A stretch of DNA of 64,000 bases. Source: Prevotella sp. (GTDB taxonomy: Bacteria > Bacteroidota > Bacteroidia > Bacteroidales > Bacteroidaceae). The stretch covers positions 1 to 64,000 of the forward strand of contig JAEEJK010000045.1 of the NCBI GenBank assembly GCA_016281815.1, given 5' to 3'. The notes below the pieces were generated by a model that saw only the letters and a program-made list of their open reading frames with translations, searched no databases and was not told where the DNA came from. A program made the translations under genes and the position numbers. Shown here one piece after another: positions 1 through 64,000 of the stretch (positions are counted from its first letter, which is position 1; each line of letters starts with the position of its first letter).

Positions 1-1362
1 AAGGCTGTCGCAGAACTGCCCGATAATCCTCGTCTGACAGGAACGGCCACCAAGAACCTCGCCCGTCTGTTCCTCTCCAAGGCTTACCTCACCTACGCAT
101 GGTGGCTGGAGAATCCCAACCAGATTCCTACCTATCCTGAGTGCAACCGTGATGCCGGTCAGGCCAACAGTTATTTCCAGAAGGCTTATCAGGTAGCCGT
201 GGAAGCCATCAACAATCCTGGCCCCTACGGTTTGCAGCCTACATTCTATGATGTGAACGTCGCCACCAACGACCGCAACTCTGAGATCATGCTCTATGCC
301 GACCACGACGAGAACGAGAAATTCGGCAACGGTGGTGCTGGCTATGGCTGGGGTAGCGGTGGCTCGCCTGAGAACTTTGCTTATTGGATGGAGACATGGA
401 ACTACACCGAGATGACAGCCAAGGCTGCTTCTGGTGCTACCATCAATCCTATCCAGCGTGAGGCTGTGCAGGCTCTCGGCCGTCCCTGGACCCGTATGGC
501 TCCTATCGCCGACAACTTTATGAAGGGCGGTGTCTGGGAGGATGATGTCAAGGCCATTGACTCCCGCTACGACGCTACTTTCACCCTGCGTTATCACACC
601 AACTGGCAGAAGGCTGGTGGCAGCGAGCCCTATGTGTTTGGTGCCAATGGCATGCAGGTGCTTCCCAACGAGGTTTACTTCAGTTGGGTGCCTGAGAGCG
701 AGGATGGCAAGATCAACTACACGGGTGCTGACGGCAAACTCGGATTCGGCGAGATGCCCGGACGCGCAGACTTCGTGGTGGCTGTCAACCATATCAGCCG
801 CAAGAAGTACCCCATCAACTGGAAACTCGGTATCTACCGCACCGACAATGCCGGTGGTCTTGGAAGTAAGGTCAATGGTGGTAGCCCACGTCCATACAAT
901 ATCGCCAAGTTCTCCGAGTTCTATCTCATCGCTGCTGAGGCTGCTGTGAAGTTGGGCCGTAACGACGATGCCCGCAACATGGTGAACGTGCTCCGTGCCC
1001 GTGCCGGCAAGCAGACCTTCAGCCAGAACGACGATGTGGCTGTTTCGGTGGACCATACCGCAGAGATGCTGGCTGCCACACCGGCTACCATCACCATCGA
1101 CTACATCCTGGATGAGCGCAGCCGTGAGTTCTGGGGTGAGGGATATCGCTGGTTCGACCTCGTCCGCACCCAGACATGGGCCAAGCGTGCCACCACCTAT
1201 CACATCGCTGGCAGTGGCTACACTGACAAGGATCTCGAGGAGTTCAAGCGCGACATCCCTGTCGGCTTCTATCTCCGTCCTATCCCACAGGGACAACTCG
1301 ACGGTATGAAGATGAGCGATGAAGAGAAAATTGCATATCAAAATCCGGCTTATCGAAACTAG
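1..1362 (+). CDS. SusD/RagB-family outer-membrane nutrient-binding lipoprotein, 3' part (5' end outside window)
   Basis: Frame 1 is open from base 1 (KAVAELPDNPRLTGTATKNLARLFLSKAYLTYAWW...). C-terminal SusD hallmarks: FSEFYLIAAEAAVKLGRNDDARNMVNVLRARAG and ILDERSREFWGEGYRWFDLVRT. The listed ORF start at 199 is internal. Confidence 0.93.
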   Translation, partial: KAVAELPDNPRLTGTATKNLARLFLSKAYLTYAWWLENPNQIPTYPECNRDAGQANSYFQKAYQVAVEAINNPGPYGLQPTFYDVNVATNDRNSEIMLYADHDENEKFGNGGAGYGWGSGGSPENFAYWMETWNYTEMTAKAASGATINPIQREAVQALGRPWTRMAPIADNFMKGGVWEDDVKAIDSRYDATFTLRYHTNWQKAGGSEPYVFGANGMQVLPNEVYFSWVPESEDGKINYTGADGKLGFGEMPGRADFVVAVNHISRKKYPINWKLGIYRTDNAGGLGSKVNGGSPRPYNIAKFSEFYLIAAEAAVKLGRNDDARNMVNVLRARAGKQTFSQNDDVAVSVDHTAEMLAATPATITIDYILDERSREFWGEGYRWFDLVRTQTWAKRATTYHIAGSGYTDKDLEEFKRDIPVGFYLRPIPQGQLDGMKMSDEEKIAYQNPAYRN

Positions 1363-1387
1363 TTTTTTAGGTTATTTCATTAGGTGA

Positions 1388-1420
1388 AGGGGGCAGTTGC
1401 GAAACTGCTCCCTTTTTCAT
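1388..1420 (+). terminator. Rho-independent-like terminator after susD
   Basis: GGGGGCAGTTGCGAAACTGCTCCCTTTTTC: stem-loop followed by a T run, directly downstream of the stop at 1362. Confidence 0.75.
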
Positions 1421-1513
1421 AGATTTTTCCCGAATGATCGAATGTGCGACTCATTCTCATTTGACTAATTGGCCATTCGTGATGTTTTTAGTTGATTATT
1501 CAAAGAAAAATGC

Positions 1514-1521
1514 TATTTTTG
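1514..1521 (+). promoter_or_regulatory. Bacteroidetes-type -7 element (TATTTTTG)
   Basis: TAnnTTTG match 16 bp upstream of the ATG at 1537. Confidence 0.5.
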
Positions 1522-1536
1522 CATAAAATTTTCACC

Positions 1537-2886
1537 ATGAAACGAAAAAGCCTTTTTATTCTCCTAATGATGCTTGGCTGTACTGCAGCCGGAGCACGCG
1601 ACTATTCCATCATTGACTTTGGTGCTGTGTCAGACACCACCAAACTGAGCAGTGCCGCCATCCAACGTGCCATCGACCAATGTGGTGCCGACGGAGGGGG
1701 CAGGGTGGTGGTGCCGGCAGGTAATTATACCATCGGCACATTGGTGCTCCGCTCTGGGGTAGAACTGCATCTGGAGAGTGGAGCGACGCTATATGGCAGC
1801 ACCCGTTTGGCTGACTACCGTCCCATGCGCTCCTCATATGTGTCGTTGCGCACACAGACAGAGACCGTGCAACTCATCTATGTCGACAGCGCAGCGCATG
1901 TGTCCATTACGGGACGGGGCACCATCGATGGGCGCGGAAGGGCATTTGCCAAACTCTCATGGAACGATGAGGGTATCACACGACCTCATCTGCTGCGCTT
2001 CGTCCAGTGCCGCGACGTGGTGGTCAGCGGCATCACCCTGCGCAACTCCGGCTGTTGGATGCAGCACTATCTGGCGTGTGACCAGGTGCGCATCGAGGGC
2101 ATCACGGTGTTCAACCGCAACAACTACAACAACGATGCGCTCGACATCGACGGATGCCATGACGTGGTGGTCAGGGGGATGTTGGCCGACAGCGACGATG
2201 ATGCCATCACACTCAAGAGCACTTCACCACGGTTGTGTGAGAACATACGCATCGCCGACTGTGTGGTGTCGAGTCACTGCAACGCTATCAAGTTGGGCAC
2301 GGAAACCAACGGCGGCTTCCGCAACATCAGCATCGCAGGCATCGTGGTCAGACCCAGTGCCGACCAGCGGGAGAAATTCTTCGGGCAGTGGATAGGTTCT
2401 TCGGCCATCTCCCTGGAGATAGTCGATGGCGGGAAAATGGAGAATGTCAGCATCTCCGATATCACTGTGGAGGGTACGGAGTCGCCTATCTTCATCCGGC
2501 TTGCCAACCGTGCTCGGGGGTATTTCGAGGGGCAGGTCATCGACCATGTGGGCACCATCCGCGGCATCTATCTCGACAATATCCATATCCGCCATGCCGG
2601 AAAGATGGGCTGTTCCATCACCGGTCTTCCCGGTCATCCCGTGGAGGACGTATGGCTCAGCCGCATCCACCTCCATCATCGCGGTGGAGTGGCAGAAAAA
2701 GACATGCCCGCCATCAGGCAGGCATTGACAGATGAGAAGGAAAAGGAATATCCTGAGGCGACGATGTGGGGCAACCTGCCCGCTAAAGGTTTCTATATGC
2801 GCCATACCCGCAACATCCATTTCGATGCCATCACAGTGATGACCGAGGAGGATGATGTGCGCCCCGAGTTCGTTACAGAGGAATAA
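1537..2886 (+). CDS. Glycoside hydrolase family 28 (polygalacturonase-like), secreted
   Basis: Signal peptide MKRKSLFILLMMLGCTAAGA, then YSIIDFGAVSDTTKLSSAAIQRAIDQC...GGGRVVVPAGNYTIGTL; NNDALDIDGCHDVVV and SDDDAITLKS motifs. ATG at 1537 preferred over 1492 (signal peptide, promoter position). Confidence 0.9.
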   Translation: MKRKSLFILLMMLGCTAAGARDYSIIDFGAVSDTTKLSSAAIQRAIDQCGADGGGRVVVPAGNYTIGTLVLRSGVELHLESGATLYGSTRLADYRPMRSSYVSLRTQTETVQLIYVDSAAHVSITGRGTIDGRGRAFAKLSWNDEGITRPHLLRFVQCRDVVVSGITLRNSGCWMQHYLACDQVRIEGITVFNRNNYNNDALDIDGCHDVVVRGMLADSDDDAITLKSTSPRLCENIRIADCVVSSHCNAIKLGTETNGGFRNISIAGIVVRPSADQREKFFGQWIGSSAISLEIVDGGKMENVSISDITVEGTESPIFIRLANRARGYFEGQVIDHVGTIRGIYLDNIHIRHAGKMGCSITGLPGHPVEDVWLSRIHLHHRGGVAEKDMPAIRQALTDEKEKEYPEATMWGNLPAKGFYMRHTRNIHFDAITVMTEEDDVRPEFVTEE

Positions 2887-2901
2887 AAGGCTGCCAAATA
2901 A

Positions 2902-3127
2902 GTCAAATAAGTCAAATGGCTTAACTACTTAACTACTTCTACTTTGTTCATCGGGATTTGCAATCCCGATGTCATGAATATCAGGATTTTTAATCCGAAA
3001 TAATCGCATTACAAATGCTAATATTCAAAACGGTCGGATTGCAAATCCGACCGAACTTCCAAGTGCCCGTGCAAATCCGACCGAACGTCCGTCAAATAAG
3101 TCAAATGGCTTAACTACTTAACTACTT
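2902..3127. repeat. 37-bp perfect direct repeats (2902-2938 and 3091-3127) flanking a REP-like palindrome cluster (2950-3083)
   Basis: GTCAAATAAGTCAAATGGCTTAACTACTTAACTACTT occurs twice, identical. Between the copies lie ATCGGGATTTGCAATCCCGAT and CGGTCGGATTGCAAATCCGACCG plus two weaker hairpins. Confidence 0.85.
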
Positions 3128-3144
3128 TAACTACTTAACTTCTT

Positions 3145-4554
3145 CTACTTCAGCATCGTAGGAATGCGTTCTCCGCTTTCCAGGGCTTTTATTTGTGCCT
3201 GCGTGTCGTTGCCCACAGGTCTTGAGGTGAAGTCAGGAGTGTTGTAGGAATACAGCGACTGGGTGTAGAACTGCTTGGGGTCGCGCTGTGGCAGCATGAA
3301 GGGCTTGGTGGCTCTCCCGTCATGTCCTATGGAAGAGAGGTAGATACGGGAGTAACGCCCATCATCACGCCGGCTGGTAAACAGGAACCACTGACTGTCG
3401 CTGCTCCAGTTGTGGAAACTATCCGCCTGGCTGCTGTTGACAGTGTCGAGGGAACGGGACAGACCGGTCTTTAGGTCCAGAAGCCACAAGTCGCTTTCTG
3501 GATGCCAAATGGTGAAATAGCCATAGTCGGCAAGAGTGTACATCAGAAAGCGTCCGTCATAGGAAGGACGGGGCCAACTCACGCTTTTCCCTTCTGAGGG
3601 TGCATTGACAAGCGTATCCACTTTTTGCCCGATATGCCCTGTGGCTGGGTCGAAACTCACACGGCAGAGACTGTAGCGCTCCTTGTCGTAGTCGTTGGGG
3701 TAAACCTGACGGCGGGCGGTGGTGAAATACAGCCATTTGCCGTCGGGGGAGAAGGCAGGGCAGTTTTCTGCCCAGTATTTTTTCATGATAAGGGTGTCAT
3801 TGACAATCTGATGGGTCTCGGTGTCGTAGACAAATACGTCTGATGACGAGTCATACACCTCCACATTGTTCTCCTTCTTGATGTGGAACATCTGTGAGGT
3901 CTTGTTGGTGGAGAAAGCGCAGTAGCGTCCGCCAGGATGCCAATAGTGATAAACCATGGTGTCTTCGTCGGTATCTTGGTCTAGGAGTGACTTTTCTTCA
4001 AAGGTGCTCAACTCCCGCTCATATAAGCCCATTGGGCTGTCCTTGTCTTGACCAGATGTGATGTGGCGATAGGTGATGCCCCAGTCAGACAAGGCTGTTT
4101 TAGAGACATGGATACAGAAGTCGCGGTAACGTTTCCATTTTCCGTCACGTTTCGCACAGACAGTTACATTGAGCTGTCCGCCACGATTCTGTTTCACCAT
4201 GGCATGCCATATCTCTGTGTCGAAGTCGGTGCAGGCACCTTTGGAATGAAGCGTTCCGCCCCAGGCACCGTTCACTTCCACATCGATGGCTGTCACGCTG
4301 TCATCTGCCATTGCGAAATTGAGTGGTGCGATGCCGACAGGGATGGTAACCTCGACGTAGTCGGGATAGATGGCAGGCAACTCGTTCACCACCTCTGCTT
4401 TCTGTGGTCCAGAGGAACAGGCTGCCAACAGGCAGATGCACAGCAACAAACTAAAGAAAAAGACCGTCTGGGGCCATTGCCCTTTACGCAGGAGTAAGTT
4501 ATACTCTTGCGCTTTTTGTGTCTCGTTGGCTGCAGATAAACGGTCGGTCATCAT
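3145..4554 (-). CDS. TolB-like/PD40 beta-propeller lipoprotein (paralog lacking the CxxCH segment)
   Basis: Lipobox-like LLAACSSG; YWHPGGRYCAFSTNKTSQ, FSPDGKWLYFTTARR, SWPRPSYDGRFLMYTL repeats; collinear with the ORFs at 6245 and 9364. Confidence 0.75.
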   Translation of the reverse strand: MMTDRLSAANETQKAQEYNLLLRKGQWPQTVFFFSLLLCICLLAACSSGPQKAEVVNELPAIYPDYVEVTIPVGIAPLNFAMADDSVTAIDVEVNGAWGGTLHSKGACTDFDTEIWHAMVKQNRGGQLNVTVCAKRDGKWKRYRDFCIHVSKTALSDWGITYRHITSGQDKDSPMGLYERELSTFEEKSLLDQDTDEDTMVYHYWHPGGRYCAFSTNKTSQMFHIKKENNVEVYDSSSDVFVYDTETHQIVNDTLIMKKYWAENCPAFSPDGKWLYFTTARRQVYPNDYDKERYSLCRVSFDPATGHIGQKVDTLVNAPSEGKSVSWPRPSYDGRFLMYTLADYGYFTIWHPESDLWLLDLKTGLSRSLDTVNSSQADSFHNWSSDSQWFLFTSRRDDGRYSRIYLSSIGHDGRATKPFMLPQRDPKQFYTQSLYSYNTPDFTSRPVGNDTQAQIKALESGERIPTMLK

Positions 4555-4764
4555 TTGGTGGTTTATTGTTGGTTTTTTATACGATGCACAGTAGCTCCCG
4601 ACGCTTGGTGTTTAAATAAAATAAAAATGAAAGAGTAATAATAGTCTATAATAGTTTCCTTTTCCTCTGCCAGGCGATGCCCTGAAAGAGAAATAAGGTC
4701 TTTGTATTCAGTTTGCACAAAGATAATTTTATTTGGTGATGTTTTGATTATTTGTGTTTTCTTT

Positions 4765-4815
4765 TTTTTTAGATGATTGTTTTGCAAAACAACATGATAC
4801 ATTTGCAAAAACATA
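4765..4815 (-). promoter_or_regulatory. Palindrome-containing upstream element, copy 1 (shared with the susC upstream region)
   Basis: AGATGATTGTTTTGCAAAACAACATGATACATTTGCAAAAACA; includes the perfect 16-bp palindrome TTGTTTTGCAAAACAA. Near-identical to 18914-18958, same orientation. Confidence 0.5.
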
Positions 4816-4959
4816 ACGTTTTTTGCCAAATTCATATCACAAAGCAGATTCTTTGTGCATATCAAAACAAAAACAATGGAAAAAAACAACAAAAACATAA
4901 TCAATCCACCTCAAAATGCAACAGAAATATCCAGTATCCCCTTCCATTGAAGTGGTAAC

Positions 4960-4998
4960 CAACTCCCCCTCTAAGTTAGATGGGGCAGGGGGCGTTGA
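4960..4998. repeat. Palindromic C/G-run intergenic element, copy 1
   Basis: AACTCCCCCTCTAAGTTAGATGGGGCAGGGGGCGTTGAC; its reverse complement resembles GTCAACGCCCCCCAACCCCCTCTAATCTTAGAGGGGGAGCC at 54481 and 63235. Confidence 0.55.
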
Positions 4999-5025
4999 CT
5001 ACTTCGAAAAATCATGCATTCAATA

Positions 5026-6222
5026 CTATAGCACGAACTCGGCTGTGACTCCCCACTTCATCATATTACCTTTGCCTATCACAGACTTGTAACAGTCGCC
5101 ATGCAGGCGGGTGACGTGCTTGCCAACTGCCATTTGCACTCCTGCACCAAGATAGAGACCGAAATGGGCTGTGCTTTCCCAATCCATATCTAAAATTTTC
5201 TTGTTCTGGTAGATGCGGGTTTCATGATTTCCAAAATGATACACATAAAAACCGCCACCACGAACAAAAGGTACAATGCTCCCTTGCCCAAAGCACTTCA
5301 CTACACCCATGTGGCAAGAAATACGTCCTTTCTCATAGGTAGTGTGTGATGGCTCGTGCCCCCCGCGAACCATGGTGTCGTGCTCAAATTTTGCTTTTGG
5401 AGAGAAGGTGAGACCTATCTCCGCACTGCCGCCTTTCATCGTTCGTTCAATATCTATCTCTGTGGCAAAACCCAATTCAAATGCACCACCGTGGTAGGTC
5501 TCGTCCGGCAGATTTTGATTGATTGTTCTTTCATGGGAATAGTATGCATAACCTGCGAATACCTTGAAATGTGTTTTTGCCTTGTCGGATTCCTCCTTGT
5601 ACTCATACACCATACAGTTGCTGCCATCAGTACAAACATCATTGTGATAGTCGCGAACAATCTTGACCAGTTTCTTTCTCGACATCTCTTTCTCCTTATC
5701 CAAATCGTCAATGGCTTTCCTTGAGTCCTTCAGTAGAATCTTCACTTTTCCGTATTGTTCCCTCTGCTCCACTAGTTGGTCCTTTGCTTCATGAAGAGTT
5801 GATGACGATATTATTGACTTGTTGGTAAATTGGGCCATCTCACCATCTTCACGTTCAAAGAAAAAGTATTCATTATACTTGTCTGCTACACAGTACAGGT
5901 TCATTTTGCCTTGAACCATAAACTCTGCAAAGTATAATTGTGGGTCGCCATTGACGTTAAGTCGTCGAGTGACAAAAAACTTTCCATTGTGGTCAAACCT
6001 AAAGCATTCTATATCACCTGGTTTGTAGGTCTTGCTCTCGCTTTCTCCTTGGGCCTGGAAAACACATTTTTTTGACAGTATCTCGTTGGTGCGGAAGTCG
6101 AGAATACCTCTGACTGTGTCACCTGTATTGGTAATGATATATCCTGGCTTGGGGTTTGTCTGAGCCATAGAGAGCGCTACGCAAAAAAATAGCGAATAAA
6201 GAATAATGAATGATTTTCTCAT
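5026..6222 (-). CDS. Secreted/outer-membrane protein of unknown function (beta-strand-rich C-terminus, central coiled coil)
   Basis: Signal peptide MRKSFIILYSLFFCVALSMAQ gives start at 6222 (22 bp after the stop of the neighbouring gene) rather than 6471; C-terminus with alternating strands ending in ...VTAEFVL. Confidence 0.65.
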   Translation of the reverse strand: MRKSFIILYSLFFCVALSMAQTNPKPGYIITNTGDTVRGILDFRTNEILSKKCVFQAQGESESKTYKPGDIECFRFDHNGKFFVTRRLNVNGDPQLYFAEFMVQGKMNLYCVADKYNEYFFFEREDGEMAQFTNKSIISSSTLHEAKDQLVEQREQYGKVKILLKDSRKAIDDLDKEKEMSRKKLVKIVRDYHNDVCTDGSNCMVYEYKEESDKAKTHFKVFAGYAYYSHERTINQNLPDETYHGGAFELGFATEIDIERTMKGGSAEIGLTFSPKAKFEHDTMVRGGHEPSHTTYEKGRISCHMGVVKCFGQGSIVPFVRGGGFYVYHFGNHETRIYQNKKILDMDWESTAHFGLYLGAGVQMAVGKHVTRLHGDCYKSVIGKGNMMKWGVTAEFVL

Positions 6223-6244
6223 ACTATTTATCTTATTGTTCAAT

Positions 6245-7714
6245 TTATTGGCGTACGCCAAAGTCCTTTCGGTATTCATTATTGATGAGTTGGCTGGCCT
6301 TGTCTCCATCGAAATGAGTCGGGCCAATGATGAAATCGGGTACATTGAAGGAAAAGAAACGTCCGCGATAAAAACGCCGCGGATTTCGCTGTGGCAGCAT
6401 AAAGGCCTTGCTGACTCCCCCCTTGGCATCAATATGACAGAAATAGGGCCGTGTGAACAGACCGTCATCACGACGGGAACTGAATACGAGCCAACGTGAG
6501 TTGGTGCTCCAGTTGTGGAACGATTCTGTGTCTTCTGAGTTGGCTCCAGTCATCAGGCAGCTTTCTCCTGTGGAGAGGTCGAGCAGATAGAGGTCGGCCT
6601 CATGGTGCCAGATGCTGAACTGTCCGTAGTCGGAGAGTGTGTAGCAAAGGAAACGTCCGTCGTAGGAGGGGCGGGGGAAGGACACCGACTTGTGCAGGGC
6701 CTCTGCGTCGACAATGATTTCTATTTGGTTGCCAAAACTGCCTGTGGTGGGGTCGAAATCGATGCGGCAGAGATGATAGCGGATGGAGTCGAGTTGATGA
6801 CTGCCCGCAGGTAGGGCGGGGGCTGCACAGAAATAGAGCGAACGGCCATCGGCTGAGAATACGGGATAGGTCTCATAGATGGAGTCTTGCTTGAGCAAGG
6901 GCGAAAGCAACAATTCATTCTTGTCAATGTCATAAACTTGGAGGTCGGAGGCTTCATCAAAGACCTCGACACGGTTGCGGTCGGCACTATGGAACAACTG
7001 ACTCGTGGTATTGGTAGAATAAGCAATATAGCGGCCTGAAGGATGCCAGTAGGGATAGACACAAAAACCAAGTGTCTGATCGGTCTTGGTGTTGTAGGCG
7101 GTGATAGGACCATCGTTCTGACGCAGTAGGGTGGCACCATGTGGACCTCGGATATGCAGGCTCATGTCGGCAGGGTTGCCGCGGTTGAAACTGTGGCAGT
7201 TGACGCAGCCTTCAAACTGTGTGTTCTCAATCAACGCACGCTCATCAAACGAGGAGAGGTCGCGCTCGTAGATGCCCATCTTGCTCCACACCTCGTAACC
7301 TGGTTCGATAAGACGGTAGCAGATACCATAGTCGATGCTGTCAGGGCTGACATAAATCGGGAAAGGGCGGTAGGTGTGCCAACCATCGTCATATTTGGCA
7401 GAAACGGTAACACTTAGTGAGTCTCCACAGTTCTGACTGAGCAGTGCATGCCAGTCATCAATGTCGAAGTCAGTTGATTCTTCGCCTTGACCGTGCAGGT
7501 TGTGTCCATGGCTGTCTGTAATGACGGCATCAATGCACAATGCCGCTTCATCTGCCATGCAAAAGTTGAGAGGGGCAATATTCACGGGTATGGAGACCCC
7601 AAGGTAATCGGGATAGATAAGAGGCTGAGCGTTCTCCTGTCTTGCATTGCTGACATTCTCTGTGCAAGCAGAGAGAAAAAGAAGCGAGGCCAGCATGTAT
7701 AAAATCTTTTTCAT
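6245..7714 (-). CDS. PD40/TolB-like beta-propeller lipoprotein with CxxCH motif
   Basis: Lipobox LFLSACTE; GCVNCHSFN; YPYWHPSGRYIAYSTNTTSQLFH; FSADGRSLYFCAAP; SFPRPSYDGRFLCYTLSDYG. Confidence 0.8.
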   Translation of the reverse strand: MKKILYMLASLLFLSACTENVSNARQENAQPLIYPDYLGVSIPVNIAPLNFCMADEAALCIDAVITDSHGHNLHGQGEESTDFDIDDWHALLSQNCGDSLSVTVSAKYDDGWHTYRPFPIYVSPDSIDYGICYRLIEPGYEVWSKMGIYERDLSSFDERALIENTQFEGCVNCHSFNRGNPADMSLHIRGPHGATLLRQNDGPITAYNTKTDQTLGFCVYPYWHPSGRYIAYSTNTTSQLFHSADRNRVEVFDEASDLQVYDIDKNELLLSPLLKQDSIYETYPVFSADGRSLYFCAAPALPAGSHQLDSIRYHLCRIDFDPTTGSFGNQIEIIVDAEALHKSVSFPRPSYDGRFLCYTLSDYGQFSIWHHEADLYLLDLSTGESCLMTGANSEDTESFHNWSTNSRWLVFSSRRDDGLFTRPYFCHIDAKGGVSKAFMLPQRNPRRFYRGRFFSFNVPDFIIGPTHFDGDKASQLINNEYRKDFGVRQ

Positions 7715-9354
7715 CGCTTATAGGGAGTGAAGTCATGTAGTAATTTGAGATAGCTTTCACGGTCGCCCGTCAGCAGATAATATGCCAGTAGATATTGATA
7801 GGCCAGATAGTTGTCTGTATTGCTGAAGAAGAGGCTTTCGAGCATCTCAGGTGTCACATGGTCACTGAAGTAAAAGTCTTCCTCGTAGGCCGACTGGCGC
7901 AGGCGTCCGTATTCGGGATGCTTGGCGATGGCCTCTTCATTCCCCAATAGCGGCAGGGTCTCATTGGCCCATTCTTTATAAAAGAGGGTTTTCTGCAGAG
8001 CCGTGAGATATTTGCGGGCCACTTCGTAACTGCCGAGAATCAGATTGGTCTGTGCCAGTCGCTTGTAGCAGCGGGTACTCTTCTGGAAGTCAAGAATCGC
8101 TTCCTGAGCCTCGAAGACCGTTCGTTGAGCGACATATATCATACCTAACTGATAGAATACCTCGGCTGTAGGCAGAGGACTGGTCGCGTCGCGCTCGACA
8201 TCGGGCAGAAGACCGGAGATGCCGTTCTGATGATAGTCGAACAATTGGTCGGTGAGCATGCCGTGCATGGCCAAAGCAAGATTTTGCACCGTGACACCGA
8301 TTTGGTTGTTGGGCTTTTCAGTGCTGATGGTTTCAAGTATGCGGTTCCATTGCTGGTAGCGTGCCATGAAGTCATATTTCATCACCTTCTCGGCTTTGAA
8401 ATTGCTGTTTTTCCATACAAAGCCACCCATAACCACAGCCACCAGGAGAAAGATTGAAAATTGAAAATTGAAAATTGAAAATTGAAGATTCTTGCCATGG
8501 CGAGCGTCCTTGGGGGCAGTGCGGGAAGTTGCGTTCGAACTTGGTCGCTTTGCTTGCTGAGGACGATGGAAGGCACGGACAATAAGGGTGAGGATGAACA
8601 CTGACAGCGTCGCCGACCAAAGCAGAATGGATATTTCTGTTGGGTAGCGATGGTAATGTATGCCGAACCACAGTTTGCTGGCTGGTACTGGGAGATAGAA
8701 TGACAGCAAGACGGGCATGAGGACCAAAAGGACAAATATGCCATAATACCATGCCTCACTCTGTTTCCCTTCCTTGGAAGATGGGAGGGTGGGGGAGGAG
8801 TCTTTAAGGTGTGGAACCTGCAGGAGGAAAAACAGCAGACAGACAGGACCCACCAAAAAATAAAGCACTGGAATAGCAACAAAAATCAGAACGCGCCGCA
8901 GCCATCCGCGTGGCATCGCGTCGAAAGCCCAGGCTGCGAGAAGCGTGAGCAAGACAGCCCAGACACCACCCAGCAGCGCATTCTCGTCGAGCAGGAAGAG
9001 CCAAAGCAGAAACGATGGCACAAAACTCAGACCAAAGAGCCATCCCTTATTCGGCTCTGCCGCTTGGTTCGCCCAAGATTTGGCCATCCTGAGTGTCAGA
9101 AGTTGTATTACTGAGAGCAGCACCGCAATAATGAGAGCCCCCACCCAGGCAAAAAGGAAAAACTGTGTGCAGAATCGTCCCAGCAGGTCGGCTATGCCGC
9201 CTGGCAGGCTGACAATCTCCCACACATAGGTGCAGTCGAAGAGGAAAAGTTGATATTGCTCCTGATAATGCAGGTGATGCGGATAGGCCAATCCGAAAAA
9301 AAGGAGAACCGCCACACCGAAAAGGAGCGTGCATAAAGGACGTAAATACTTCAC
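7711..9354 (-). CDS. Polytopic inner-membrane protein with C-terminal soluble (TPR-like) region; possibly DUF6057-type
   Basis: About 10 hydrophobic segments, then a helical C-terminal domain. 4-bp stop/start overlap with the downstream gene at 6245. Paralog of the ORF at 10933. The DUF name is from memory and uncertain. Confidence 0.7.
   Translation of the reverse strand: MKYLRPLCTLLFGVAVLLFFGLAYPHHLHYQEQYQLFLFDCTYVWEIVSLPGGIADLLGRFCTQFFLFAWVGALIIAVLLSVIQLLTLRMAKSWANQAAEPNKGWLFGLSFVPSFLLWLFLLDENALLGGVWAVLLTLLAAWAFDAMPRGWLRRVLIFVAIPVLYFLVGPVCLLFFLLQVPHLKDSSPTLPSSKEGKQSEAWYYGIFVLLVLMPVLLSFYLPVPASKLWFGIHYHRYPTEISILLWSATLSVFILTLIVRAFHRPQQAKRPSSNATSRTAPKDARHGKNLQFSIFNFQFSIFLLVAVVMGGFVWKNSNFKAEKVMKYDFMARYQQWNRILETISTEKPNNQIGVTVQNLALAMHGMLTDQLFDYHQNGISGLLPDVERDATSPLPTAEVFYQLGMIYVAQRTVFEAQEAILDFQKSTRCYKRLAQTNLILGSYEVARKYLTALQKTLFYKEWANETLPLLGNEEAIAKHPEYGRLRQSAYEEDFYFSDHVTPEMLESLFFSNTDNYLAYQYLLAYYLLTGDRESYLKLLHDFTPYKR
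8454..8488. repeat. Heptanucleotide tandem repeat (TTGAAAA x4 + TTGAAGA) inside a coding sequence
   Basis: Read directly: ttgaaaa ttgaaaa ttgaaaa ttgaaaa ttgaaga. Encodes ...NLQFSIFNFQFSIF... on the minus strand. Confidence 0.9.
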
Positions 9355-9363
9355 TTTAACATA

Positions 9364-10902
9364 TTATTTATCGAAGACTTTACTGAATTCGTCTACACTG
9401 ATTTTGACAGGTTCGACCATGAACTCCGGACGGTTATAACTCTTAAGCAGGCTGATATGCAGTTCGGGGTCTTCCTGTGGCAAAAGGAAGGCCTTTCCTA
9501 CTTTCCCATTGTTGAAATAGGCAAAATAGACACGGCTGTAGTTGTCATCATCACGACGGCTGGCTAACATAATCCAATGTCCGTTGCTCGACCAAGAGGG
9601 GTAGCTGTCAGAATAGCCTTCGCTGTTGAGGAGGGTGAGGTCGATGGGCGAAGTGGTTTCTTCGTTGAGTGCAATGCCCGTATATTGTTCCAACGGGATA
9701 CATACTATGTCGGCATCATGGTGCCTGCTATGGAAACAGCCATACTGACCCAGGGCAAACAACAGATAACGTCCATCGGGACTGATGCGGGGCAAGGTAA
9801 CACTTTTGTCGTGCGAGGTGGCATCATACACAAACTCCTCTTCACCGAATTTGTGAGATGACAGGTCAAACGAACGGCGATAGAGATTGTATTGCACTTT
9901 CGGGTAGGTCGTTCTGATATCCTTGTCGCACATCTCTTCAGGAAGCGGGGCTGACTTGCCATAATACAGGTATTTGCCATCAGGCGACCAAGTGGGATAT
10001 ATCTCCAAGAGGGTTGAGTCGTTCGAGACGACGCTTACAGAGTCTTTCTCCACATCGTAAAGAATCAGGTCGCTGGCCAAATCATACACCTCAATCTTAT
10101 TGGGATTCAATGTGTGGAAAGCTTGACGTGTCAGATTGGTGGAGAAGGCTATCAGTTTGGCGGTGGGGTGCCAGGATGGATAAACACCTGAGGAAATGGT
10201 GTAGTCGCGCTTCAGATTGACTCTCGAGACCTTACCATCGTTCACAATAACAGTACCGGCATTGGAGAGACGCACATGGAAAAGCATGTTGTCGGTTTTG
10301 TAGTTCTGATAACTGTGGCAGTTGATGCACTGGCCTTTTTCCCTGTCAATACTGGTAATCTCGTTGTTGAAGATCTGTGTCTCTTCAAACGTGGTGAGGT
10401 TGCGCTGGGCTATTTCCATGTAGGTCCATGCAACATACGAGGGTTCGATGAGGCGATACGACAGATATTCGTCGATGGGCTGTTCGGCTACATGTATTTC
10501 AAATGGGCTGTACGACAGCCATTGCTTTTCCCTTTGGCCAGCGACCGATGGTTCGCCCTTTTTCTGCCCCCAGACCTCTACCTTGATGCTCTTGCCCTTC
10601 GAGGCATCGAGCATAGCATGCCATTCTGACTCGGGTATCTGCACCTTCACGCCATCGCCGTATGTCTGTTGCCGACCGTCAGGGGTGGTGAGGCGTGCCA
10701 CGCACGCTTCGTACTGGTCAGCAGGGAGCATGAAGTTGAGTGGCGCAATATTGCAAGGCACGGTGACATCGCAATAGTCTGGGAAGATGGCAGGCAGGCA
10801 CTTGGTTTCTTTGGATGAAGAAGGCACATCAGGGTGATGCACACACGATGACAACAGCAACGTCATGACAAAGGCCAGAAAATATGATAAAATCCTATTC
10901 AT
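9364..10902 (-). CDS. PD40/TolB-like beta-propeller lipoprotein with CxxCH motif
   Basis: Lipobox LLLSSCVH; QCINCHSYQ; YPSWHPTAKLIAFSTNLTRQAFH; WSPDGKYLYYGKSAPL. Confidence 0.8.
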   Translation of the reverse strand: MNRILSYFLAFVMTLLLSSCVHHPDVPSSSKETKCLPAIFPDYCDVTVPCNIAPLNFMLPADQYEACVARLTTPDGRQQTYGDGVKVQIPESEWHAMLDASKGKSIKVEVWGQKKGEPSVAGQREKQWLSYSPFEIHVAEQPIDEYLSYRLIEPSYVAWTYMEIAQRNLTTFEETQIFNNEITSIDREKGQCINCHSYQNYKTDNMLFHVRLSNAGTVIVNDGKVSRVNLKRDYTISSGVYPSWHPTAKLIAFSTNLTRQAFHTLNPNKIEVYDLASDLILYDVEKDSVSVVSNDSTLLEIYPTWSPDGKYLYYGKSAPLPEEMCDKDIRTTYPKVQYNLYRRSFDLSSHKFGEEEFVYDATSHDKSVTLPRISPDGRYLLFALGQYGCFHSRHHDADIVCIPLEQYTGIALNEETTSPIDLTLLNSEGYSDSYPSWSSNGHWIMLASRRDDDNYSRVYFAYFNNGKVGKAFLLPQEDPELHISLLKSYNRPEFMVEPVKISVDEFSKVFDK

Positions 10903-10932
10903 AATCCACTTCTAATTTTCAATTTAAATTCC

Positions 10933-12744
10933 TCACGAATGAGTTTCGTTTCCAATCTTACCGGTAACATTGATAGGCTTTCTTCCGAAAATGTTATACC
11001 ACCAGTAGGTGTCTCCATATTCTTCACGCATTTCCTCACCTATCTTTTCAATGGTCATGCCAGGCTTTGCAAAATTCTCAAGAGTTGACCAGAATTGTTT
11101 GTAACGCTCGAAGACGGACTGCTCGACTGGGAGCATCATCCGCTTTTCTTCAGGAGCCTTGTCTATAAAAAGGATATAAGCCTCCATGGCATGCAAAGGA
11201 AACTCTTCGTTCAAGTGCAACTGCACATAGTTGTGCAGTGAAGCCCAGAAACGGCGTGAGTCGCATCGCAGCATGGAATAGAACAATGCCTGTTCCGAAG
11301 CCACTTTACTATCGGATTCGTACCAGAGGCTGATGCCATTGACTATATAACTGTCGCTGTTCTCTACGCCAGTTAGTTCATCGGGGAAGCACTTTTGCAG
11401 TTCCTTTATCTTTTCTGTGACAGGTGCCGGTTGCCAATTGCCGTAAAATGGATGATGATGCAGTAGGGTGGTATAGCGTTCTACCAGTTTCTTGTCTCCG
11501 ACAGCCAGGGCACAGCGGGCAAGCATTTTTAAATAGAAGGGTGAAAAGCCAGCTTGGATGGCATTTTCGAAATTCAGGCGGATGGCTTCATTCATCATGC
11601 CGTAGTTGTAATATACCAAAGGCGATGCAATGTCCAAAAGGGTGACGTGGAGGGTGTCGGGGTTGTTGATGTCGACAGCATCGTTGCACAGTTTGAATGA
11701 ACGGTCGAGTAGGCCGCCTTCATTCATCAGGGCAATATTCTTCAGAAATACCATCGTGCTAGTCGGCTTCTTGTTGGCTTCTGCCACACGAAGGACTCCC
11801 TGCCAGTTGTCATTTGAGGCAAGGCGCACCATGCGCATTTCTTCTATGTAGTTGCGGTCGTAGTACATGAACGACAAAGTAAAGATGATGCCTGCAGCAG
11901 CACAAACCACCGGGACAGCCAATCTCCCAAACAACCACCCCCTCAAACGACCAAACAACAAACTTCCCCAACGACCAAACAGCGGTATGAGCAAAGAGGC
12001 AGCCCCAAGCGCCCAGAACGGGATGGAAAGATGTGGACAAACGTCACTTGGTGTTTCGAAGCGAGGAAAACCTGCCATCATGACATCGTCGGATTTCAGA
12101 TTCGAATAGAACTGGGTATGCCAGATGCTGGCGGCAAAGATGAGCAGGACTATGCCCAAAAACTCTCGCCAAGTGGGTTTGTCTGTAAGTATTAGACATA
12201 AGACGAAAAGCAAAGCAAACCATCCAAGCAATGGATAGATGCAAACACCCATCAGATACCAGACAAGATGCCTTTTGCGTGGGGTGCTGCGGGCTGCCCA
12301 CAAGAGCAGCAGCATGGCAAGGTAGCCTACCGACTGCGAGAACCAGTATCCTCTGATGGTGGAGATATAAATCCAATAACCCAAATCCACAACCGATGTG
12401 AGCAGACAGGCAATAGGCAAGAGCATCAGCGCGGAGGAATTTCCCTTCAACCGGAATGCCTTGATTCCCGCATAGAATATGAGGATCCAAATAACCATCA
12501 TCACGCTTGCACCAAAAGACGGTCTATAGAATAACTGCGTGAGCCAGGCTCCCAGATACTGCATCAGTCCAAAGGGTTTTGATAGGAGCCTGTGGAAGAA
12601 GGGGGCTCCGAAAATGAATTCGGAACGGTCGTGTGCCGTATAGAAAACCTCTAAATTGATGTATAATATATATACGACAAATACTATGAAAGCCAACAGA
12701 CTTGCATAGAGTACGGCATCAGATAGTTTGCTTTTGTTTATCAT
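10933..12744 (-). CDS. Polytopic inner-membrane protein with C-terminal soluble region (paralog of 7711..9354)
   Basis: Multiple TM segments, then a helical domain. MINKSKLSDAVLYASLLAFIVFVVYILYINLEVFYTAHDRSEF start at 12744 preferred over 12771. Confidence 0.7.
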   Translation of the reverse strand: MINKSKLSDAVLYASLLAFIVFVVYILYINLEVFYTAHDRSEFIFGAPFFHRLLSKPFGLMQYLGAWLTQLFYRPSFGASVMMVIWILIFYAGIKAFRLKGNSSALMLLPIACLLTSVVDLGYWIYISTIRGYWFSQSVGYLAMLLLLWAARSTPRKRHLVWYLMGVCIYPLLGWFALLFVLCLILTDKPTWREFLGIVLLIFAASIWHTQFYSNLKSDDVMMAGFPRFETPSDVCPHLSIPFWALGAASLLIPLFGRWGSLLFGRLRGWLFGRLAVPVVCAAAGIIFTLSFMYYDRNYIEEMRMVRLASNDNWQGVLRVAEANKKPTSTMVFLKNIALMNEGGLLDRSFKLCNDAVDINNPDTLHVTLLDIASPLVYYNYGMMNEAIRLNFENAIQAGFSPFYLKMLARCALAVGDKKLVERYTTLLHHHPFYGNWQPAPVTEKIKELQKCFPDELTGVENSDSYIVNGISLWYESDSKVASEQALFYSMLRCDSRRFWASLHNYVQLHLNEEFPLHAMEAYILFIDKAPEEKRMMLPVEQSVFERYKQFWSTLENFAKPGMTIEKIGEEMREEYGDTYWWYNIFGRKPINVTGKIGNETHS

Positions 12745-12757
12745 TTTTTTTGCTATA

Positions 12758-12788
12758 AAAGGCTGACTCAATCAAATGAGTCAGCCTA
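12758..12788 (-). terminator. Hairpin between the lipoprotein gene and the downstream membrane gene (attenuator/internal terminator)
   Basis: Minus strand AGGCTGACTCATTTGATTGAGTCAGCCTTTTA: perfect 10-bp stem followed by a short T run, in a 70-bp spacer. Confidence 0.65.
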
Positions 12789-12814
12789 TTATTAATTATA
12801 CTGTCAAGGAATGA

Positions 12815-13546
12815 TTATTCCTCATAGTAAACAGCATTGAGAGTCATTGATCCACTGTACAGCATGAGGTCAAGGTCACGACCTTCACCACCCTTAGCAC
12901 ACTGGTCTGCCATATCCTGAGTAATCTGAAGTTCGTTCAAACCAGACACCCACTTCACATGATCGTAATAGGTAGCACTCCACCAACCATTCATGACTTT
13001 CAAATCGAAATCTGCACTGACATCAGATACGTCAAAGATCAGAGTCTTCAGACCGAAGTAAACATCATCGGGAATAGTGGGCAGGTGAGCACCTTCAGTT
13101 GAGCTGAAACGCATAGCTGCTGCATCCCAAGCACCTGGCTGGAATGGTACATCCTCTGGCTTGTCAGGACCACCATAAATATAGTACTTTACAAGTGGAT
13201 CTGTGATTTCCTGACATGATACAGGGTATTCAGCAACAAGTTGAGTTCCATCAGGACAAAGAGCAGTCAGGGTAACGACATGGTCACCAAGTTTCATCTT
13301 CTTCCATGCGAAATTACCAATCAATTCCTTGCCAGCGAAATCCCACTTTGCATTGACTGGAGCAGATGTCTGACAGGTAATAACGTTACCATTCTGACCA
13401 CTGGGAGACTTGTCTACAGTGACTGATGTCTTCGCCTTCAGCTCGTCAAGCGTGATGTGGCCACCATTGCTGATATCCTCATGGATAGGATCGCATGCGG
13501 CAAAAGCGCAAACTGCGGCAACAAGCAAAAATAATATCTTTTTCAT
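12815..13546 (-). CDS. Surface lipoprotein accessory to SusCD (SusE-position)
   Basis: MKKILFLLVAAVCAFAACDPIHED lipobox; directly downstream of susD; beta-rich. Confidence 0.65.
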   Translation of the reverse strand: MKKILFLLVAAVCAFAACDPIHEDISNGGHITLDELKAKTSVTVDKSPSGQNGNVITCQTSAPVNAKWDFAGKELIGNFAWKKMKLGDHVVTLTALCPDGTQLVAEYPVSCQEITDPLVKYYIYGGPDKPEDVPFQPGAWDAAAMRFSSTEGAHLPTIPDDVYFGLKTLIFDVSDVSADFDLKVMNGWWSATYYDHVKWVSGLNELQITQDMADQCAKGGEGRDLDLMLYSGSMTLNAVYYEE

Positions 13547-13565
13547 CTTGTTTACTTATATAATA

Positions 13566-15497
13566 TTAATACAGAACTTTATATGTGTACTCAGATGCAG
13601 AAGCTTTTTCATCCCATCCAGGGTTCTGCTGCATCTTATCAACCATCAGAGTAATCTGAGCCTGAGGCTTCGGCAAGAAACCGTTGGTGTCAGCATAACG
13701 TTTAGCCCAAGAACAAGTCATGTGCGCCATAGGAATTTTGGCACCCTTCTGACCATAGCATACGATCATTTTACCCTTCTGTGCTTCGAGAGCCTTTGCT
13801 GCGTATGAAGATTCGCCAGAGTCAATACCTGACCAACGACGCATGTCATTGAAACGAAGTCCCTCTAATGCAAACTCCCAACGACGCTCATCTTGAAGAG
13901 CCTTCAAAGAGTAAGAAGTTGTCAGAGGCACACCGGCACGAGCCTGAACCTGATTCATATATTGTACATCACCAGTAAGTTCAGAAAGCATCAACAGAAC
14001 GTCAGCATAACGCATCAGGTAGTAGTCCTCGAAGTGGTCACCCTGCTGTTTGTTGTCAAGTGAACTGGAGGAATATCCCTCGCACTTTGACCACCATGAA
14101 TCGTTGTCAGCAGCGCAAGCATCAAGGTTGACATCAGCGTACTTCTTGACAGCATAGCCTGACTCCTCATTGTCGTCCTTCTCGTAGGTATAGGCTTCGA
14201 GTTCATTATCGAGGTCAATCAGAGTGGCTTTCTTACGAAGGTCTGTATAACCACCACTTCTCTCAGCATCTGTCCAGTCATCCCAAATATTGCAGGAAGG
14301 AGTACCCTGACCCCAGCCCTGGTTGAATGGATAAGTCTTGTGACGACGACCATTGTCATTGGTAGCACCATTACGAAGACCCCAGAAGCAAGAGAGATAG
14401 TTGGAATACATACGCGGGTTGTTGTATGTTCCACCAATTGCCCACTTGGAGGCATTCATAAACTGAATCTGGAAAATCTCCTCAGTGTTGCCGTTACCCA
14501 TACCAGGCTGGTCGAAGCAGTTCTCACGCTTCATGTCTGCGATGAAATCGTATGCATGGGTGCCTTCAAGGTTGCCGGTACCATCTGCGTTATCATGTGC
14601 CTCATCCCAAAGTAGACTGTTGGAATACTGCCAAAGTGAACGGAAGTCTTCGCAGAGCTTGTAACCGCCTGTAGAAACGATGTCTTTCAAACCTTCAACG
14701 ACTTGTGCCTTTGAAAGAGTACCTCCTTGGCAGCCCTCCTGCTCTACAAGATTAATAGTAGCATCACCAGTAGAGAGATCTGCAACTTTCTTGTAGAAGC
14801 CAGCCCAGAACATCCATGCACGTGCAATAAATGCCTCGGCAGCATACTTGTCAGCATGACCTGAGCCATTGGCTCTCTCTGGCTTCATGAGATTCTTGGC
14901 AGAAACGAAGTCTGAAATAATCTGTGGGTAGATGAACTCCTCTGCACTAACCTGCTGTTGCATCTCATCGGTAATAACAGTAGAGGTAATCAGGGGGACA
15001 TCGCCGTACAACTGGCTGAGCCACATATAGTAGAGACCGCGCATGAAATAGCCCTCACCGAGGAGTTGGTTGCGCTGAGCCTTCTGGGCTTCAGTCCACT
15101 CCACATTGTCGATGGTTTCAATCTGGTTGTTGGCACGTGATATACCACCATAGAGAAGGATGAAGTCCTGCTCATACTGGTTGGCACTTGCTGTTGTGAA
15201 ATGATGCAGTGACTTAGCCACATTGTCCTGCAAACCGCCACTGCCGTAGCAGTCATCAGACATGAGCGACCACCAATAGAAAGGATTATTCAAGATACCA
15301 CTTTGATCTCCGCCACCCAGCGTATTCATAATACTGTAGGTGGCTGCATTCAATGCCTCTACATCTCCTGGCTTACCAGGGAATGTGGCTGCAGTCAACT
15401 CTGTCACACGTGGATCAGTGTCCAGCATGTCGTTACAGGATGTGAACAAAGTTACTGCAGACAAAACAGCCAACGATGATAAAATATATTTCTTCAT
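13566..15497 (-). CDS. SusD/RagB-family lipoprotein
   Basis: LFTSCNDMLDTDPR lipobox; EGYFMRGLYYMWLSQLYGDVPLITS; DYYLMRYADVLLMLSELTGD; LKALQDERRWEFALEGLRFNDMRRW. Confidence 0.95.
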   Translation of the reverse strand: MKKYILSSLAVLSAVTLFTSCNDMLDTDPRVTELTAATFPGKPGDVEALNAATYSIMNTLGGGDQSGILNNPFYWWSLMSDDCYGSGGLQDNVAKSLHHFTTASANQYEQDFILLYGGISRANNQIETIDNVEWTEAQKAQRNQLLGEGYFMRGLYYMWLSQLYGDVPLITSTVITDEMQQQVSAEEFIYPQIISDFVSAKNLMKPERANGSGHADKYAAEAFIARAWMFWAGFYKKVADLSTGDATINLVEQEGCQGGTLSKAQVVEGLKDIVSTGGYKLCEDFRSLWQYSNSLLWDEAHDNADGTGNLEGTHAYDFIADMKRENCFDQPGMGNGNTEEIFQIQFMNASKWAIGGTYNNPRMYSNYLSCFWGLRNGATNDNGRRHKTYPFNQGWGQGTPSCNIWDDWTDAERSGGYTDLRKKATLIDLDNELEAYTYEKDDNEESGYAVKKYADVNLDACAADNDSWWSKCEGYSSSSLDNKQQGDHFEDYYLMRYADVLLMLSELTGDVQYMNQVQARAGVPLTTSYSLKALQDERRWEFALEGLRFNDMRRWSGIDSGESSYAAKALEAQKGKMIVCYGQKGAKIPMAHMTCSWAKRYADTNGFLPKPQAQITLMVDKMQQNPGWDEKASASEYTYKVLY

Positions 15498-15512
15498 AAC
15501 TTATTTGTCGAA

Positions 15513-18500
15513 TTAGAATTTAATACTTGCACCTACCAAATATGTACGAGATGGTGGGTAAAGACCCAGGTCGATACCAGATGCCCAACCATTACCACCT
15601 GCTGAGTTGCCTACCTCAGGATCGAGTCCGGTGTAACCGGTGAAGGTGTGAAGGTTCTGAGCCTGAACATAGAAACGAAGTTGCTGGAATGGGCAAGCCT
15701 TCCAGAGATGCTTGAAGTCGTAACCGAGTGTTACGGTCTTGATCTTGAAGTAGTCGGCATCCTCCATATAACGGTTAGATACCCAGTTGGTATTCTCGCT
15801 ACCAGTACTTGAAATACGTGGCTGAGTGTTTGAAGAACCTTCACCAACCCAACGATTCAGGATGGATGTGTCGTAGTTCTGATAAGGAGCGTCACTGAAC
15901 GAACGGTAAGAACGCATGATCTGCATACCGAATGCACCAGCACCGTTGACAGAGAAGTCAAGACCCTTCCATGAGAAGCCGAGGTTGACACCCAACATGA
16001 TATCTGGGTTGGGGTTACCAATCTCATGACGGTCACAAGTTTCACCTTCTGCATAGGTAAGCACACCATCACCATTCCAGTCGTCCCAGATGCAGTCACC
16101 AGGCTGTGCGTTATCAAGAACGGCCTTGCCGGCAGCACGTGCGGCGTCAATCTCTGCCTGGTTCTGCCAGATACCGCTGTAAGACATGCCGAAGAAGTAA
16201 CCGATGGGCTTGCCTTCCTCAGCGCGGTAGATGTACTCTGTACCCTGTGAGAGGACACCACTAGGACCATTGATATAGTGGTTGTCGTTGGCAATACGGG
16301 TAACCTTGTTCTTGTTGGTAGCAAAATTCACACCGAAGTTGTAACTGAAGTCTTTGTTGATTCTGTCGTTCCAAGTGAGAGCGATTTCAATACCGGTGTT
16401 CTCCACGTCACCACCATTGATGGCTGCAGGATTGGTACCATAGATGGCAAGCAGGTTGCCACTAATCAGCCAGTCCTTTGTGGTCTTCTTATACCAGTCG
16501 AAGTTCAAGCCCAAACGGCTTTTGAGGAAACGTGCATCGAAACCTAAGTCAAGTTGCTCGGAGGTCTCCCAAGTCAGGTCAGGATTAGGAACGATGTTGG
16601 CGTAAGCACCGGTGTTCGGAGTACCTGCAACAGAAGTAGCCATGTCAGAACCGAACTTGTAACCAGCGTCGCCAGCATCACCCGACAGGGCGATAGTAGC
16701 CAGATACTGATACTTAGAGATACGGTTGTTACCGTTCTGGCCCCAAGATGCGCGGAACTTCAAGAAGTCCATCCAGCTGTGTGTGCTCTCCATGAATGGC
16801 TCATTGCTAATCACCCAACCTGCAGATACAGATGGGAAGATACCCCAGCGCTTACCATCGGTGAAGATACTTGATCCATCATAACGCAAAGTTGCAGTAG
16901 CCATATAGGTCTCATTCCAGTCCCAACTTACACGGCCGAACCAAGAAGCGAGATACTCTTCGTCGTTAGGTGAGCCGGTGAGAGTGGCATCAGTAGCATT
17001 GACAAGTTTGATGTTCGACAGCCATGCTGAATCCCAACCCTTCAGTGTTGCGAGTTGGTCACCATAATTAACCTTGTTGGAACCACCCAGGTTTGTACTC
17101 CAGGCACTGCTCTGGAAACTCTGACCTACCATGGCACTGATCTTGTGACCTGAAATGATAGGAAGGTCGTAAGTAAGGGTGTTCTCAATAGACCATGAAG
17201 TATTCAACCAAGTACTCTGGCTAACGCTATAAACAGGTGATGTGGCATTTCCATAACCAGATGAACGTGGCTCACCATAGTTGCGATAGGCACCTGAACC
17301 CCAGTTGTAGTTGAACTGAGAACGGAACCTCAGACCTTTGATAGGCTGGATGACGAGGAATGCAGTAGCATTTGCATTGATGTTGCGGCTCTCTGCCTTA
17401 GAGTTGAAACCACCCTTAGCGAGGTTCTCCCATGGGTTGCTGAACAAAGAAGCGTTCCAACCCTGACCATATTTGACAGTACCATCAAAATCCTGATAAT
17501 AATAAATGTCACCATTGTCAGCGTACTGTGGCATAAGAGGGCAAGTCTGAAGCAAACTGTGGATATAACTCCAGTACATACCGTCCTCAGCCAGGTCGTG
17601 ACTCTTGTTATAGCCAATAGAGATGTTCTCACCGATTGTGATGGCATCGAAGTCCTTCACTCTCAAGAGAACGTGATCGCTGTTGACGCGGATGGTGTGG
17701 CGTTTGTAGTAAGAAGCCACATCGGCTCCCATGATACCTTCGTTGCCGGTATAGGTGTAGGACATAGCGAACTTGGAGCGGTCGGTACCACCAGTCAATG
17801 TCACAGAATGATTCTGCTGCACGGCATTCTTGTTTTCGAATGCAGCCCACCAGTCGGTGCCTTCCCAACCGTTTTTGACTTTGGTGAGGATGTCGGCAGG
17901 AACGTAGCCGGCCCAATCCATCTTCTGACCAGAAGTGTTGAAGGTGTACTCATCAATAATCGTCATGTACTGCTCAGCATTAAGAAGTTGTGGACGCTTG
18001 TAAGCGTTGGACCAACCCATGGCACCATTGTAGCTGAGTTCAATCTTGCCAGCCTTACCTTGCTTGGTAGTAACCAGGATCACACCGTTGGCAGCACGGG
18101 CACCATAGATGGCAGCCGATGCAGCATCCTTGAGGACGTCGATGCTCTCGATATCGTTCGGGTTGATGCCGTCAAGGTTGCCACCTGCAACACCGTCAAT
18201 CACATAAAGAGGTGCTGCATCGCCGGTGGTTCCGATACCACGGATGTAAACCTTGTAGCCCTTGCCCGGCTGAGTAGAACTCTGGGTGATCTGCACACCA
18301 GGAGTGCTTGACTGCATGGCTTCCAGTGCGTTGGTGGTGTTCAGTTTGGCGATGTCTTCACCCTTTACCTGAACGGTAGCACCGGTAACCAACTTCTTCT
18401 TCATCGTACCGTAACCAATGACCACCACGTCATTCAGCATGGCGTAGTCTTCTTTTAAGGTGACGGTGATGCTTGACTTTCCTGCCACTGACACCTTCTG

Positions 18501-18749
18501 GGGCTCATAACCCACATAGGTGATGGTGAGGGTGGCGTTGGAGGGAGCCTCTACGCTGAAGTTTCCATCAAAGTCGGTGATGGCACCGACACTGGATCCT
18601 TCCACTTTCACGGTCGCACCGATTACCGGGTCGCCCGCTTCATCTACAACTGTTCCCTTGACGACACTCTGAGCCATTGCTCCCAATGGGAACAAACAGA
18701 GCAGGAACAGAAATACTAACGGCTTTTGTAGTAATTTAAAATTCCACAT
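15513..18749 (-). CDS. SusC/RagA-family TonB-dependent outer-membrane transporter
   Basis: VVKGTVVDEAGDPVIGATVKVEG (CNA_B-like), VVVIGYGTMKKK, plug motif DIESIDVLKDAASAAIYGARAANGVILVTTKQG, C-terminal aromatic strand. Confidence 0.97.
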   Translation of the reverse strand: MWNFKLLQKPLVFLFLLCLFPLGAMAQSVVKGTVVDEAGDPVIGATVKVEGSSVGAITDFDGNFSVEAPSNATLTITYVGYEPQKVSVAGKSSITVTLKEDYAMLNDVVVIGYGTMKKKLVTGATVQVKGEDIAKLNTTNALEAMQSSTPGVQITQSSTQPGKGYKVYIRGIGTTGDAAPLYVIDGVAGGNLDGINPNDIESIDVLKDAASAAIYGARAANGVILVTTKQGKAGKIELSYNGAMGWSNAYKRPQLLNAEQYMTIIDEYTFNTSGQKMDWAGYVPADILTKVKNGWEGTDWWAAFENKNAVQQNHSVTLTGGTDRSKFAMSYTYTGNEGIMGADVASYYKRHTIRVNSDHVLLRVKDFDAITIGENISIGYNKSHDLAEDGMYWSYIHSLLQTCPLMPQYADNGDIYYYQDFDGTVKYGQGWNASLFSNPWENLAKGGFNSKAESRNINANATAFLVIQPIKGLRFRSQFNYNWGSGAYRNYGEPRSSGYGNATSPVYSVSQSTWLNTSWSIENTLTYDLPIISGHKISAMVGQSFQSSAWSTNLGGSNKVNYGDQLATLKGWDSAWLSNIKLVNATDATLTGSPNDEEYLASWFGRVSWDWNETYMATATLRYDGSSIFTDGKRWGIFPSVSAGWVISNEPFMESTHSWMDFLKFRASWGQNGNNRISKYQYLATIALSGDAGDAGYKFGSDMATSVAGTPNTGAYANIVPNPDLTWETSEQLDLGFDARFLKSRLGLNFDWYKKTTKDWLISGNLLAIYGTNPAAINGGDVENTGIEIALTWNDRINKDFSYNFGVNFATNKNKVTRIANDNHYINGPSGVLSQGTEYIYRAEEGKPIGYFFGMSYSGIWQNQAEIDAARAAGKAVLDNAQPGDCIWDDWNGDGVLTYAEGETCDRHEIGNPNPDIMLGVNLGFSWKGLDFSVNGAGAFGMQIMRSYRSFSDAPYQNYDTSILNRWVGEGSSNTQPRISSTGSENTNWVSNRYMEDADYFKIKTVTLGYDFKHLWKACPFQQLRFYVQAQNLHTFTGYTGLDPEVGNSAGGNGWASGIDLGLYPPSRTYLVGASIKF

Positions 18750-18910
18750 AGCTTGGTTTTTGGTTAAAAATAAAAGAGTAATATAATCTTTTTCTAATCA
18801 ATGATGTCGCCCGTTCTCCTACTTTTCGTCTGGGCGCACTATTTCGGTTTATTAAGTTAGGTGCAAAGTTAATTTATTTTAATGATGTGTCGATAGTTTA
18901 TGTGTCAGTT

Positions 18911-18960
18911 TTTTTTAGATGATTGTTTTTCGAAACAAAATGATACATTTTAAAAACACA
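18911..18960 (-). promoter_or_regulatory. Palindrome-containing upstream element, copy 2 (upstream of susC)
   Basis: AGATGATTGTTTTTCGAAACAAAATGATACATTTTAAAAACA; near-identical to 4771-4812. Confidence 0.5.
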
Positions 18961-19289
18961 AAACCATGAATTTTGGCAGAAAAACACGGATATATGGAGT
19001 AAAACGGCTTAGAAATTGCCCCAAGTAGTGGTTTCTTATTTGATTCTCTTAACAAAGTCTATGGCAGAAGAGCCTTTTTGATACGATTATGTTTCTTATA
19101 CTTTTAAATAAGGTGTAAAGAAAGTTATCCTGTATCACAGATATTATGATTTGTCACATTATAAAAGAATGAATGCAAAAGATTTTTATTCTTTGCTTTA
19201 TTTTTATTTATTTTGCAAAAGATCATCATTATGTTAATCAGACTGATAACCGAAACAATTGCTAACTAATTTTATCAAATTCATTCAAT

Positions 19290-21401
19290 ATGCTGAAAAA
19301 ACTCACCCTATTGTTGCTTTTGGGGATGCCTTTGGCCTCTACGGCCCAAAATCCCATCATCCGCAATCAGTTTACCGCCGACCCCACAGCAAGGGTTTTC
19401 GGCGACAAGATTTATCTCTATCCCTCTCATGACATCTTTCCTCCCGCAGGTCAGCGCCAGGATTGGTTCTGCATGGAGGACTACCACGTGTTCTCTTCCG
19501 AGAACCTGACAGACTGGACCGATCATGGCATGATTGTCACCCAGAACAAGGTGCCATGGGTAAGACCGGATTCTTATTCGATGTGGGCGCCCGACTGCGT
19601 GGAGAAAAATGGAAAGTACTATTTCTATTTCCCCTCCTCACCGAAGGACGGACGTGGCTTTGCTGTTGGCGTGGCCATCGCTGACAGTCCGACGGGACCG
19701 TTCATCCCAGAGCCGGAGCCTATCAAGGGCATCAACGGCATCGACCCCTGTGTGCTTCAGGCCTCCGATGGCAATGCATATATCTTCTGGGGCAACGGAC
19801 GTTGCGCCAAGTTGAAGCCAAACATGAAGGAACTTGCTGACGACAACCCGAAGGAGACCGTCAAGTGGGGCAACCGCGAGATGGAAATGGTGGGCGTCAG
19901 TTGCCTCAAAGACCTGCCCAACCGTCAGGCAGAGGGTCCGTTTGCCTTTGAGTATAACGGCAACTATTACCTGACATATCCTTACGTGAGGGAAAACACC
20001 GAGGTTCTTGGATACGCCATGAGCAAGAATCCGATGGGTCCCTACGAATATAAGGGACTCATCATGGCCGAGCAACCCAACGGCTGCTGGACCAACCACC
20101 ACAGCATCGTCAATTTCAAGGGCCAGTGGTATCTGTTCTATCACCACAACTATTTCTCACCCAGTGATGACAAGCGCCGCTCTGCCTGCATCGAGAAACT
20201 GTCCTTCAATCCCGACGGCACCATCCAGGAGGTGAAGCAGACCATTCGTGGCGTAGGTGTCAACAAGGCCACGGAGAAAATCGAGATCGACCGCTTCAGC
20301 AGCGCCAGCGCCGATGTGACTGAATCGCTGATCGACACGGTCAACACTTTCCGCAGTTATCAGGCCACCCTGCCTGCCAAAGGCAGTTGGCTCCAATATA
20401 ACGACGTTGACTTCAGTGTCATCAATGATGGCTACCTGATCATGAACGTCAAGGCTTCCGACGATACGGAGTTGTGCATCCGCGAAAAAAGTCCCAAGGG
20501 CAAGGTCATCGCACGCATCAAACTGGCCGTGAGACCTCCAGAGCCTCCCGCAGGTGCTGCCCCCAACCCCATGATGAGCCGTTTCCGCCGCGACTTGCGC
20601 AACCAGTGGCTCACACAGGCTGTCAACTTGGAGTACAAGCCTACGGGCGTGACCGATTTGGTCATCACCAACGAGGGTGAGGGTGCTCTCAGCGTTGACT
20701 GGGTGCAGTTCAAGAACCGTCCCAACTATTTCTCGCCGGTCGCTGCCAATGCTCCGGCTGCCAAGCCTGATAACGACGGCTTCATCCGCCGCTGGATGTT
20801 GCTGGAGCCCATCGACAAGCCCAACAGCGGAAACACCGTCTTCACCGACAGTTATCTGCGCGAGCATTTCAACAGGTCATACTTCAAGGGTCAGCAGACC
20901 ATTCTGCCGAAGGACGGTCAGAAGGTGACTGCCGTGTTCCAGCAGGAGCAGGCTCCCGCCGGCTTCGGACGTGGCGCTGCCGCACCTGCACAGCCTGAGG
21001 TGAAGACCGTGAAGCAGACTCTGACCTGGCATGCCCTGGAAAGCAACATGTTCAACGTGAAGTTGTTCCGCTTCGCCGAGAAATATGGCGAGAAGGTCTA
21101 TGGCGTGCTCTTCTGGGGTGTCACCATCATCGACTGCCCGGAGGACATCGAGAATGTGCGCCTGGCTGTTGGCAGCAACTCCGCTTCCATGTGGTGGCTC
21201 AATGGGGAGGAAGTCCTGCTGCTCAGTGGCGACCGCCGCATGGTGAAGGACGACGCCATGTCGAAACGCATTACCCTGAAGAAAGGCCGCAACATCCTGC
21301 GCGGTGCCATCATCAATGGTCCTGGCATGAGCGACTTCTGCGTACGCTTCCTCGACGAGAAAGGCTTACCTGTCACTAACTATACTATAACCGTTAAATA
21401 A
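19290..21401 (+). CDS. GH43-family glycosidase with CBM6-like/accessory C-terminal domains
   Basis: NPIIRNQFTADPTARVFGDKIYLYPSHD, YSMWAPDCVEKNGKYYFYFPS, GIDPCVLQASDGNAYIFWG, NHHSIVNFKGQWYLFYHHN. Confidence 0.88.
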   Translation: MLKKLTLLLLLGMPLASTAQNPIIRNQFTADPTARVFGDKIYLYPSHDIFPPAGQRQDWFCMEDYHVFSSENLTDWTDHGMIVTQNKVPWVRPDSYSMWAPDCVEKNGKYYFYFPSSPKDGRGFAVGVAIADSPTGPFIPEPEPIKGINGIDPCVLQASDGNAYIFWGNGRCAKLKPNMKELADDNPKETVKWGNREMEMVGVSCLKDLPNRQAEGPFAFEYNGNYYLTYPYVRENTEVLGYAMSKNPMGPYEYKGLIMAEQPNGCWTNHHSIVNFKGQWYLFYHHNYFSPSDDKRRSACIEKLSFNPDGTIQEVKQTIRGVGVNKATEKIEIDRFSSASADVTESLIDTVNTFRSYQATLPAKGSWLQYNDVDFSVINDGYLIMNVKASDDTELCIREKSPKGKVIARIKLAVRPPEPPAGAAPNPMMSRFRRDLRNQWLTQAVNLEYKPTGVTDLVITNEGEGALSVDWVQFKNRPNYFSPVAANAPAAKPDNDGFIRRWMLLEPIDKPNSGNTVFTDSYLREHFNRSYFKGQQTILPKDGQKVTAVFQQEQAPAGFGRGAAAPAQPEVKTVKQTLTWHALESNMFNVKLFRFAEKYGEKVYGVLFWGVTIIDCPEDIENVRLAVGSNSASMWWLNGEEVLLLSGDRRMVKDDAMSKRITLKKGRNILRGAIINGPGMSDFCVRFLDEKGLPVTNYTITVK

Positions 21402-21427
21402 TAACCAATAACGTTAAGCAGAAGATT

Positions 21428-22888
21428 ATGAAGACGAAATATCTGATAGGTTTATCATTTGTCATTTGCAATTTATCTTTCAGCCCAGTGGCGGCGCAGG
21501 TGGGCGAGCCTTACATACACGACCCTTCGACCATCGCCGAGAGCGACGGCAAGTACTTTACTTTTGGCACCGGTGGCGGAGGCCTCATCAGTGAGGACGG
21601 CTGGAGTTGGCATAGCGGAGCAGACCGTCCCGGCGGCGGTGCTGCACCCGATGTGATGAAGATCGGCGACCGCTACCTGTGCATTTACGGTGCAACAGGC
21701 GGTGGACTGGGCGGCGGTCACAGCGGCCGCATCCTGACGATGTGGAACAAGACCCTCGACCCGAAATCGCCCGATTTCAAATGGTCGACCGCTGTGGAGG
21801 TGTGCTCGAGCGATGGTATGGAAGATCAGGATGCCATCGACCCGGGATTGCTCCTTGACCCCACGACAGGACGCCTCTGGGCCAGTTATGGCACTTACTT
21901 CGGTACCATCCGACTGATTGAACTCGACCCGAACACGGGCTTCCGCGTGAGTGGGAACAAGGAGAAGGACATCGCCATTGACTGCGAGGCTACCGACCTC
22001 ATCTACCGTAACGGTTGGTATTATCTGCTGGGTACTCACGGTACCTGCTGCGACGGTGTGAACTCTACCTACAACATCGTGGTGGGCCGTTCCAAAAGCG
22101 TTGAGGGTCCTTATATAGATAATGTGGGCCGTGACATGTACCACGGCGGTGGCCGTATGGTCATTGCTGCCGGTAACCGCAAGACGGGTGCCGGGCACTT
22201 CGGACGCACCATCATCGACGAGGGTGTGGAGATCATGTCGTTCCACTGGGAGGCTGACTTCGACCAGAGTGGCCGCAGTGTGCTGGCCATCCACCCCTTG
22301 CTGTGGAAAAATGACTGGCCTGTGGCTGGCGAACGTTTCAAGGAGGGTACCTATGAGATTGAGTCGGAGCGCCGTGGCTACTCTCTCGAACTGGCTGTCG
22401 ACTTCGTGCGCATGCAGCAGGAGCGTCAGGGATGGATGAGAAATAACAGCAATCCGCAACCGCCGAAGCCCATCGCCAACCAGACTTTGGAGCAGGTGGC
22501 TTCCACTTGGCCGGCTGGCGACATCCCCGTGCGTGCCGGAGATTTCATGTTCCGTCCCCACCAGTTGTGGTCGGTAAAGGCTGTGCCTGAGGCCGGAGGC
22601 TACCTCGGAGGTCCGTATTACAAGATTGAGATTGAGGGAACGGAGCGTGCGCTGACCGCCACCGAGTCTCTCGAACTGACCACCACTGCTTTCACGGGTG
22701 CTCCTGAGCAACTGTGGCGTGTGGAGCAACTCACCGATGGCACCTTCCGCCTGCTGCCCAAGCAGATACCGGGAATGGAGGGCATCAACACCAAGTATGT
22801 GCTCTACTCTGCAGGTGACAGCACCCCAACCCTGGCCATCTACGATTTCAGCAGCGACAATTCCAAGTGGAATTTCCGCCGTCAATAA
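21428..22888 (+). CDS. GH43-family (arabinanase-like) glycosidase
   Basis: YIHDPSTIAESDGKYFTFGTGGG, DQDAIDPGLLLDPTTGRLWASYGTYFGTIRLIELDP, GTCCDGVNSTYNIVVGRSKSVEGPY. Confidence 0.85.
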   Translation: MKTKYLIGLSFVICNLSFSPVAAQVGEPYIHDPSTIAESDGKYFTFGTGGGGLISEDGWSWHSGADRPGGGAAPDVMKIGDRYLCIYGATGGGLGGGHSGRILTMWNKTLDPKSPDFKWSTAVEVCSSDGMEDQDAIDPGLLLDPTTGRLWASYGTYFGTIRLIELDPNTGFRVSGNKEKDIAIDCEATDLIYRNGWYYLLGTHGTCCDGVNSTYNIVVGRSKSVEGPYIDNVGRDMYHGGGRMVIAAGNRKTGAGHFGRTIIDEGVEIMSFHWEADFDQSGRSVLAIHPLLWKNDWPVAGERFKEGTYEIESERRGYSLELAVDFVRMQQERQGWMRNNSNPQPPKPIANQTLEQVASTWPAGDIPVRAGDFMFRPHQLWSVKAVPEAGGYLGGPYYKIEIEGTERALTATESLELTTTAFTGAPEQLWRVEQLTDGTFRLLPKQIPGMEGINTKYVLYSAGDSTPTLAIYDFSSDNSKWNFRRQ

Positions 22889-22909
22889 GGACACTCAAGT
22901 CCGGCGATA

Positions 22910-22952
22910 ATAAAAAAGAGTGGTGCAGCAACATTCGCTGCGCCACTCTTTT
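22910..22952. terminator. Terminator between convergent genes
   Basis: AAAAAAGAGTGGTGCAGCAACATTCGCTGCGCCACTCTTTTT: stem with A/T runs on both sides. Confidence 0.75.
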
Positions 22953-22990
22953 TCAATTTTCAATTCAAGTTTCGTATTTGTTCTATTTTT

Positions 22991-23154
22991 GGGAGTTTAG
23001 GAGTTTAGGAGTGTAGGAGTTTAGACAATAGATCTGACTATTCATCGTCAGCATCGGCTATGACTTGCAAGAGTAATGTCTACACTCCTAAACTCCTAAA
23101 CTCCCACACTCCTAAACTCCTAAACTCCCACACTCCTAAACTTCTACACTCCTT
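22991..23154. repeat. Octanucleotide tandem arrays in inverted orientation (GGAGTTTA x4 ... ACTCCTAA-type x9)
   Basis: 22991-23024 ggagttta ggagttta ggagtgta ggagttta; 23079-23154 repeats of actcctaa/actcccac. Confidence 0.85.
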
Positions 23155-23176
23155 TCAACTTGAAAAAGTTGAATTT

Positions 23177-24736
23177 TCAATTGAAAATGAAGTAAAGCCC
23201 TACCATCACAGCGGCGAGGAGCAGCCAGAGGATGACCGTGAAGCGCCGGACGGGTTCGCGGATGGGGGCCGGTATCTCGTGCGGTTGACTGCTCTTGTCA
23301 CACAGGGAGACGATGACCATCATCGCTGCAAGGATGACAAAGAGCCAGAACGACAACAGCATGAAGTGGGGCCAGGGGAATGAAAGCCACTGGGGAGGCC
23401 ACAGATAGAGGATACCGACGATGAGGCAGAAGGCGGTGCCTGCGGTGAGTGCGAGATTGGCGGCCCGCGTGGTGGCGCGCTTCCAGAACACGCCGAGGAG
23501 GAACACGGCGGTCATCGGTGGGGCAATGAATCCCAATACAGACTGGAAGACATTGAACAGGTTGAGTCCCTTGATGCTGTCGATGGCCACCGTGAGGGCA
23601 ATGGCAATGACGGCACCGGCAAGTGTCACCACACGGCCCACCTGGTTGATATGGGCCTGAGAGGCATCCGGACGGAATTTCTTCACGTAGATGTCCATGG
23701 TGAATACGGTGCTCAGAGCGTTGAGAGCCGAACCGATGGTGGACACCAGGCAGGCGGTGAGCACGGCGAACACCAGACCGACCATGCCGACGGGGAAGAG
23801 GTTCTCCACCATGGTGAGGTACGCCTCATCGGGATTCTCCAAAGTGGGATAGAGGGCGAAGCAGATGACACCGGGCAGGATGTAGAGGGGAACGTCGAGA
23901 ATCTTGAGCCAGCCGGTGAAATTGGTGCCTCGCTGACCCTCGTCAAGACTCCGGGCGGCCAGCACGGGCTGCACCATCGACTGGTCGGTACACCAGAACC
24001 ATACGCCCATGATGGGATAGCCCAAGACGATGGGCAGCCAGGGAAACGCCTCGTCGCTGTTGGGCTTGAACAGCACCCAGTAGTCGGAGGGCACCTTGGC
24101 AGCCAGTGCGCTGATGCCGCCCACATGACTGAGACCGACAATGGTGAGGGTGGCGGAGACGATGATGAGCAGGATCATCTGATAGACATTGGTGTAGGCC
24201 ACTGCTTTCAGACCGCCCATCATGGTGAAGAAGGCAGAGATGAGCAGCAGGATGAGGGCCGACAGCCACATCGGGATGTCAAACACCTGGCGGATGAGGA
24301 TGCCACCGGCGAAGAGGGTGAGCGCCAACCAGGATATGATGATGGTGACGATGGTGTACCAGGCCAGGATGTTGCGGGTCGACTGTCCGAAACGCAGGCC
24401 CATGAACTCTGGCAGCGTACTGATGTTGGCTCCTAAGTAGCGGGGGGCGAAGACGAAGGCGAGCAAAGCGATGAAGATAAAGGCATACCACGCGTAGTTG
24501 CCCGACACGATGCCGGTGGTGAAACCCGCGCTGGCACTGGCTATGAGCATCGACGGGCCGACGTTGGTGCCCCACATCGAGAACCCGATGTGATGCCAGC
24601 GGAGTGAATGCTCGGCGAGGAAGAGACTGCTCTCTTTCTTGCGCTGCATGCTTGCCCAGATGCCGATGGCAAGCAGGATGATGAAATAGACGGCCAGGAT
24701 GATCCAGTCGAGGCCTTGCATGTAATGTGTGCTCAT
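23177..24736 (-). CDS. Sodium:solute symporter (SSS family)
   Basis: MQGLDWIILAVYFIILLAIGIWASMQRKKESSLFLAEHSLRWHHIGFSMWGTNVGPSMLIASASAGF. ATG at 24736 overlaps the stop of the upstream GH31 gene (ATGA). Confidence 0.9.
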   Translation of the reverse strand: MSTHYMQGLDWIILAVYFIILLAIGIWASMQRKKESSLFLAEHSLRWHHIGFSMWGTNVGPSMLIASASAGFTTGIVSGNYAWYAFIFIALLAFVFAPRYLGANISTLPEFMGLRFGQSTRNILAWYTIVTIIISWLALTLFAGGILIRQVFDIPMWLSALILLLISAFFTMMGGLKAVAYTNVYQMILLIIVSATLTIVGLSHVGGISALAAKVPSDYWVLFKPNSDEAFPWLPIVLGYPIMGVWFWCTDQSMVQPVLAARSLDEGQRGTNFTGWLKILDVPLYILPGVICFALYPTLENPDEAYLTMVENLFPVGMVGLVFAVLTACLVSTIGSALNALSTVFTMDIYVKKFRPDASQAHINQVGRVVTLAGAVIAIALTVAIDSIKGLNLFNVFQSVLGFIAPPMTAVFLLGVFWKRATTRAANLALTAGTAFCLIVGILYLWPPQWLSFPWPHFMLLSFWLFVILAAMMVIVSLCDKSSQPHEIPAPIREPVRRFTVILWLLLAAVMVGLYFIFN

Positions 24737-26964
24737 AGTTCGTATCCTTGATAATCGTGTGAAATAGTCCACCAAACACTCTTGGAGAGGTCCATCTCAT
24801 CGGTGCTCTCCACATCGGTGGGGTAAATTCTGATCATGGCTCCCGGACGCACGAAGACGGGCATGTGCTCCAGCGGTGTTTCCATATGTTCATACCAGCG
24901 GCCTCCTTCCAGGCGCTCGCCGGTGAAGAAGTTGACCCACATCCCCTCGGGCAGGTAGATGTCGCGGCAGTTGTCGCTGCTCATCACCGGACAGATGAGA
25001 AACTCCTTTCCGAAGTAATACTCGTCGTCGATGTGCCAGCATTGGCGGTCGTGGGGATGCCGCAGCAGCAGGGCCTGGACAAGGGGCAGGCCGCTCTTGC
25101 AGGCTTTCTCGCTCTCCTCGATGATGTAGGGTATCAGCCGGTAGCGCAGGTGCCACCACTTCTTCACGATGGGAGCGATGGCGGGATAGTGCCAGGGCTC
25201 GCGCTTGCAAGTGCCGTGGTAGCGCATGTGCGAGGTGAAGACACCAAACTGCGTCCACCTCACATATACCTTCTCGTCGAGGGGGGAGTTCATGAAATCG
25301 GGAATGGAATGGAATCCGGGCACATCATGGCTCCAGAAAGCGAAGCCGCTCAGACCGAGATGGAGACCACCGCGCAGCGATCCCGCCATGCCGTCCCATG
25401 AACTGGCGCTGTCGCCCCCCCAGTGGAGGGGGTAACGCTGGCATCCTGCCCATCCGGCGCGTGCCCAGATGATGCCGTCGCCCGTCTCCTCTTTGGTCAC
25501 TTCGTAGGCTGCCTTCTGATAGAGCAGGGCATAGAGGTTGTTGAGTTGTGCCGGGGTCATCGAGTGATAGACGGCATCCATGTGGATGTTCTCGCCAAAG
25601 TCGGTCTTGATGCATTTCACACCCATGCGGAGCAGGTCGCGCAGCAGCGACTGGTACCATTGGGTGGCTTCGGGATTGGTGAAGTCGATGGTGCCGGCAT
25701 AGTCGAGCGCGGAGAAGTTGCTGCCTTCGCTGGCCTGCTCATGTATCAGTGGACCGATATAGTTGTGGGCTTTGGCTTCTTCCAACTGTTCCGCTCCTTT
25801 GGCGACGTAGGGCAGTTGCCAGAGCGATACCTTGAACCCCTGTTCTCCAAGCCGCCGGATGAAACCTTCCGGGTCGGGGAAACGCTCGGGGTTGAATTTC
25901 CATTCGCACAACCAATCCTGACGAAACCACCCTGTGTCGAGGTGGATGACATCGCAGGGATAATGCTCCTCGCGCAGACGGTGGCAGATGTCTTCCACCT
26001 CGTCGGCGGAGAAATAGGTCATGCGGCTCATCCAGATGCCAAACGACCATAGGGGCGGCATGGCTGGGAAACCAGTGAGCATACGGTAGGAGCGGAGGAT
26101 TTTTTCCGGTGTATCGCCTCCGATGAGGAACGTGTCGAGGGTGGCACGGTCGCAGAGGAACTGCACTGAACGGGTGGAGTGGTCGGCGAGGGAGAGTTTG
26201 CAGTAGTCGCTGGTATGGTAGAACACGCCATAGCCGCGGCTGGAGAGATAGAAGGGGATGTTCTTATAACAGCGGCGGTTGTTGACTCCCTGTCCGTCCT
26301 GATTTTTCAGTTGGAAGGTCTGACCGCTCAGGTCCATCTTGCGGAAACGCTCGCCGGTACCCACAAAACACTCTTGGGCCTCGCATCTGAAACTGAGGGT
26401 GGCGCGCTCGCTGTGGCTGCCGCTTCTGCTGACATAGCCGATGGGCAGGGCGTCGTAGCGGGGTGGGGAGAAATGGTCATCGCTCAGTGCGATGCCTTTC
26501 TGCTCGTTGCCGTCGGGATAGAAGGTGATGAAGGGGGCGGGCTGTGGGGCTGGGAGCAGGTCGCTCCAATGGTCGAGGATGGGTGCGCTGAGGTCAATGA
26601 AGGCCCTGACCTTGCCGTCCTGACCGAGTATGGCTGTTCCGTCGAGGTGCAGGGGTTCTCGCTCCACCTGCATGGTGAGCATCTCGTCCATTTCTGTCAT
26701 CTCATCGCCGGTCATGCTGATGAAGAGGCGCAGGATGTCGGGGGCGTATGCCCTGATGATGAGGGTGTGGCTTTGCTGCGCGACGTGGGGGTCGGGTGCC
26801 ATGTCCTCCTGAAGCAGTTGGCACTGGAAGGGAATGGTGATATGGATATCGCCCCCATGTTCTTTGATGGCTGTTGGTGCGTAGGCTTTCCATAGGGCTT
26901 CATCGCTTTGCAGCGTGGGGTCGAAGTCCATGAAGTCGAAAAGATGGTAGTTGGTGGCTTTCAT
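24733..26964 (-). CDS. Glycoside hydrolase family 31 (alpha-xylosidase/alpha-glucosidase-like)
   Basis: PPLWSFGIWMSRMTYFSADEVEDICHRLREEHYPCDVIHLDTGWF, CIKTDFGENIHMDAVYHSMT, WGGDSASSWDGMAGSLRGGLHLGLSGFAFWSHDVPGF. Confidence 0.93.
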   Translation of the reverse strand: MKATNYHLFDFMDFDPTLQSDEALWKAYAPTAIKEHGGDIHITIPFQCQLLQEDMAPDPHVAQQSHTLIIRAYAPDILRLFISMTGDEMTEMDEMLTMQVEREPLHLDGTAILGQDGKVRAFIDLSAPILDHWSDLLPAPQPAPFITFYPDGNEQKGIALSDDHFSPPRYDALPIGYVSRSGSHSERATLSFRCEAQECFVGTGERFRKMDLSGQTFQLKNQDGQGVNNRRCYKNIPFYLSSRGYGVFYHTSDYCKLSLADHSTRSVQFLCDRATLDTFLIGGDTPEKILRSYRMLTGFPAMPPLWSFGIWMSRMTYFSADEVEDICHRLREEHYPCDVIHLDTGWFRQDWLCEWKFNPERFPDPEGFIRRLGEQGFKVSLWQLPYVAKGAEQLEEAKAHNYIGPLIHEQASEGSNFSALDYAGTIDFTNPEATQWYQSLLRDLLRMGVKCIKTDFGENIHMDAVYHSMTPAQLNNLYALLYQKAAYEVTKEETGDGIIWARAGWAGCQRYPLHWGGDSASSWDGMAGSLRGGLHLGLSGFAFWSHDVPGFHSIPDFMNSPLDEKVYVRWTQFGVFTSHMRYHGTCKREPWHYPAIAPIVKKWWHLRYRLIPYIIEESEKACKSGLPLVQALLLRHPHDRQCWHIDDEYYFGKEFLICPVMSSDNCRDIYLPEGMWVNFFTGERLEGGRWYEHMETPLEHMPVFVRPGAMIRIYPTDVESTDEMDLSKSVWWTISHDYQGYEL

Positions 26965-26972
26965 AATAAACC

Positions 26973-28502
26973 TTATGGTTGGGGGACGTTGATGTGGATG
27001 GCGGGACCAGGGTTGTTGAATCCGATTTGCTCTTTTGTAATCAGTCCTTCTCCTGTGATGCGGTTGTTGCGAATGGTGTAGCCATCGGTGGCAGCATCAA
27101 GGTAGATGGGGAAGCATCGGTCGTTGGTGGCATAGGGCGCAGGCTCGTGGGGATAGATGGTATTGCCTTCCATCACGGAGTGCGGTTGGTTGGATAGGGT
27201 GTAAATGGCCCCCACGTCGTATAACTGCATGGCATAGTGGTTGACCAAGTTGTGGGTGATGCTGTTGTGCGACATGCCTGTGTTTTCAGGTGTCCAGCCC
27301 CATCCCACGCAGATTCCGGAGTAATTGACGCTGTCTATTGCGTTATGGGTGATGTCGGTGTGGGTCACATAGCCGCAGCCGATGGCTACGGCACCCCAGT
27401 CCTCCTTGGTGGCGTTAATGATGGAGTTGCTGCTGATACTCAGATTGCGGCATAGTGGAGCAAGGTCGGTGTAGGGGCGGTGCACCTCTCGCGGACTTTC
27501 TGCAAAGGACCCTGCAAGGATGGCCGTTCCGCCGATGTCGGAGAAAAGACAACCGCTCACCTTGCAGTCGCTGATGCCGACAGAGAAGTCGAGGGCGGTG
27601 GCGGCGAGTTGGGTGAAAACACATTTCTCCACATGGACGTGATTCGCCCAACAGATGCTCACTGCAGCAACGGGGCGTTCTATCCAGGCTTGGTTTTCAA
27701 GGGTGGCAGCCCAGGGCAGACCTTCTTTTTCCAATTTGTAGGCATCGATGATGGGGAAACCACCTTGCAGCGTCACGTGTCCTTTGTGCAGGGGACGGTT
27801 CCAACAGGTCTTCTCAAATTTCAGACCTTCCAACGTCACATAGTTCACAGGATTCTCCTGTGTACCTTGAATAATGATGAGTTGCTCGATACCGTCGCGT
27901 TGTTCGGTGGTGCGCAATAGGAAGGCACTGTTCCCTTTCTCGCCCCCTACAATGGGTTGTGGCCAGGGGTGCTCAAACTCCAAACGGCTTTCGGGTTCCA
28001 TAAAAGTCAGTTCGGTTTTGTCTCCTTTCACTTTCGCCTCCTTGACCCGGAGGATGGCCATTGCCCACCGCTGTTGCAGCACCATCTCGAGATGGGGTTC
28101 GCGGAGCACATCCTGAGGTGGCGTGGGGATGGTGATGGTGCGTTTTTGCTTGTCGAAGGCGATGATGCGTTCCAAGCCTTCCGTAGGGAAGAGTTGGGTG
28201 TGCTGCTGGGGTGCGTCACCGCAAATCACGGTGCCGTCTTCTCCGCTGATGACGGTGGGGGAGTCCTCGCTGCCGCTGTCCTCCGGTCGGATGAAGAGGG
28301 GCTCTTCCATATAGTATTTCCCTGCCCTGACAATGATGTGGATGCCGCCTTGGCATCTGGGGTCACCTGTCCGTCTCCATTCACGGGCTTGGCGCAGTGC
28401 TTCATGAAGACTGCCGTCGGGGGTGACGATGATGTCTCCTGCAAAGGCATACAAGGGCAGGAGCGTTAGTAGCAGGATGAGAGGTCTAAGATATTGTTTC
28501 AT
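26973..28502 (-). CDS. Secreted right-handed parallel beta-helix protein (carbohydrate-active-like)
   Basis: Signal peptide; GDIIVTPDGSLHEALRQAREWRRTGDPRCQGGIHIIVRAGKYYMEEPLFIRPEDSG; CVFTQLAATALDFSVGISDCKVSGCLFSDIGGTAI. Confidence 0.75.
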   Translation of the reverse strand: MKQYLRPLILLLTLLPLYAFAGDIIVTPDGSLHEALRQAREWRRTGDPRCQGGIHIIVRAGKYYMEEPLFIRPEDSGSEDSPTVISGEDGTVICGDAPQQHTQLFPTEGLERIIAFDKQKRTITIPTPPQDVLREPHLEMVLQQRWAMAILRVKEAKVKGDKTELTFMEPESRLEFEHPWPQPIVGGEKGNSAFLLRTTEQRDGIEQLIIIQGTQENPVNYVTLEGLKFEKTCWNRPLHKGHVTLQGGFPIIDAYKLEKEGLPWAATLENQAWIERPVAAVSICWANHVHVEKCVFTQLAATALDFSVGISDCKVSGCLFSDIGGTAILAGSFAESPREVHRPYTDLAPLCRNLSISSNSIINATKEDWGAVAIGCGYVTHTDITHNAIDSVNYSGICVGWGWTPENTGMSHNSITHNLVNHYAMQLYDVGAIYTLSNQPHSVMEGNTIYPHEPAPYATNDRCFPIYLDAATDGYTIRNNRITGEGLITKEQIGFNNPGPAIHINVPQP

Positions 28503-28782
28503 AACTGTTAATCAGTTTTTTGATGAGTTTGGTCTCGTCCTCATGCTCGCGGTGTATGGCTACTCGGATGCTGTTATCGCCAAGCAGTCCCTTGAGCATG
28601 TAGTGATGGCTTTCTATCTTGAAAAAGGGTTGGCGCAGACTGTCCATCAGCAGCAGACTCCCCAGCGGTCGGAGTGACATGACGAGTTCACGGGTCACCA
28701 TGCCGTCAAGTTGATATTGCGAGGCATGCCATCCTGCCTCGGCACAGGGTTCGGGTGAGGGTGTGATGCTGATGATTCTCAT
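28486..28782 (-). CDS. Small conserved-looking protein (98 aa) overlapping the stop of the aminotransferase gene
   Basis: MRIISITPSPEPCAEAGWHASQYQLDGMVTRELVMSLRPLGSLLLMDSLRQPFFKIESHHYMLKGLLG; start at 28782 overlaps the stop at 28779 (ATGA). Confidence 0.6.
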   Translation of the reverse strand: MRIISITPSPEPCAEAGWHASQYQLDGMVTRELVMSLRPLGSLLLMDSLRQPFFKIESHHYMLKGLLGDNSIRVAIHREHEDETKLIKKLINSYETIS

Positions 28783-29909
28783 AGGCCTTGACAGATATCT
28801 TGAAGGGCATCGACCAGTGCCCGCAGGTCGTCCTGTGTGGTGTGGTAAGACAGACTTACCCTCACGGTGCCCCAAGGGGTGATGCCAAGTTGCTGGTGGA
28901 TGAGGGGAGCGCAGTGCAGACCGGTTCTGGTGGTGATGCCGTAGGCGTTTTGCAGGATATATCCCACGTCGGCGGGTTTCAGCCCGTCGATGTTGAAACT
29001 GACGACAGGTCCTTGCGATTCTCCTCCATGATGGCCACTGTTGTAAAGCCTTATCTTCGGGATGCCTTTCAGTTGGGTAATGAGCCATCCAGTCTGCTGT
29101 TGCAGTTGGCCAAAGATGGTTTCCACTCCCGCTTGCAGCACATATTCCACACCTGCTTTGAGACCGGCGAGTCCGGGCATGTTGGGGGTGCCTACCTCGT
29201 ATTCCCAGTCACCGTCTTTGTATCGGATGACGCTGCTGTCGCGCCCGGTGCCGCCGAAGAGGGTGGGGCGGAGGCTGACACCGGGACGGATGTAGAATCC
29301 CCCGGTGCCTTGCGGTCCGAATAAGCCCTTGTGCCCGGTGAAGGCGATGAGGTCAACCCCCCATTCCTCGGCTTGGATGGGGATACATCCCGCACTTTGT
29401 GCGGCATCGAGCAGCACCAGCATGCCGCGCTGATGGGCCTTTTGGCAGATGGTGGCGATATCATGGATGGCTCCCGTGACATTGGAGCAGTGAGGGAGGA
29501 TGAGCAGCCCAGAAGGGCTATCTGGAGGATCTAGAGGATCTAGATGATCTAGATGATCTAGATATTCTAGATGCTCTAGATATTCTAGATCCTCTAGATT
29601 TTTTAGATTTTCGATGGGGCGGAGCACGCTGTTGTGGTTGTCGGTGGTGATGGTGGCGTGCCGGAAGGACAGACCGCCGATGAGGCGGTTGAGGGCATCG
29701 GTGGCTCCGCTGGTGAAGAATATCCTGTCGGGATGGCTCACATGCAACATCGTGGCGAGGTCTTCCCGCAGTGCAGCCATGATGTCATCGGATGCAGCGA
29801 GCGAACTGCGCAGGGCACTCGATGGCATCGTTTCCAAAGCCTCGGTGACGGCTTTCACTACCGACGGGGGCTTGGGGTAACTGGTGGCGGCATTGTTGAG
29901 GTAGACCAT
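28779..29909 (-). CDS. Class V aminotransferase/cysteine desulfurase-like PLP enzyme with Leu-x-x repeat insertion
   Basis: VYLNNAATSYPKPPSVVKAV, FFTSGATDALNRLI, LLDAAQSAGCIPI, DLIAFTGHKGLFGPQGTGGFYIRPG (PLP lysine context). Contains LEDLEYLEHLEYLDHLDHLDPLD. Confidence 0.9.
   Translation of the reverse strand: MVYLNNAATSYPKPPSVVKAVTEALETMPSSALRSSLAASDDIMAALREDLATMLHVSHPDRIFFTSGATDALNRLIGGLSFRHATITTDNHNSVLRPIENLKNLEDLEYLEHLEYLDHLDHLDPLDPPDSPSGLLILPHCSNVTGAIHDIATICQKAHQRGMLVLLDAAQSAGCIPIQAEEWGVDLIAFTGHKGLFGPQGTGGFYIRPGVSLRPTLFGGTGRDSSVIRYKDGDWEYEVGTPNMPGLAGLKAGVEYVLQAGVETIFGQLQQQTGWLITQLKGIPKIRLYNSGHHGGESQGPVVSFNIDGLKPADVGYILQNAYGITTRTGLHCAPLIHQQLGITPWGTVRVSLSYHTTQDDLRALVDALQDICQGL
29521..29610. 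repeat. 9-bp in-frame tandem repeat (TCTAGAnnn x ~10) inside a coding sequence
   Basis: Nine-base periodicity from 29521 to 29610; eight consecutive units carry TCTAGA. Confidence 0.95.
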
Positions 29910-29937
29910 GGCGGCGGAATGAATTGCTCAGCAGATC

Positions 29938-31338
29938 TTACTGATGTTCCATCACCCTGAAGCCCATCACCTGGCCTATCTGATGCAGCATCTTGGCATA
30001 GTCGCCAAAAATGAGCACCTGATGATGTCCGAATCCTGTCAGTTGGTGCATGAACCCGCGGGCATCATTCATCTTAATATAATAATAAGGTGAGCAGTAG
30101 ACGGCATCAAACTCCGAACGGAGCACCTCTCCGCGCTTCACGCTCATCGTGTCTGCCATGGGGTTGAAGCGTCCGAGGGTGATATATTGCTCCTCGTTCT
30201 CGGTGAAGTCTACCTGCAACTTCCCGCCAAAGCCCTGACCGGTGAAGGCCCAAAGTTTGTACTGGAGCGGTTTGCTGCCATAGCCGTTCATGCAGAGGGC
30301 GGGTACGGCATGGTGGATGCGCAGCAGGTCGTCGGTCTCCATGTTGGGATTGCCCATGAAGGCGGGGCGTATGGCGGCGGCTTGCATGATGGTCATCGCC
30401 AACAGCGCGTTGAGGTCTTCCTCGCAGCCACTGGGATAGCCCTCGTCCTTGAGGAGCGAGTGACAGATGCAGGGGGTGAACTTCCGGTTCTGGGGTATCT
30501 CGCTGGTACACAGTTCATGGCAGGCGGTGGAGAAGGCGTTGCAGTCGTATGCCTCCATCATCCGCTTGGCGGCGAGGTAGTATTTGATGTCGTTGATGAA
30601 CCACTCCTTGCGCACCTTGGTTTCCAATGCGTTGCCCCAGATGCGCTCTGCGATGGGTGATGCCTCTTCGTCGGTCACCTCGTCCATGTATTTGAAAATG
30701 TCCCTGAAAGGCAACTTGACAATCTCCATGCCGTAGCGGCTGCGGATGAGTTCGGGGTCGCGGATGACACTCTGCAGACCGAAAGTAGGCATGCTGCCGT
30801 GGGTAAGCACCAGCGCGCGGGTGTTGGCCACCACCTTGCGCACCCAAAGCACGTGTGCAATCTCGTTGAGGTCCTGGATGTCCATGCAGACAAATGCCTC
30901 CAGGCCAATGGAGCGGCAGTAGGCGGCGAAGTCGATGCCCTCGTTGCCGTTCTGCATGATGACAACGGGCTTGCGGTAGCGTTCGAGTTTTGGGATGCGC
31001 CAGTTCATGCACAGGAAGAAGTCCACTTGGTCGATGTCTTCCTCTATCTGGGCATATATCTCGCGGCTCACCACGAATTTCTCGTCGTAACGGGCATCGA
31101 TGGCGGGCAACAGGGTGATTTCAGAAGTGACTTTCTTTAATTCCTCTTTGGCGGCCTCAAAGGCGGCGGTGGCGGCGGCATCCTCTGCCTCGGGGGTCAT
31201 GTCCTTGGCATATCCTGCACGGCAGGGTCCCTCCCAAAAGTGGGAGTGGGTGAGGCAACCCACAATGGGGCGCACCACCAGTTTCTGTTCCATTGCTTTC
31301 TTCATGTCTTTGGGATTCGTTTTAGTTGGATGGATCAT
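29938..31338 (-). CDS. L-fucose/L-arabinose isomerase-fold sugar isomerase-like protein
   Basis: VRPIVGCLTHSHFWEGPCRAGY; CFSTACHELCTSEIP-like, EEDLNALLAMTIMQAAAIRPAFMGNPNMETDDLLRIHHAVPA. Start may be MKKAMEQKLVVRP, slightly downstream. Confidence 0.7.
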   Translation of the reverse strand: MIHPTKTNPKDMKKAMEQKLVVRPIVGCLTHSHFWEGPCRAGYAKDMTPEAEDAAATAAFEAAKEELKKVTSEITLLPAIDARYDEKFVVSREIYAQIEEDIDQVDFFLCMNWRIPKLERYRKPVVIMQNGNEGIDFAAYCRSIGLEAFVCMDIQDLNEIAHVLWVRKVVANTRALVLTHGSMPTFGLQSVIRDPELIRSRYGMEIVKLPFRDIFKYMDEVTDEEASPIAERIWGNALETKVRKEWFINDIKYYLAAKRMMEAYDCNAFSTACHELCTSEIPQNRKFTPCICHSLLKDEGYPSGCEEDLNALLAMTIMQAAAIRPAFMGNPNMETDDLLRIHHAVPALCMNGYGSKPLQYKLWAFTGQGFGGKLQVDFTENEEQYITLGRFNPMADTMSVKRGEVLRSEFDAVYCSPYYYIKMNDARGFMHQLTGFGHHQVLIFGDYAKMLHQIGQVMGFRVMEHQ

Positions 31339-31383
31339 CCTTTTACCATAGACGTTTCAGATAGGCCGATGTACTCTATAAAA

Positions 31384-31414
31384 AAAGAAGAGGGGCAGGA
31401 TTTCCTGCCCCGGT
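31384..31414 (-). terminator. Terminator downstream of the GH43 gene
   Basis: Minus strand GGGGCAGGAAATCCTGCCCCTTCTTTTTTT. Confidence 0.8.
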
Positions 31415-31453
31415 GATTCAATTTGGTTTTTGGAAAAATGATAGGTGAAAGAC

Positions 31454-33133
31454 TTATTGTGCAATGTGCTTTTTGCCGTTCTCAATGTATATCTTACGGC
31501 TGGGTTTTCCTTTTAGACGTGCTCCCGAAAGGTCGTAGATGGCACCGGATTTCAGCGTCTCTGTTGTGATGTCCTTTATTCCGCTGGGGGCAGTCTCAGC
31601 GAACTGCCAGGAGTCGAATTTCACGTTGCTTGCCTCGGTGAAGACGAAGAAGACATTTTTGACACCATTGAACACTGTCGGATCCACTTCGAAGGTATGG
31701 TCTTCGAGACTGGTCGAGGAAAATTCAAATGAGGCCACTGTCGCATAGGAGACGGCCTGGAAACGGATTTCCAGTTTGCCCTTGCCGCTTGCTCTGAAGG
31801 TGAAAGACTTGGGCCCCTCACTGCCGAAGTCCACATTGCGTACCATCGTCCATGAACCTGCCTTCATGTTGATCTGCATGTTGCTCGACGCATCGTTGCC
31901 CAAAGTGCTGACGTTGGTCACTCTCGTGATGTTGGTGAAATCCTCGTAGTTGACACCGCCCGACGTGGCCATCGTCTCGGCCTGCTGCAGGGCAAAGGGG
32001 TCGACGTTGCGGACAGCGCTCGGACCTTTTTTGGTCATGGTGATTTGCTTGATGGTCTGGGTGCTTTCGTTCACGTTTGCTTTCTCCACGCCGATGGACC
32101 GGAAGCCTGAGGCGCCCGTCTTCATGTCCTGCTCCAACATCGAGGAGTGGAAGAACAGGTAGTAGTCATCACCGAATTTCTGAAGATGGGTATGGTTGTT
32201 GCCCCATCCGAAACCGAAGTTGCCTTCGTTGGGCACGTACTCTCCTTTGTACTCCCATGCGTCGGGATCCAACGGGTTGTCGGTCACCATATAGCACATG
32301 CTGCACGACGAGGGTGCCTTGTTGTTGCCGCGCTTGGCATATTTGCTCCAGTCTTTGCGGTCCGACCAGGAGGTGTTATAGGTGTAGACATACCTACCGT
32401 TCATCATGTTGAGTTCGCTGGCCTCAAACAGATAAGGAGCAGGCAGGTTGACGGCCTTTCCATCGAGTGCTGTCATGCTCTCCTTGAGTTTGGCGATGCG
32501 GGAGTTGCCTGGCATCAGTTTCGTGCCTTGGCTGTTGGGGTCGCCGCCACCGAAGGCAATCCAACCGACTCCATTGTCGTCAATCACCACGCCGGGGTCG
32601 AAGATCCAGTTGCAGGGTTTGACACCTGGCGTGTCGCCGTCGATGAGCGGCTTGCTCAGAGGTGACCGCCACGGACCGATGGGGGTGTCGGCTCTCAGCA
32701 TGCCCACGCTGCCTCCGCTGTTGGCGAAATAGAGGAAGAACTCATTCTTGCCTTGCTTGTTCACACGCCAGGTCACTGACGGGGCCCAGGAAGCGGCAAA
32801 ACGCCATCCCCAACTGCTGCAGAGTTTGGCGACATCGATGGTGCCGTGGAAGGTCCAGTTGACCATGTCATCGGAGGAGAAAACAACCAGTGATTTGATG
32901 GCGCCATAGTCATTGCTTCCTTTTTTGCCATTTTTGATAAACTGCTGGTGGTCGTTGGTTCCGTAAACATACACTCTGCCTTCAAATTCCAGTACTGTGG
33001 GGTCCGCACAGAAGACAGACGAACTGATGGGATTGGCATTGTTGGTGGCTTTGTAGTTCTTCGCCACACTTTGTGCTGTCACTTGCAAAGCGCCGGTCAT
33101 CAGTATGGCTGCGGTCAAAATTCTCAATTTCAT
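31454..33133 (-). CDS. GH43-family glycosidase with CBM6-like domain and T9SS-type C-terminal tail
   Basis: FCADPTVLEFEGRVYVYGTNDHQQF, SWAPSVTWRVNKQGKNEFFLYFANSGGSVGML, NWIFDPGVVIDDNGVGWIAFGGG; tail AIYDLSGARLKGKPSRKIYIENGKKHIAQ. Confidence 0.88.
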   Translation of the reverse strand: MKLRILTAAILMTGALQVTAQSVAKNYKATNNANPISSSVFCADPTVLEFEGRVYVYGTNDHQQFIKNGKKGSNDYGAIKSLVVFSSDDMVNWTFHGTIDVAKLCSSWGWRFAASWAPSVTWRVNKQGKNEFFLYFANSGGSVGMLRADTPIGPWRSPLSKPLIDGDTPGVKPCNWIFDPGVVIDDNGVGWIAFGGGDPNSQGTKLMPGNSRIAKLKESMTALDGKAVNLPAPYLFEASELNMMNGRYVYTYNTSWSDRKDWSKYAKRGNNKAPSSCSMCYMVTDNPLDPDAWEYKGEYVPNEGNFGFGWGNNHTHLQKFGDDYYLFFHSSMLEQDMKTGASGFRSIGVEKANVNESTQTIKQITMTKKGPSAVRNVDPFALQQAETMATSGGVNYEDFTNITRVTNVSTLGNDASSNMQINMKAGSWTMVRNVDFGSEGPKSFTFRASGKGKLEIRFQAVSYATVASFEFSSTSLEDHTFEVDPTVFNGVKNVFFVFTEASNVKFDSWQFAETAPSGIKDITTETLKSGAIYDLSGARLKGKPSRKIYIENGKKHIAQ

Positions 33134-33420
33134 CTTGGTTGGGTTTTAGTACTGCAAAGGTAGTGCAAGGTGAGTGAAAAGCAAAGGAAAAAGCGAAGTT
33201 TTTGATGGCACTTTCTTGAGTTACTGCTTATATGGGATGTGAAGCCTCTGTCCCATCCTTCTACCTCATTTTGTCATAGGTCAATTTTTTCTTTTTTTAT
33301 GGAAGAAAACTGTTGTAAATAGAATGAAATATCCATTTTTTTTATAATTTTGCAAAACGGATACATAGATTGTCTCCGTTTAAATGAATAAGTGATAATA
33401 GGGTAAAATCTAATTGTTTT

Positions 33421-33771
33421 ATGTTTCTCATTCTGACTATTCTTTTTATTCTTGTCCTTGGAGGGGCGGTTTTTGTTTATTGGCAGAACCGTCAGCAGAA
33501 AGCACAGGCTCGTCAATGTGCCAAGGAGGTGCAACGGTTCAATGAGAAACTGGCACAACTTTCCGACCCTTCGCATTTTTTCACCGACCAGGAATTGGCG
33601 GATCTCAAGAAGGAGGTAAAACCTTTGCTCAAGACCATCAACTGGTTGTATGACAGTTCGCTCATCTCAAATGAGTATCTTGATGATCTGGGATTGCACG
33701 ACTTCATCGAGAAGCGCAGGATACTCAATCATATCCAACTCAACAACAACAAATCTTATCAGGGGAAATAA
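33421..33771 (+). CDS. Small hypothetical protein with N-terminal TM segment
   Basis: MFLILTILFILVLGGAVFVYWQNRQQKAQARQ...; promoter-like TAATTTTG at 33345. Confidence 0.6.
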   Translation: MFLILTILFILVLGGAVFVYWQNRQQKAQARQCAKEVQRFNEKLAQLSDPSHFFTDQELADLKKEVKPLLKTINWLYDSSLISNEYLDDLGLHDFIEKRRILNHIQLNNNKSYQGK

Positions 33772-33783
33772 GTTTGTTGGCCC

Positions 33784-35988
33784 TTATTTTTGCAGGAAGA
33801 CTTGATGGGTGATGGCACCGTTGTGCTGATTGCCTTCCACCATGCGTCCTCTGGTGGCATGCAGACGGAAACGGACATTCCACTCGCGGGGCCAGGCAGG
33901 GAAGAGCAGCAGTTGTCCGTCGGGTGTCTCCTGCAGCAGCATCTCCTGCAATCCGATCATGGCCGCACCGCCTCGGTTGAGGTCGGGTGCCCAGTCAAAA
34001 CCGGCATCCCAGAAGGCGGGGTAGCGGTAGGGACCGTCGGCCAGTTTCTCGCTGTTGAGCCGTTGGGCCTCTTCTGTCAGACCGAGGCACGCTGCCCAGA
34101 TGTTGTCTTGCTTCCACCCCTTGGTGCTGCGCATGTCAAGGGCATGGGGGTCTTTCCAATAGGTGTTGCGTGCGATGGTAAGTCCGTCACGCCCCTGCCC
34201 GTAGATGCGCCAGGGGAAGACGGGGTACAGTTGTGGCGTCTCCGTGTTTTGTATGCGTGCCCAGGTGATGGCGGGCGCGATGCAGGTGTCACCGTCGATG
34301 ACATGGAGAGGGATGTCAGGAATGCGTTCGGATGGTAGCGGAGCGTGTGGATAGAGTGCGGTCACTGCCTTCAGTGCGGCGATGGTGCTCGACGGGTTGT
34401 AGGCCATCTTGTAGGTCTCGCAGCCGGAACCAGGGTAGATAATGAGGCGGTCGTTCCCGTCAAACGTCTTTGCACCTCGCTGACGTGCCCTGTACTGGTA
34501 GTGCTCATCGAAGAAACGCAGGCATTCCTCAACAAGTGGATGGTATTTCTTGTAGGACAGTGTGTCGTTGGCGTAACTGGGTGCCAGGAGTGCCATGAGG
34601 CAGAACTCCAGGGCGGTGTCCCATTCATATTCGAGCCAGGCATTGCGCTCCACTCCCCAGTCGCTGCCCTCCGGATGCTTGCCGTATTCCGCAGGGTTGG
34701 GAAGTCCGAAATTTTCTGTCTGTTCGGTAAAGGAGGCTCCGCCATGTCCCCAGTAATGCCGGGTGCGAGCCACGGCGGTGGGCAGCATCCTCAGATAGGT
34801 GTCGAGTTGGGCGGCCATCATGTCTGTGTCGCCGCTTTTGAGCATGGGCCAGTAGAGGAGCCGCTGGTTTTGTGCCGTCATTGTGCCGCCGCCCCATTTG
34901 CGGTAGTCGGGGGTGAAGGGGTTGGTGGGTGCTCCGTCTTTGGGCGCCTCCACATAGGCGGGGTCGAAGGTGAACAGGCCGCCGTTGAATTTGGTGGGCC
35001 ATTTCCCATAAGCGTTGCAGCCGAGCAGATAGCGCATCAACTCGTAGTTGCGCACCATCCGTGATGCCTCAGGGTTGCTGCCGTCTGTCTCTATCCAACT
35101 GCGCTGCCAGAAAGCGTGCCACCAGCGGGCTGACCGCTTTTTTGACTCGTTGGCATAACGCGGTGGGTTCCCAGACATACCTTCGCCGTTGTCGAGCGTG
35201 ATCTCAACCACGGCATGGCGCAAACGGTCGTGACGGAAATTCCATGACCGGTAGTCGGTGGAAGAATATTGTCCTTCATGGGTGCCACTGAAATGAAAGC
35301 CATTGGTTTTCATCGTCATGGACATCGTCCTGCCGCCCAGGGGGTCGTAAAGACTGTCTTTGAGGGCGTCAAGCCGCTCGTAGGACACGGTGTAGTCGAA
35401 AACGGTGGAGGATGCGTTGCGGTGGCTGACTGTCAGCGACTGGTCATCGGCTTCTATCTGGTCTGCATGGGTGATGCAGTCTTTGGGTATCAGCCATTTG
35501 TAGGAGCATTGCTGGCACTCGGCTTTGGTCACAGGACGGTCCTTATAGCGCCAACTCTCATAACTGAGTGTGGCTTGTGTTTTTTGTCGGGTGTGGATGT
35601 CCAAAAAGACAATGGGATGGAAGACGTCTGCCCATATCGTCACCTCTGCTCCGCCGCCGCTGATGGTGACATGGCCTTGGTCAAGGTGGAGCGTCTGTCT
35701 GAAGTCATTGCTTCCCAATGGGTTGCCGTCAAGATGAAGGCGCCAGCGTCCGGCTTTCAGAAGGGTGTTGTTCTCATCAAACCAACCGCTTTGGGATGCA
35801 TACATCAGGATGTCACCGTCCTCTACCCAGATGTTCATGCCGATGTCGTGCCCGCCACAGGGCATCGACTCACTGGAGTTCCGGCTCTGTGTGGTCCACA
35901 CATAGTCTTTGGGCACATAGTCAGTAGCCAGCACCGATGCTACGGACAACGACATCAGAAATGACATCAATAATTTGTTCATCCTCAA
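33784..35988 (-). CDS. Secreted six-hairpin glycosidase-like protein (DUF5703-type)
   Basis: DYVWTTQSRNSSESMPCGGHDIGMNIWVEDGDILMYASQSGWFDENNTLLKAGRWRL; C-terminal (alpha/alpha)6-like helical region. Family name from memory. Confidence 0.7.
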   Translation of the reverse strand: MRMNKLLMSFLMSLSVASVLATDYVPKDYVWTTQSRNSSESMPCGGHDIGMNIWVEDGDILMYASQSGWFDENNTLLKAGRWRLHLDGNPLGSNDFRQTLHLDQGHVTISGGGAEVTIWADVFHPIVFLDIHTRQKTQATLSYESWRYKDRPVTKAECQQCSYKWLIPKDCITHADQIEADDQSLTVSHRNASSTVFDYTVSYERLDALKDSLYDPLGGRTMSMTMKTNGFHFSGTHEGQYSSTDYRSWNFRHDRLRHAVVEITLDNGEGMSGNPPRYANESKKRSARWWHAFWQRSWIETDGSNPEASRMVRNYELMRYLLGCNAYGKWPTKFNGGLFTFDPAYVEAPKDGAPTNPFTPDYRKWGGGTMTAQNQRLLYWPMLKSGDTDMMAAQLDTYLRMLPTAVARTRHYWGHGGASFTEQTENFGLPNPAEYGKHPEGSDWGVERNAWLEYEWDTALEFCLMALLAPSYANDTLSYKKYHPLVEECLRFFDEHYQYRARQRGAKTFDGNDRLIIYPGSGCETYKMAYNPSSTIAALKAVTALYPHAPLPSERIPDIPLHVIDGDTCIAPAITWARIQNTETPQLYPVFPWRIYGQGRDGLTIARNTYWKDPHALDMRSTKGWKQDNIWAACLGLTEEAQRLNSEKLADGPYRYPAFWDAGFDWAPDLNRGGAAMIGLQEMLLQETPDGQLLLFPAWPREWNVRFRLHATRGRMVEGNQHNGAITHQVFLQK

Positions 35989-35991
35989 CTC

Positions 35992-36030
35992 AACTATGAA
36001 CTATGAACTATGAATTATGAACTATGAACT
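35992..36030. repeat. Heptanucleotide tandem repeat (AACTATG x5) between genes
   Basis: aactatg aactatg aactatg aattatg aactatg aact. Confidence 0.85.
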
Positions 36031-37436
36031 CATTCCTCCCAATCGTCGCTTCTGAAACTGCTCACGGGCAGCCCGTCGCAGAAAAGGTCGCCATCAGCCC
36101 AGTTGCGGAAGGCATAGCGCACGGCCACAGGCTCTTTGACCGCCTCGCTGCGCAGATAGACACGGTTGCGCTCTATCCACGCTGTGGCAGGGTGGAACAC
36201 GCGGTCGGCACCGGCTATCTCAAAGAGGTCGCTGGTGGTTCCTTTGTCGAAATACACCCACTCCTTGGAGCGGTCGAAGCGTACGACGGCGGTGTCACCC
36301 TTGAATTCCACTCCCTCATAACGGGCATGTTCGGGGATGCCGCCGATGCCGTAGGTCTTGCCCAAGGCGAGCATGGCGAGGCGCTCGCCAGCCTGGCGCT
36401 TCTTGCGGGGATGGATGCCGTATTCCAGTCCCGCGTCCATCAGCACGGCCATGCCGGTGTTGGGCACTTCGCGCTCCACACGGGCTTGTTGCTCGCGTAG
36501 CAATGCGCTGTTCACCTCCCATTTGATGAGGCTGTAGTCATAGGGGGCTATCTGACAGTAATAGAAGGGGAATTCGCCTTGCTGCCAGTCGGCTCGCCAG
36601 CCGCGGATCATGGTGCCGAGCATGTCGGCATAGGTGGCGTAGCGGGGCACATTGTCCTCGCCCTGATACCAGATGACACCGCGCATGGTGTAGCCGATGA
36701 GGGGATGGAGCATCCCATTGTAGAGTACGGTGGGGGTGCGGTTCTGCGACTTGATGTCGGCTGCTGACTGCGGAATTTTCGCGTCGGGGAAGGCTCGTAA
36801 CCACTCGGCGGTCATCCATGCCTCGCAGGCCGACCCGCCCCAGGAGGCGACAATCAGTCCGACAGGCACGTTGAGCACGTCGCGCAGTGCCCGTCCGAAA
36901 TAATAGGCTGTGGCACTGAACTCACGCACATGCGCTGGGGTGGCATCCATCCAACTGCCGCTGACGGTGTCGACAGGGGCAAACTGACTGTTGCGCTTCA
37001 CGGTGAACATGCGCAGAAGGGGGTCACGACTGTGCAGACCGTCGGTGATGGCTCCTTCCACGGGTTGGGCCTTGAAACCTTTCATCTGCATCTCCATATT
37101 GCTCTGACCGCTGCAAACCCATACCTCGCCGATGAGGATATCGTTGAGGGTGGTCGTCTCGCCGTCGCTGAGGGTGATGGCATAGGGACCGCCGGCCTTG
37201 GGTGTCGTGATGGATTGCCGCCACTGCCCGTTGCCGTCAGTTTTGGATAGGTATTTCTTCTTGTCCCAGGAGGTGGTGATGGTGACGGTGGCATTCTTCT
37301 TCGCCGTCCCCCAAAGATTGGCTTGTGCCTCGCGCTGCAACACCATCCCATCGGAAAACATTTTGGGCAGCACCACCTTGGCGCTGGCCATCATACCCGT
37401 GAGTGTGCAGAAAATGAGGAGTAATAGTCTTTTCAT
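36030..37436 (-). CDS. Sialate O-acetylesterase-like SGNH carbohydrate esterase
   Basis: VVLPKMFSDGMVLQREAQANLWGTA, ILIGEVWVCSGQSNMEMQMKGF, GLIVASWGGSACEAWM, VLYNGMLHPLIGYTMRGVIWYQGEDN. Confidence 0.92.
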   Translation of the reverse strand: MKRLLLLIFCTLTGMMASAKVVLPKMFSDGMVLQREAQANLWGTAKKNATVTITTSWDKKKYLSKTDGNGQWRQSITTPKAGGPYAITLSDGETTTLNDILIGEVWVCSGQSNMEMQMKGFKAQPVEGAITDGLHSRDPLLRMFTVKRNSQFAPVDTVSGSWMDATPAHVREFSATAYYFGRALRDVLNVPVGLIVASWGGSACEAWMTAEWLRAFPDAKIPQSAADIKSQNRTPTVLYNGMLHPLIGYTMRGVIWYQGEDNVPRYATYADMLGTMIRGWRADWQQGEFPFYYCQIAPYDYSLIKWEVNSALLREQQARVEREVPNTGMAVLMDAGLEYGIHPRKKRQAGERLAMLALGKTYGIGGIPEHARYEGVEFKGDTAVVRFDRSKEWVYFDKGTTSDLFEIAGADRVFHPATAWIERNRVYLRSEAVKEPVAVRYAFRNWADGDLFCDGLPVSSFRSDDWEE

Positions 37437-37458
37437 GAGAAATAGTTTGTTTCAAGGG

Positions 37459-37540
37459 TCAAAGATACGAATAAGCGAGCGGAAAGCAAAACAAAACACG
37501 AAGTTTTTGTTTTGCTTTCCCGAGCGCAAGTATCTTTGAC
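37459..37540. repeat. Long interrupted inverted repeat upstream of the acetylesterase gene
   Basis: GTCAAAGATAC...GAAAGCAAAACAAAAC // GTTTTTGTTTTGCTTTC...GTATCTTTGAC. Confidence 0.7.
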
Positions 37541-37840
37541 GCCATCAGTTCATACTCTGAGCGTGTCATACATATAATATACGTTTCTTGAAACAAATTA
37601 TTAAGTCGTAAAATGATTTTTAACAAAGTGCCAATACCGGTTTTGAGTTAAATCTTGCAAATCTATACAAATCTTTCTTTTTCTATTCTTCTGATTTGTT
37701 TGATTTGAACCGATTTGTAAGATTTCTGCGCGAAGCGCACTCTATTTTTGTTATGCTGGTTCAGAATCAGGACATTACCTTTGGAATCATAAAAATGCGT
37801 TAAAGTAGACGAAAACAATGATAGTTGCGAAAAAAACATG

Positions 37841-37848
37841 TACCTTTG
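37841..37848 (+). promoter_or_regulatory. Bacteroidetes-type -7 element (TACCTTTG)
   Basis: TAnnTTTG match about 60 bp upstream of the phosphatase ATG at 37908. Confidence 0.5.
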
Positions 37849-37907
37849 CACGGTTCTTTCTTCCTAATAGAAAGGTAATTATAGAATTAACAATAAAAAT
37901 GCATACA

Positions 37908-38762
37908 ATGAAAAAGATTCTTTTGATGGGCGTTGCCGCCATCATGGTTGCAATGAGCGTGAACGCTCAGGATGATGTGCTGCAACCCTATTTTGAATTG
38001 GATCAACTCCCCAAACTGGTCAATATTATGCCGCCTCCCCCTTCTTTCGACAGCCCGGAGTTTGCCAACGACATAGTGCGCTATGGCTGGGGCAAGCAGC
38101 AGCGACTGGATAAGGAACGGGTGGAACTGGCTATAGCCGATGCTGAATGGGACGACCACACCAAACTCTATGCACAGTGGAAAGATGCTTTCGGACTGGA
38201 GATCACCGAGACCGGAACACCCGAAATATGGAAACTGATGGAGACCAGCCTTGCCACCACCGACCCCATGCGCAAGGAGACCAAGGCTTTCTATCATCGC
38301 CAGCGTCCTTTTGAGCGTTTCGACGACGCCATGCCGTCCCATGAGGAAGACGAATTGCGCGGTGAGGGCAGTTATCCCTCGGGCCATAGCCTTCGCGGAT
38401 GGGGCATCTCACTGCTCCTGGCACAGATTGCCCCGTCACGGGCCAACGAAATCTTCAGCCGTGGCTGGGACTACTGCAACAGCCGCGTTATCGTGGGTGC
38501 ACACTGGCAGAGTGATGTCGATGCCAGTCGCACTGCTGCCAGCATCGGATTCTGTGCCCTGCAAGGCAGTGAAGCCTTCATCGCACAGATGAAGAAGGCT
38601 CAGCAGGAATATCAGGAGAAGACCGGCAGCGCGGGCATACGCGCGGCCATCGCTCCGGAAAAGCAGTCATCAGCCCGCATCTATCACATCGATGGCACAC
38701 TCGTTGACGAGAACGCTCACGGCATCGTTATTGAGGAAGGCATGAAAAAAGTGAAACCATAA
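37908..38762 (+). CDS. PAP2-superfamily / class A acid phosphatase, secreted
   Basis: KAFYHRQRPFERF, GEGSYPSGHSLRGWG, SRVIVGAHWQSDVDASR: the three PAP2 motifs. Confidence 0.92.
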   Translation: MKKILLMGVAAIMVAMSVNAQDDVLQPYFELDQLPKLVNIMPPPPSFDSPEFANDIVRYGWGKQQRLDKERVELAIADAEWDDHTKLYAQWKDAFGLEITETGTPEIWKLMETSLATTDPMRKETKAFYHRQRPFERFDDAMPSHEEDELRGEGSYPSGHSLRGWGISLLLAQIAPSRANEIFSRGWDYCNSRVIVGAHWQSDVDASRTAASIGFCALQGSEAFIAQMKKAQQEYQEKTGSAGIRAAIAPEKQSSARIYHIDGTLVDENAHGIVIEEGMKKVKP

Positions 38763-38781
38763 GGCAGGTTGCCCTTCAAGC

Positions 38782-39546
38782 ATGAACATCAAATTACATA
38801 CCCCAAAAAGTCTGAAGGCTGGCAGCGGGATGTCTTCAATGAAGCAATTCCTGCTTTCGCTGCTGGCCACCACCGTGTCTATTGCTCTCACTTTCGGCAC
38901 GGCGGCTATCGTCGATAACAACAAGAAGCAGAAAGAGAAACGAGAGATTGTGATGATGGTGATGTACGATTTGCACAACTCACTGAAATCAGTGGAAAAA
39001 GCCGATTCCAACCTCCACCAGATTATGGACTGGCAACTGCAGATAGCAGAAGACACCACCCTGTTCGAATCGTTGAAATACTCTATAATGACGAATTTGC
39101 CCAAACTTGATTATACAGAGACTGTGGAACGCATATTCTCGTCGAACATCGAAAGCATCAATACGGTGGGCAATGTGCTGTTCACTGAAATGGTTTCGGA
39201 ATTCTATTCGCATCGCAAGCAATACAAAGAGAGTGTATGCGACTCAATTTTCAATGAAATAAAAACGAGTTATGATGCCAACTCTTTTAAAAGCGTCCTT
39301 GATTTTGGTGTCATTTATTATACCCTTCTTAGTGGTTCTTTCCTGAGCCATATGCAACAAAAGTACGCCAATTGCAAGAAGATGATGAGTGTCACAGATG
39401 AGCAATTGGATGTTTATATAAAGAAAAGAGAACTCCTGGAAAAAGACAAGAGTGCTGAGCAACAAGTACAGGACTCTCTCTTGGAAAGGATGGGAGAGAT
39501 AAATGAGAAATTAGAAAAAGCCAAGAAAAAATTGAAATTGGAATAA
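38782..39546 (+). CDS. Hypothetical protein with TM segment and C-terminal coiled coil
   Basis: MKQFLLSLLATTVSIALTFGTAAIVDNNKKQKEKREIVMMVMYDLHNSL...; Lys/Glu-rich C-terminus. Confidence 0.6.
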   Translation: MNIKLHTPKSLKAGSGMSSMKQFLLSLLATTVSIALTFGTAAIVDNNKKQKEKREIVMMVMYDLHNSLKSVEKADSNLHQIMDWQLQIAEDTTLFESLKYSIMTNLPKLDYTETVERIFSSNIESINTVGNVLFTEMVSEFYSHRKQYKESVCDSIFNEIKTSYDANSFKSVLDFGVIYYTLLSGSFLSHMQQKYANCKKMMSVTDEQLDVYIKKRELLEKDKSAEQQVQDSLLERMGEINEKLEKAKKKLKLE

Positions 39547-39551
39547 GCGAT

Positions 39552-39696
39552 ATGAAAAAAACAATTCTAAGCTGACTATGGCGTCACAGGTTTTCCCACC
39601 AAAATCATCATTGGTCCTGATGGCAAGATCGTGAAGACCATTGTGGGTGAGGATCCGTCTTTCTATACCCTTCTTGACGAATTGTTCAACCAATAG
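39552..39696 (+). pseudogene. Remnant of a thioredoxin/TlpA-like gene (start codon and C-terminus retained, core deleted, frames mismatched)
   Basis: ATG AAA AAA ACA ATT CTA AGC TGA at 39552; from 39574 a different frame reads DYGVTGFPTKIIIGPDGKIVKTIVGEDPSFYTLLDELFNQ*. Confidence 0.75.
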
Positions 39697-39797
39697 ATCT
39701 TAGTTGAATCCTTTTTGTCACTGTGACTGTCAGATTCCTGTGATTTCTTACTCTTTATCATAAAGAGCAACCATTCATCATTAAAATACATACAACT

Positions 39798-40115
39798 ATG
39801 ATTCTGACAACAACCCCGCAGATTGAAGGACGCCCGATTCAGAGATATCTGGGCGTGGTGACAGGTGAGACCATTATTGGTGCCAATTTCGTGAAAGATT
39901 TTTTCGCTGGTATCCGCGACATCGTAGGCGGACGCTCTGCCAGTTATGAGAATGTGCTGCGCGAGGCCAAGGAAACCTCCATGAGGGAGATGATGGACCG
40001 CGCCATGGCCATGGGTGCCAATGCCGTTGTGGGCATAGATATCGACTATGAGACCATCGGTGCCAACGGTTCGATGCTCATGGTCGCCACCAGCGGCACG
40101 GCAGTAGTAATTTAG
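39798..40115 (+). CDS. YbjQ/UPF0145-family protein
   Basis: [58 protein letters not shown]...[14 protein letters not shown]. Confidence 0.93.
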
Positions 40116-40176
40116 ACCATTACTGATCAGTAATTTATAAGTATTGTTAAATAAAAGTGGTGCGAGATTTGGGTTT

Positions 40177-40824
40177 ATGAAAAAAATAGCCATCCTCTTG
40201 GCCGTGTGCTCGATGTTCTGTTTCAGCAATGGCACAAATGCGAATGCGGCCTACTCAACCAACAATGCGGCAAGCAACATCTACGGCAATAGCATCGCCG
40301 CCAATACCTCCCTGGCTCAAGATACAATGGTGCTTGGCAAACTCTATTTCGTCAACATCAAGGAGGGAGAGCAGCCAGTAATGACTGGCTTGAGTTTGTT
40401 TGGCAACCGTTGCGGCAGCGAAAGTTTCAACCACAAGCCGTACGCCGCCGAAGGTATCCGCTCCGTTTTCGAACTTGACGAATGGATAGAGTTCTATCCA
40501 CAAGCCAGTGCCAAATCAGGCATCAAGGTGATGGTTTTCACGCACAAGGAAGACCAAGGTTTTTACCTGAAAAATTCTTTGAGCGACAAGACCCCTGGCT
40601 ACATTCAGGAATTGGACTTGAACAAAGATCCTGATGGAGATGAGACCTCGCATTGGGGGTCATTCTACCTTCATCCTGAAGAGGTCAGCCCAGGCTATTA
40701 TGACTTTGTTTTCACCTACAAAAACAAGGTTGTTGCCACCATGCTCACCCATTTTTATAAAACAGAAGAAATCCACGAGAAATCTGATTCTGAGTTGGAA
40801 GAATTGGCGTCACAAAGACGCTGA
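40177..40824 (+). CDS. Hypothetical secreted protein
   Basis: Signal peptide MKKIAILLAVCSMFCFSNGTNANA; no recognised domain. Confidence 0.6.
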   Translation: MKKIAILLAVCSMFCFSNGTNANAAYSTNNAASNIYGNSIAANTSLAQDTMVLGKLYFVNIKEGEQPVMTGLSLFGNRCGSESFNHKPYAAEGIRSVFELDEWIEFYPQASAKSGIKVMVFTHKEDQGFYLKNSLSDKTPGYIQELDLNKDPDGDETSHWGSFYLHPEEVSPGYYDFVFTYKNKVVATMLTHFYKTEEIHEKSDSELEELASQRR

Positions 40825-40862
40825 TGCTCAGTCCATCATCTGATGCTCAGTCCGTCATCCCT

Positions 40863-43800
40863 CTATCGTGAGGTGTACCTGATATACACGCCCTTTCTCA
40901 ATCCAGCGGGAAGGGGCTTTTTTCCTGCACGGCGGTATTTGCCGTTGGTCCAGATGCCGTCGTAGGGAGGCGTGCCGAGGTCTGACCCCAAAAGGGCGTT
41001 TGCCCAGGTGTTCACCACCTCGATGCGCAGTTGATTCTTGCCACGTTTCACGGCCTTTGTGATGTCAATGCAATGAGGTGCCATCCAGGAGGTGCCGCAG
41101 CAGATGCCGTTGACATAGACGGTGGCGATATCGTGCACCTTGTCCAGGCATAGCCACACTTTTCCTCTCACCTTCCCTTTGTATTTGAAAGTGTTCTCAT
41201 ACCTCACGTGTCCCGAATAGTATTTGATGTGCGGGTCATCATAGGTCTCCCATCCCTTGAGCGTGTCGGCCGTGAGCCTGATGCCGTTTTCCTCAAAGGT
41301 CATCAGCCAGGGACCGGTCACCTCAGCCGTGGTGGAAGCATGGGCTTTTCCTGCCGTGGTGGATGCATGGGATTTTGGGGTCAATAGTTCTTCTTGAGGC
41401 ATCGGCAGTCCGGTGGGCGCTTTCTCGTCTGAGGCGATGAGCAGCATCGAACCATAGGGGGTGAGGGTGATTGCCTCGGTGTCGGTGGATGCACAGCCCT
41501 TCAGCGGGTCATAAATATATCGGTATTGTCTTTTTGCCCTGAGTCGGGGCGTGAAAGTGATGTCACTGGCAGTCTGGTTGCTGATGAAATAGATGTCGGT
41601 CGGTCCGTCCTGCCGGTGGGTGTAGTCGAGTCCGGTGGGCAGCAGGATATCGGGTTGGATGCCGATGCGCCCCATGTCCGGTTCGGTCCAGGGTGTGTCG
41701 ATGACGGTGGCTCCCTGTCGGCGCAGTGCCTCAATGAGGTCATTTCCCGTGTTGATGTTGGCGGGGTTCATCTTCCTCGCCTTTGGCACCACGATGGCTC
41801 GGTAGCGCATGCCGTCGCGGGTCACCACCTCACCATCCTCCACCCGCATGCCACGGAGCACGTCGTGGTTGAAGGAGTCGTATTTGTAGCCATGCAGGGG
41901 GTTGATCCAATCTTCCGCCTTCGTCATGTTGCGGGTGTGGTTGACACCCACCGGACTGGTTTCCATCGGCTGGCCCTCGTTGCGCAGCCGCACGGCCTCA
42001 CGCTGGAGGATGGGGGCGCCGAACAGTCCGGGAAGCATGTCGGTGAGCCGCTCGGGCAGGATGGAGCGCCGTGGTACCTCATCGCCGATATAGACCGCGA
42101 GGTCAACCACCGGTCGGCCACGCTGCAGGAACGTCTGGCAGTTGCGGATATACTGTGCGAAAACAGGCATCTCTCTCCACCAGGTGTTGTCTCGTTGGAA
42201 GAAGGTGCCGATGCCGTCGAGCGTCATGCCGGGTCTGCGGTCGGTCCACGGGTTGTGGGTGCAGACATGGAAGACGATGCTGTTGATGCCGAGGCAGTAG
42301 TTGCGGTCGAGCAGCGGTTTGAGCAGGGCTGGTGTCTCGTCCCAGGTACCCCTTACCTCCGTGAATCCTTCTGCCTGGATGATGGACTTGCCGTAGATAT
42401 GCGCTCCGCTGATGGCGTCGAGCATGTCGTTGGGCTTGTCGTGGGTGGGTGAGTTGAGCCAGAACTCACCCATGGGATAGTCTGCATGACGGTAGTGCAG
42501 CAGTCCGTCGCTCACCATGGTGGGGGCGACACATTCTGTCGACAGTTGCACGCCATAACGCCGTGCCGCTTTTTCCATCTCGTCGAAGAACACCTCATCG
42601 ATCAGTTCAGCGATGGTCTGACGGATGTCGCGCAGCACTTGCTCGCTGCGCTCGCTGCTCCCGATGGGCACTCCGGCATAGACTGGTAGCCAGGGCAGGA
42701 GGTCGTAGCCACGGCGCTGGGCAAACTCGTCTGCGAAAGTCTCGCTCCAGTTTTGCGACCCACATTCCCAACTGTCCACATGCAGGCGGGTGACGACACC
42801 CTGAGGCGCGCGGCCGTGGATGGCGCCAAACCAATGGGTGAGTTGCTTTTGGATGGCGGGGCGTGAGAACTTGTCACACTCCAGTCCGCGACCGCCGCCG
42901 CCGGTGGCATTGGCGTGGCCGGTGGAGGTGTGTCCCATGCGGAGGATGCGCCATTGCCCACGGGGAACATTGACTTGACCATTGGATATGTTGAGACGAA
43001 TGATTTTCTCTTGTGCCACACAGTCACTGGCATCGATGGCGAAAGGTGCGCTCACGCGCCATACAGCCCCGGATTTTCCCTCATAACCGTCGATGACCGG
43101 TGTGCCGGACAGTTCTATCTGTGCCACTTTCAAGGTGGGCTTCCATTTGGCGGCATCCATGTCCTCGCTGCCGGGGTCGCTGCCCTCGGGAGTCCAGTGA
43201 AACTTAAAATATCGTGCCGTGGTGGTGGGGAAGGCGTAGGTGGCGTAGGCATCGGTGTTCTGCCACCCTTGCCGTGCTGGTTCGATGTCGCGCACATGGC
43301 GGTAACCGGCACCGTCTTCTGAGGCATATACCTGCCAGCGATGGGCCTCATAGTTGTTGCCGCCGGTGATGATGCGTACCTGACGGAGGGTGAACGGTGT
43401 GTTGTAAGCAAAGATGATGTCGCAAGGGTCGTTGCTGCGGAAGGGAAACTCCACCGAGGCATGGGGCTTGCTGTCGTCGGGCTTCTCTGCCAACGGGATG
43501 GCATAGACGGCGATGTCTTTATAGAAATTTTCGGTGATGGTGGGTTGGGGGAGGGCGACGGAGCCTCCCCGGCTGCTGATGATGGTGTCGCTCCACACCA
43601 CGCGCTGCATGGATTCTTCGGGTGTTATCCACGGACCGCCGCCAAGGGCAAACCCGTCGGAGAAATGGATGCCTATCTCCAGTCCCAGACTGTCGGCGAT
43701 GCGGAACGCCGTGTCCATGCGTTTCCACCATTCCGGAGAAAGTTGGCGGGCTGTGCCCTCATATTGCGTGCCGTCGCTCACATCTTTGATGGGCATGAGG

Positions 43801-43970
43801 TAGCATCCGCCGATGCCCGCATCTTTCATGCCCTGGAGGTCGAGACGGATGCCCTCATCGCTCACGCAGCCATACATCCAGTACCAGAACGTCCAGGGCT
43901 TGGTGGTGTCGGTGGCTGATGCATGGAGACTGCAGAGGACGGCAAACAGGAGAAAGAGCGTCTTTTTCAT
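40863..43970 (-). CDS. Alpha-L-rhamnosidase-like glycosidase (GH106-type), secreted
   Basis: TKPWTFWYWMYGCVSDEGIRLDLQGMKDAGIGGCYLMPIKDVSDG; IIQAEGFTEVRGTWDETPALLKPLLDRNYCLGINSIVFHVCTHNPW. Start MKKTLFLLFAVLCSLHASA at 43970. Confidence 0.82.
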   Translation of the reverse strand: MKKTLFLLFAVLCSLHASATDTTKPWTFWYWMYGCVSDEGIRLDLQGMKDAGIGGCYLMPIKDVSDGTQYEGTARQLSPEWWKRMDTAFRIADSLGLEIGIHFSDGFALGGGPWITPEESMQRVVWSDTIISSRGGSVALPQPTITENFYKDIAVYAIPLAEKPDDSKPHASVEFPFRSNDPCDIIFAYNTPFTLRQVRIITGGNNYEAHRWQVYASEDGAGYRHVRDIEPARQGWQNTDAYATYAFPTTTARYFKFHWTPEGSDPGSEDMDAAKWKPTLKVAQIELSGTPVIDGYEGKSGAVWRVSAPFAIDASDCVAQEKIIRLNISNGQVNVPRGQWRILRMGHTSTGHANATGGGGRGLECDKFSRPAIQKQLTHWFGAIHGRAPQGVVTRLHVDSWECGSQNWSETFADEFAQRRGYDLLPWLPVYAGVPIGSSERSEQVLRDIRQTIAELIDEVFFDEMEKAARRYGVQLSTECVAPTMVSDGLLHYRHADYPMGEFWLNSPTHDKPNDMLDAISGAHIYGKSIIQAEGFTEVRGTWDETPALLKPLLDRNYCLGINSIVFHVCTHNPWTDRRPGMTLDGIGTFFQRDNTWWREMPVFAQYIRNCQTFLQRGRPVVDLAVYIGDEVPRRSILPERLTDMLPGLFGAPILQREAVRLRNEGQPMETSPVGVNHTRNMTKAEDWINPLHGYKYDSFNHDVLRGMRVEDGEVVTRDGMRYRAIVVPKARKMNPANINTGNDLIEALRRQGATVIDTPWTEPDMGRIGIQPDILLPTGLDYTHRQDGPTDIYFISNQTASDITFTPRLRAKRQYRYIYDPLKGCASTDTEAITLTPYGSMLLIASDEKAPTGLPMPQEELLTPKSHASTTAGKAHASTTAEVTGPWLMTFEENGIRLTADTLKGWETYDDPHIKYYSGHVRYENTFKYKGKVRGKVWLCLDKVHDIATVYVNGICCGTSWMAPHCIDITKAVKRGKNQLRIEVVNTWANALLGSDLGTPPYDGIWTNGKYRRAGKKPLPAGLRKGVYIRYTSR

Positions 43971-43992
43971 TTCATTCAAGTCTCGCTTTCGC

Positions 43993-46794
43993 TTATTCAA
44001 ACCGCAGTTCTGCGGAGTAGACATGCATTCCCGTTGCCCAATAGGGTTGGGCAGAGGGTCCGTTGAGGTCGGTGGTGTTCACCTTGTTGCGCACGGCGGG
44101 GATGGCCTCAAACAGTGAGAGACCGGTGGCTGGCAGTTCGTAGAGCAGGTGGTCGCGCCCGTCGCGTGGCTGATAGACACCGACGTAGAGTTTTTCGCCG
44201 GAACGTGGAAGGGTGGGCTGGATGCCGATTTTGCCTTCTGCGGTGTTCAACTGCATCCATCTCACGTGCGAGAAGTAGCCCTTGAACTCAGGATACTCAA
44301 ACGACTCTCCTGGGATGGGGTCGTTGTAGTCGGTCTGCCAATAGCCATACTGCGGACCCTCGAGGCGGTTCTGCCACACGCGGTAGGGTCCGTTGCCCAC
44401 CCATTGCTTGCTCTTCACCTGGGTCTCTGGATAATCGAAGGTGACGCCCATCATGTCGACCACACCGTAGAAAAGACAATTAGCAGTGAAGTGGATGCTG
44501 CCATCCTCATGGAATTTCCATACGACTTGCGTCAGACTGCCGTGGTCGTATTTGGCAGTCAACTGACCATTCTCAAAACTGAAACCGGCAAAACTGCCCT
44601 GGTCATCATACGTGGTGTACTGTGTCTTTTTCTTAAATGCCTCCTTGTCGTCATGGTTGAAGAAGCCATCCTGGGAGCGGTCGCTGCGCTTGACGGCGAT
44701 AAAGCGCGGTCCGTTGCTGAGGGAGATGGTGCGCGAACCGATGCCCACTTTCTGCAGAAGCCCGTCTTTCTTGGAAAAGACGTAGGTCTTGTTGGCTGTG
44801 GTGACGGTGACGTCATCGGCTGTCTCCGTCATGGTGGCCGTTGTGGGAAGGGTGCACATGCCTGATGCTTTCTTCAGCGGTTGACTCCAGGTGAACACCT
44901 CTTGTCCAAATGGGTCGGTGGCAGTCACCTGCAACACGTCGCCCTCACCTTTGGGAATGTCCACATAGCCTTTGTCACCTGGTTTCAGGTCGGGCGACGG
45001 CAGGGTGCCTTGGCTGGCCACCTTCACCTCCGACTGTCCGATGGCTGGCATGTTGAGGTATTTGTAGGAGAAACGGCAGTCTTTCAGGTTGGTGAAGTCA
45101 TAATGGTTGGTGAAGAAGATGGCATTGTCTCCCCATTCCAGTTGGATGGGACTCCACACTTCCTTGATGGTGTAGTATGACCCCTCCTTCTCGTGATGGG
45201 GACCCACGATGCCGTCGGAGGCGAAGTTGCCCACGCAGTCGATGAGACCGTCCATGTCGGTGCGCACCACACCTTGGTCGGCGAGGTCCCAGAGGAAGCC
45301 ACCGGCGCAGCGTCGGTTCGACATCATCAGGTCCCAGTAGTCTTTCAGTCCGGCGCCGTGCCCTCCGTCATACAGGCCATGTAGGAATTCGGTGGGCATG
45401 AATATTTCCTTTTGCCGCATGAACTCCGCCGTCTCGCCCCATGAGCGGTAGTGCTTGGTCTCAAACCCGTTGCGGTTGGCCCAGGGATAGAGCACCACGC
45501 GTTTCTGGGGGTCGAATTTTTCAAAGAAGGGTTCCAGTTCGTAGTTGAAGCCACCTTCGTTGCCATTGCTCCAGAAAATGACCGACGGGTGGTTGACATC
45601 CCGTGTGACCATCTCCTCCACCAGTTGCTGACCGATGATGGTCTCGTGTGCCCAGTGCCATCCGCTCAGTTCGTTTTCCACATAGAGTCCCAATGAGTCG
45701 CAGGCATCCAGGAATTCGGGGTCGGCAGGGTAGTGCGACAGGCGTACGGCGTTCATGTTCATGCTCTTGATGAGGCGCACGTCCTCGATGTTCTTCGCCT
45801 TGGAGAGGGTGCGGCCGGTTTCCGGACGGAACGAGTGGCGGTTGACACCCTTGAAGATGACCCTTTTCCCGTTGATATATACTCCGTCGCTGGCGCGGTA
45901 TTCGATGGTGCGGAAGCCGAATCGCTCGCGCTCCACATGGAGCGTCTTGCCTTGGCTGTCCTTCAGGGTGAAGACGGCGGTGTAGAGATGGGGGGTCTCT
46001 GCTGTCCACAGACGGGGAGATTTCACCATGAGGTCCACATGATGAAGGTCGGAGGCTCCGAGTGCCTTTCCCTTGCCGATGGCCTTGCCGTTGGCATCGA
46101 GAATCTCCACTTCGACAGAGGCTCCGTCAACGGCTCGGTTGAGAAACACATCGGCCTGGAAACGGCCATCCATTCCTGCGTCGATGGCGACACGGTTGAT
46201 ATTGCGTGATGGCTTGCTCACCACGAATACGGGACGGATGATGCCACCGAAATTCCAATAATCGGCACGACGCTCAGCCATGTTCACCTGCTCGTTCTCG
46301 CTCTCCTTGCTCACCTCCACCTCCAGGCGGTTCTTTTTCTTGCCGCAAAAGATGCGGTCGGAAACGTCATATTGGAAACGGTAGAAACCGCCGTGGTGCA
46401 CGTTGCCGGCCTTCCTGCCGTTGATGGTCACGCGGGCATCGGTCATCGCTGCCTCGAAGACGAGGAAGATCTGCCTGCCGCTCCATGACTCGGGCAGGGA
46501 GAACTCATATTTGTACAAACCCTTCTCATCAGCGATGCCTTCGGGTTTGGCCTTGCCATAGAAACGCATTCCATATTGGTAAGTGCCGAAACCCTGCAGT
46601 TCCCAGCAGGAAGGCACACCGATCTTGGTCCATTTCCCGGCATTCCGCCCGTCGGTACATTGGAAGTCCCATTCCACCATGTCATCACAACCGGTGCCGC
46701 TCAGGTATTGCCGATGGGTTTGCACGTCGGATGGCTGTGCCATCATGGCCAGTGCGAATGTGGCCATCCCGATAGCAGAAAGAATCTTTTTCAT
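43993..46794 (-). CDS. Glycoside hydrolase family 2 (beta-galactosidase-like), secreted
   Basis: VPSCWELQGFGTYQYGMRFY, FKGVNRHSFRPETGRTLSKAKNIEDVRLIKSMNMNAVRLSHYPADPEFLDACDSLGLYVENELSGWH, VIFWSNGNEGG. Confidence 0.93.
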   Translation of the reverse strand: MKKILSAIGMATFALAMMAQPSDVQTHRQYLSGTGCDDMVEWDFQCTDGRNAGKWTKIGVPSCWELQGFGTYQYGMRFYGKAKPEGIADEKGLYKYEFSLPESWSGRQIFLVFEAAMTDARVTINGRKAGNVHHGGFYRFQYDVSDRIFCGKKKNRLEVEVSKESENEQVNMAERRADYWNFGGIIRPVFVVSKPSRNINRVAIDAGMDGRFQADVFLNRAVDGASVEVEILDANGKAIGKGKALGASDLHHVDLMVKSPRLWTAETPHLYTAVFTLKDSQGKTLHVERERFGFRTIEYRASDGVYINGKRVIFKGVNRHSFRPETGRTLSKAKNIEDVRLIKSMNMNAVRLSHYPADPEFLDACDSLGLYVENELSGWHWAHETIIGQQLVEEMVTRDVNHPSVIFWSNGNEGGFNYELEPFFEKFDPQKRVVLYPWANRNGFETKHYRSWGETAEFMRQKEIFMPTEFLHGLYDGGHGAGLKDYWDLMMSNRRCAGGFLWDLADQGVVRTDMDGLIDCVGNFASDGIVGPHHEKEGSYYTIKEVWSPIQLEWGDNAIFFTNHYDFTNLKDCRFSYKYLNMPAIGQSEVKVASQGTLPSPDLKPGDKGYVDIPKGEGDVLQVTATDPFGQEVFTWSQPLKKASGMCTLPTTATMTETADDVTVTTANKTYVFSKKDGLLQKVGIGSRTISLSNGPRFIAVKRSDRSQDGFFNHDDKEAFKKKTQYTTYDDQGSFAGFSFENGQLTAKYDHGSLTQVVWKFHEDGSIHFTANCLFYGVVDMMGVTFDYPETQVKSKQWVGNGPYRVWQNRLEGPQYGYWQTDYNDPIPGESFEYPEFKGYFSHVRWMQLNTAEGKIGIQPTLPRSGEKLYVGVYQPRDGRDHLLYELPATGLSLFEAIPAVRNKVNTTDLNGPSAQPYWATGMHVYSAELRFE

Positions 46795-47054
46795 AGGTTA
46801 AGTTTTTGCTGGCTTGTGCCTCTCGCGCACATACGCCTGTTGTTTATAAAGAAGACTCAATTGTCATGGTTATGTAACCAATTCATGTCCTGTAAGTCAT
46901 GGTACCAATAATGTCACAGTAGGGACGCGACTTGTCTCGTCTGGAGAATCAAAAACTGTCCCTCTGATTCCCGGACAACAGTAACATTTCATTCACCATC
47001 TGTTAAATCTGGCTAAAACCAATAGTAATGTTTGGGTGGTATGGATAATTGGTT

Positions 47055-47062
47055 TATCTTTG
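47055..47062 (+). promoter_or_regulatory. Bacteroidetes-type -7 element (TATCTTTG)
   Basis: TAnnTTTG 25 bp upstream of the antitoxin ATG at 47087. Confidence 0.5.
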
Positions 47063-47086
47063 CAAAAAACAAAAAGCAATAGGATT

Positions 47087-47350
47087 ATGGAAACAACACC
47101 AGGCGTGAAGATTTCCCCAGTGGAAGCGTTGTGGGCTTTGTATCAAGCTCAGACAAAGAAAGTAAAAAAGATTTTTCGTAGGATGATTCTTGAAGAGGAA
47201 CGGGAGGAGGAGGAGAGAGCTTTTCAAAAATATGTAGCCTCAACTTCTTTTCTTACACATGTGTCCAAGGTGAGGAAAGAATATCAGGAAGGGAAAACCA
47301 CTACTTGCAACTCTTTGGAGGAAATAGAGGCTCATCTTGACTCATTATGA
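47087..47350 (+). CDS. Putative antitoxin (87 aa) of a YoeB/Txe-type module
   Basis: Small charged protein directly upstream of, and overlapping by ATGA, a YoeB-like toxin; start METTPGVKISPVEAL. Confidence 0.65.
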   Translation: METTPGVKISPVEALWALYQAQTKKVKKIFRRMILEEEREEEERAFQKYVASTSFLTHVSKVRKEYQEGKTTTCNSLEEIEAHLDSL

Positions 47351-47622
47351 TTTACAAAGTCGATTTTACATACGCTGCTGACAGGGTCATTCAAAAATGG
47401 AAGAAATCAAATCCAAGCCATTACAAGAAACTTGTAAAGACTATCAAGGATATTGCACTTCATCCAAGGGAAGGCATCGGTAAACCTGAAGCCCTCAAAG
47501 GAGGAAATGACATTACTTGGTCTAGGCACATCACAGCCCACGACAGGATTATCTATGACATTTATGATGACGTGGTGACTGTGCTAATTATTCAAGTAGG
47601 AGGCCATTACAAGGACAAATGA
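47347..47622 (+). CDS. YoeB/Txe-family mRNA interferase toxin
   Basis: IQKWKKSNPSHYKKLVKTIKDIALHPREGIGKPEALKG..ITWSRHITAHDRIIYDIYDDVVTVLIIQVGGHYKDK: typical YoeB C-terminus ending GHY. Confidence 0.88.
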   Translation: MIYKVDFTYAADRVIQKWKKSNPSHYKKLVKTIKDIALHPREGIGKPEALKGGNDITWSRHITAHDRIIYDIYDDVVTVLIIQVGGHYKDK

Positions 47623-47653
47623 ATCAATGGGGCAGGTTTTTGATACCTCCTCA

Positions 47654-48571
47654 TCACTTTACTCCATGTACAAGTGTTTTCAGGGTATAGACGGATTTGG
47701 ATGCAGTAATAAACAGGATATTGCGCTCTTTTCCGCCAAAACAAACGTTGGCTGTCCAGTCTTCGGGAATGGGGAAGTGTGCTATCTTCTGGCCATTCTT
47801 ATCGAATACGGTCACACCGTCGCCTGTAAGATAGATGTTTCCTCTGTCATCGATTGTCATCCCGTCTGACCCCATATCGGCAAATACCTGCCGGTTAGAC
47901 AGTGAGCCGTCTGGCTGGATGTCATATTTCAGGATCCTGTTTGCTTTTGCTTCCGCTACATACAGATATTTCCCGTCGGGAGTTCCGACAATACCATTGG
48001 GCTGGTTAAGCGTCGAGTCGAGCATGATGAGTCGCTCGCCTCCCGGAGCAAGATAATACAAGCCTTCCACAGGTTGCTGGCGCTCTGGACTGCGTGTCCA
48101 ATAGTCTCTTTTAAAATATGGGTCAGTCAGATAATAACTTCCATCCTTCGATATCCAAACATCGTTGGGGCCGTTCAGCAACTTTTCGCGATAGTCGGTT
48201 ATCAGTATCTTGGAATGACCAGAAGTATCGAAAGACCAAAGTTGGTTGTCCATGTCTGCACAGGCTATCAGGTTACCCTGGGCATCGAAGTACATCCCAT
48301 TGGAGCGGCCGCTCTGATCAGTGAACAGCGTTATCTCTCCGGATTCGCAGTGCCAACGGTAAATCTTATTATTGGGTTGGTCTGTAAAGAAGACATCACC
48401 CTTTGCGTTGACCGCTGGTCCTTCTGTAAAACTATACGTATCAGAGACTCTTACAGGGGTTTCCCCTTCTGCAACGATATCATTCGACTGAGCCTGAGAA
48501 CATGCACTCATTACATAAAGAAAAGTGCATGCCAGCATGAATAGTGAGTTTGAAAATTTTTCTCTCATCAT
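47654..48571 (-). CDS. SMP-30/gluconolactonase-like lipoprotein
   Basis: YSFTEGPAVNAKGDVFFTDQPNNKIYRW, RSNGMYFDAQGNLIACAD, LNGPNDVWISKDGSYYLTDPYF, QPNGIVGTPDGKYLYVAEA. Confidence 0.88.
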   Translation of the reverse strand: MMREKFSNSLFMLACTFLYVMSACSQAQSNDIVAEGETPVRVSDTYSFTEGPAVNAKGDVFFTDQPNNKIYRWHCESGEITLFTDQSGRSNGMYFDAQGNLIACADMDNQLWSFDTSGHSKILITDYREKLLNGPNDVWISKDGSYYLTDPYFKRDYWTRSPERQQPVEGLYYLAPGGERLIMLDSTLNQPNGIVGTPDGKYLYVAEAKANRILKYDIQPDGSLSNRQVFADMGSDGMTIDDRGNIYLTGDGVTVFDKNGQKIAHFPIPEDWTANVCFGGKERNILFITASKSVYTLKTLVHGVK

Positions 48572-48588
48572 TGATAATGCTATGTCCG

Positions 48589-48888
48589 TTATTTGCCGAC
48601 TCGCTCTCCGTGGGCATAGACCACATTCATCCGTTCAACGGTGATCTTCTCCCATACATGCTCGGTCACGTAAATTTCGTTGGCGAGGTATTCGTCAAGT
48701 TCTTCGCGGTTCTGAAACTCCATAATGAGTACAGACCCTTTTAGTTTGCCTTCATCATCCAGCATACCTCCTGCTGCAATGAGATGTTCCTTCAATCTCT
48801 CCATCCCTTCCAAATGCAGGGGGCGTACCTCCATTCTCTTCTCCAGCATTCCTTCTCCATCGTAAGCGGTGATTACAAATTGTGCCAT
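48589..48888 (-). CDS. YciI-family protein
   Basis: FVITAYDGEGMLEKRMEVRPLHLEGMERLKEHLIAAGGMLDDEGKLKGSVLIMEFQNREELDEYLANEIYV. Confidence 0.88.
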   Translation of the reverse strand: MAQFVITAYDGEGMLEKRMEVRPLHLEGMERLKEHLIAAGGMLDDEGKLKGSVLIMEFQNREELDEYLANEIYVTEHVWEKITVERMNVVYAHGERVGK

Positions 48889-48979
48889 AATTTTTTTTAT
48901 AAGTTTTTTTAGTAGGTGATAGTCTCTTGGTTCCTTCCTTGTCGCGCCACATCATCATAGATGGTGCTCTAAGAAAAGA

Positions 48980-49015
48980 AATTCCCCGAAAGTCACAGGC
49001 CTTCGGGGAATTTCT
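48980..49015 (-). terminator. Terminator downstream of the GH10-esterase gene
   Basis: Minus strand AAATTCCCCGAAGG...CTTTCGGGGAATTTCTTTTC. Confidence 0.8.
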
Positions 49016-49020
49016 TTATC

Positions 49021-51336
<2,316 letters not shown>

Positions 51337-51660
51337 TTATTATTGCAAAAAAATTAAGAATAATTGTGAAACGATTTGATGGTGGTATTTATTCAGCGAA
51401 TCATCATTTGAGTCGCCTACGGCGAGAAATTTTAAGAAAATGTATAAGAAAATTATAAGAAAATATTTTTTTACCATTTTTTTATTCATTTTTTTATCAT
51501 TTGACTTCCGCTTCGCACGTCGACCGTTGGTTCTGCCCGTCAGGGCACTCCAAATGATGATCGTTGGATCTGTAATGCACAAGACCCGCCCCCAGGCTGT
51601 TTTCATCCGTACAGATCATGTTTATTCTTCCTTATAGATGGTTTATTCATTAAAAAATAC

Positions 51661-51668
51661 TATATTTG
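51661..51668 (+). promoter_or_regulatory. TATATTTG -7 element of Fib_succ-like cassette 1
   Basis: Same TATATTTGCAC.ATTGT leader in all three cassettes. Confidence 0.6.
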
Positions 51669-51728
51669 CACGATTGTTAGATTTCAATGATATTTGAAAC
51701 TTCGCAGATAACTAAAACTATAACAGAT

Positions 51729-52730
51729 ATGAAAAGACTATTATCTATATTGGTGGTATTTCTCATTTCCACCGCAATTAAAGCACAGGGCACACAGAAT
51801 TATTTGTTGGGTGATGTCAACAGGGACGGCAAAGTCACGGTTGCCGATGCGATGATGGTGGTGAACATCATCATGAATGGCTATACCTCTTTTTCAGTCA
51901 GTCCTACAGCCGTCTCCATACCTGCTGGAGGCACCGCTACGATTGATATCGAGGGCGGCTACAATGAATACGAGGTCACATCTTCCAATACCAATGTGGT
52001 CAAGGCTACGCTCAACGGTTCAACCATCACCCTCACTGCCGTGGCCAGCGGCGAGGCCAAAGTTATCGTCAAGGATGTGCTGACCATGAGGTATGTGGAA
52101 ATCCCTGTCAAGGTGGGATATCCTTCATCTCCATCCTTTCTTGCCTGCCCCGATGACCACCATCCCCATCTGATTGATCTTGGTCTGCCCTCTGGCACAA
52201 AGTGGGCGTGCTGCAACGTGGATACGGACCATCCCGAGAACCATAGTCCCACCAACTACGGTGGCTACTACGCCTGGGGCGAGACAGAGACGAAAACGAC
52301 TTATGAGCGTAGCAACTACATTCATTATGACGCTTCCCAAGAAACCTACCATGACCTCGGCAGTGACATCGCCGGTACGGAGTACGACGTGGCCCATGTG
52401 AAATGGGGCGGCAGTTGGGTGATGCCGTCAAAAGAGCAGCAAATCGAATTGATGGACAACTGCACCTACGAATGGACGACAGTGGACGGTGTCAATGGAG
52501 ATAAGTTCACTAGTAATATCAACGGCAGTAGCATCTTCTTGCCGGCATCTGGCGAATACCTCTTAGATGATTTGGTCAGACCAGGAATAACAGGTGACTA
52601 CTGGTCATCGACACAAGACTCGTTAGATTCGTCCAGAGTACCCCGCCTGCGTGTCTCTCAGACTAGTACTCGCGTGAACAAAATAGACCGCATTTATGGT
52701 CGGAGCGTCCGCCCGGTGGTCAGTAAATGA
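51729..52730 (+). CDS. Secreted dockerin-like / Ig-like / Fib_succ_major-type protein, paralog 1
   Basis: LLGDVNRDGKVTVADAMMVVNIIMNG (dockerin/EF-hand-like); FSVSPTAVSIPAGGTATIDIEGGYNEYEVTSSNTNVVKATLNGSTITLTAVASGEAKVIV; HLIDLGLPSGTKWACCNV...WGGSWVMPSKEQ...GDYWSST...YGRSVRPV. Confidence 0.85.
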   Translation: MKRLLSILVVFLISTAIKAQGTQNYLLGDVNRDGKVTVADAMMVVNIIMNGYTSFSVSPTAVSIPAGGTATIDIEGGYNEYEVTSSNTNVVKATLNGSTITLTAVASGEAKVIVKDVLTMRYVEIPVKVGYPSSPSFLACPDDHHPHLIDLGLPSGTKWACCNVDTDHPENHSPTNYGGYYAWGETETKTTYERSNYIHYDASQETYHDLGSDIAGTEYDVAHVKWGGSWVMPSKEQQIELMDNCTYEWTTVDGVNGDKFTSNINGSSIFLPASGEYLLDDLVRPGITGDYWSSTQDSLDSSRVPRLRVSQTSTRVNKIDRIYGRSVRPVVSK

Positions 52731-52843
52731 ATGCATCCTTTCCCAACGCGGAAGACGCAATTTGAAGACGCAAACTGAACCCTTTTATGTGCAAGGGCAG
52801 ACGCAGATTTTCAAGTTGTATTCAAGGCGAATTAATGTGAAAT

Positions 52844-54121
52844 ATGAAAAGAATATTCCTTGTCATCCTCAAGATCCTTGTTGGACTTTTGGGTTTTCTC
52901 ATCCTTGCCATAGGTTTGTTGCTCATCTTGGCACGCTGCCATCCTGAACTTATACAACGATTCTTTGAGGAGAAGCCGGAATATATCAGTTTTTCCGCAC
53001 TGCCGCATGACCGCGATTCCATGAAGGCAGATTTTGATGGCATTCACCAGATTGTGGCAGAGAATTACTCACTCTACCGTCAAAAAGGCATATCGATGGA
53101 CTCTCTCTACGATGTCTATTCTGCCCGCTTGCGCGACTCGGTTAAGACCAGTGATGACTATGGTGTGATGCTCATGGAGTATTTTGCTGACTTACATTGC
53201 GGACACGCATGCGCATTTTTCAGCGGAGAACATTTTGGTGGGGCGGAGCCCCTCTATATTGAAGGACGTCTTTTCCTTGACCATCCAGGTGATTATATCC
53301 GCCAACATGGATTCCGCGACAAGGACGAAATCGTTGCCATCAACGGAAAGCCCATCCCCATCTGGATGGCTGATAACATACGGTATCATGAAGGCTCTAC
53401 CGCTGCACAGAGGGCATTCAGAACAGCATCGGCTGCGCTCTCAAGTTATACCGACACTTTGCTGAACATCACCGTGGCTCGGGGTGGCGACACCATCTCA
53501 ATACCGCTGCCGCTCCAAGCGAAAGGCTTCCCGAACCCCAACATTTGTGAGAGAAAGATCCTGCAGGACTCCATCGGTTATATTGCGATCAACACCATGA
53601 GGAACGGTATTGTAGAGGTGTTCGACAGCCTTTATCCGTCGGTCAAGAGCCTCCCTTATCTGATTGTAGATGTACGCAGAAACGGAGGTGGGAACAGCCT
53701 GAATGGGGAGAAACTTTGCGAATATCTGCTGAAACGAGAGAAAAAGCATTGCTTGTATGACAAAACTCTCACGCCTCGTGCTGATGCCTATCGTGGAAAG
53801 GTGTTCCTGCTTATTGATACACGGACATTCTCCGCTGCAGAGAGTTTTGCCATCGATCTTTGGGAGAGTGGCGAGGTCATCCTGGTGGGATGTCCTACGG
53901 GTGGAGATACAGGAAGCAGTCCTGAAACTTTCAAATCGCCAGCCGGGCTTTCTTTCCGGATTCCCCTGCGAGAACCTCGTCTATCACCTAAGGGTTTCCC
54001 ATTGGAAGGTCGCGGGATACCTCCACATTACAAAGTGGCACAGACTGTGAAAGACTTCATGGCCGGGATTGACACACAGTTGGAATTTACACTCAGTTTG
54101 ATTCAAAAGGGCAAGGATTAA
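52844..54121 (+). CDS. S41-family (C-terminal-processing-like) peptidase with N-terminal TM anchor
   Basis: DFDGIHQIVAENYS, DLHCGHACAF, KSLPYLIVDVRRNGGGNS, VFLLIDTRTFSAAESFAIDL (catalytic Ser context), VGCPTGGDTGSSPE. Confidence 0.88.
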   Translation: MKRIFLVILKILVGLLGFLILAIGLLLILARCHPELIQRFFEEKPEYISFSALPHDRDSMKADFDGIHQIVAENYSLYRQKGISMDSLYDVYSARLRDSVKTSDDYGVMLMEYFADLHCGHACAFFSGEHFGGAEPLYIEGRLFLDHPGDYIRQHGFRDKDEIVAINGKPIPIWMADNIRYHEGSTAAQRAFRTASAALSSYTDTLLNITVARGGDTISIPLPLQAKGFPNPNICERKILQDSIGYIAINTMRNGIVEVFDSLYPSVKSLPYLIVDVRRNGGGNSLNGEKLCEYLLKREKKHCLYDKTLTPRADAYRGKVFLLIDTRTFSAAESFAIDLWESGEVILVGCPTGGDTGSSPETFKSPAGLSFRIPLREPRLSPKGFPLEGRGIPPHYKVAQTVKDFMAGIDTQLEFTLSLIQKGKD

Positions 54122-54130
54122 AGGTAAAGA

Positions 54131-54647
54131 TTTTTCAACACAGAGATACAGAGGTACAGAGATTTTTATGTGATTTTCAACGCAGTTACAGAGATTAAGG
54201 AATTAATGGGATATTATATGGTAATTATATGTTCATTCAACTTCCTCAAGTTCAAACTTATCTGAAATGAAGAGATGATCAAAAACCGCTTCGCTTCGGA
54301 AAAAAGAAGAAAAACTTTCTTGGATGATATTTGGCAAACGCTGATGCTTGAGATTTTTTTAAGTAGCGAGAGCAGAGCGATGCTTTGCATCAGCTATGCC
54401 GAGTCACGACAAAAAATCAGCGAAGGTAAAAAACGCCAAGGCGTTCGCAAAAAGGGGGAAAAAAGAGCCCTCTATGTAGGGTCAACGCCCCCCAACCCCC
54501 TCTAATCTTAGAGGGGGAGCCTGATTACTCCTGCTTCAGATGGCTGATTACTCTTGTTTCAGACGGCTGATTACTTTTGTTTCAGAAAAGCAATCAGGAG
54601 TGATGCTTTAATAATCTCTGTACCTTTGTAACTCTGTGTTGGAAAAT
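54131..54647. repeat. MITE-like intergenic element, copy A (about 35-bp imperfect terminal inverted repeats, no coding capacity)
   Basis: Left TTTTTCAACACAGAGATACAGAGGTACAGAGATTTTT; right ATAATCTCTGTACCTTTGTAACTCTGTGTTGGAAAAT (its reverse complement matches left). Confidence 0.7.
54521..54589. repeat. 23-bp tandem repeat, 3 copies
   Basis: CTGATTACTCCTGCTTCAGATGG / CTGATTACTCTTGTTTCAGACGG / CTGATTACTTTTGTTTCAGAAAA. Confidence 0.9.
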
Positions 54648-54778
54648 AATTTATGAAAAATTCGTGGACATTCGTGGCTATTCGTGTGAAAGATTTTCTT
54701 GGCGTATAATTATCATGTAATGATCCATTTAATTTTCCCTTATTTTGAATCTCTATTGGTACTATCATGGAAAAATGC

Positions 54779-54786
54779 TATATTTG
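54779..54786 (+). promoter_or_regulatory. TATATTTG -7 element of Fib_succ-like cassette 2
   Basis: 80 bp upstream of the ATG at 54859; conserved with cassette 3. Confidence 0.6.
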
Positions 54787-54858
54787 CACAATTGTAGGAT
54801 CTCAATGATGTTTGATTACTTCACTGAAACCAAAACGATAACAATAATTGTAACAGAT

Positions 54859-55851
54859 ATGAGGAAACTATTATCCTTTTTTATGGTGATGCTCATGGCC
54901 CATACCACCTATGCTCAGAGTTCACAGAACTATTTATTGGGTGATGTCAACAAGGACGGCAGGGTCACAGTTGCCGATGCGATGATGGTGGTAAACATCA
55001 TCATGAATGGCTACACCCCCTTCTCTGTCAATCCTACGGCAGTCACCATGTTTGCAGATGGTTCTGCTACGATTGATATCGAGGGCGGCTACAATGAATA
55101 TGAGGTCACATCTTCCAACACCAAAGTGGTTAAGGCTACGCTCAGCGGCTCCACCATCACCCTCACTGCCGTGGCCATAGGCGAGGCCAAAGTGACTGTC
55201 AAGGATGTGCAGACGTTCCGCACCATCGAGATACCCGTCAAGGTGGAAACTCCATCCTACCTCGCCTGTCCAGATGATCATCATCCGCACCTGATTGACC
55301 TCGGCCTGCCATCCGGCACGAAGTGGGCATGCTGCAACGTAGACACGGACCATCCCGAGAACCAAAGCCCCACCAACTATGGCGGCTATTATGCCTGGGG
55401 CGAGATGAAGACAAAAGACACATATTACCTTGACAACTACATCCATTGCGACGGCTCATTAAGTACCTGCCACAACCTCGGCAACGACATCGCCGGCACG
55501 GAGTACGATGTGGCCCATGTGAAATGGGGCGGCTCATGGGTGATGCCGTCAAACGAGCAGCGAGACGAATTGGTCAACAACTGTACCTATGAATGGACGA
55601 CGGTGGACGGAGTTAAAGGAGGCAAGTTCACAAGCAATAAGAACGGTGCGAGTATCTTCTTGCCTGCAGCGGGCGATCGCTCGGGCGACGACATCAATGA
55701 CGCCAGCAGTTACGGCTACTACTGGTCATCGACGCGGCTCCCGGCACACATTGGCTACGCGTACTACCTCTACTTCTCTTCGGACGACGTCAACTTGGGC
55801 AGCATAGGCCACCGCTACTACGGTCGGAGCGTTCGCCCGGTCGCCAGATAG
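54859..55851 (+). CDS. Secreted dockerin-like / Ig-like / Fib_succ_major-type protein, paralog 2
   Basis: MRKLLSFFMVMLMAHTTYAQ; LLGDVNKDGRVTVADAMMVVNIIMNG; HLIDLGLPSGTKWACCNVDTDHPENQSPTNYGGYYAWGE; SIFLPAAGDRSGDDINDASSYGYYWSST...RYYGRSVRPVAR. Start at 54859 (shared leader) rather than 54745. Confidence 0.85.
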   Translation: MRKLLSFFMVMLMAHTTYAQSSQNYLLGDVNKDGRVTVADAMMVVNIIMNGYTPFSVNPTAVTMFADGSATIDIEGGYNEYEVTSSNTKVVKATLSGSTITLTAVAIGEAKVTVKDVQTFRTIEIPVKVETPSYLACPDDHHPHLIDLGLPSGTKWACCNVDTDHPENQSPTNYGGYYAWGEMKTKDTYYLDNYIHCDGSLSTCHNLGNDIAGTEYDVAHVKWGGSWVMPSNEQRDELVNNCTYEWTTVDGVKGGKFTSNKNGASIFLPAAGDRSGDDINDASSYGYYWSSTRLPAHIGYAYYLYFSSDDVNLGSIGHRYYGRSVRPVAR

Positions 55852-56048
55852 GTGCATCCTTGTCCCGCCCCCTCGCCCGCAAACCCACTTGGGGTGGTGG
55901 TGGGGCTCGAAAAATGTGAATGTGAGTGGAAACAATTGCCAAAATGCGGACATGCATAAAGCAAGTCCTTACGACTTCTATGACAATTTTGCACACGCCA
56001 AAGGGCATACATAAAGTAAGCCCCAACAGTGTTTGATGAGGTTGATTT

Positions 56049-58874
56049 TTAAAGGAGTTCTCGTTGTAGGAACTTTGCGGTGTAGCCCTTTCCGCTGCGT
56101 GCCACCTCCTCCGGAGTGCCGGTGACGACAACTTGTCCGCCGCCGCGGCCGCCGTCGGGCCCCATGTCGATGATGTGGTCGGCCAATTTGATGACATCCA
56201 GGTTGTGCTCAATGACGATGACGGTGTTGCCACGGGCAACCAGCCGTTGCAATACGTCCATGAGGATGCGTATATCCTCAAAGTGCAGGCCTGTGGTAGG
56301 CTCGTCGAGGATATACACCGTTTTCCCTGTGTCGCGCTTCGAAAGTTCGGTGGCCAACTTCACCCGCTGGCTCTCGCCGCCGGAGAGGGTGGTGGAAGGC
56401 TGACCGAGTTTGATATAGCCCAGTCCTACGTCCTGAATGGTCTTGACTTTGTGGAGGATGGCAGGCACATTCTCAAAATATTCCACGGCTTGGTTGATGG
56501 TCATGTCGAGGACATCGGCAATCGACTTACCCTTGAACCTCACCTCCAGTGTCTCACGGTTGTATCGCTTGCCGTGGCAAACCTCGCAGGGCACCATGAC
56601 ATCGGGCAGGAAGTTCATCTCGATGGTGCGGTAGCCATTGCCTCCGCAGGCCTCGCATCGGCCCCCCTTGACATTGAAAGAGAAACGGCCAGGTTTGTAG
56701 CCTCGTATCTTGGCTTCGGGAAGATTGACGAACAGGGAGCGGATGTCGCCGAACACACCCGTGTAGGTAGCGGGATTAGACCGAGGCGTGCGTCCGATGG
56801 GCGACTGGTCCACGTCCACCACCTTGTCCACATAGTGCAGTCCCTCGATGCTGTCGTAGGGCATGGGGTGCTTCAGCGAACGGTAGAAATGCTGCGAGAG
56901 GATGGGCTGCAGTGTCTCGTTGACGAGCGTGGACTTTCCCGAACCGCTCACGCCGGTCACCACAATCAGTTTTCCCAGCGGAAAATCCACATCGATGCCA
57001 CGGAGGTTGTTGCCGCGCGCCCCGTGTATTCTGATGCTCTTGCCATTACCTTTGCGGCGGGTCTCAGGAACCGGAATCTGGCGCACTCCGTTTAGGTATT
57101 CGCTGGTGATGGTGGAATGGTTCAGCATGTTGCCCACCGTGCCCTGATAGACCACCTCACCACCTTTGCGGCCAGCCTTCGGGCCGATGTCGACGATGTA
57201 GTCGGAGGCGAGCATCATGTCTTTGTCGTGCTCCACCACGATGACGGTGTTGCCGATGTCGCGCAACTGCTTCAGACTACTGATGAGTTTCTCGTTGTCG
57301 CGTTGGTGGAGTCCGATGCTGGGCTCGTCGAGGATGTAAAGCACATTGACCAACTGGGAGCCTATCTGTGTGGCCAGTCGGATGCGCTGACTCTCGCCGC
57401 CGGAAAGTGATGCCGACTGTCGGTCAAGCGACAGGTAGTCGAGTCCCACGTCGAGCAGGAAGTCGATGCGGGTGCGTATCTCCTTGAGAATTTCAGTGGC
57501 AATCTTCTTTTCCTTGCTTCCCAGGTGCTGTTCGGCCTCATCGAGCCATTCACGCAACTGGCTGATGTCGAGATGGGAGGCCTCCGAGATGTTCTTGTCC
57601 CAGATGCGGAACGACAAAGACTCTCGGTTGAGGCGCTGTCCCTTGCACTCCGGGCATTGGCAGACCGCCAAGAACTGGTCCGCCCATTTCTGACCGCTGG
57701 CGCTGTCGTCGTTCTCCATCACCTGACGGAGGTATTTGATGACACCGTCGTAGTTGGTGAAATAATCGCTCGACGTGTGAACGAGTTCCTTGGCGATGCG
57801 CACGGAAGAGAGCGATCCGTAGAGAATTTCCCTGAGCGCCTCATCAGGCACCTCGCTCATAGGGGTCTTCACCGTGCAGTCATATTTTTGGAGGATGGCA
57901 TCTATCTGCCAAAAAATCATTTGGTTGCGATATTTCCCCAGAGGGGTGATAGCCCCCTCGGCGATGGACAACCGCTTGTCGGGCATCACCTTGTCAAGGT
58001 CAATCTCATTGATATAGCCCAGTCCCTTGCAGTGCGGACAGGCACCCTCAGGTGAGTTGAACGAGAAGCGGTTGGGAGCCGGGTCGGCATAGGAGATGCC
58101 GGTGGTGGGGCACATCAGGCGTTTGGAGAAACTGCGCAGGCTGCTGTCCTCCTTGTCGAGAATCATCACCACACCCTCACCCTGGCGCATGGCGATTTCT
58201 ACACTTCGGCGCAGCCGCTCGTCATCCTTGCTCTGCACCTTGAGTTTGTCGACGACCACCTCGATGTTGTGGTTCTTGTAGCGGTCCACCTTCATGCCGC
58301 GTGTGATTTCGGCTATCTCTCCGTCGACACGCACATAAAGGTATCCTTTGCGGCGCATGCTCTCAAACAGTTCGCGGTAATGTCCCTTTCGCTGTCTGAC
58401 CAAGGGTGCGAGGATGTAGATGGGATGGTCGCCATAGCGGTCGAGGATCATCTGCTGTACACGCTCCTCGGTGTATTTCACCATCTCCTCACCGGTGTGG
58501 TAACTGTATGCCGTTCCGGCGCGGGCGTAGAGCAGTCGGAGGAAATCATAAATCTCTGTGGTGGTGCCCACGGTGGAGCGGGGGTTCTTGTTGGTGGTCT
58601 TCTGCTCGATGCTGATGACGGGACTCAGACCTGTGATCTTGTCCACATCCGGGCGCTCCATTCCCCCCAGGAAGTTGCGCGCGTATGCAGAGAATGTCTC
58701 GATGTACCGTCGCTGTCCCTCCGCGTAGATGGTGTCGAAGGCAAGGGACGACTTGCCCGAGCCTGAAAGACCGGTAATCACCGTCAGGCTGCCACGCGGG
58801 ATCTCCACGTCGATGTTCTTCAGATTGTGAACCCTGGCTCCCCAGACATTGATTTTCTCGTCCTCTCGCTGCAT
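56049..58874 (-). CDS. uvrA: Excinuclease ABC subunit A
   Basis: [61 protein letters not shown]; two ABC signature blocks ([43 protein letters not shown]); Zn-finger CEACGGNGY...CEVCHGKRY. Confidence 0.98.
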
Positions 58875-58916
58875 AGTTTTGATGAATGGGTGCTTGTTGT
58901 TGCTTTGTCCGTGAGG

Positions 58917-59651
58917 TTATGGGTTGTTTGACGGTGCAGTGGACTCGTGCTCGCGGAATCCGCGCAGGAGGTTGACATCGCGCCTGATGTGGTATTTGCG
59001 TCCATCGGCCCCCTTGGCCTGCACATCGACATAATAGACACCCTCTTTCGCGTCGTGTCCGTTAAAAGTGCCGTCCCATCCGCCAGCGGGGTCGGTCCAC
59101 TCATAAATTTTCTGTCCCCATCGGCTGAAGATGATGGCCCTGAACTCCACGAGGCTCTGATATTCCTTGGGTTTGTAGATGTCATTCCTATCGTCGCCAT
59201 TGGGGGAGAATGCGTTGGGCATGGTGAGTTTGCTCTCGCTGATGGTGACACGGAGTGGTCCTAGGTCGTTCCAGTAATCCTGGGTGTAGGTGATGGAGTC
59301 ATTGCCTTGTGTGAAGATGGCGTAACAGACGATTCTGTGAGAACCCGCCTGTGAGAAGGTGTATTCCGTGTCTTGCTCGTATCGGATCAGGTAGGGCTCA
59401 TTTTGGGCATCGCCCTCCAATGAGAAACGCCATTCGTAGTACTCATTCCATGCCCCTGTGTTCTCGGGATTGGCTTGAAAGCGGCCCACGAGAGGAGCCG
59501 ACCCCGAATAGTCGGTGCTCTGTTCTTCTTTTCCGTCCGAACTGATGTATGTGGCGGTGGGAGAGATGGTGGGTGTCTCATCGTCCTGAGCCATTGCGGT
59601 GAGGGCGAAGCAAACCAATATGGCGGATAAGGCAAGTTTTTTAGTCGTCAT
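58917..59651 (-). CDS. Secreted protein with gliding-motility/T9SS type-B C-terminal domain
   Basis: MTTKKLALSAILVCFALTAMAQ; TMPNAFSPNGDDRNDIYKPKEYQSLVEFRAIIFSRWGQKIYEWTDPAGGWDGTFNGHDAKEGVYYVDVQAKGADGRKYHIRRDVNLLR. Confidence 0.88.
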   Translation of the reverse strand: MTTKKLALSAILVCFALTAMAQDDETPTISPTATYISSDGKEEQSTDYSGSAPLVGRFQANPENTGAWNEYYEWRFSLEGDAQNEPYLIRYEQDTEYTFSQAGSHRIVCYAIFTQGNDSITYTQDYWNDLGPLRVTISESKLTMPNAFSPNGDDRNDIYKPKEYQSLVEFRAIIFSRWGQKIYEWTDPAGGWDGTFNGHDAKEGVYYVDVQAKGADGRKYHIRRDVNLLRGFREHESTAPSNNP

Positions 59652-59733
59652 GTCATTCTGTTTTCTATCAAAACGCGAAGATACGAAAAATAGTTTGTCA
59701 GACAGCGTTCATTTTTCGTTTTTTTGGCATTTT

Positions 59734-60687
59734 TTAGCCGATGCCATATTTTTCCGCCATCCTGCGGTAGAAATCGCTCTGTGCGTCCATAGTGGTTGGC
59801 TGTGCAGAAGACAGCCTGTCGGAGAGTTCGCTGATGGCTTTCGTGATGGGGTGTCCCTGTGATTTCCTGATGGCGATGCACTGCTGCAGTTCGTATGCGG
59901 CACGCGACGGGTCGCGGTCGGCCAGCAGTTGGGCCAGTTGCTGGTGGTATCCAGAGCGGAACTGCTTCTGCCGTTGGTGAGTGATGGCCTGGCAGAGGAG
60001 TGCCGCCTTGTGTCCTGGGTCGTCGGTGAGTTGTGCGAGGTCGGCATAGAGCCAACTGTCATGGTAGCGGGTGAGCAGTTGCCGGTAGATGTTGGCGGCT
60101 TTCTCGCGCTCGTTCATGATGCTGTAGACCACCGCCATTTGTCGCTGGTGGTTTTTGTCGTATGGCCGCCGCCGAATGGCTTCTTGCAGCATAGGCATGA
60201 TGATGAGGGCATTGTCGGCTGTGGGCTGTCGGCGCAGTTGGTGAAAAGCCTGGGTGAGCATCCGTTGGGCATTGGAGGGCAATGGGAATCTCCGTTTGTC
60301 CTCCGGCTCCCCCTCTTTAGAACTCGGAATGAATCCTTGCCAGTCGGCTTCGGTGAGATGTTGAGAGGCATAGTTGCCGATGAATGACAGGATGTCAAAT
60401 CCCGGCACTTGTTCACCCAACAGTACGGCAGATCCCATGATGGCAGCATGTACTTTCCCATCCTTGTCATCGATGGAGGGTAGCACGCGCAGCAAGGCCT
60501 CAAACACTTTCCGTGCTTCAGTGTGCCGCTTCTCCCTCAGACGTTTGCGCAGGATGTCGCTGCCCGTCCAGAACATGGCGAGTGTGGTGTATTTGCCCTT
60601 GTGCACGGCATACATGGGGCGGATGGCCTCGTAAGCCTCCTCGATACGCCCCTGCTTCCGTAACTCAAAAATCTCCTTGACCGTCAT
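59734..60687 (-). CDS. TPR-like helical-repeat protein
   Basis: MTVKEIFELRKQGRIEEAYEAIRPMYAVHKGKYTTLAMFWTGSDILRKRL...NIYRQLLTRYHDSWLYADLAQL. Confidence 0.65.
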   Translation of the reverse strand: MTVKEIFELRKQGRIEEAYEAIRPMYAVHKGKYTTLAMFWTGSDILRKRLREKRHTEARKVFEALLRVLPSIDDKDGKVHAAIMGSAVLLGEQVPGFDILSFIGNYASQHLTEADWQGFIPSSKEGEPEDKRRFPLPSNAQRMLTQAFHQLRRQPTADNALIIMPMLQEAIRRRPYDKNHQRQMAVVYSIMNEREKAANIYRQLLTRYHDSWLYADLAQLTDDPGHKAALLCQAITHQRQKQFRSGYHQQLAQLLADRDPSRAAYELQQCIAIRKSQGHPITKAISELSDRLSSAQPTTMDAQSDFYRRMAEKYGIG

Positions 60688-60690
60688 ATA

Positions 60691-60760
60691 TCAATCTTCA
60701 ATTTTCAATCTTCAATCTTCAATTTTCAATTTTCAATTTTCAATCTTCAATCTTCAATTT
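60691..60760. repeat. Heptanucleotide tandem repeat, 10 units TCAATYT, filling the whole intergenic spacer
   Basis: tcaatct tcaattt tcaatct tcaatct tcaattt tcaattt tcaattt tcaatct tcaatct tcaattt. Confidence 0.95.
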
Positions 60761-62867
60761 ATTTCATCCACAGGTTGTGCATGATGAAGCCGTAGATGTC
60801 GGCTTGTTCCTCCAGCACCTTGGCCATGGGTTTGCCGCTGCCATGACCAGCCTTGGAGTCGATGCGGATGAGCACAGGATTGGTCCCCGTGTGACATTCC
60901 TGCAGGGTGGCGGCAAATTTGAAGGAGTGGGCAGGCACCACGCGGTCGTCGTGGTCGGCAGTGGTGACGAGGGTGGCGGGGTAGGCCGTGCCCGGTCGCA
61001 GGTTGTGTAGAGGAGAGTAGCCATGAAGATACTCAAACATCTCGCGGCTGTCGGCGCTGGTGCCATAGTCTCCGGCCCAGTTCCAGCCGATGGTGAAGAG
61101 ATGGTAGCGCAGCATGTCCATCACGCCCACCTGTGGTATGGCCACCTTGAAGAGGTCGGGCCGCTGTGTCATACATGCTCCCACGAGCAGTCCGCCGTTG
61201 GAGCCACCCTGGATGGCCACTTTCTGACTGTTGGTGTATTTCTGTGCGATGAGCCATTCGGTGGCGGCGATGAAGTCATCGAAGACATTCTGCTTTTTCA
61301 TCTTAGTGCCCGCCTGATGCCATTCCTCGCCATATTCGTTTCCACCGCGCAGGTTGACCATGGCATAGATGCCGCCGCGCTCGAGGAAGGGGATGCGCAT
61401 GGCGGAGAACGACGGACTCAGACCGATGTTGAAACCACCGTAGCCATAGACGAGCACGGGGTTCTTGCCATTGCGCTTCAGTCCTTTTTTGTAGGTGATG
61501 AACATGGGGATGCGTGTGCCGTCCTTACTGTTGAAGAACACCTGCTCGCTCACAAAATTGTCTTGTTTGAAGTTGACCTTGGGAGCGGCATGGACCATGT
61601 GCCGGTCGGCATCGATGTCATATCGGTAGATGGTGCCGGGGATGGTGAATGAACTGAAAGCGTAGAAACATTCCTTCCGATCCTTGTCGCCGCTGAATGA
61701 GGCCGACCCCACTGATGGCAGTACGATCTCGCGGATGCGCTCTCCGGAGAGTTGGTGCAGGTAGGCGTGTGTGGAGGCATCCTTGCTGTAGCAGAGCAGC
61801 AGTTTTCCATCGATGATGTCGGCATTTTCAATCACATCGCTGGACTCTGTCACCACTTCTTTCCAATGGCTGATGCCTGGGTTATGGATGTCAGCCACCA
61901 TCACTTTTGAGCGTGGTGCATGGTCGTTGGTCACGATATAGATTTTGTCTCCCACATTGTCGATGGGGGAATATGTGCAGTCCATATTGGAAGTCAACTG
62001 TATCATCTGTGAGTTGGGCACCCGGAGGTCGCGCACAAACAGGTTGTTGCCGTCGCCGGCTCCGCTCTCGAAGAGATACATGATGGTCTCCTCCTTGTTG
62101 ACGGCCACTGTGTAGAAGCGCTTCGGTTCTGTCGGGTTCATATAGATGATGGGATCCTCAGACTGCGGCGTGCCGATGCGGTGATAATAAACCTTGTGTC
62201 CTTCGTTGACATTGGAGAACTCCTTGCCTTTCTCCGGCAGGTCGTAGGCGGAGTAATAGAACCCGTCGCCGTGCCATGCCGCTCCTGAGAACTTAGCCCA
62301 TTCCACATGGTCGTCAAGCAGTTGTCCTGTCTCAGTGTCGAGCACATAGAATTCCTGCCAGTCCGACCCGCTTCGTGAGATGCTGTAGGCAGCGTATTTC
62401 CCGTTGTGTGAGAAATAGATGCCCTTGAGAGCCACGGTTCCGTCGCTGCTCAACTTGTTGGGGTCGAGGAACACGCGTGGAGTGCCGCCCAACTCGTCCA
62501 TCACATACATCACGCTTTGGTTTTGCAAACCGTCGTTTTTGTAGAAATACCATTTTCCATACCGGTAGAAGGGGGCACTCACCTTCTCGTAGTTGGCCAC
62601 CTGGCGGAGGCGGTCGATCAGTTTCTGTCTGCCGGGAATGGCTTGCAGGTAGGCATCGGTGATGGCATTCTCTGCCTTTACCCATGCGGCAGTCTGGGCG
62701 CTGGTGTCGTTTTCAAGCCAGCGGTAGGGGTCGGCCACCTTTGTGCCGAAATATTCGTCTACGGTGCCGTCCTTCGGGGTGGCGGGATAGGTGATTTTCT
62801 GTGCATGCATGGTCATGGCGCTGAGGATAATAGCGGTGAGGATGATGTTTTTCTTCATATTGTTCAA
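60759..62867 (-). CDS. Prolyl oligopeptidase (S9A)
   Basis: ITYPATPKDGTVDEYFGTKVADPYRWLENDTSAQT; NPVLVYGYGGFNIGLSPSFS; VAIQGGSNGGLLVGACMTQRPDLF; TADHDDRVVPAHSFKFAATLQ; KAGHGSGKP. True start may be MKKNIILTAII a few codons in. Confidence 0.96.
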   Translation of the reverse strand: MNNMKKNIILTAIILSAMTMHAQKITYPATPKDGTVDEYFGTKVADPYRWLENDTSAQTAAWVKAENAITDAYLQAIPGRQKLIDRLRQVANYEKVSAPFYRYGKWYFYKNDGLQNQSVMYVMDELGGTPRVFLDPNKLSSDGTVALKGIYFSHNGKYAAYSISRSGSDWQEFYVLDTETGQLLDDHVEWAKFSGAAWHGDGFYYSAYDLPEKGKEFSNVNEGHKVYYHRIGTPQSEDPIIYMNPTEPKRFYTVAVNKEETIMYLFESGAGDGNNLFVRDLRVPNSQMIQLTSNMDCTYSPIDNVGDKIYIVTNDHAPRSKVMVADIHNPGISHWKEVVTESSDVIENADIIDGKLLLCYSKDASTHAYLHQLSGERIREIVLPSVGSASFSGDKDRKECFYAFSSFTIPGTIYRYDIDADRHMVHAAPKVNFKQDNFVSEQVFFNSKDGTRIPMFITYKKGLKRNGKNPVLVYGYGGFNIGLSPSFSAMRIPFLERGGIYAMVNLRGGNEYGEEWHQAGTKMKKQNVFDDFIAATEWLIAQKYTNSQKVAIQGGSNGGLLVGACMTQRPDLFKVAIPQVGVMDMLRYHLFTIGWNWAGDYGTSADSREMFEYLHGYSPLHNLRPGTAYPATLVTTADHDDRVVPAHSFKFAATLQECHTGTNPVLIRIDSKAGHGSGKPMAKVLEEQADIYGFIMHNLWMK

Positions 62868-62952
62868 GTGTGTTTGTATTTTTATGGCAAAGGTAATGCA
62901 TAGCGGGGGGATTGCAAAGAAAACAACACATTATTTTATGGTATTTGGTTGA

Positions 62953-63469
62953 CTTTCTCAACACGGAGTTACAGAGGTACTGAGATTTTTATGTGATTGT
63001 CAACACAGAGTTACAGAGGTACAGAGATTAAAGAATTAATGGGATATGGTAATTATATGTTCATTCTGATTCCGCAAGTTGATACTTGTACGTAAAAGAA
63101 GAGATGATCAAAAACCGCTTCGCTTCGATAAAAAGAAGAAAAACATTTTTGGATGATATTTGGCAAACGCTGATGCTTGCAAAAAACGCCAAGGCGTTCG
63201 CAAAAAGGGTGAAAAAAGAGTCCTCTATGTAGGGTCAACGCCCCCCAACCCCCTCTAATCTTAGAGGGGGAGCCTGATTACTCCTGCTTCAGATGGCTGA
63301 TTACTCTTGCTTCAGACGGCTGATTACTCTTGCTTCAGACGGCTGATGACTCCTGCTTCAGACGACTGATGACTCCTGCTTCAGACGGCTGATGACTCCT
63401 GCTTCAGAAAAGCAATCAGGAGTAATGCTTTAATAATCTCTGTACCTTTGTAACTCTGTGTTGGAAAAT
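62953..63469. repeat. MITE-like intergenic element, copy B
   Basis: Left CTTTCTCAACACGGAGTTACAGAGGTACTGAGATTTTT; right ATAATCTCTGTACCTTTGTAACTCTGTGTTGGAAAAT; interior homologous to copy A. Confidence 0.7.
63274..63411. repeat. 23-bp tandem repeat, 6 copies (3 in copy A)
   Basis: CTGATTACTCCTGCTTCAGATGG ... CTGATGACTCCTGCTTCAGAAAA, six consecutive units. Confidence 0.92.
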
Positions 63470-63601
63470 AATTTATGAAAAATTCGTGGACATTCGTGGT
63501 TATTCGTGTAAAAGTTCTTTTTGTCAAATAATTATCATGTAATGTTCCACTTAATTTTCCATTAATTCTGAAACACTATTGGAACTATCATGGAAAAATG
63601 C

Positions 63602-63609
63602 TATATTTG
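63602..63609 (+). promoter_or_regulatory. TATATTTG -7 element of Fib_succ-like cassette 3
   Basis: 80 bp upstream of the ATG at 63682, same spacing as cassette 2. Confidence 0.6.
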
Positions 63610-63681
63610 CACAATTGTAGGATCTCAATGATGCCTGATAACTTCGCTGAAACCAAAACGATAACTACAATTGTAACAGAT

Positions 63682-64000
63682 ATGAGAAAGTTATTATCCA
63701 TTTTTATGGTGATGCTCATGGCCATTACAACCCATGCTCAGAACAACTACAAGTTGGGGGATTTCAACCGAGACGGGAGGGTCACTGTTGCCGATGCCAT
63801 GATGGTGGTAAATGTCATCCTGAATGGTACACCTCCTCTCTTCGCCAACCAGACGTCCGTCACCATGTTCGCAGATGGCACTATCACGATTGGTATCGTG
63901 GACGGGCAAAATGAATATGAAGTCATATCTTCCAACACCAATGTGGTTACGGCGTCGCTCAGCGGTTCGGTCATCACCCTCACTGCTGTGGCCAACGGCG
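63682..64000 (+). CDS. Secreted dockerin-like / Ig-like / Fib_succ_major-type protein, paralog 3 (3' end outside window)
   Basis: Read by hand (not in the ORF track): MRKLLSIFMVMLMAITTHAQNNYKLGDFNRDGRVTVADAMMVVNVILNGTPPLFANQTSVTMFADGTITIGIVDGQNEYEVISSNTNVVTASLSGSVITLTAVANG... Confidence 0.85.
   Translation, partial: MRKLLSIFMVMLMAITTHAQNNYKLGDFNRDGRVTVADAMMVVNVILNGTPPLFANQTSVTMFADGTITIGIVDGQNEYEVISSNTNVVTASLSGSVITLTAVANG

Follow-up and report, generated by a model that had tools for sequence, protein, structure and literature searches.

Paralogous Genes of the Window

The window, that is, the whole stretch of 64,000 nucleotides of Prevotella sp. DNA analysed here, carries two paralogous genes, copies 1 and 2, and the beginning of a third paralog that is followed outside the window by a fourth (Table 1). 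In the first-pass annotation, made from the sequence alone, the two copies were described as sharing long regions and then differing in 28-29 C-terminal codons, and this description is borne out: 229/301 residues and 703/903 bases are identical outside the segment between the motifs YWSST and GRSVRPV, versus 5/29 residues and 33/84 bases within it. No other 29-codon stretch of the pair is as divergent as this segment, with the divergence climbing from about 20 codons before it. The number of NNC codons counted there in copy 2 was found to be correct and exceeds the 13.8 expected from the residues and the local codon usage (P = 0.013), with no excess by the same expectation in copy 1; taken alone, the count in copy 2 is suggestive but weak evidence for template mutagenesis. 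Copy 2 scores below the curated cut-offs of TIGR02145 (Fib_succ_major, 18.7 against 41.65) and PF07603 (Lcl_C, 16.4 against 34.9), and copy 1 gave no match to either family. A lectin fold of copy 2 is unsupported by its AlphaFold model, the top fold matches of which fall on the Ig-like part; among the 50 PDB fold matches listed for this model, which is partly of low confidence, none is described as a lectin fold or as a variable protein of a diversity-generating retroelement (DGR).

Table 1. Coordinates of the features in the window, in its continuation on the same contig (C64) and at the C49 retroelement (L038)
Feature	Position	Strand	Remarks
Copy 1	51729..52730	+	secreted; dockerin-like, Big_2-like and Fib_succ/Lcl_C-like regions
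Copy 1, variable segment	52614..52697	+	28 codons; adenine-template signature absent
TGCATCCTT motif, copy 1	52732..52740	+	just after the stop codon
Remnant of the palindrome 5' arm, copy 1	52780..52800	+	21-base match (CCCTTTTATGTGCAAGGGCAG); core and 3' arm absent
Copy 2	54859..55851	+	paralog of copy 1
Copy 2, variable region (VR)	55657..55847	+	191 bases with homology to the C49 template, 70% identity
Copy 2, most variable part of the VR	55735..55821	+	29 codons, NNC in 20/29
TGCATCCTT motif, copy 2	55853..55861	+	just after the stop codon; no palindrome core beyond
Paralog 3	63682..64000 (in the window)	+	ends outside, at C64:64653
Paralog 4	C64:64711-65721		fourth copy
C49 target gene	L038:1999-4131		carries the terminal (cis) VR
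C49 accessory ORF	L038:4295-4849		184 aa; conserved in G177 and G072
C49 template	L038: about 5030-5221		AAC-rich
C49 DGR RT	L038:5311-6492

The Retroelement on Contig C49 and its Relatives

As had been remarked at the outset, neither a reverse transcriptase (RT) nor a template repeat lies in the window, so that a DGR acting in trans from elsewhere was postulated, and a genome devoid of a DGR RT and an AAC-rich template would have told against it. Both are present in the same genome (G000: 4.1 Mb, 127 contigs, 92% complete), in a complete, chromosomal DGR on contig C49 that consists of a target gene, an accessory ORF, an AAC-rich template and the RT. Compared with the template, the cis VR of the target gene has mismatches at 33/51 adenines and 0/129 other bases and is one codon longer. 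The template contains a run of four AAC codons (L038, about 5170-5185), where the cis VR (about 4078-4095) and the template of the related genome G177 have one codon more, as if one AAC triplet had been lost from it. The RT scores above the cut-off of RVT_1, and among PDB entries it is matched best by 8ub7_A (E = 3e-35), which we take to be the DGR enzyme of BPP-1, with the motif IGNLTSQ aligned to IGSLTSQ. Judged from the sequence, the locus thus combines the two marks of a DGR, a DGR-type RT and a template/VR difference confined to adenines. The accessory ORF has no significant match in any family searched, with a weak one to MutS_I (E = 0.075). Between the template and the RT there is a perfect 8-bp hairpin with a GGAA loop (GTGCGGCA-GGAA-TGCCGCAC, L038:5270-5289), preceded by a T run and having an imperfect counterpart in G177.

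A second template or a second DGR-type RT was looked for in G000 and not found. The other RT matches of this genome were rejected as DGR enzymes. One is the RT of a group II intron, to which a second fragment probably belongs as well, and the other is an RT of the RT_UG26 type (contig C17, L002:1093-2358; PADLOC E = 1.3e-158) that is unrelated to the DGR.

An orthologous DGR with the same order of parts and its own template is found on contig C125 of G177, its VR being off at 29/54 adenines and 4/129 other positions. Of 27 additional loci that carry this RT (L157-L183), mostly from Bacteroidales MAGs and many from ruminants, 18 yielded a TR/VR pair with no more than 2 non-adenine mismatches in 90 bases, one of these, L182, being the G177 locus again; no pair was obtained at this threshold at the other nine, several of which are contig fragments. 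Two VRs, both fitting one template, are present at each of L162 and L166. In G177, further and mutually distinct RT fragments of the DGR RT clade lie at the edges of contigs C259 and C7 (L153, L154), which suggests a second DGR in that genome.

Comparison of the Copies with the Template

The VR of copy 2 mismatches the C49 template at 26/51 adenines and 28/129 other positions (P = 1.6e-4), and the C of the template AAC columns is kept at 16/19, with 10.3 expected (P = 5.5e-3). The two parts of the gene have different nearest relatives. Upstream of the VR these are the paralogs C117_4910 and C3, each 16% different, while at non-adenine positions of the VR they are C68 (17% different) and then the cis VR (22%). 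The VR ranking placed C68 before C3 and before C117_4910 in 1.0 and 0.996 of the bootstrap replicates, respectively, and the cis VR in 0.9995 and 0.967. At the adenine columns, copy 2 is 53% different from C68 and 63% from the cis VR. The distance from the VR of copy 2 to the template is also smaller than that from the upstream half of copy 2 to the cis gene, with P = 0.006 on bases; synonymous codons alone give P = 0.07, which counts against the overwriting of copy 2, and P = 0.005 is reached when the AAC third positions are added.

Since the divergence is low at non-adenine positions and saturated at adenines, mutagenic copying in trans would account for the VR of copy 2, rather than vertical descent or plain gene conversion. 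The VR appears to have been overwritten in trans, though not recently from the C49 template, the sole template found, from which it departs at 28/129 non-adenine positions versus 0/129 in the cis VR. The DGR origin claimed for the C-termini is supported in part, by a diluted adenine-template signature in copy 2, while the claim does not extend to the copies as current targets, considering these non-adenine mismatches and the absence of the palindrome described below. Templates of related species fit copy 2 no better than the G000/G177 template lineage, and in viral contigs no relative of copy 2 was found, the RTs there being only distant (28-36% identical).

The poorer fit of copy 1, already suspected, was upheld by mismatches at 28/51 adenines and 56/129 other positions, with no significant adenine bias (P = 0.11). 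The third positions of copy 1 at the AAC columns are at background level, and the distance of its VR from the template is not smaller than that of its upstream half from the cis gene. It had been advised to read the C-terminus of paralog 3 past position 64,000; neither paralog 3 nor paralog 4 has the template signature at the third positions of AAC columns.

Apart from the template, 35 copies of the C-terminal domain are readable to the end in G000. Their upstream synonymous codons are 43-60% different from the cis gene in all paralogs, i.e., near saturation. In the VR, the codons free of template adenines that keep their residue were compared with the template, and they are 21-30% off in C68, C62, three units of C117, C96, C47_1345 and copy 2, 38-46% off in C4, C32, C94 and C69, and 43-93% off in the remaining paralogs, with copy 1 at 56%. 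About a dozen remote copies thus seem to carry the signature to varying degree, as a graded series of decay, and the spread of distances may mean that the last overwriting took place at different times or that the templates were not the same. The G177 template is slightly nearer than that of G000 to some remote VRs, copy 2 included, as would fit an earlier state of one and the same template. Several remote VRs resemble one another more than they do the C49 template, such as C62 and one C117 unit with 13/129 non-adenine differences. On C117 (1-10000, L083), an open frame of 2144 aa contains at least five tandem domain copies, several of them with the template signature, though internal and lacking the 3' motif considered next.

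The 3' Flanks and the Palindrome

At nine VRs of G000 (C49 cis, C62, C4, C69, C32, C68, the last C117 unit, and copies 1 and 2), the motif TGCATCCTT is located 9-13 nt beyond the end of the VR, and at the templates of G000 and G177 it follows after 31-35 nt; it is absent behind the internal domain copies, C94, C3 and paralogs 3 and 4. It is common to a tenth VR, that of a C90 paralog (L088, about 14730-14990), in which the VR body is strongly diverged and the last bases and the 3' flank are identical to the cis target, so that this paralog is possibly another retired target. In the window, the motif occurs twice and only at copies 1 and 2, a count that is unremarkable (23/100 shuffles) in a position that is unusual. 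Among the loci of other species, L157, L159 and L160 have the sequence TGCATCC after both the VR and the template; it was not found in the others. Drawn by eye, two types of 3' flank are visible among the VRs.

About 47-61 nt past the VR end, a hairpin of 36-37 bp is formed behind the cis VR, C62, C32 and three VRs of G177 (z from -4.6 to -11.5); folded with DNA parameters, the G000 loci among them (cis, C62 and C32) have z values of -3.8, -10.2 and -11.0. In 19 VRs of other loci, z ranges from -1.9 to -12.6 and the longest stems from 19 to 47 bp, except for L159, whose fold is branched, with a stem of 6 bp. Intact targets in this RT clade are mostly followed by a strongly folding palindrome. 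Predicted stem length does not discriminate targets, and z overlaps marginally: C3, C94 and paralogs 3 and 4 have stems of 21-32 bp with z from -0.2 to -2.2, and z is -2.2 and -1.0 for the weak 32-bp stems of C3 and paralog 3, while one intact target reaches only -1.9. The gap-tolerant measure of the longest hairpin was therefore not used alone, as such unrelated flanks also reach 32 bp. In the four copies sharing the core (C32, C62 and two of G177), 11 of the 37 pairs show changes on both sides that preserve the pair. A 60-base core query (E < 1e-4) retrieved four sites in G000 (C32, C62, C49, C4) and four in G177 (C277, C2, C56, C125), all of them just behind a domain copy, with the copy at C4 broken. 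No Rfam match was obtained at the palindrome loci.

The core is absent at copy 1, copy 2 and C68, and the hairpin z at copies 1 and 2 is near 0; because both lack the palindrome of intact targets, they are most likely retired. The palindrome and the fit to the template do not run in parallel in G000, as C62 and C32 possess the palindrome yet are 16-19% off, and C68 without it is 13% off, which makes a second template plausible.

Proposed Mechanism and Alternatives

Copy 2, and perhaps also copy 1, is probably a retired DGR target, the DGR of C49 or an earlier or sister version of it having rewritten paralogs in trans. The C49 RT would copy the AAC-rich template, mutate adenines and rewrite the C-terminal surface of the Fib_succ_major/Lcl_C-like protein encoded in cis, and this DGR, or its earlier or sister version, would have done the same to remote paralogs. 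The C-terminus of copy 2 would then descend from the C49 template lineage and not from the paralogs that resemble its upstream half; in copy 1, a target-like 3' flank may have remained where the signature did not survive. This flank is the one feature pointing to copy 1 as perhaps a former target. The window copies would have fixed their last variant and drifted since.

A second DGR, with a template that the incomplete assembly lacks, might still be diversifying copy 2, and perhaps copy 1, in trans; this is unlikely, though worth serious consideration. An assembly of such fragmentation and completeness could miss a template, the mutual closeness of several remote VRs and the two flank types agree with a second source, and G177 has its further RT fragments at contig edges. 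However, G000 yielded no second template or DGR-type RT and no close non-adenine match to copy 2, the nearest, C68, being different at 22/128 positions, and the palindrome is absent at both window copies. Still less probable is that the C-terminus is merely a fast-evolving binding surface and that the window copies were never under DGR action; this would suit copy 1, with its VR lacking adenine bias, and the paralogs without the signature also diverge more in the VR region (0.48) than upstream (0.34), but copy 2 contradicts it by its adenine-column excess, its third-position conservation and the incongruence between VR and upstream half. An ordinary gene conversion that supplied the copy 2 VR from a different paralog, with no direct DGR action, recommends itself by the closeness to C68 and the long stretches common to the paralogs and is very improbable, as conversion would bring the bases of the adenine columns too, and copy 2 differs from C68 at 26/49 of these versus 22/128 others.

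Relation to Known Systems and Significance

Homing in the Bordetella phage BPP-1 requires an inverted repeat located downstream of the VR, and the phage hairpins are GC-rich, with stems of 7-10 bp and GRNA loops, 4-34 bp from the VR (PMC3240598). The C49 system resembles that of BPP-1 in the adenine-mutagenic copying from template to VR, the sequence-related RT and the inverted repeat downstream of the VR, and is unlike it in the length and distance of the C49-type stems and in the accessory ORF without a meaningful family match. By analogy, the palindrome may be needed for targeting here, and its loss may have ended the diversification.

The DGRs of Treponema denticola have two to seven targets, some of which are over-mutated or were judged leftovers (PMC4891356); both systems pair one template and RT with a number of remote targets that are paralogs, whereas G000 has about a dozen signature-bearing remote copies, of another domain family. 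In Thiohalocapsa PB-PSB1, remote VRs were attributed to a template at another site of the genome (PMC10907252), and these trans VRs match the template at all non-adenine sites, which copy 2 does not. DGR targets of the human microbiome with DUF1566, Fib_succ_major or Big_2 domains and a C-terminal VR (PMC4159848) are of the same kind in domains and VR position; however, they were found beside or by matching templates, while the window copies are seemingly decayed remote ones. Remote and leftover targets are thus known already (PMC4891356, PMC10907252), and what is new is the long palindrome and how many graded copies there are.

It may be speculated, with more doubt than confidence, that in this Bacteroidales DGR clade the long palindrome is an address label whose carriers gain variants in trans and whose loss freezes the variant, so that a single hypermutation engine would leave an archive of fixed binding proteins. 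One genome would hold DGR targets that range from fully template-matched to fossil, along with a palindrome as a candidate mark of target status, and both may bear on the choice of remote DGR targets and on the way in which the diversification of a gene ends.
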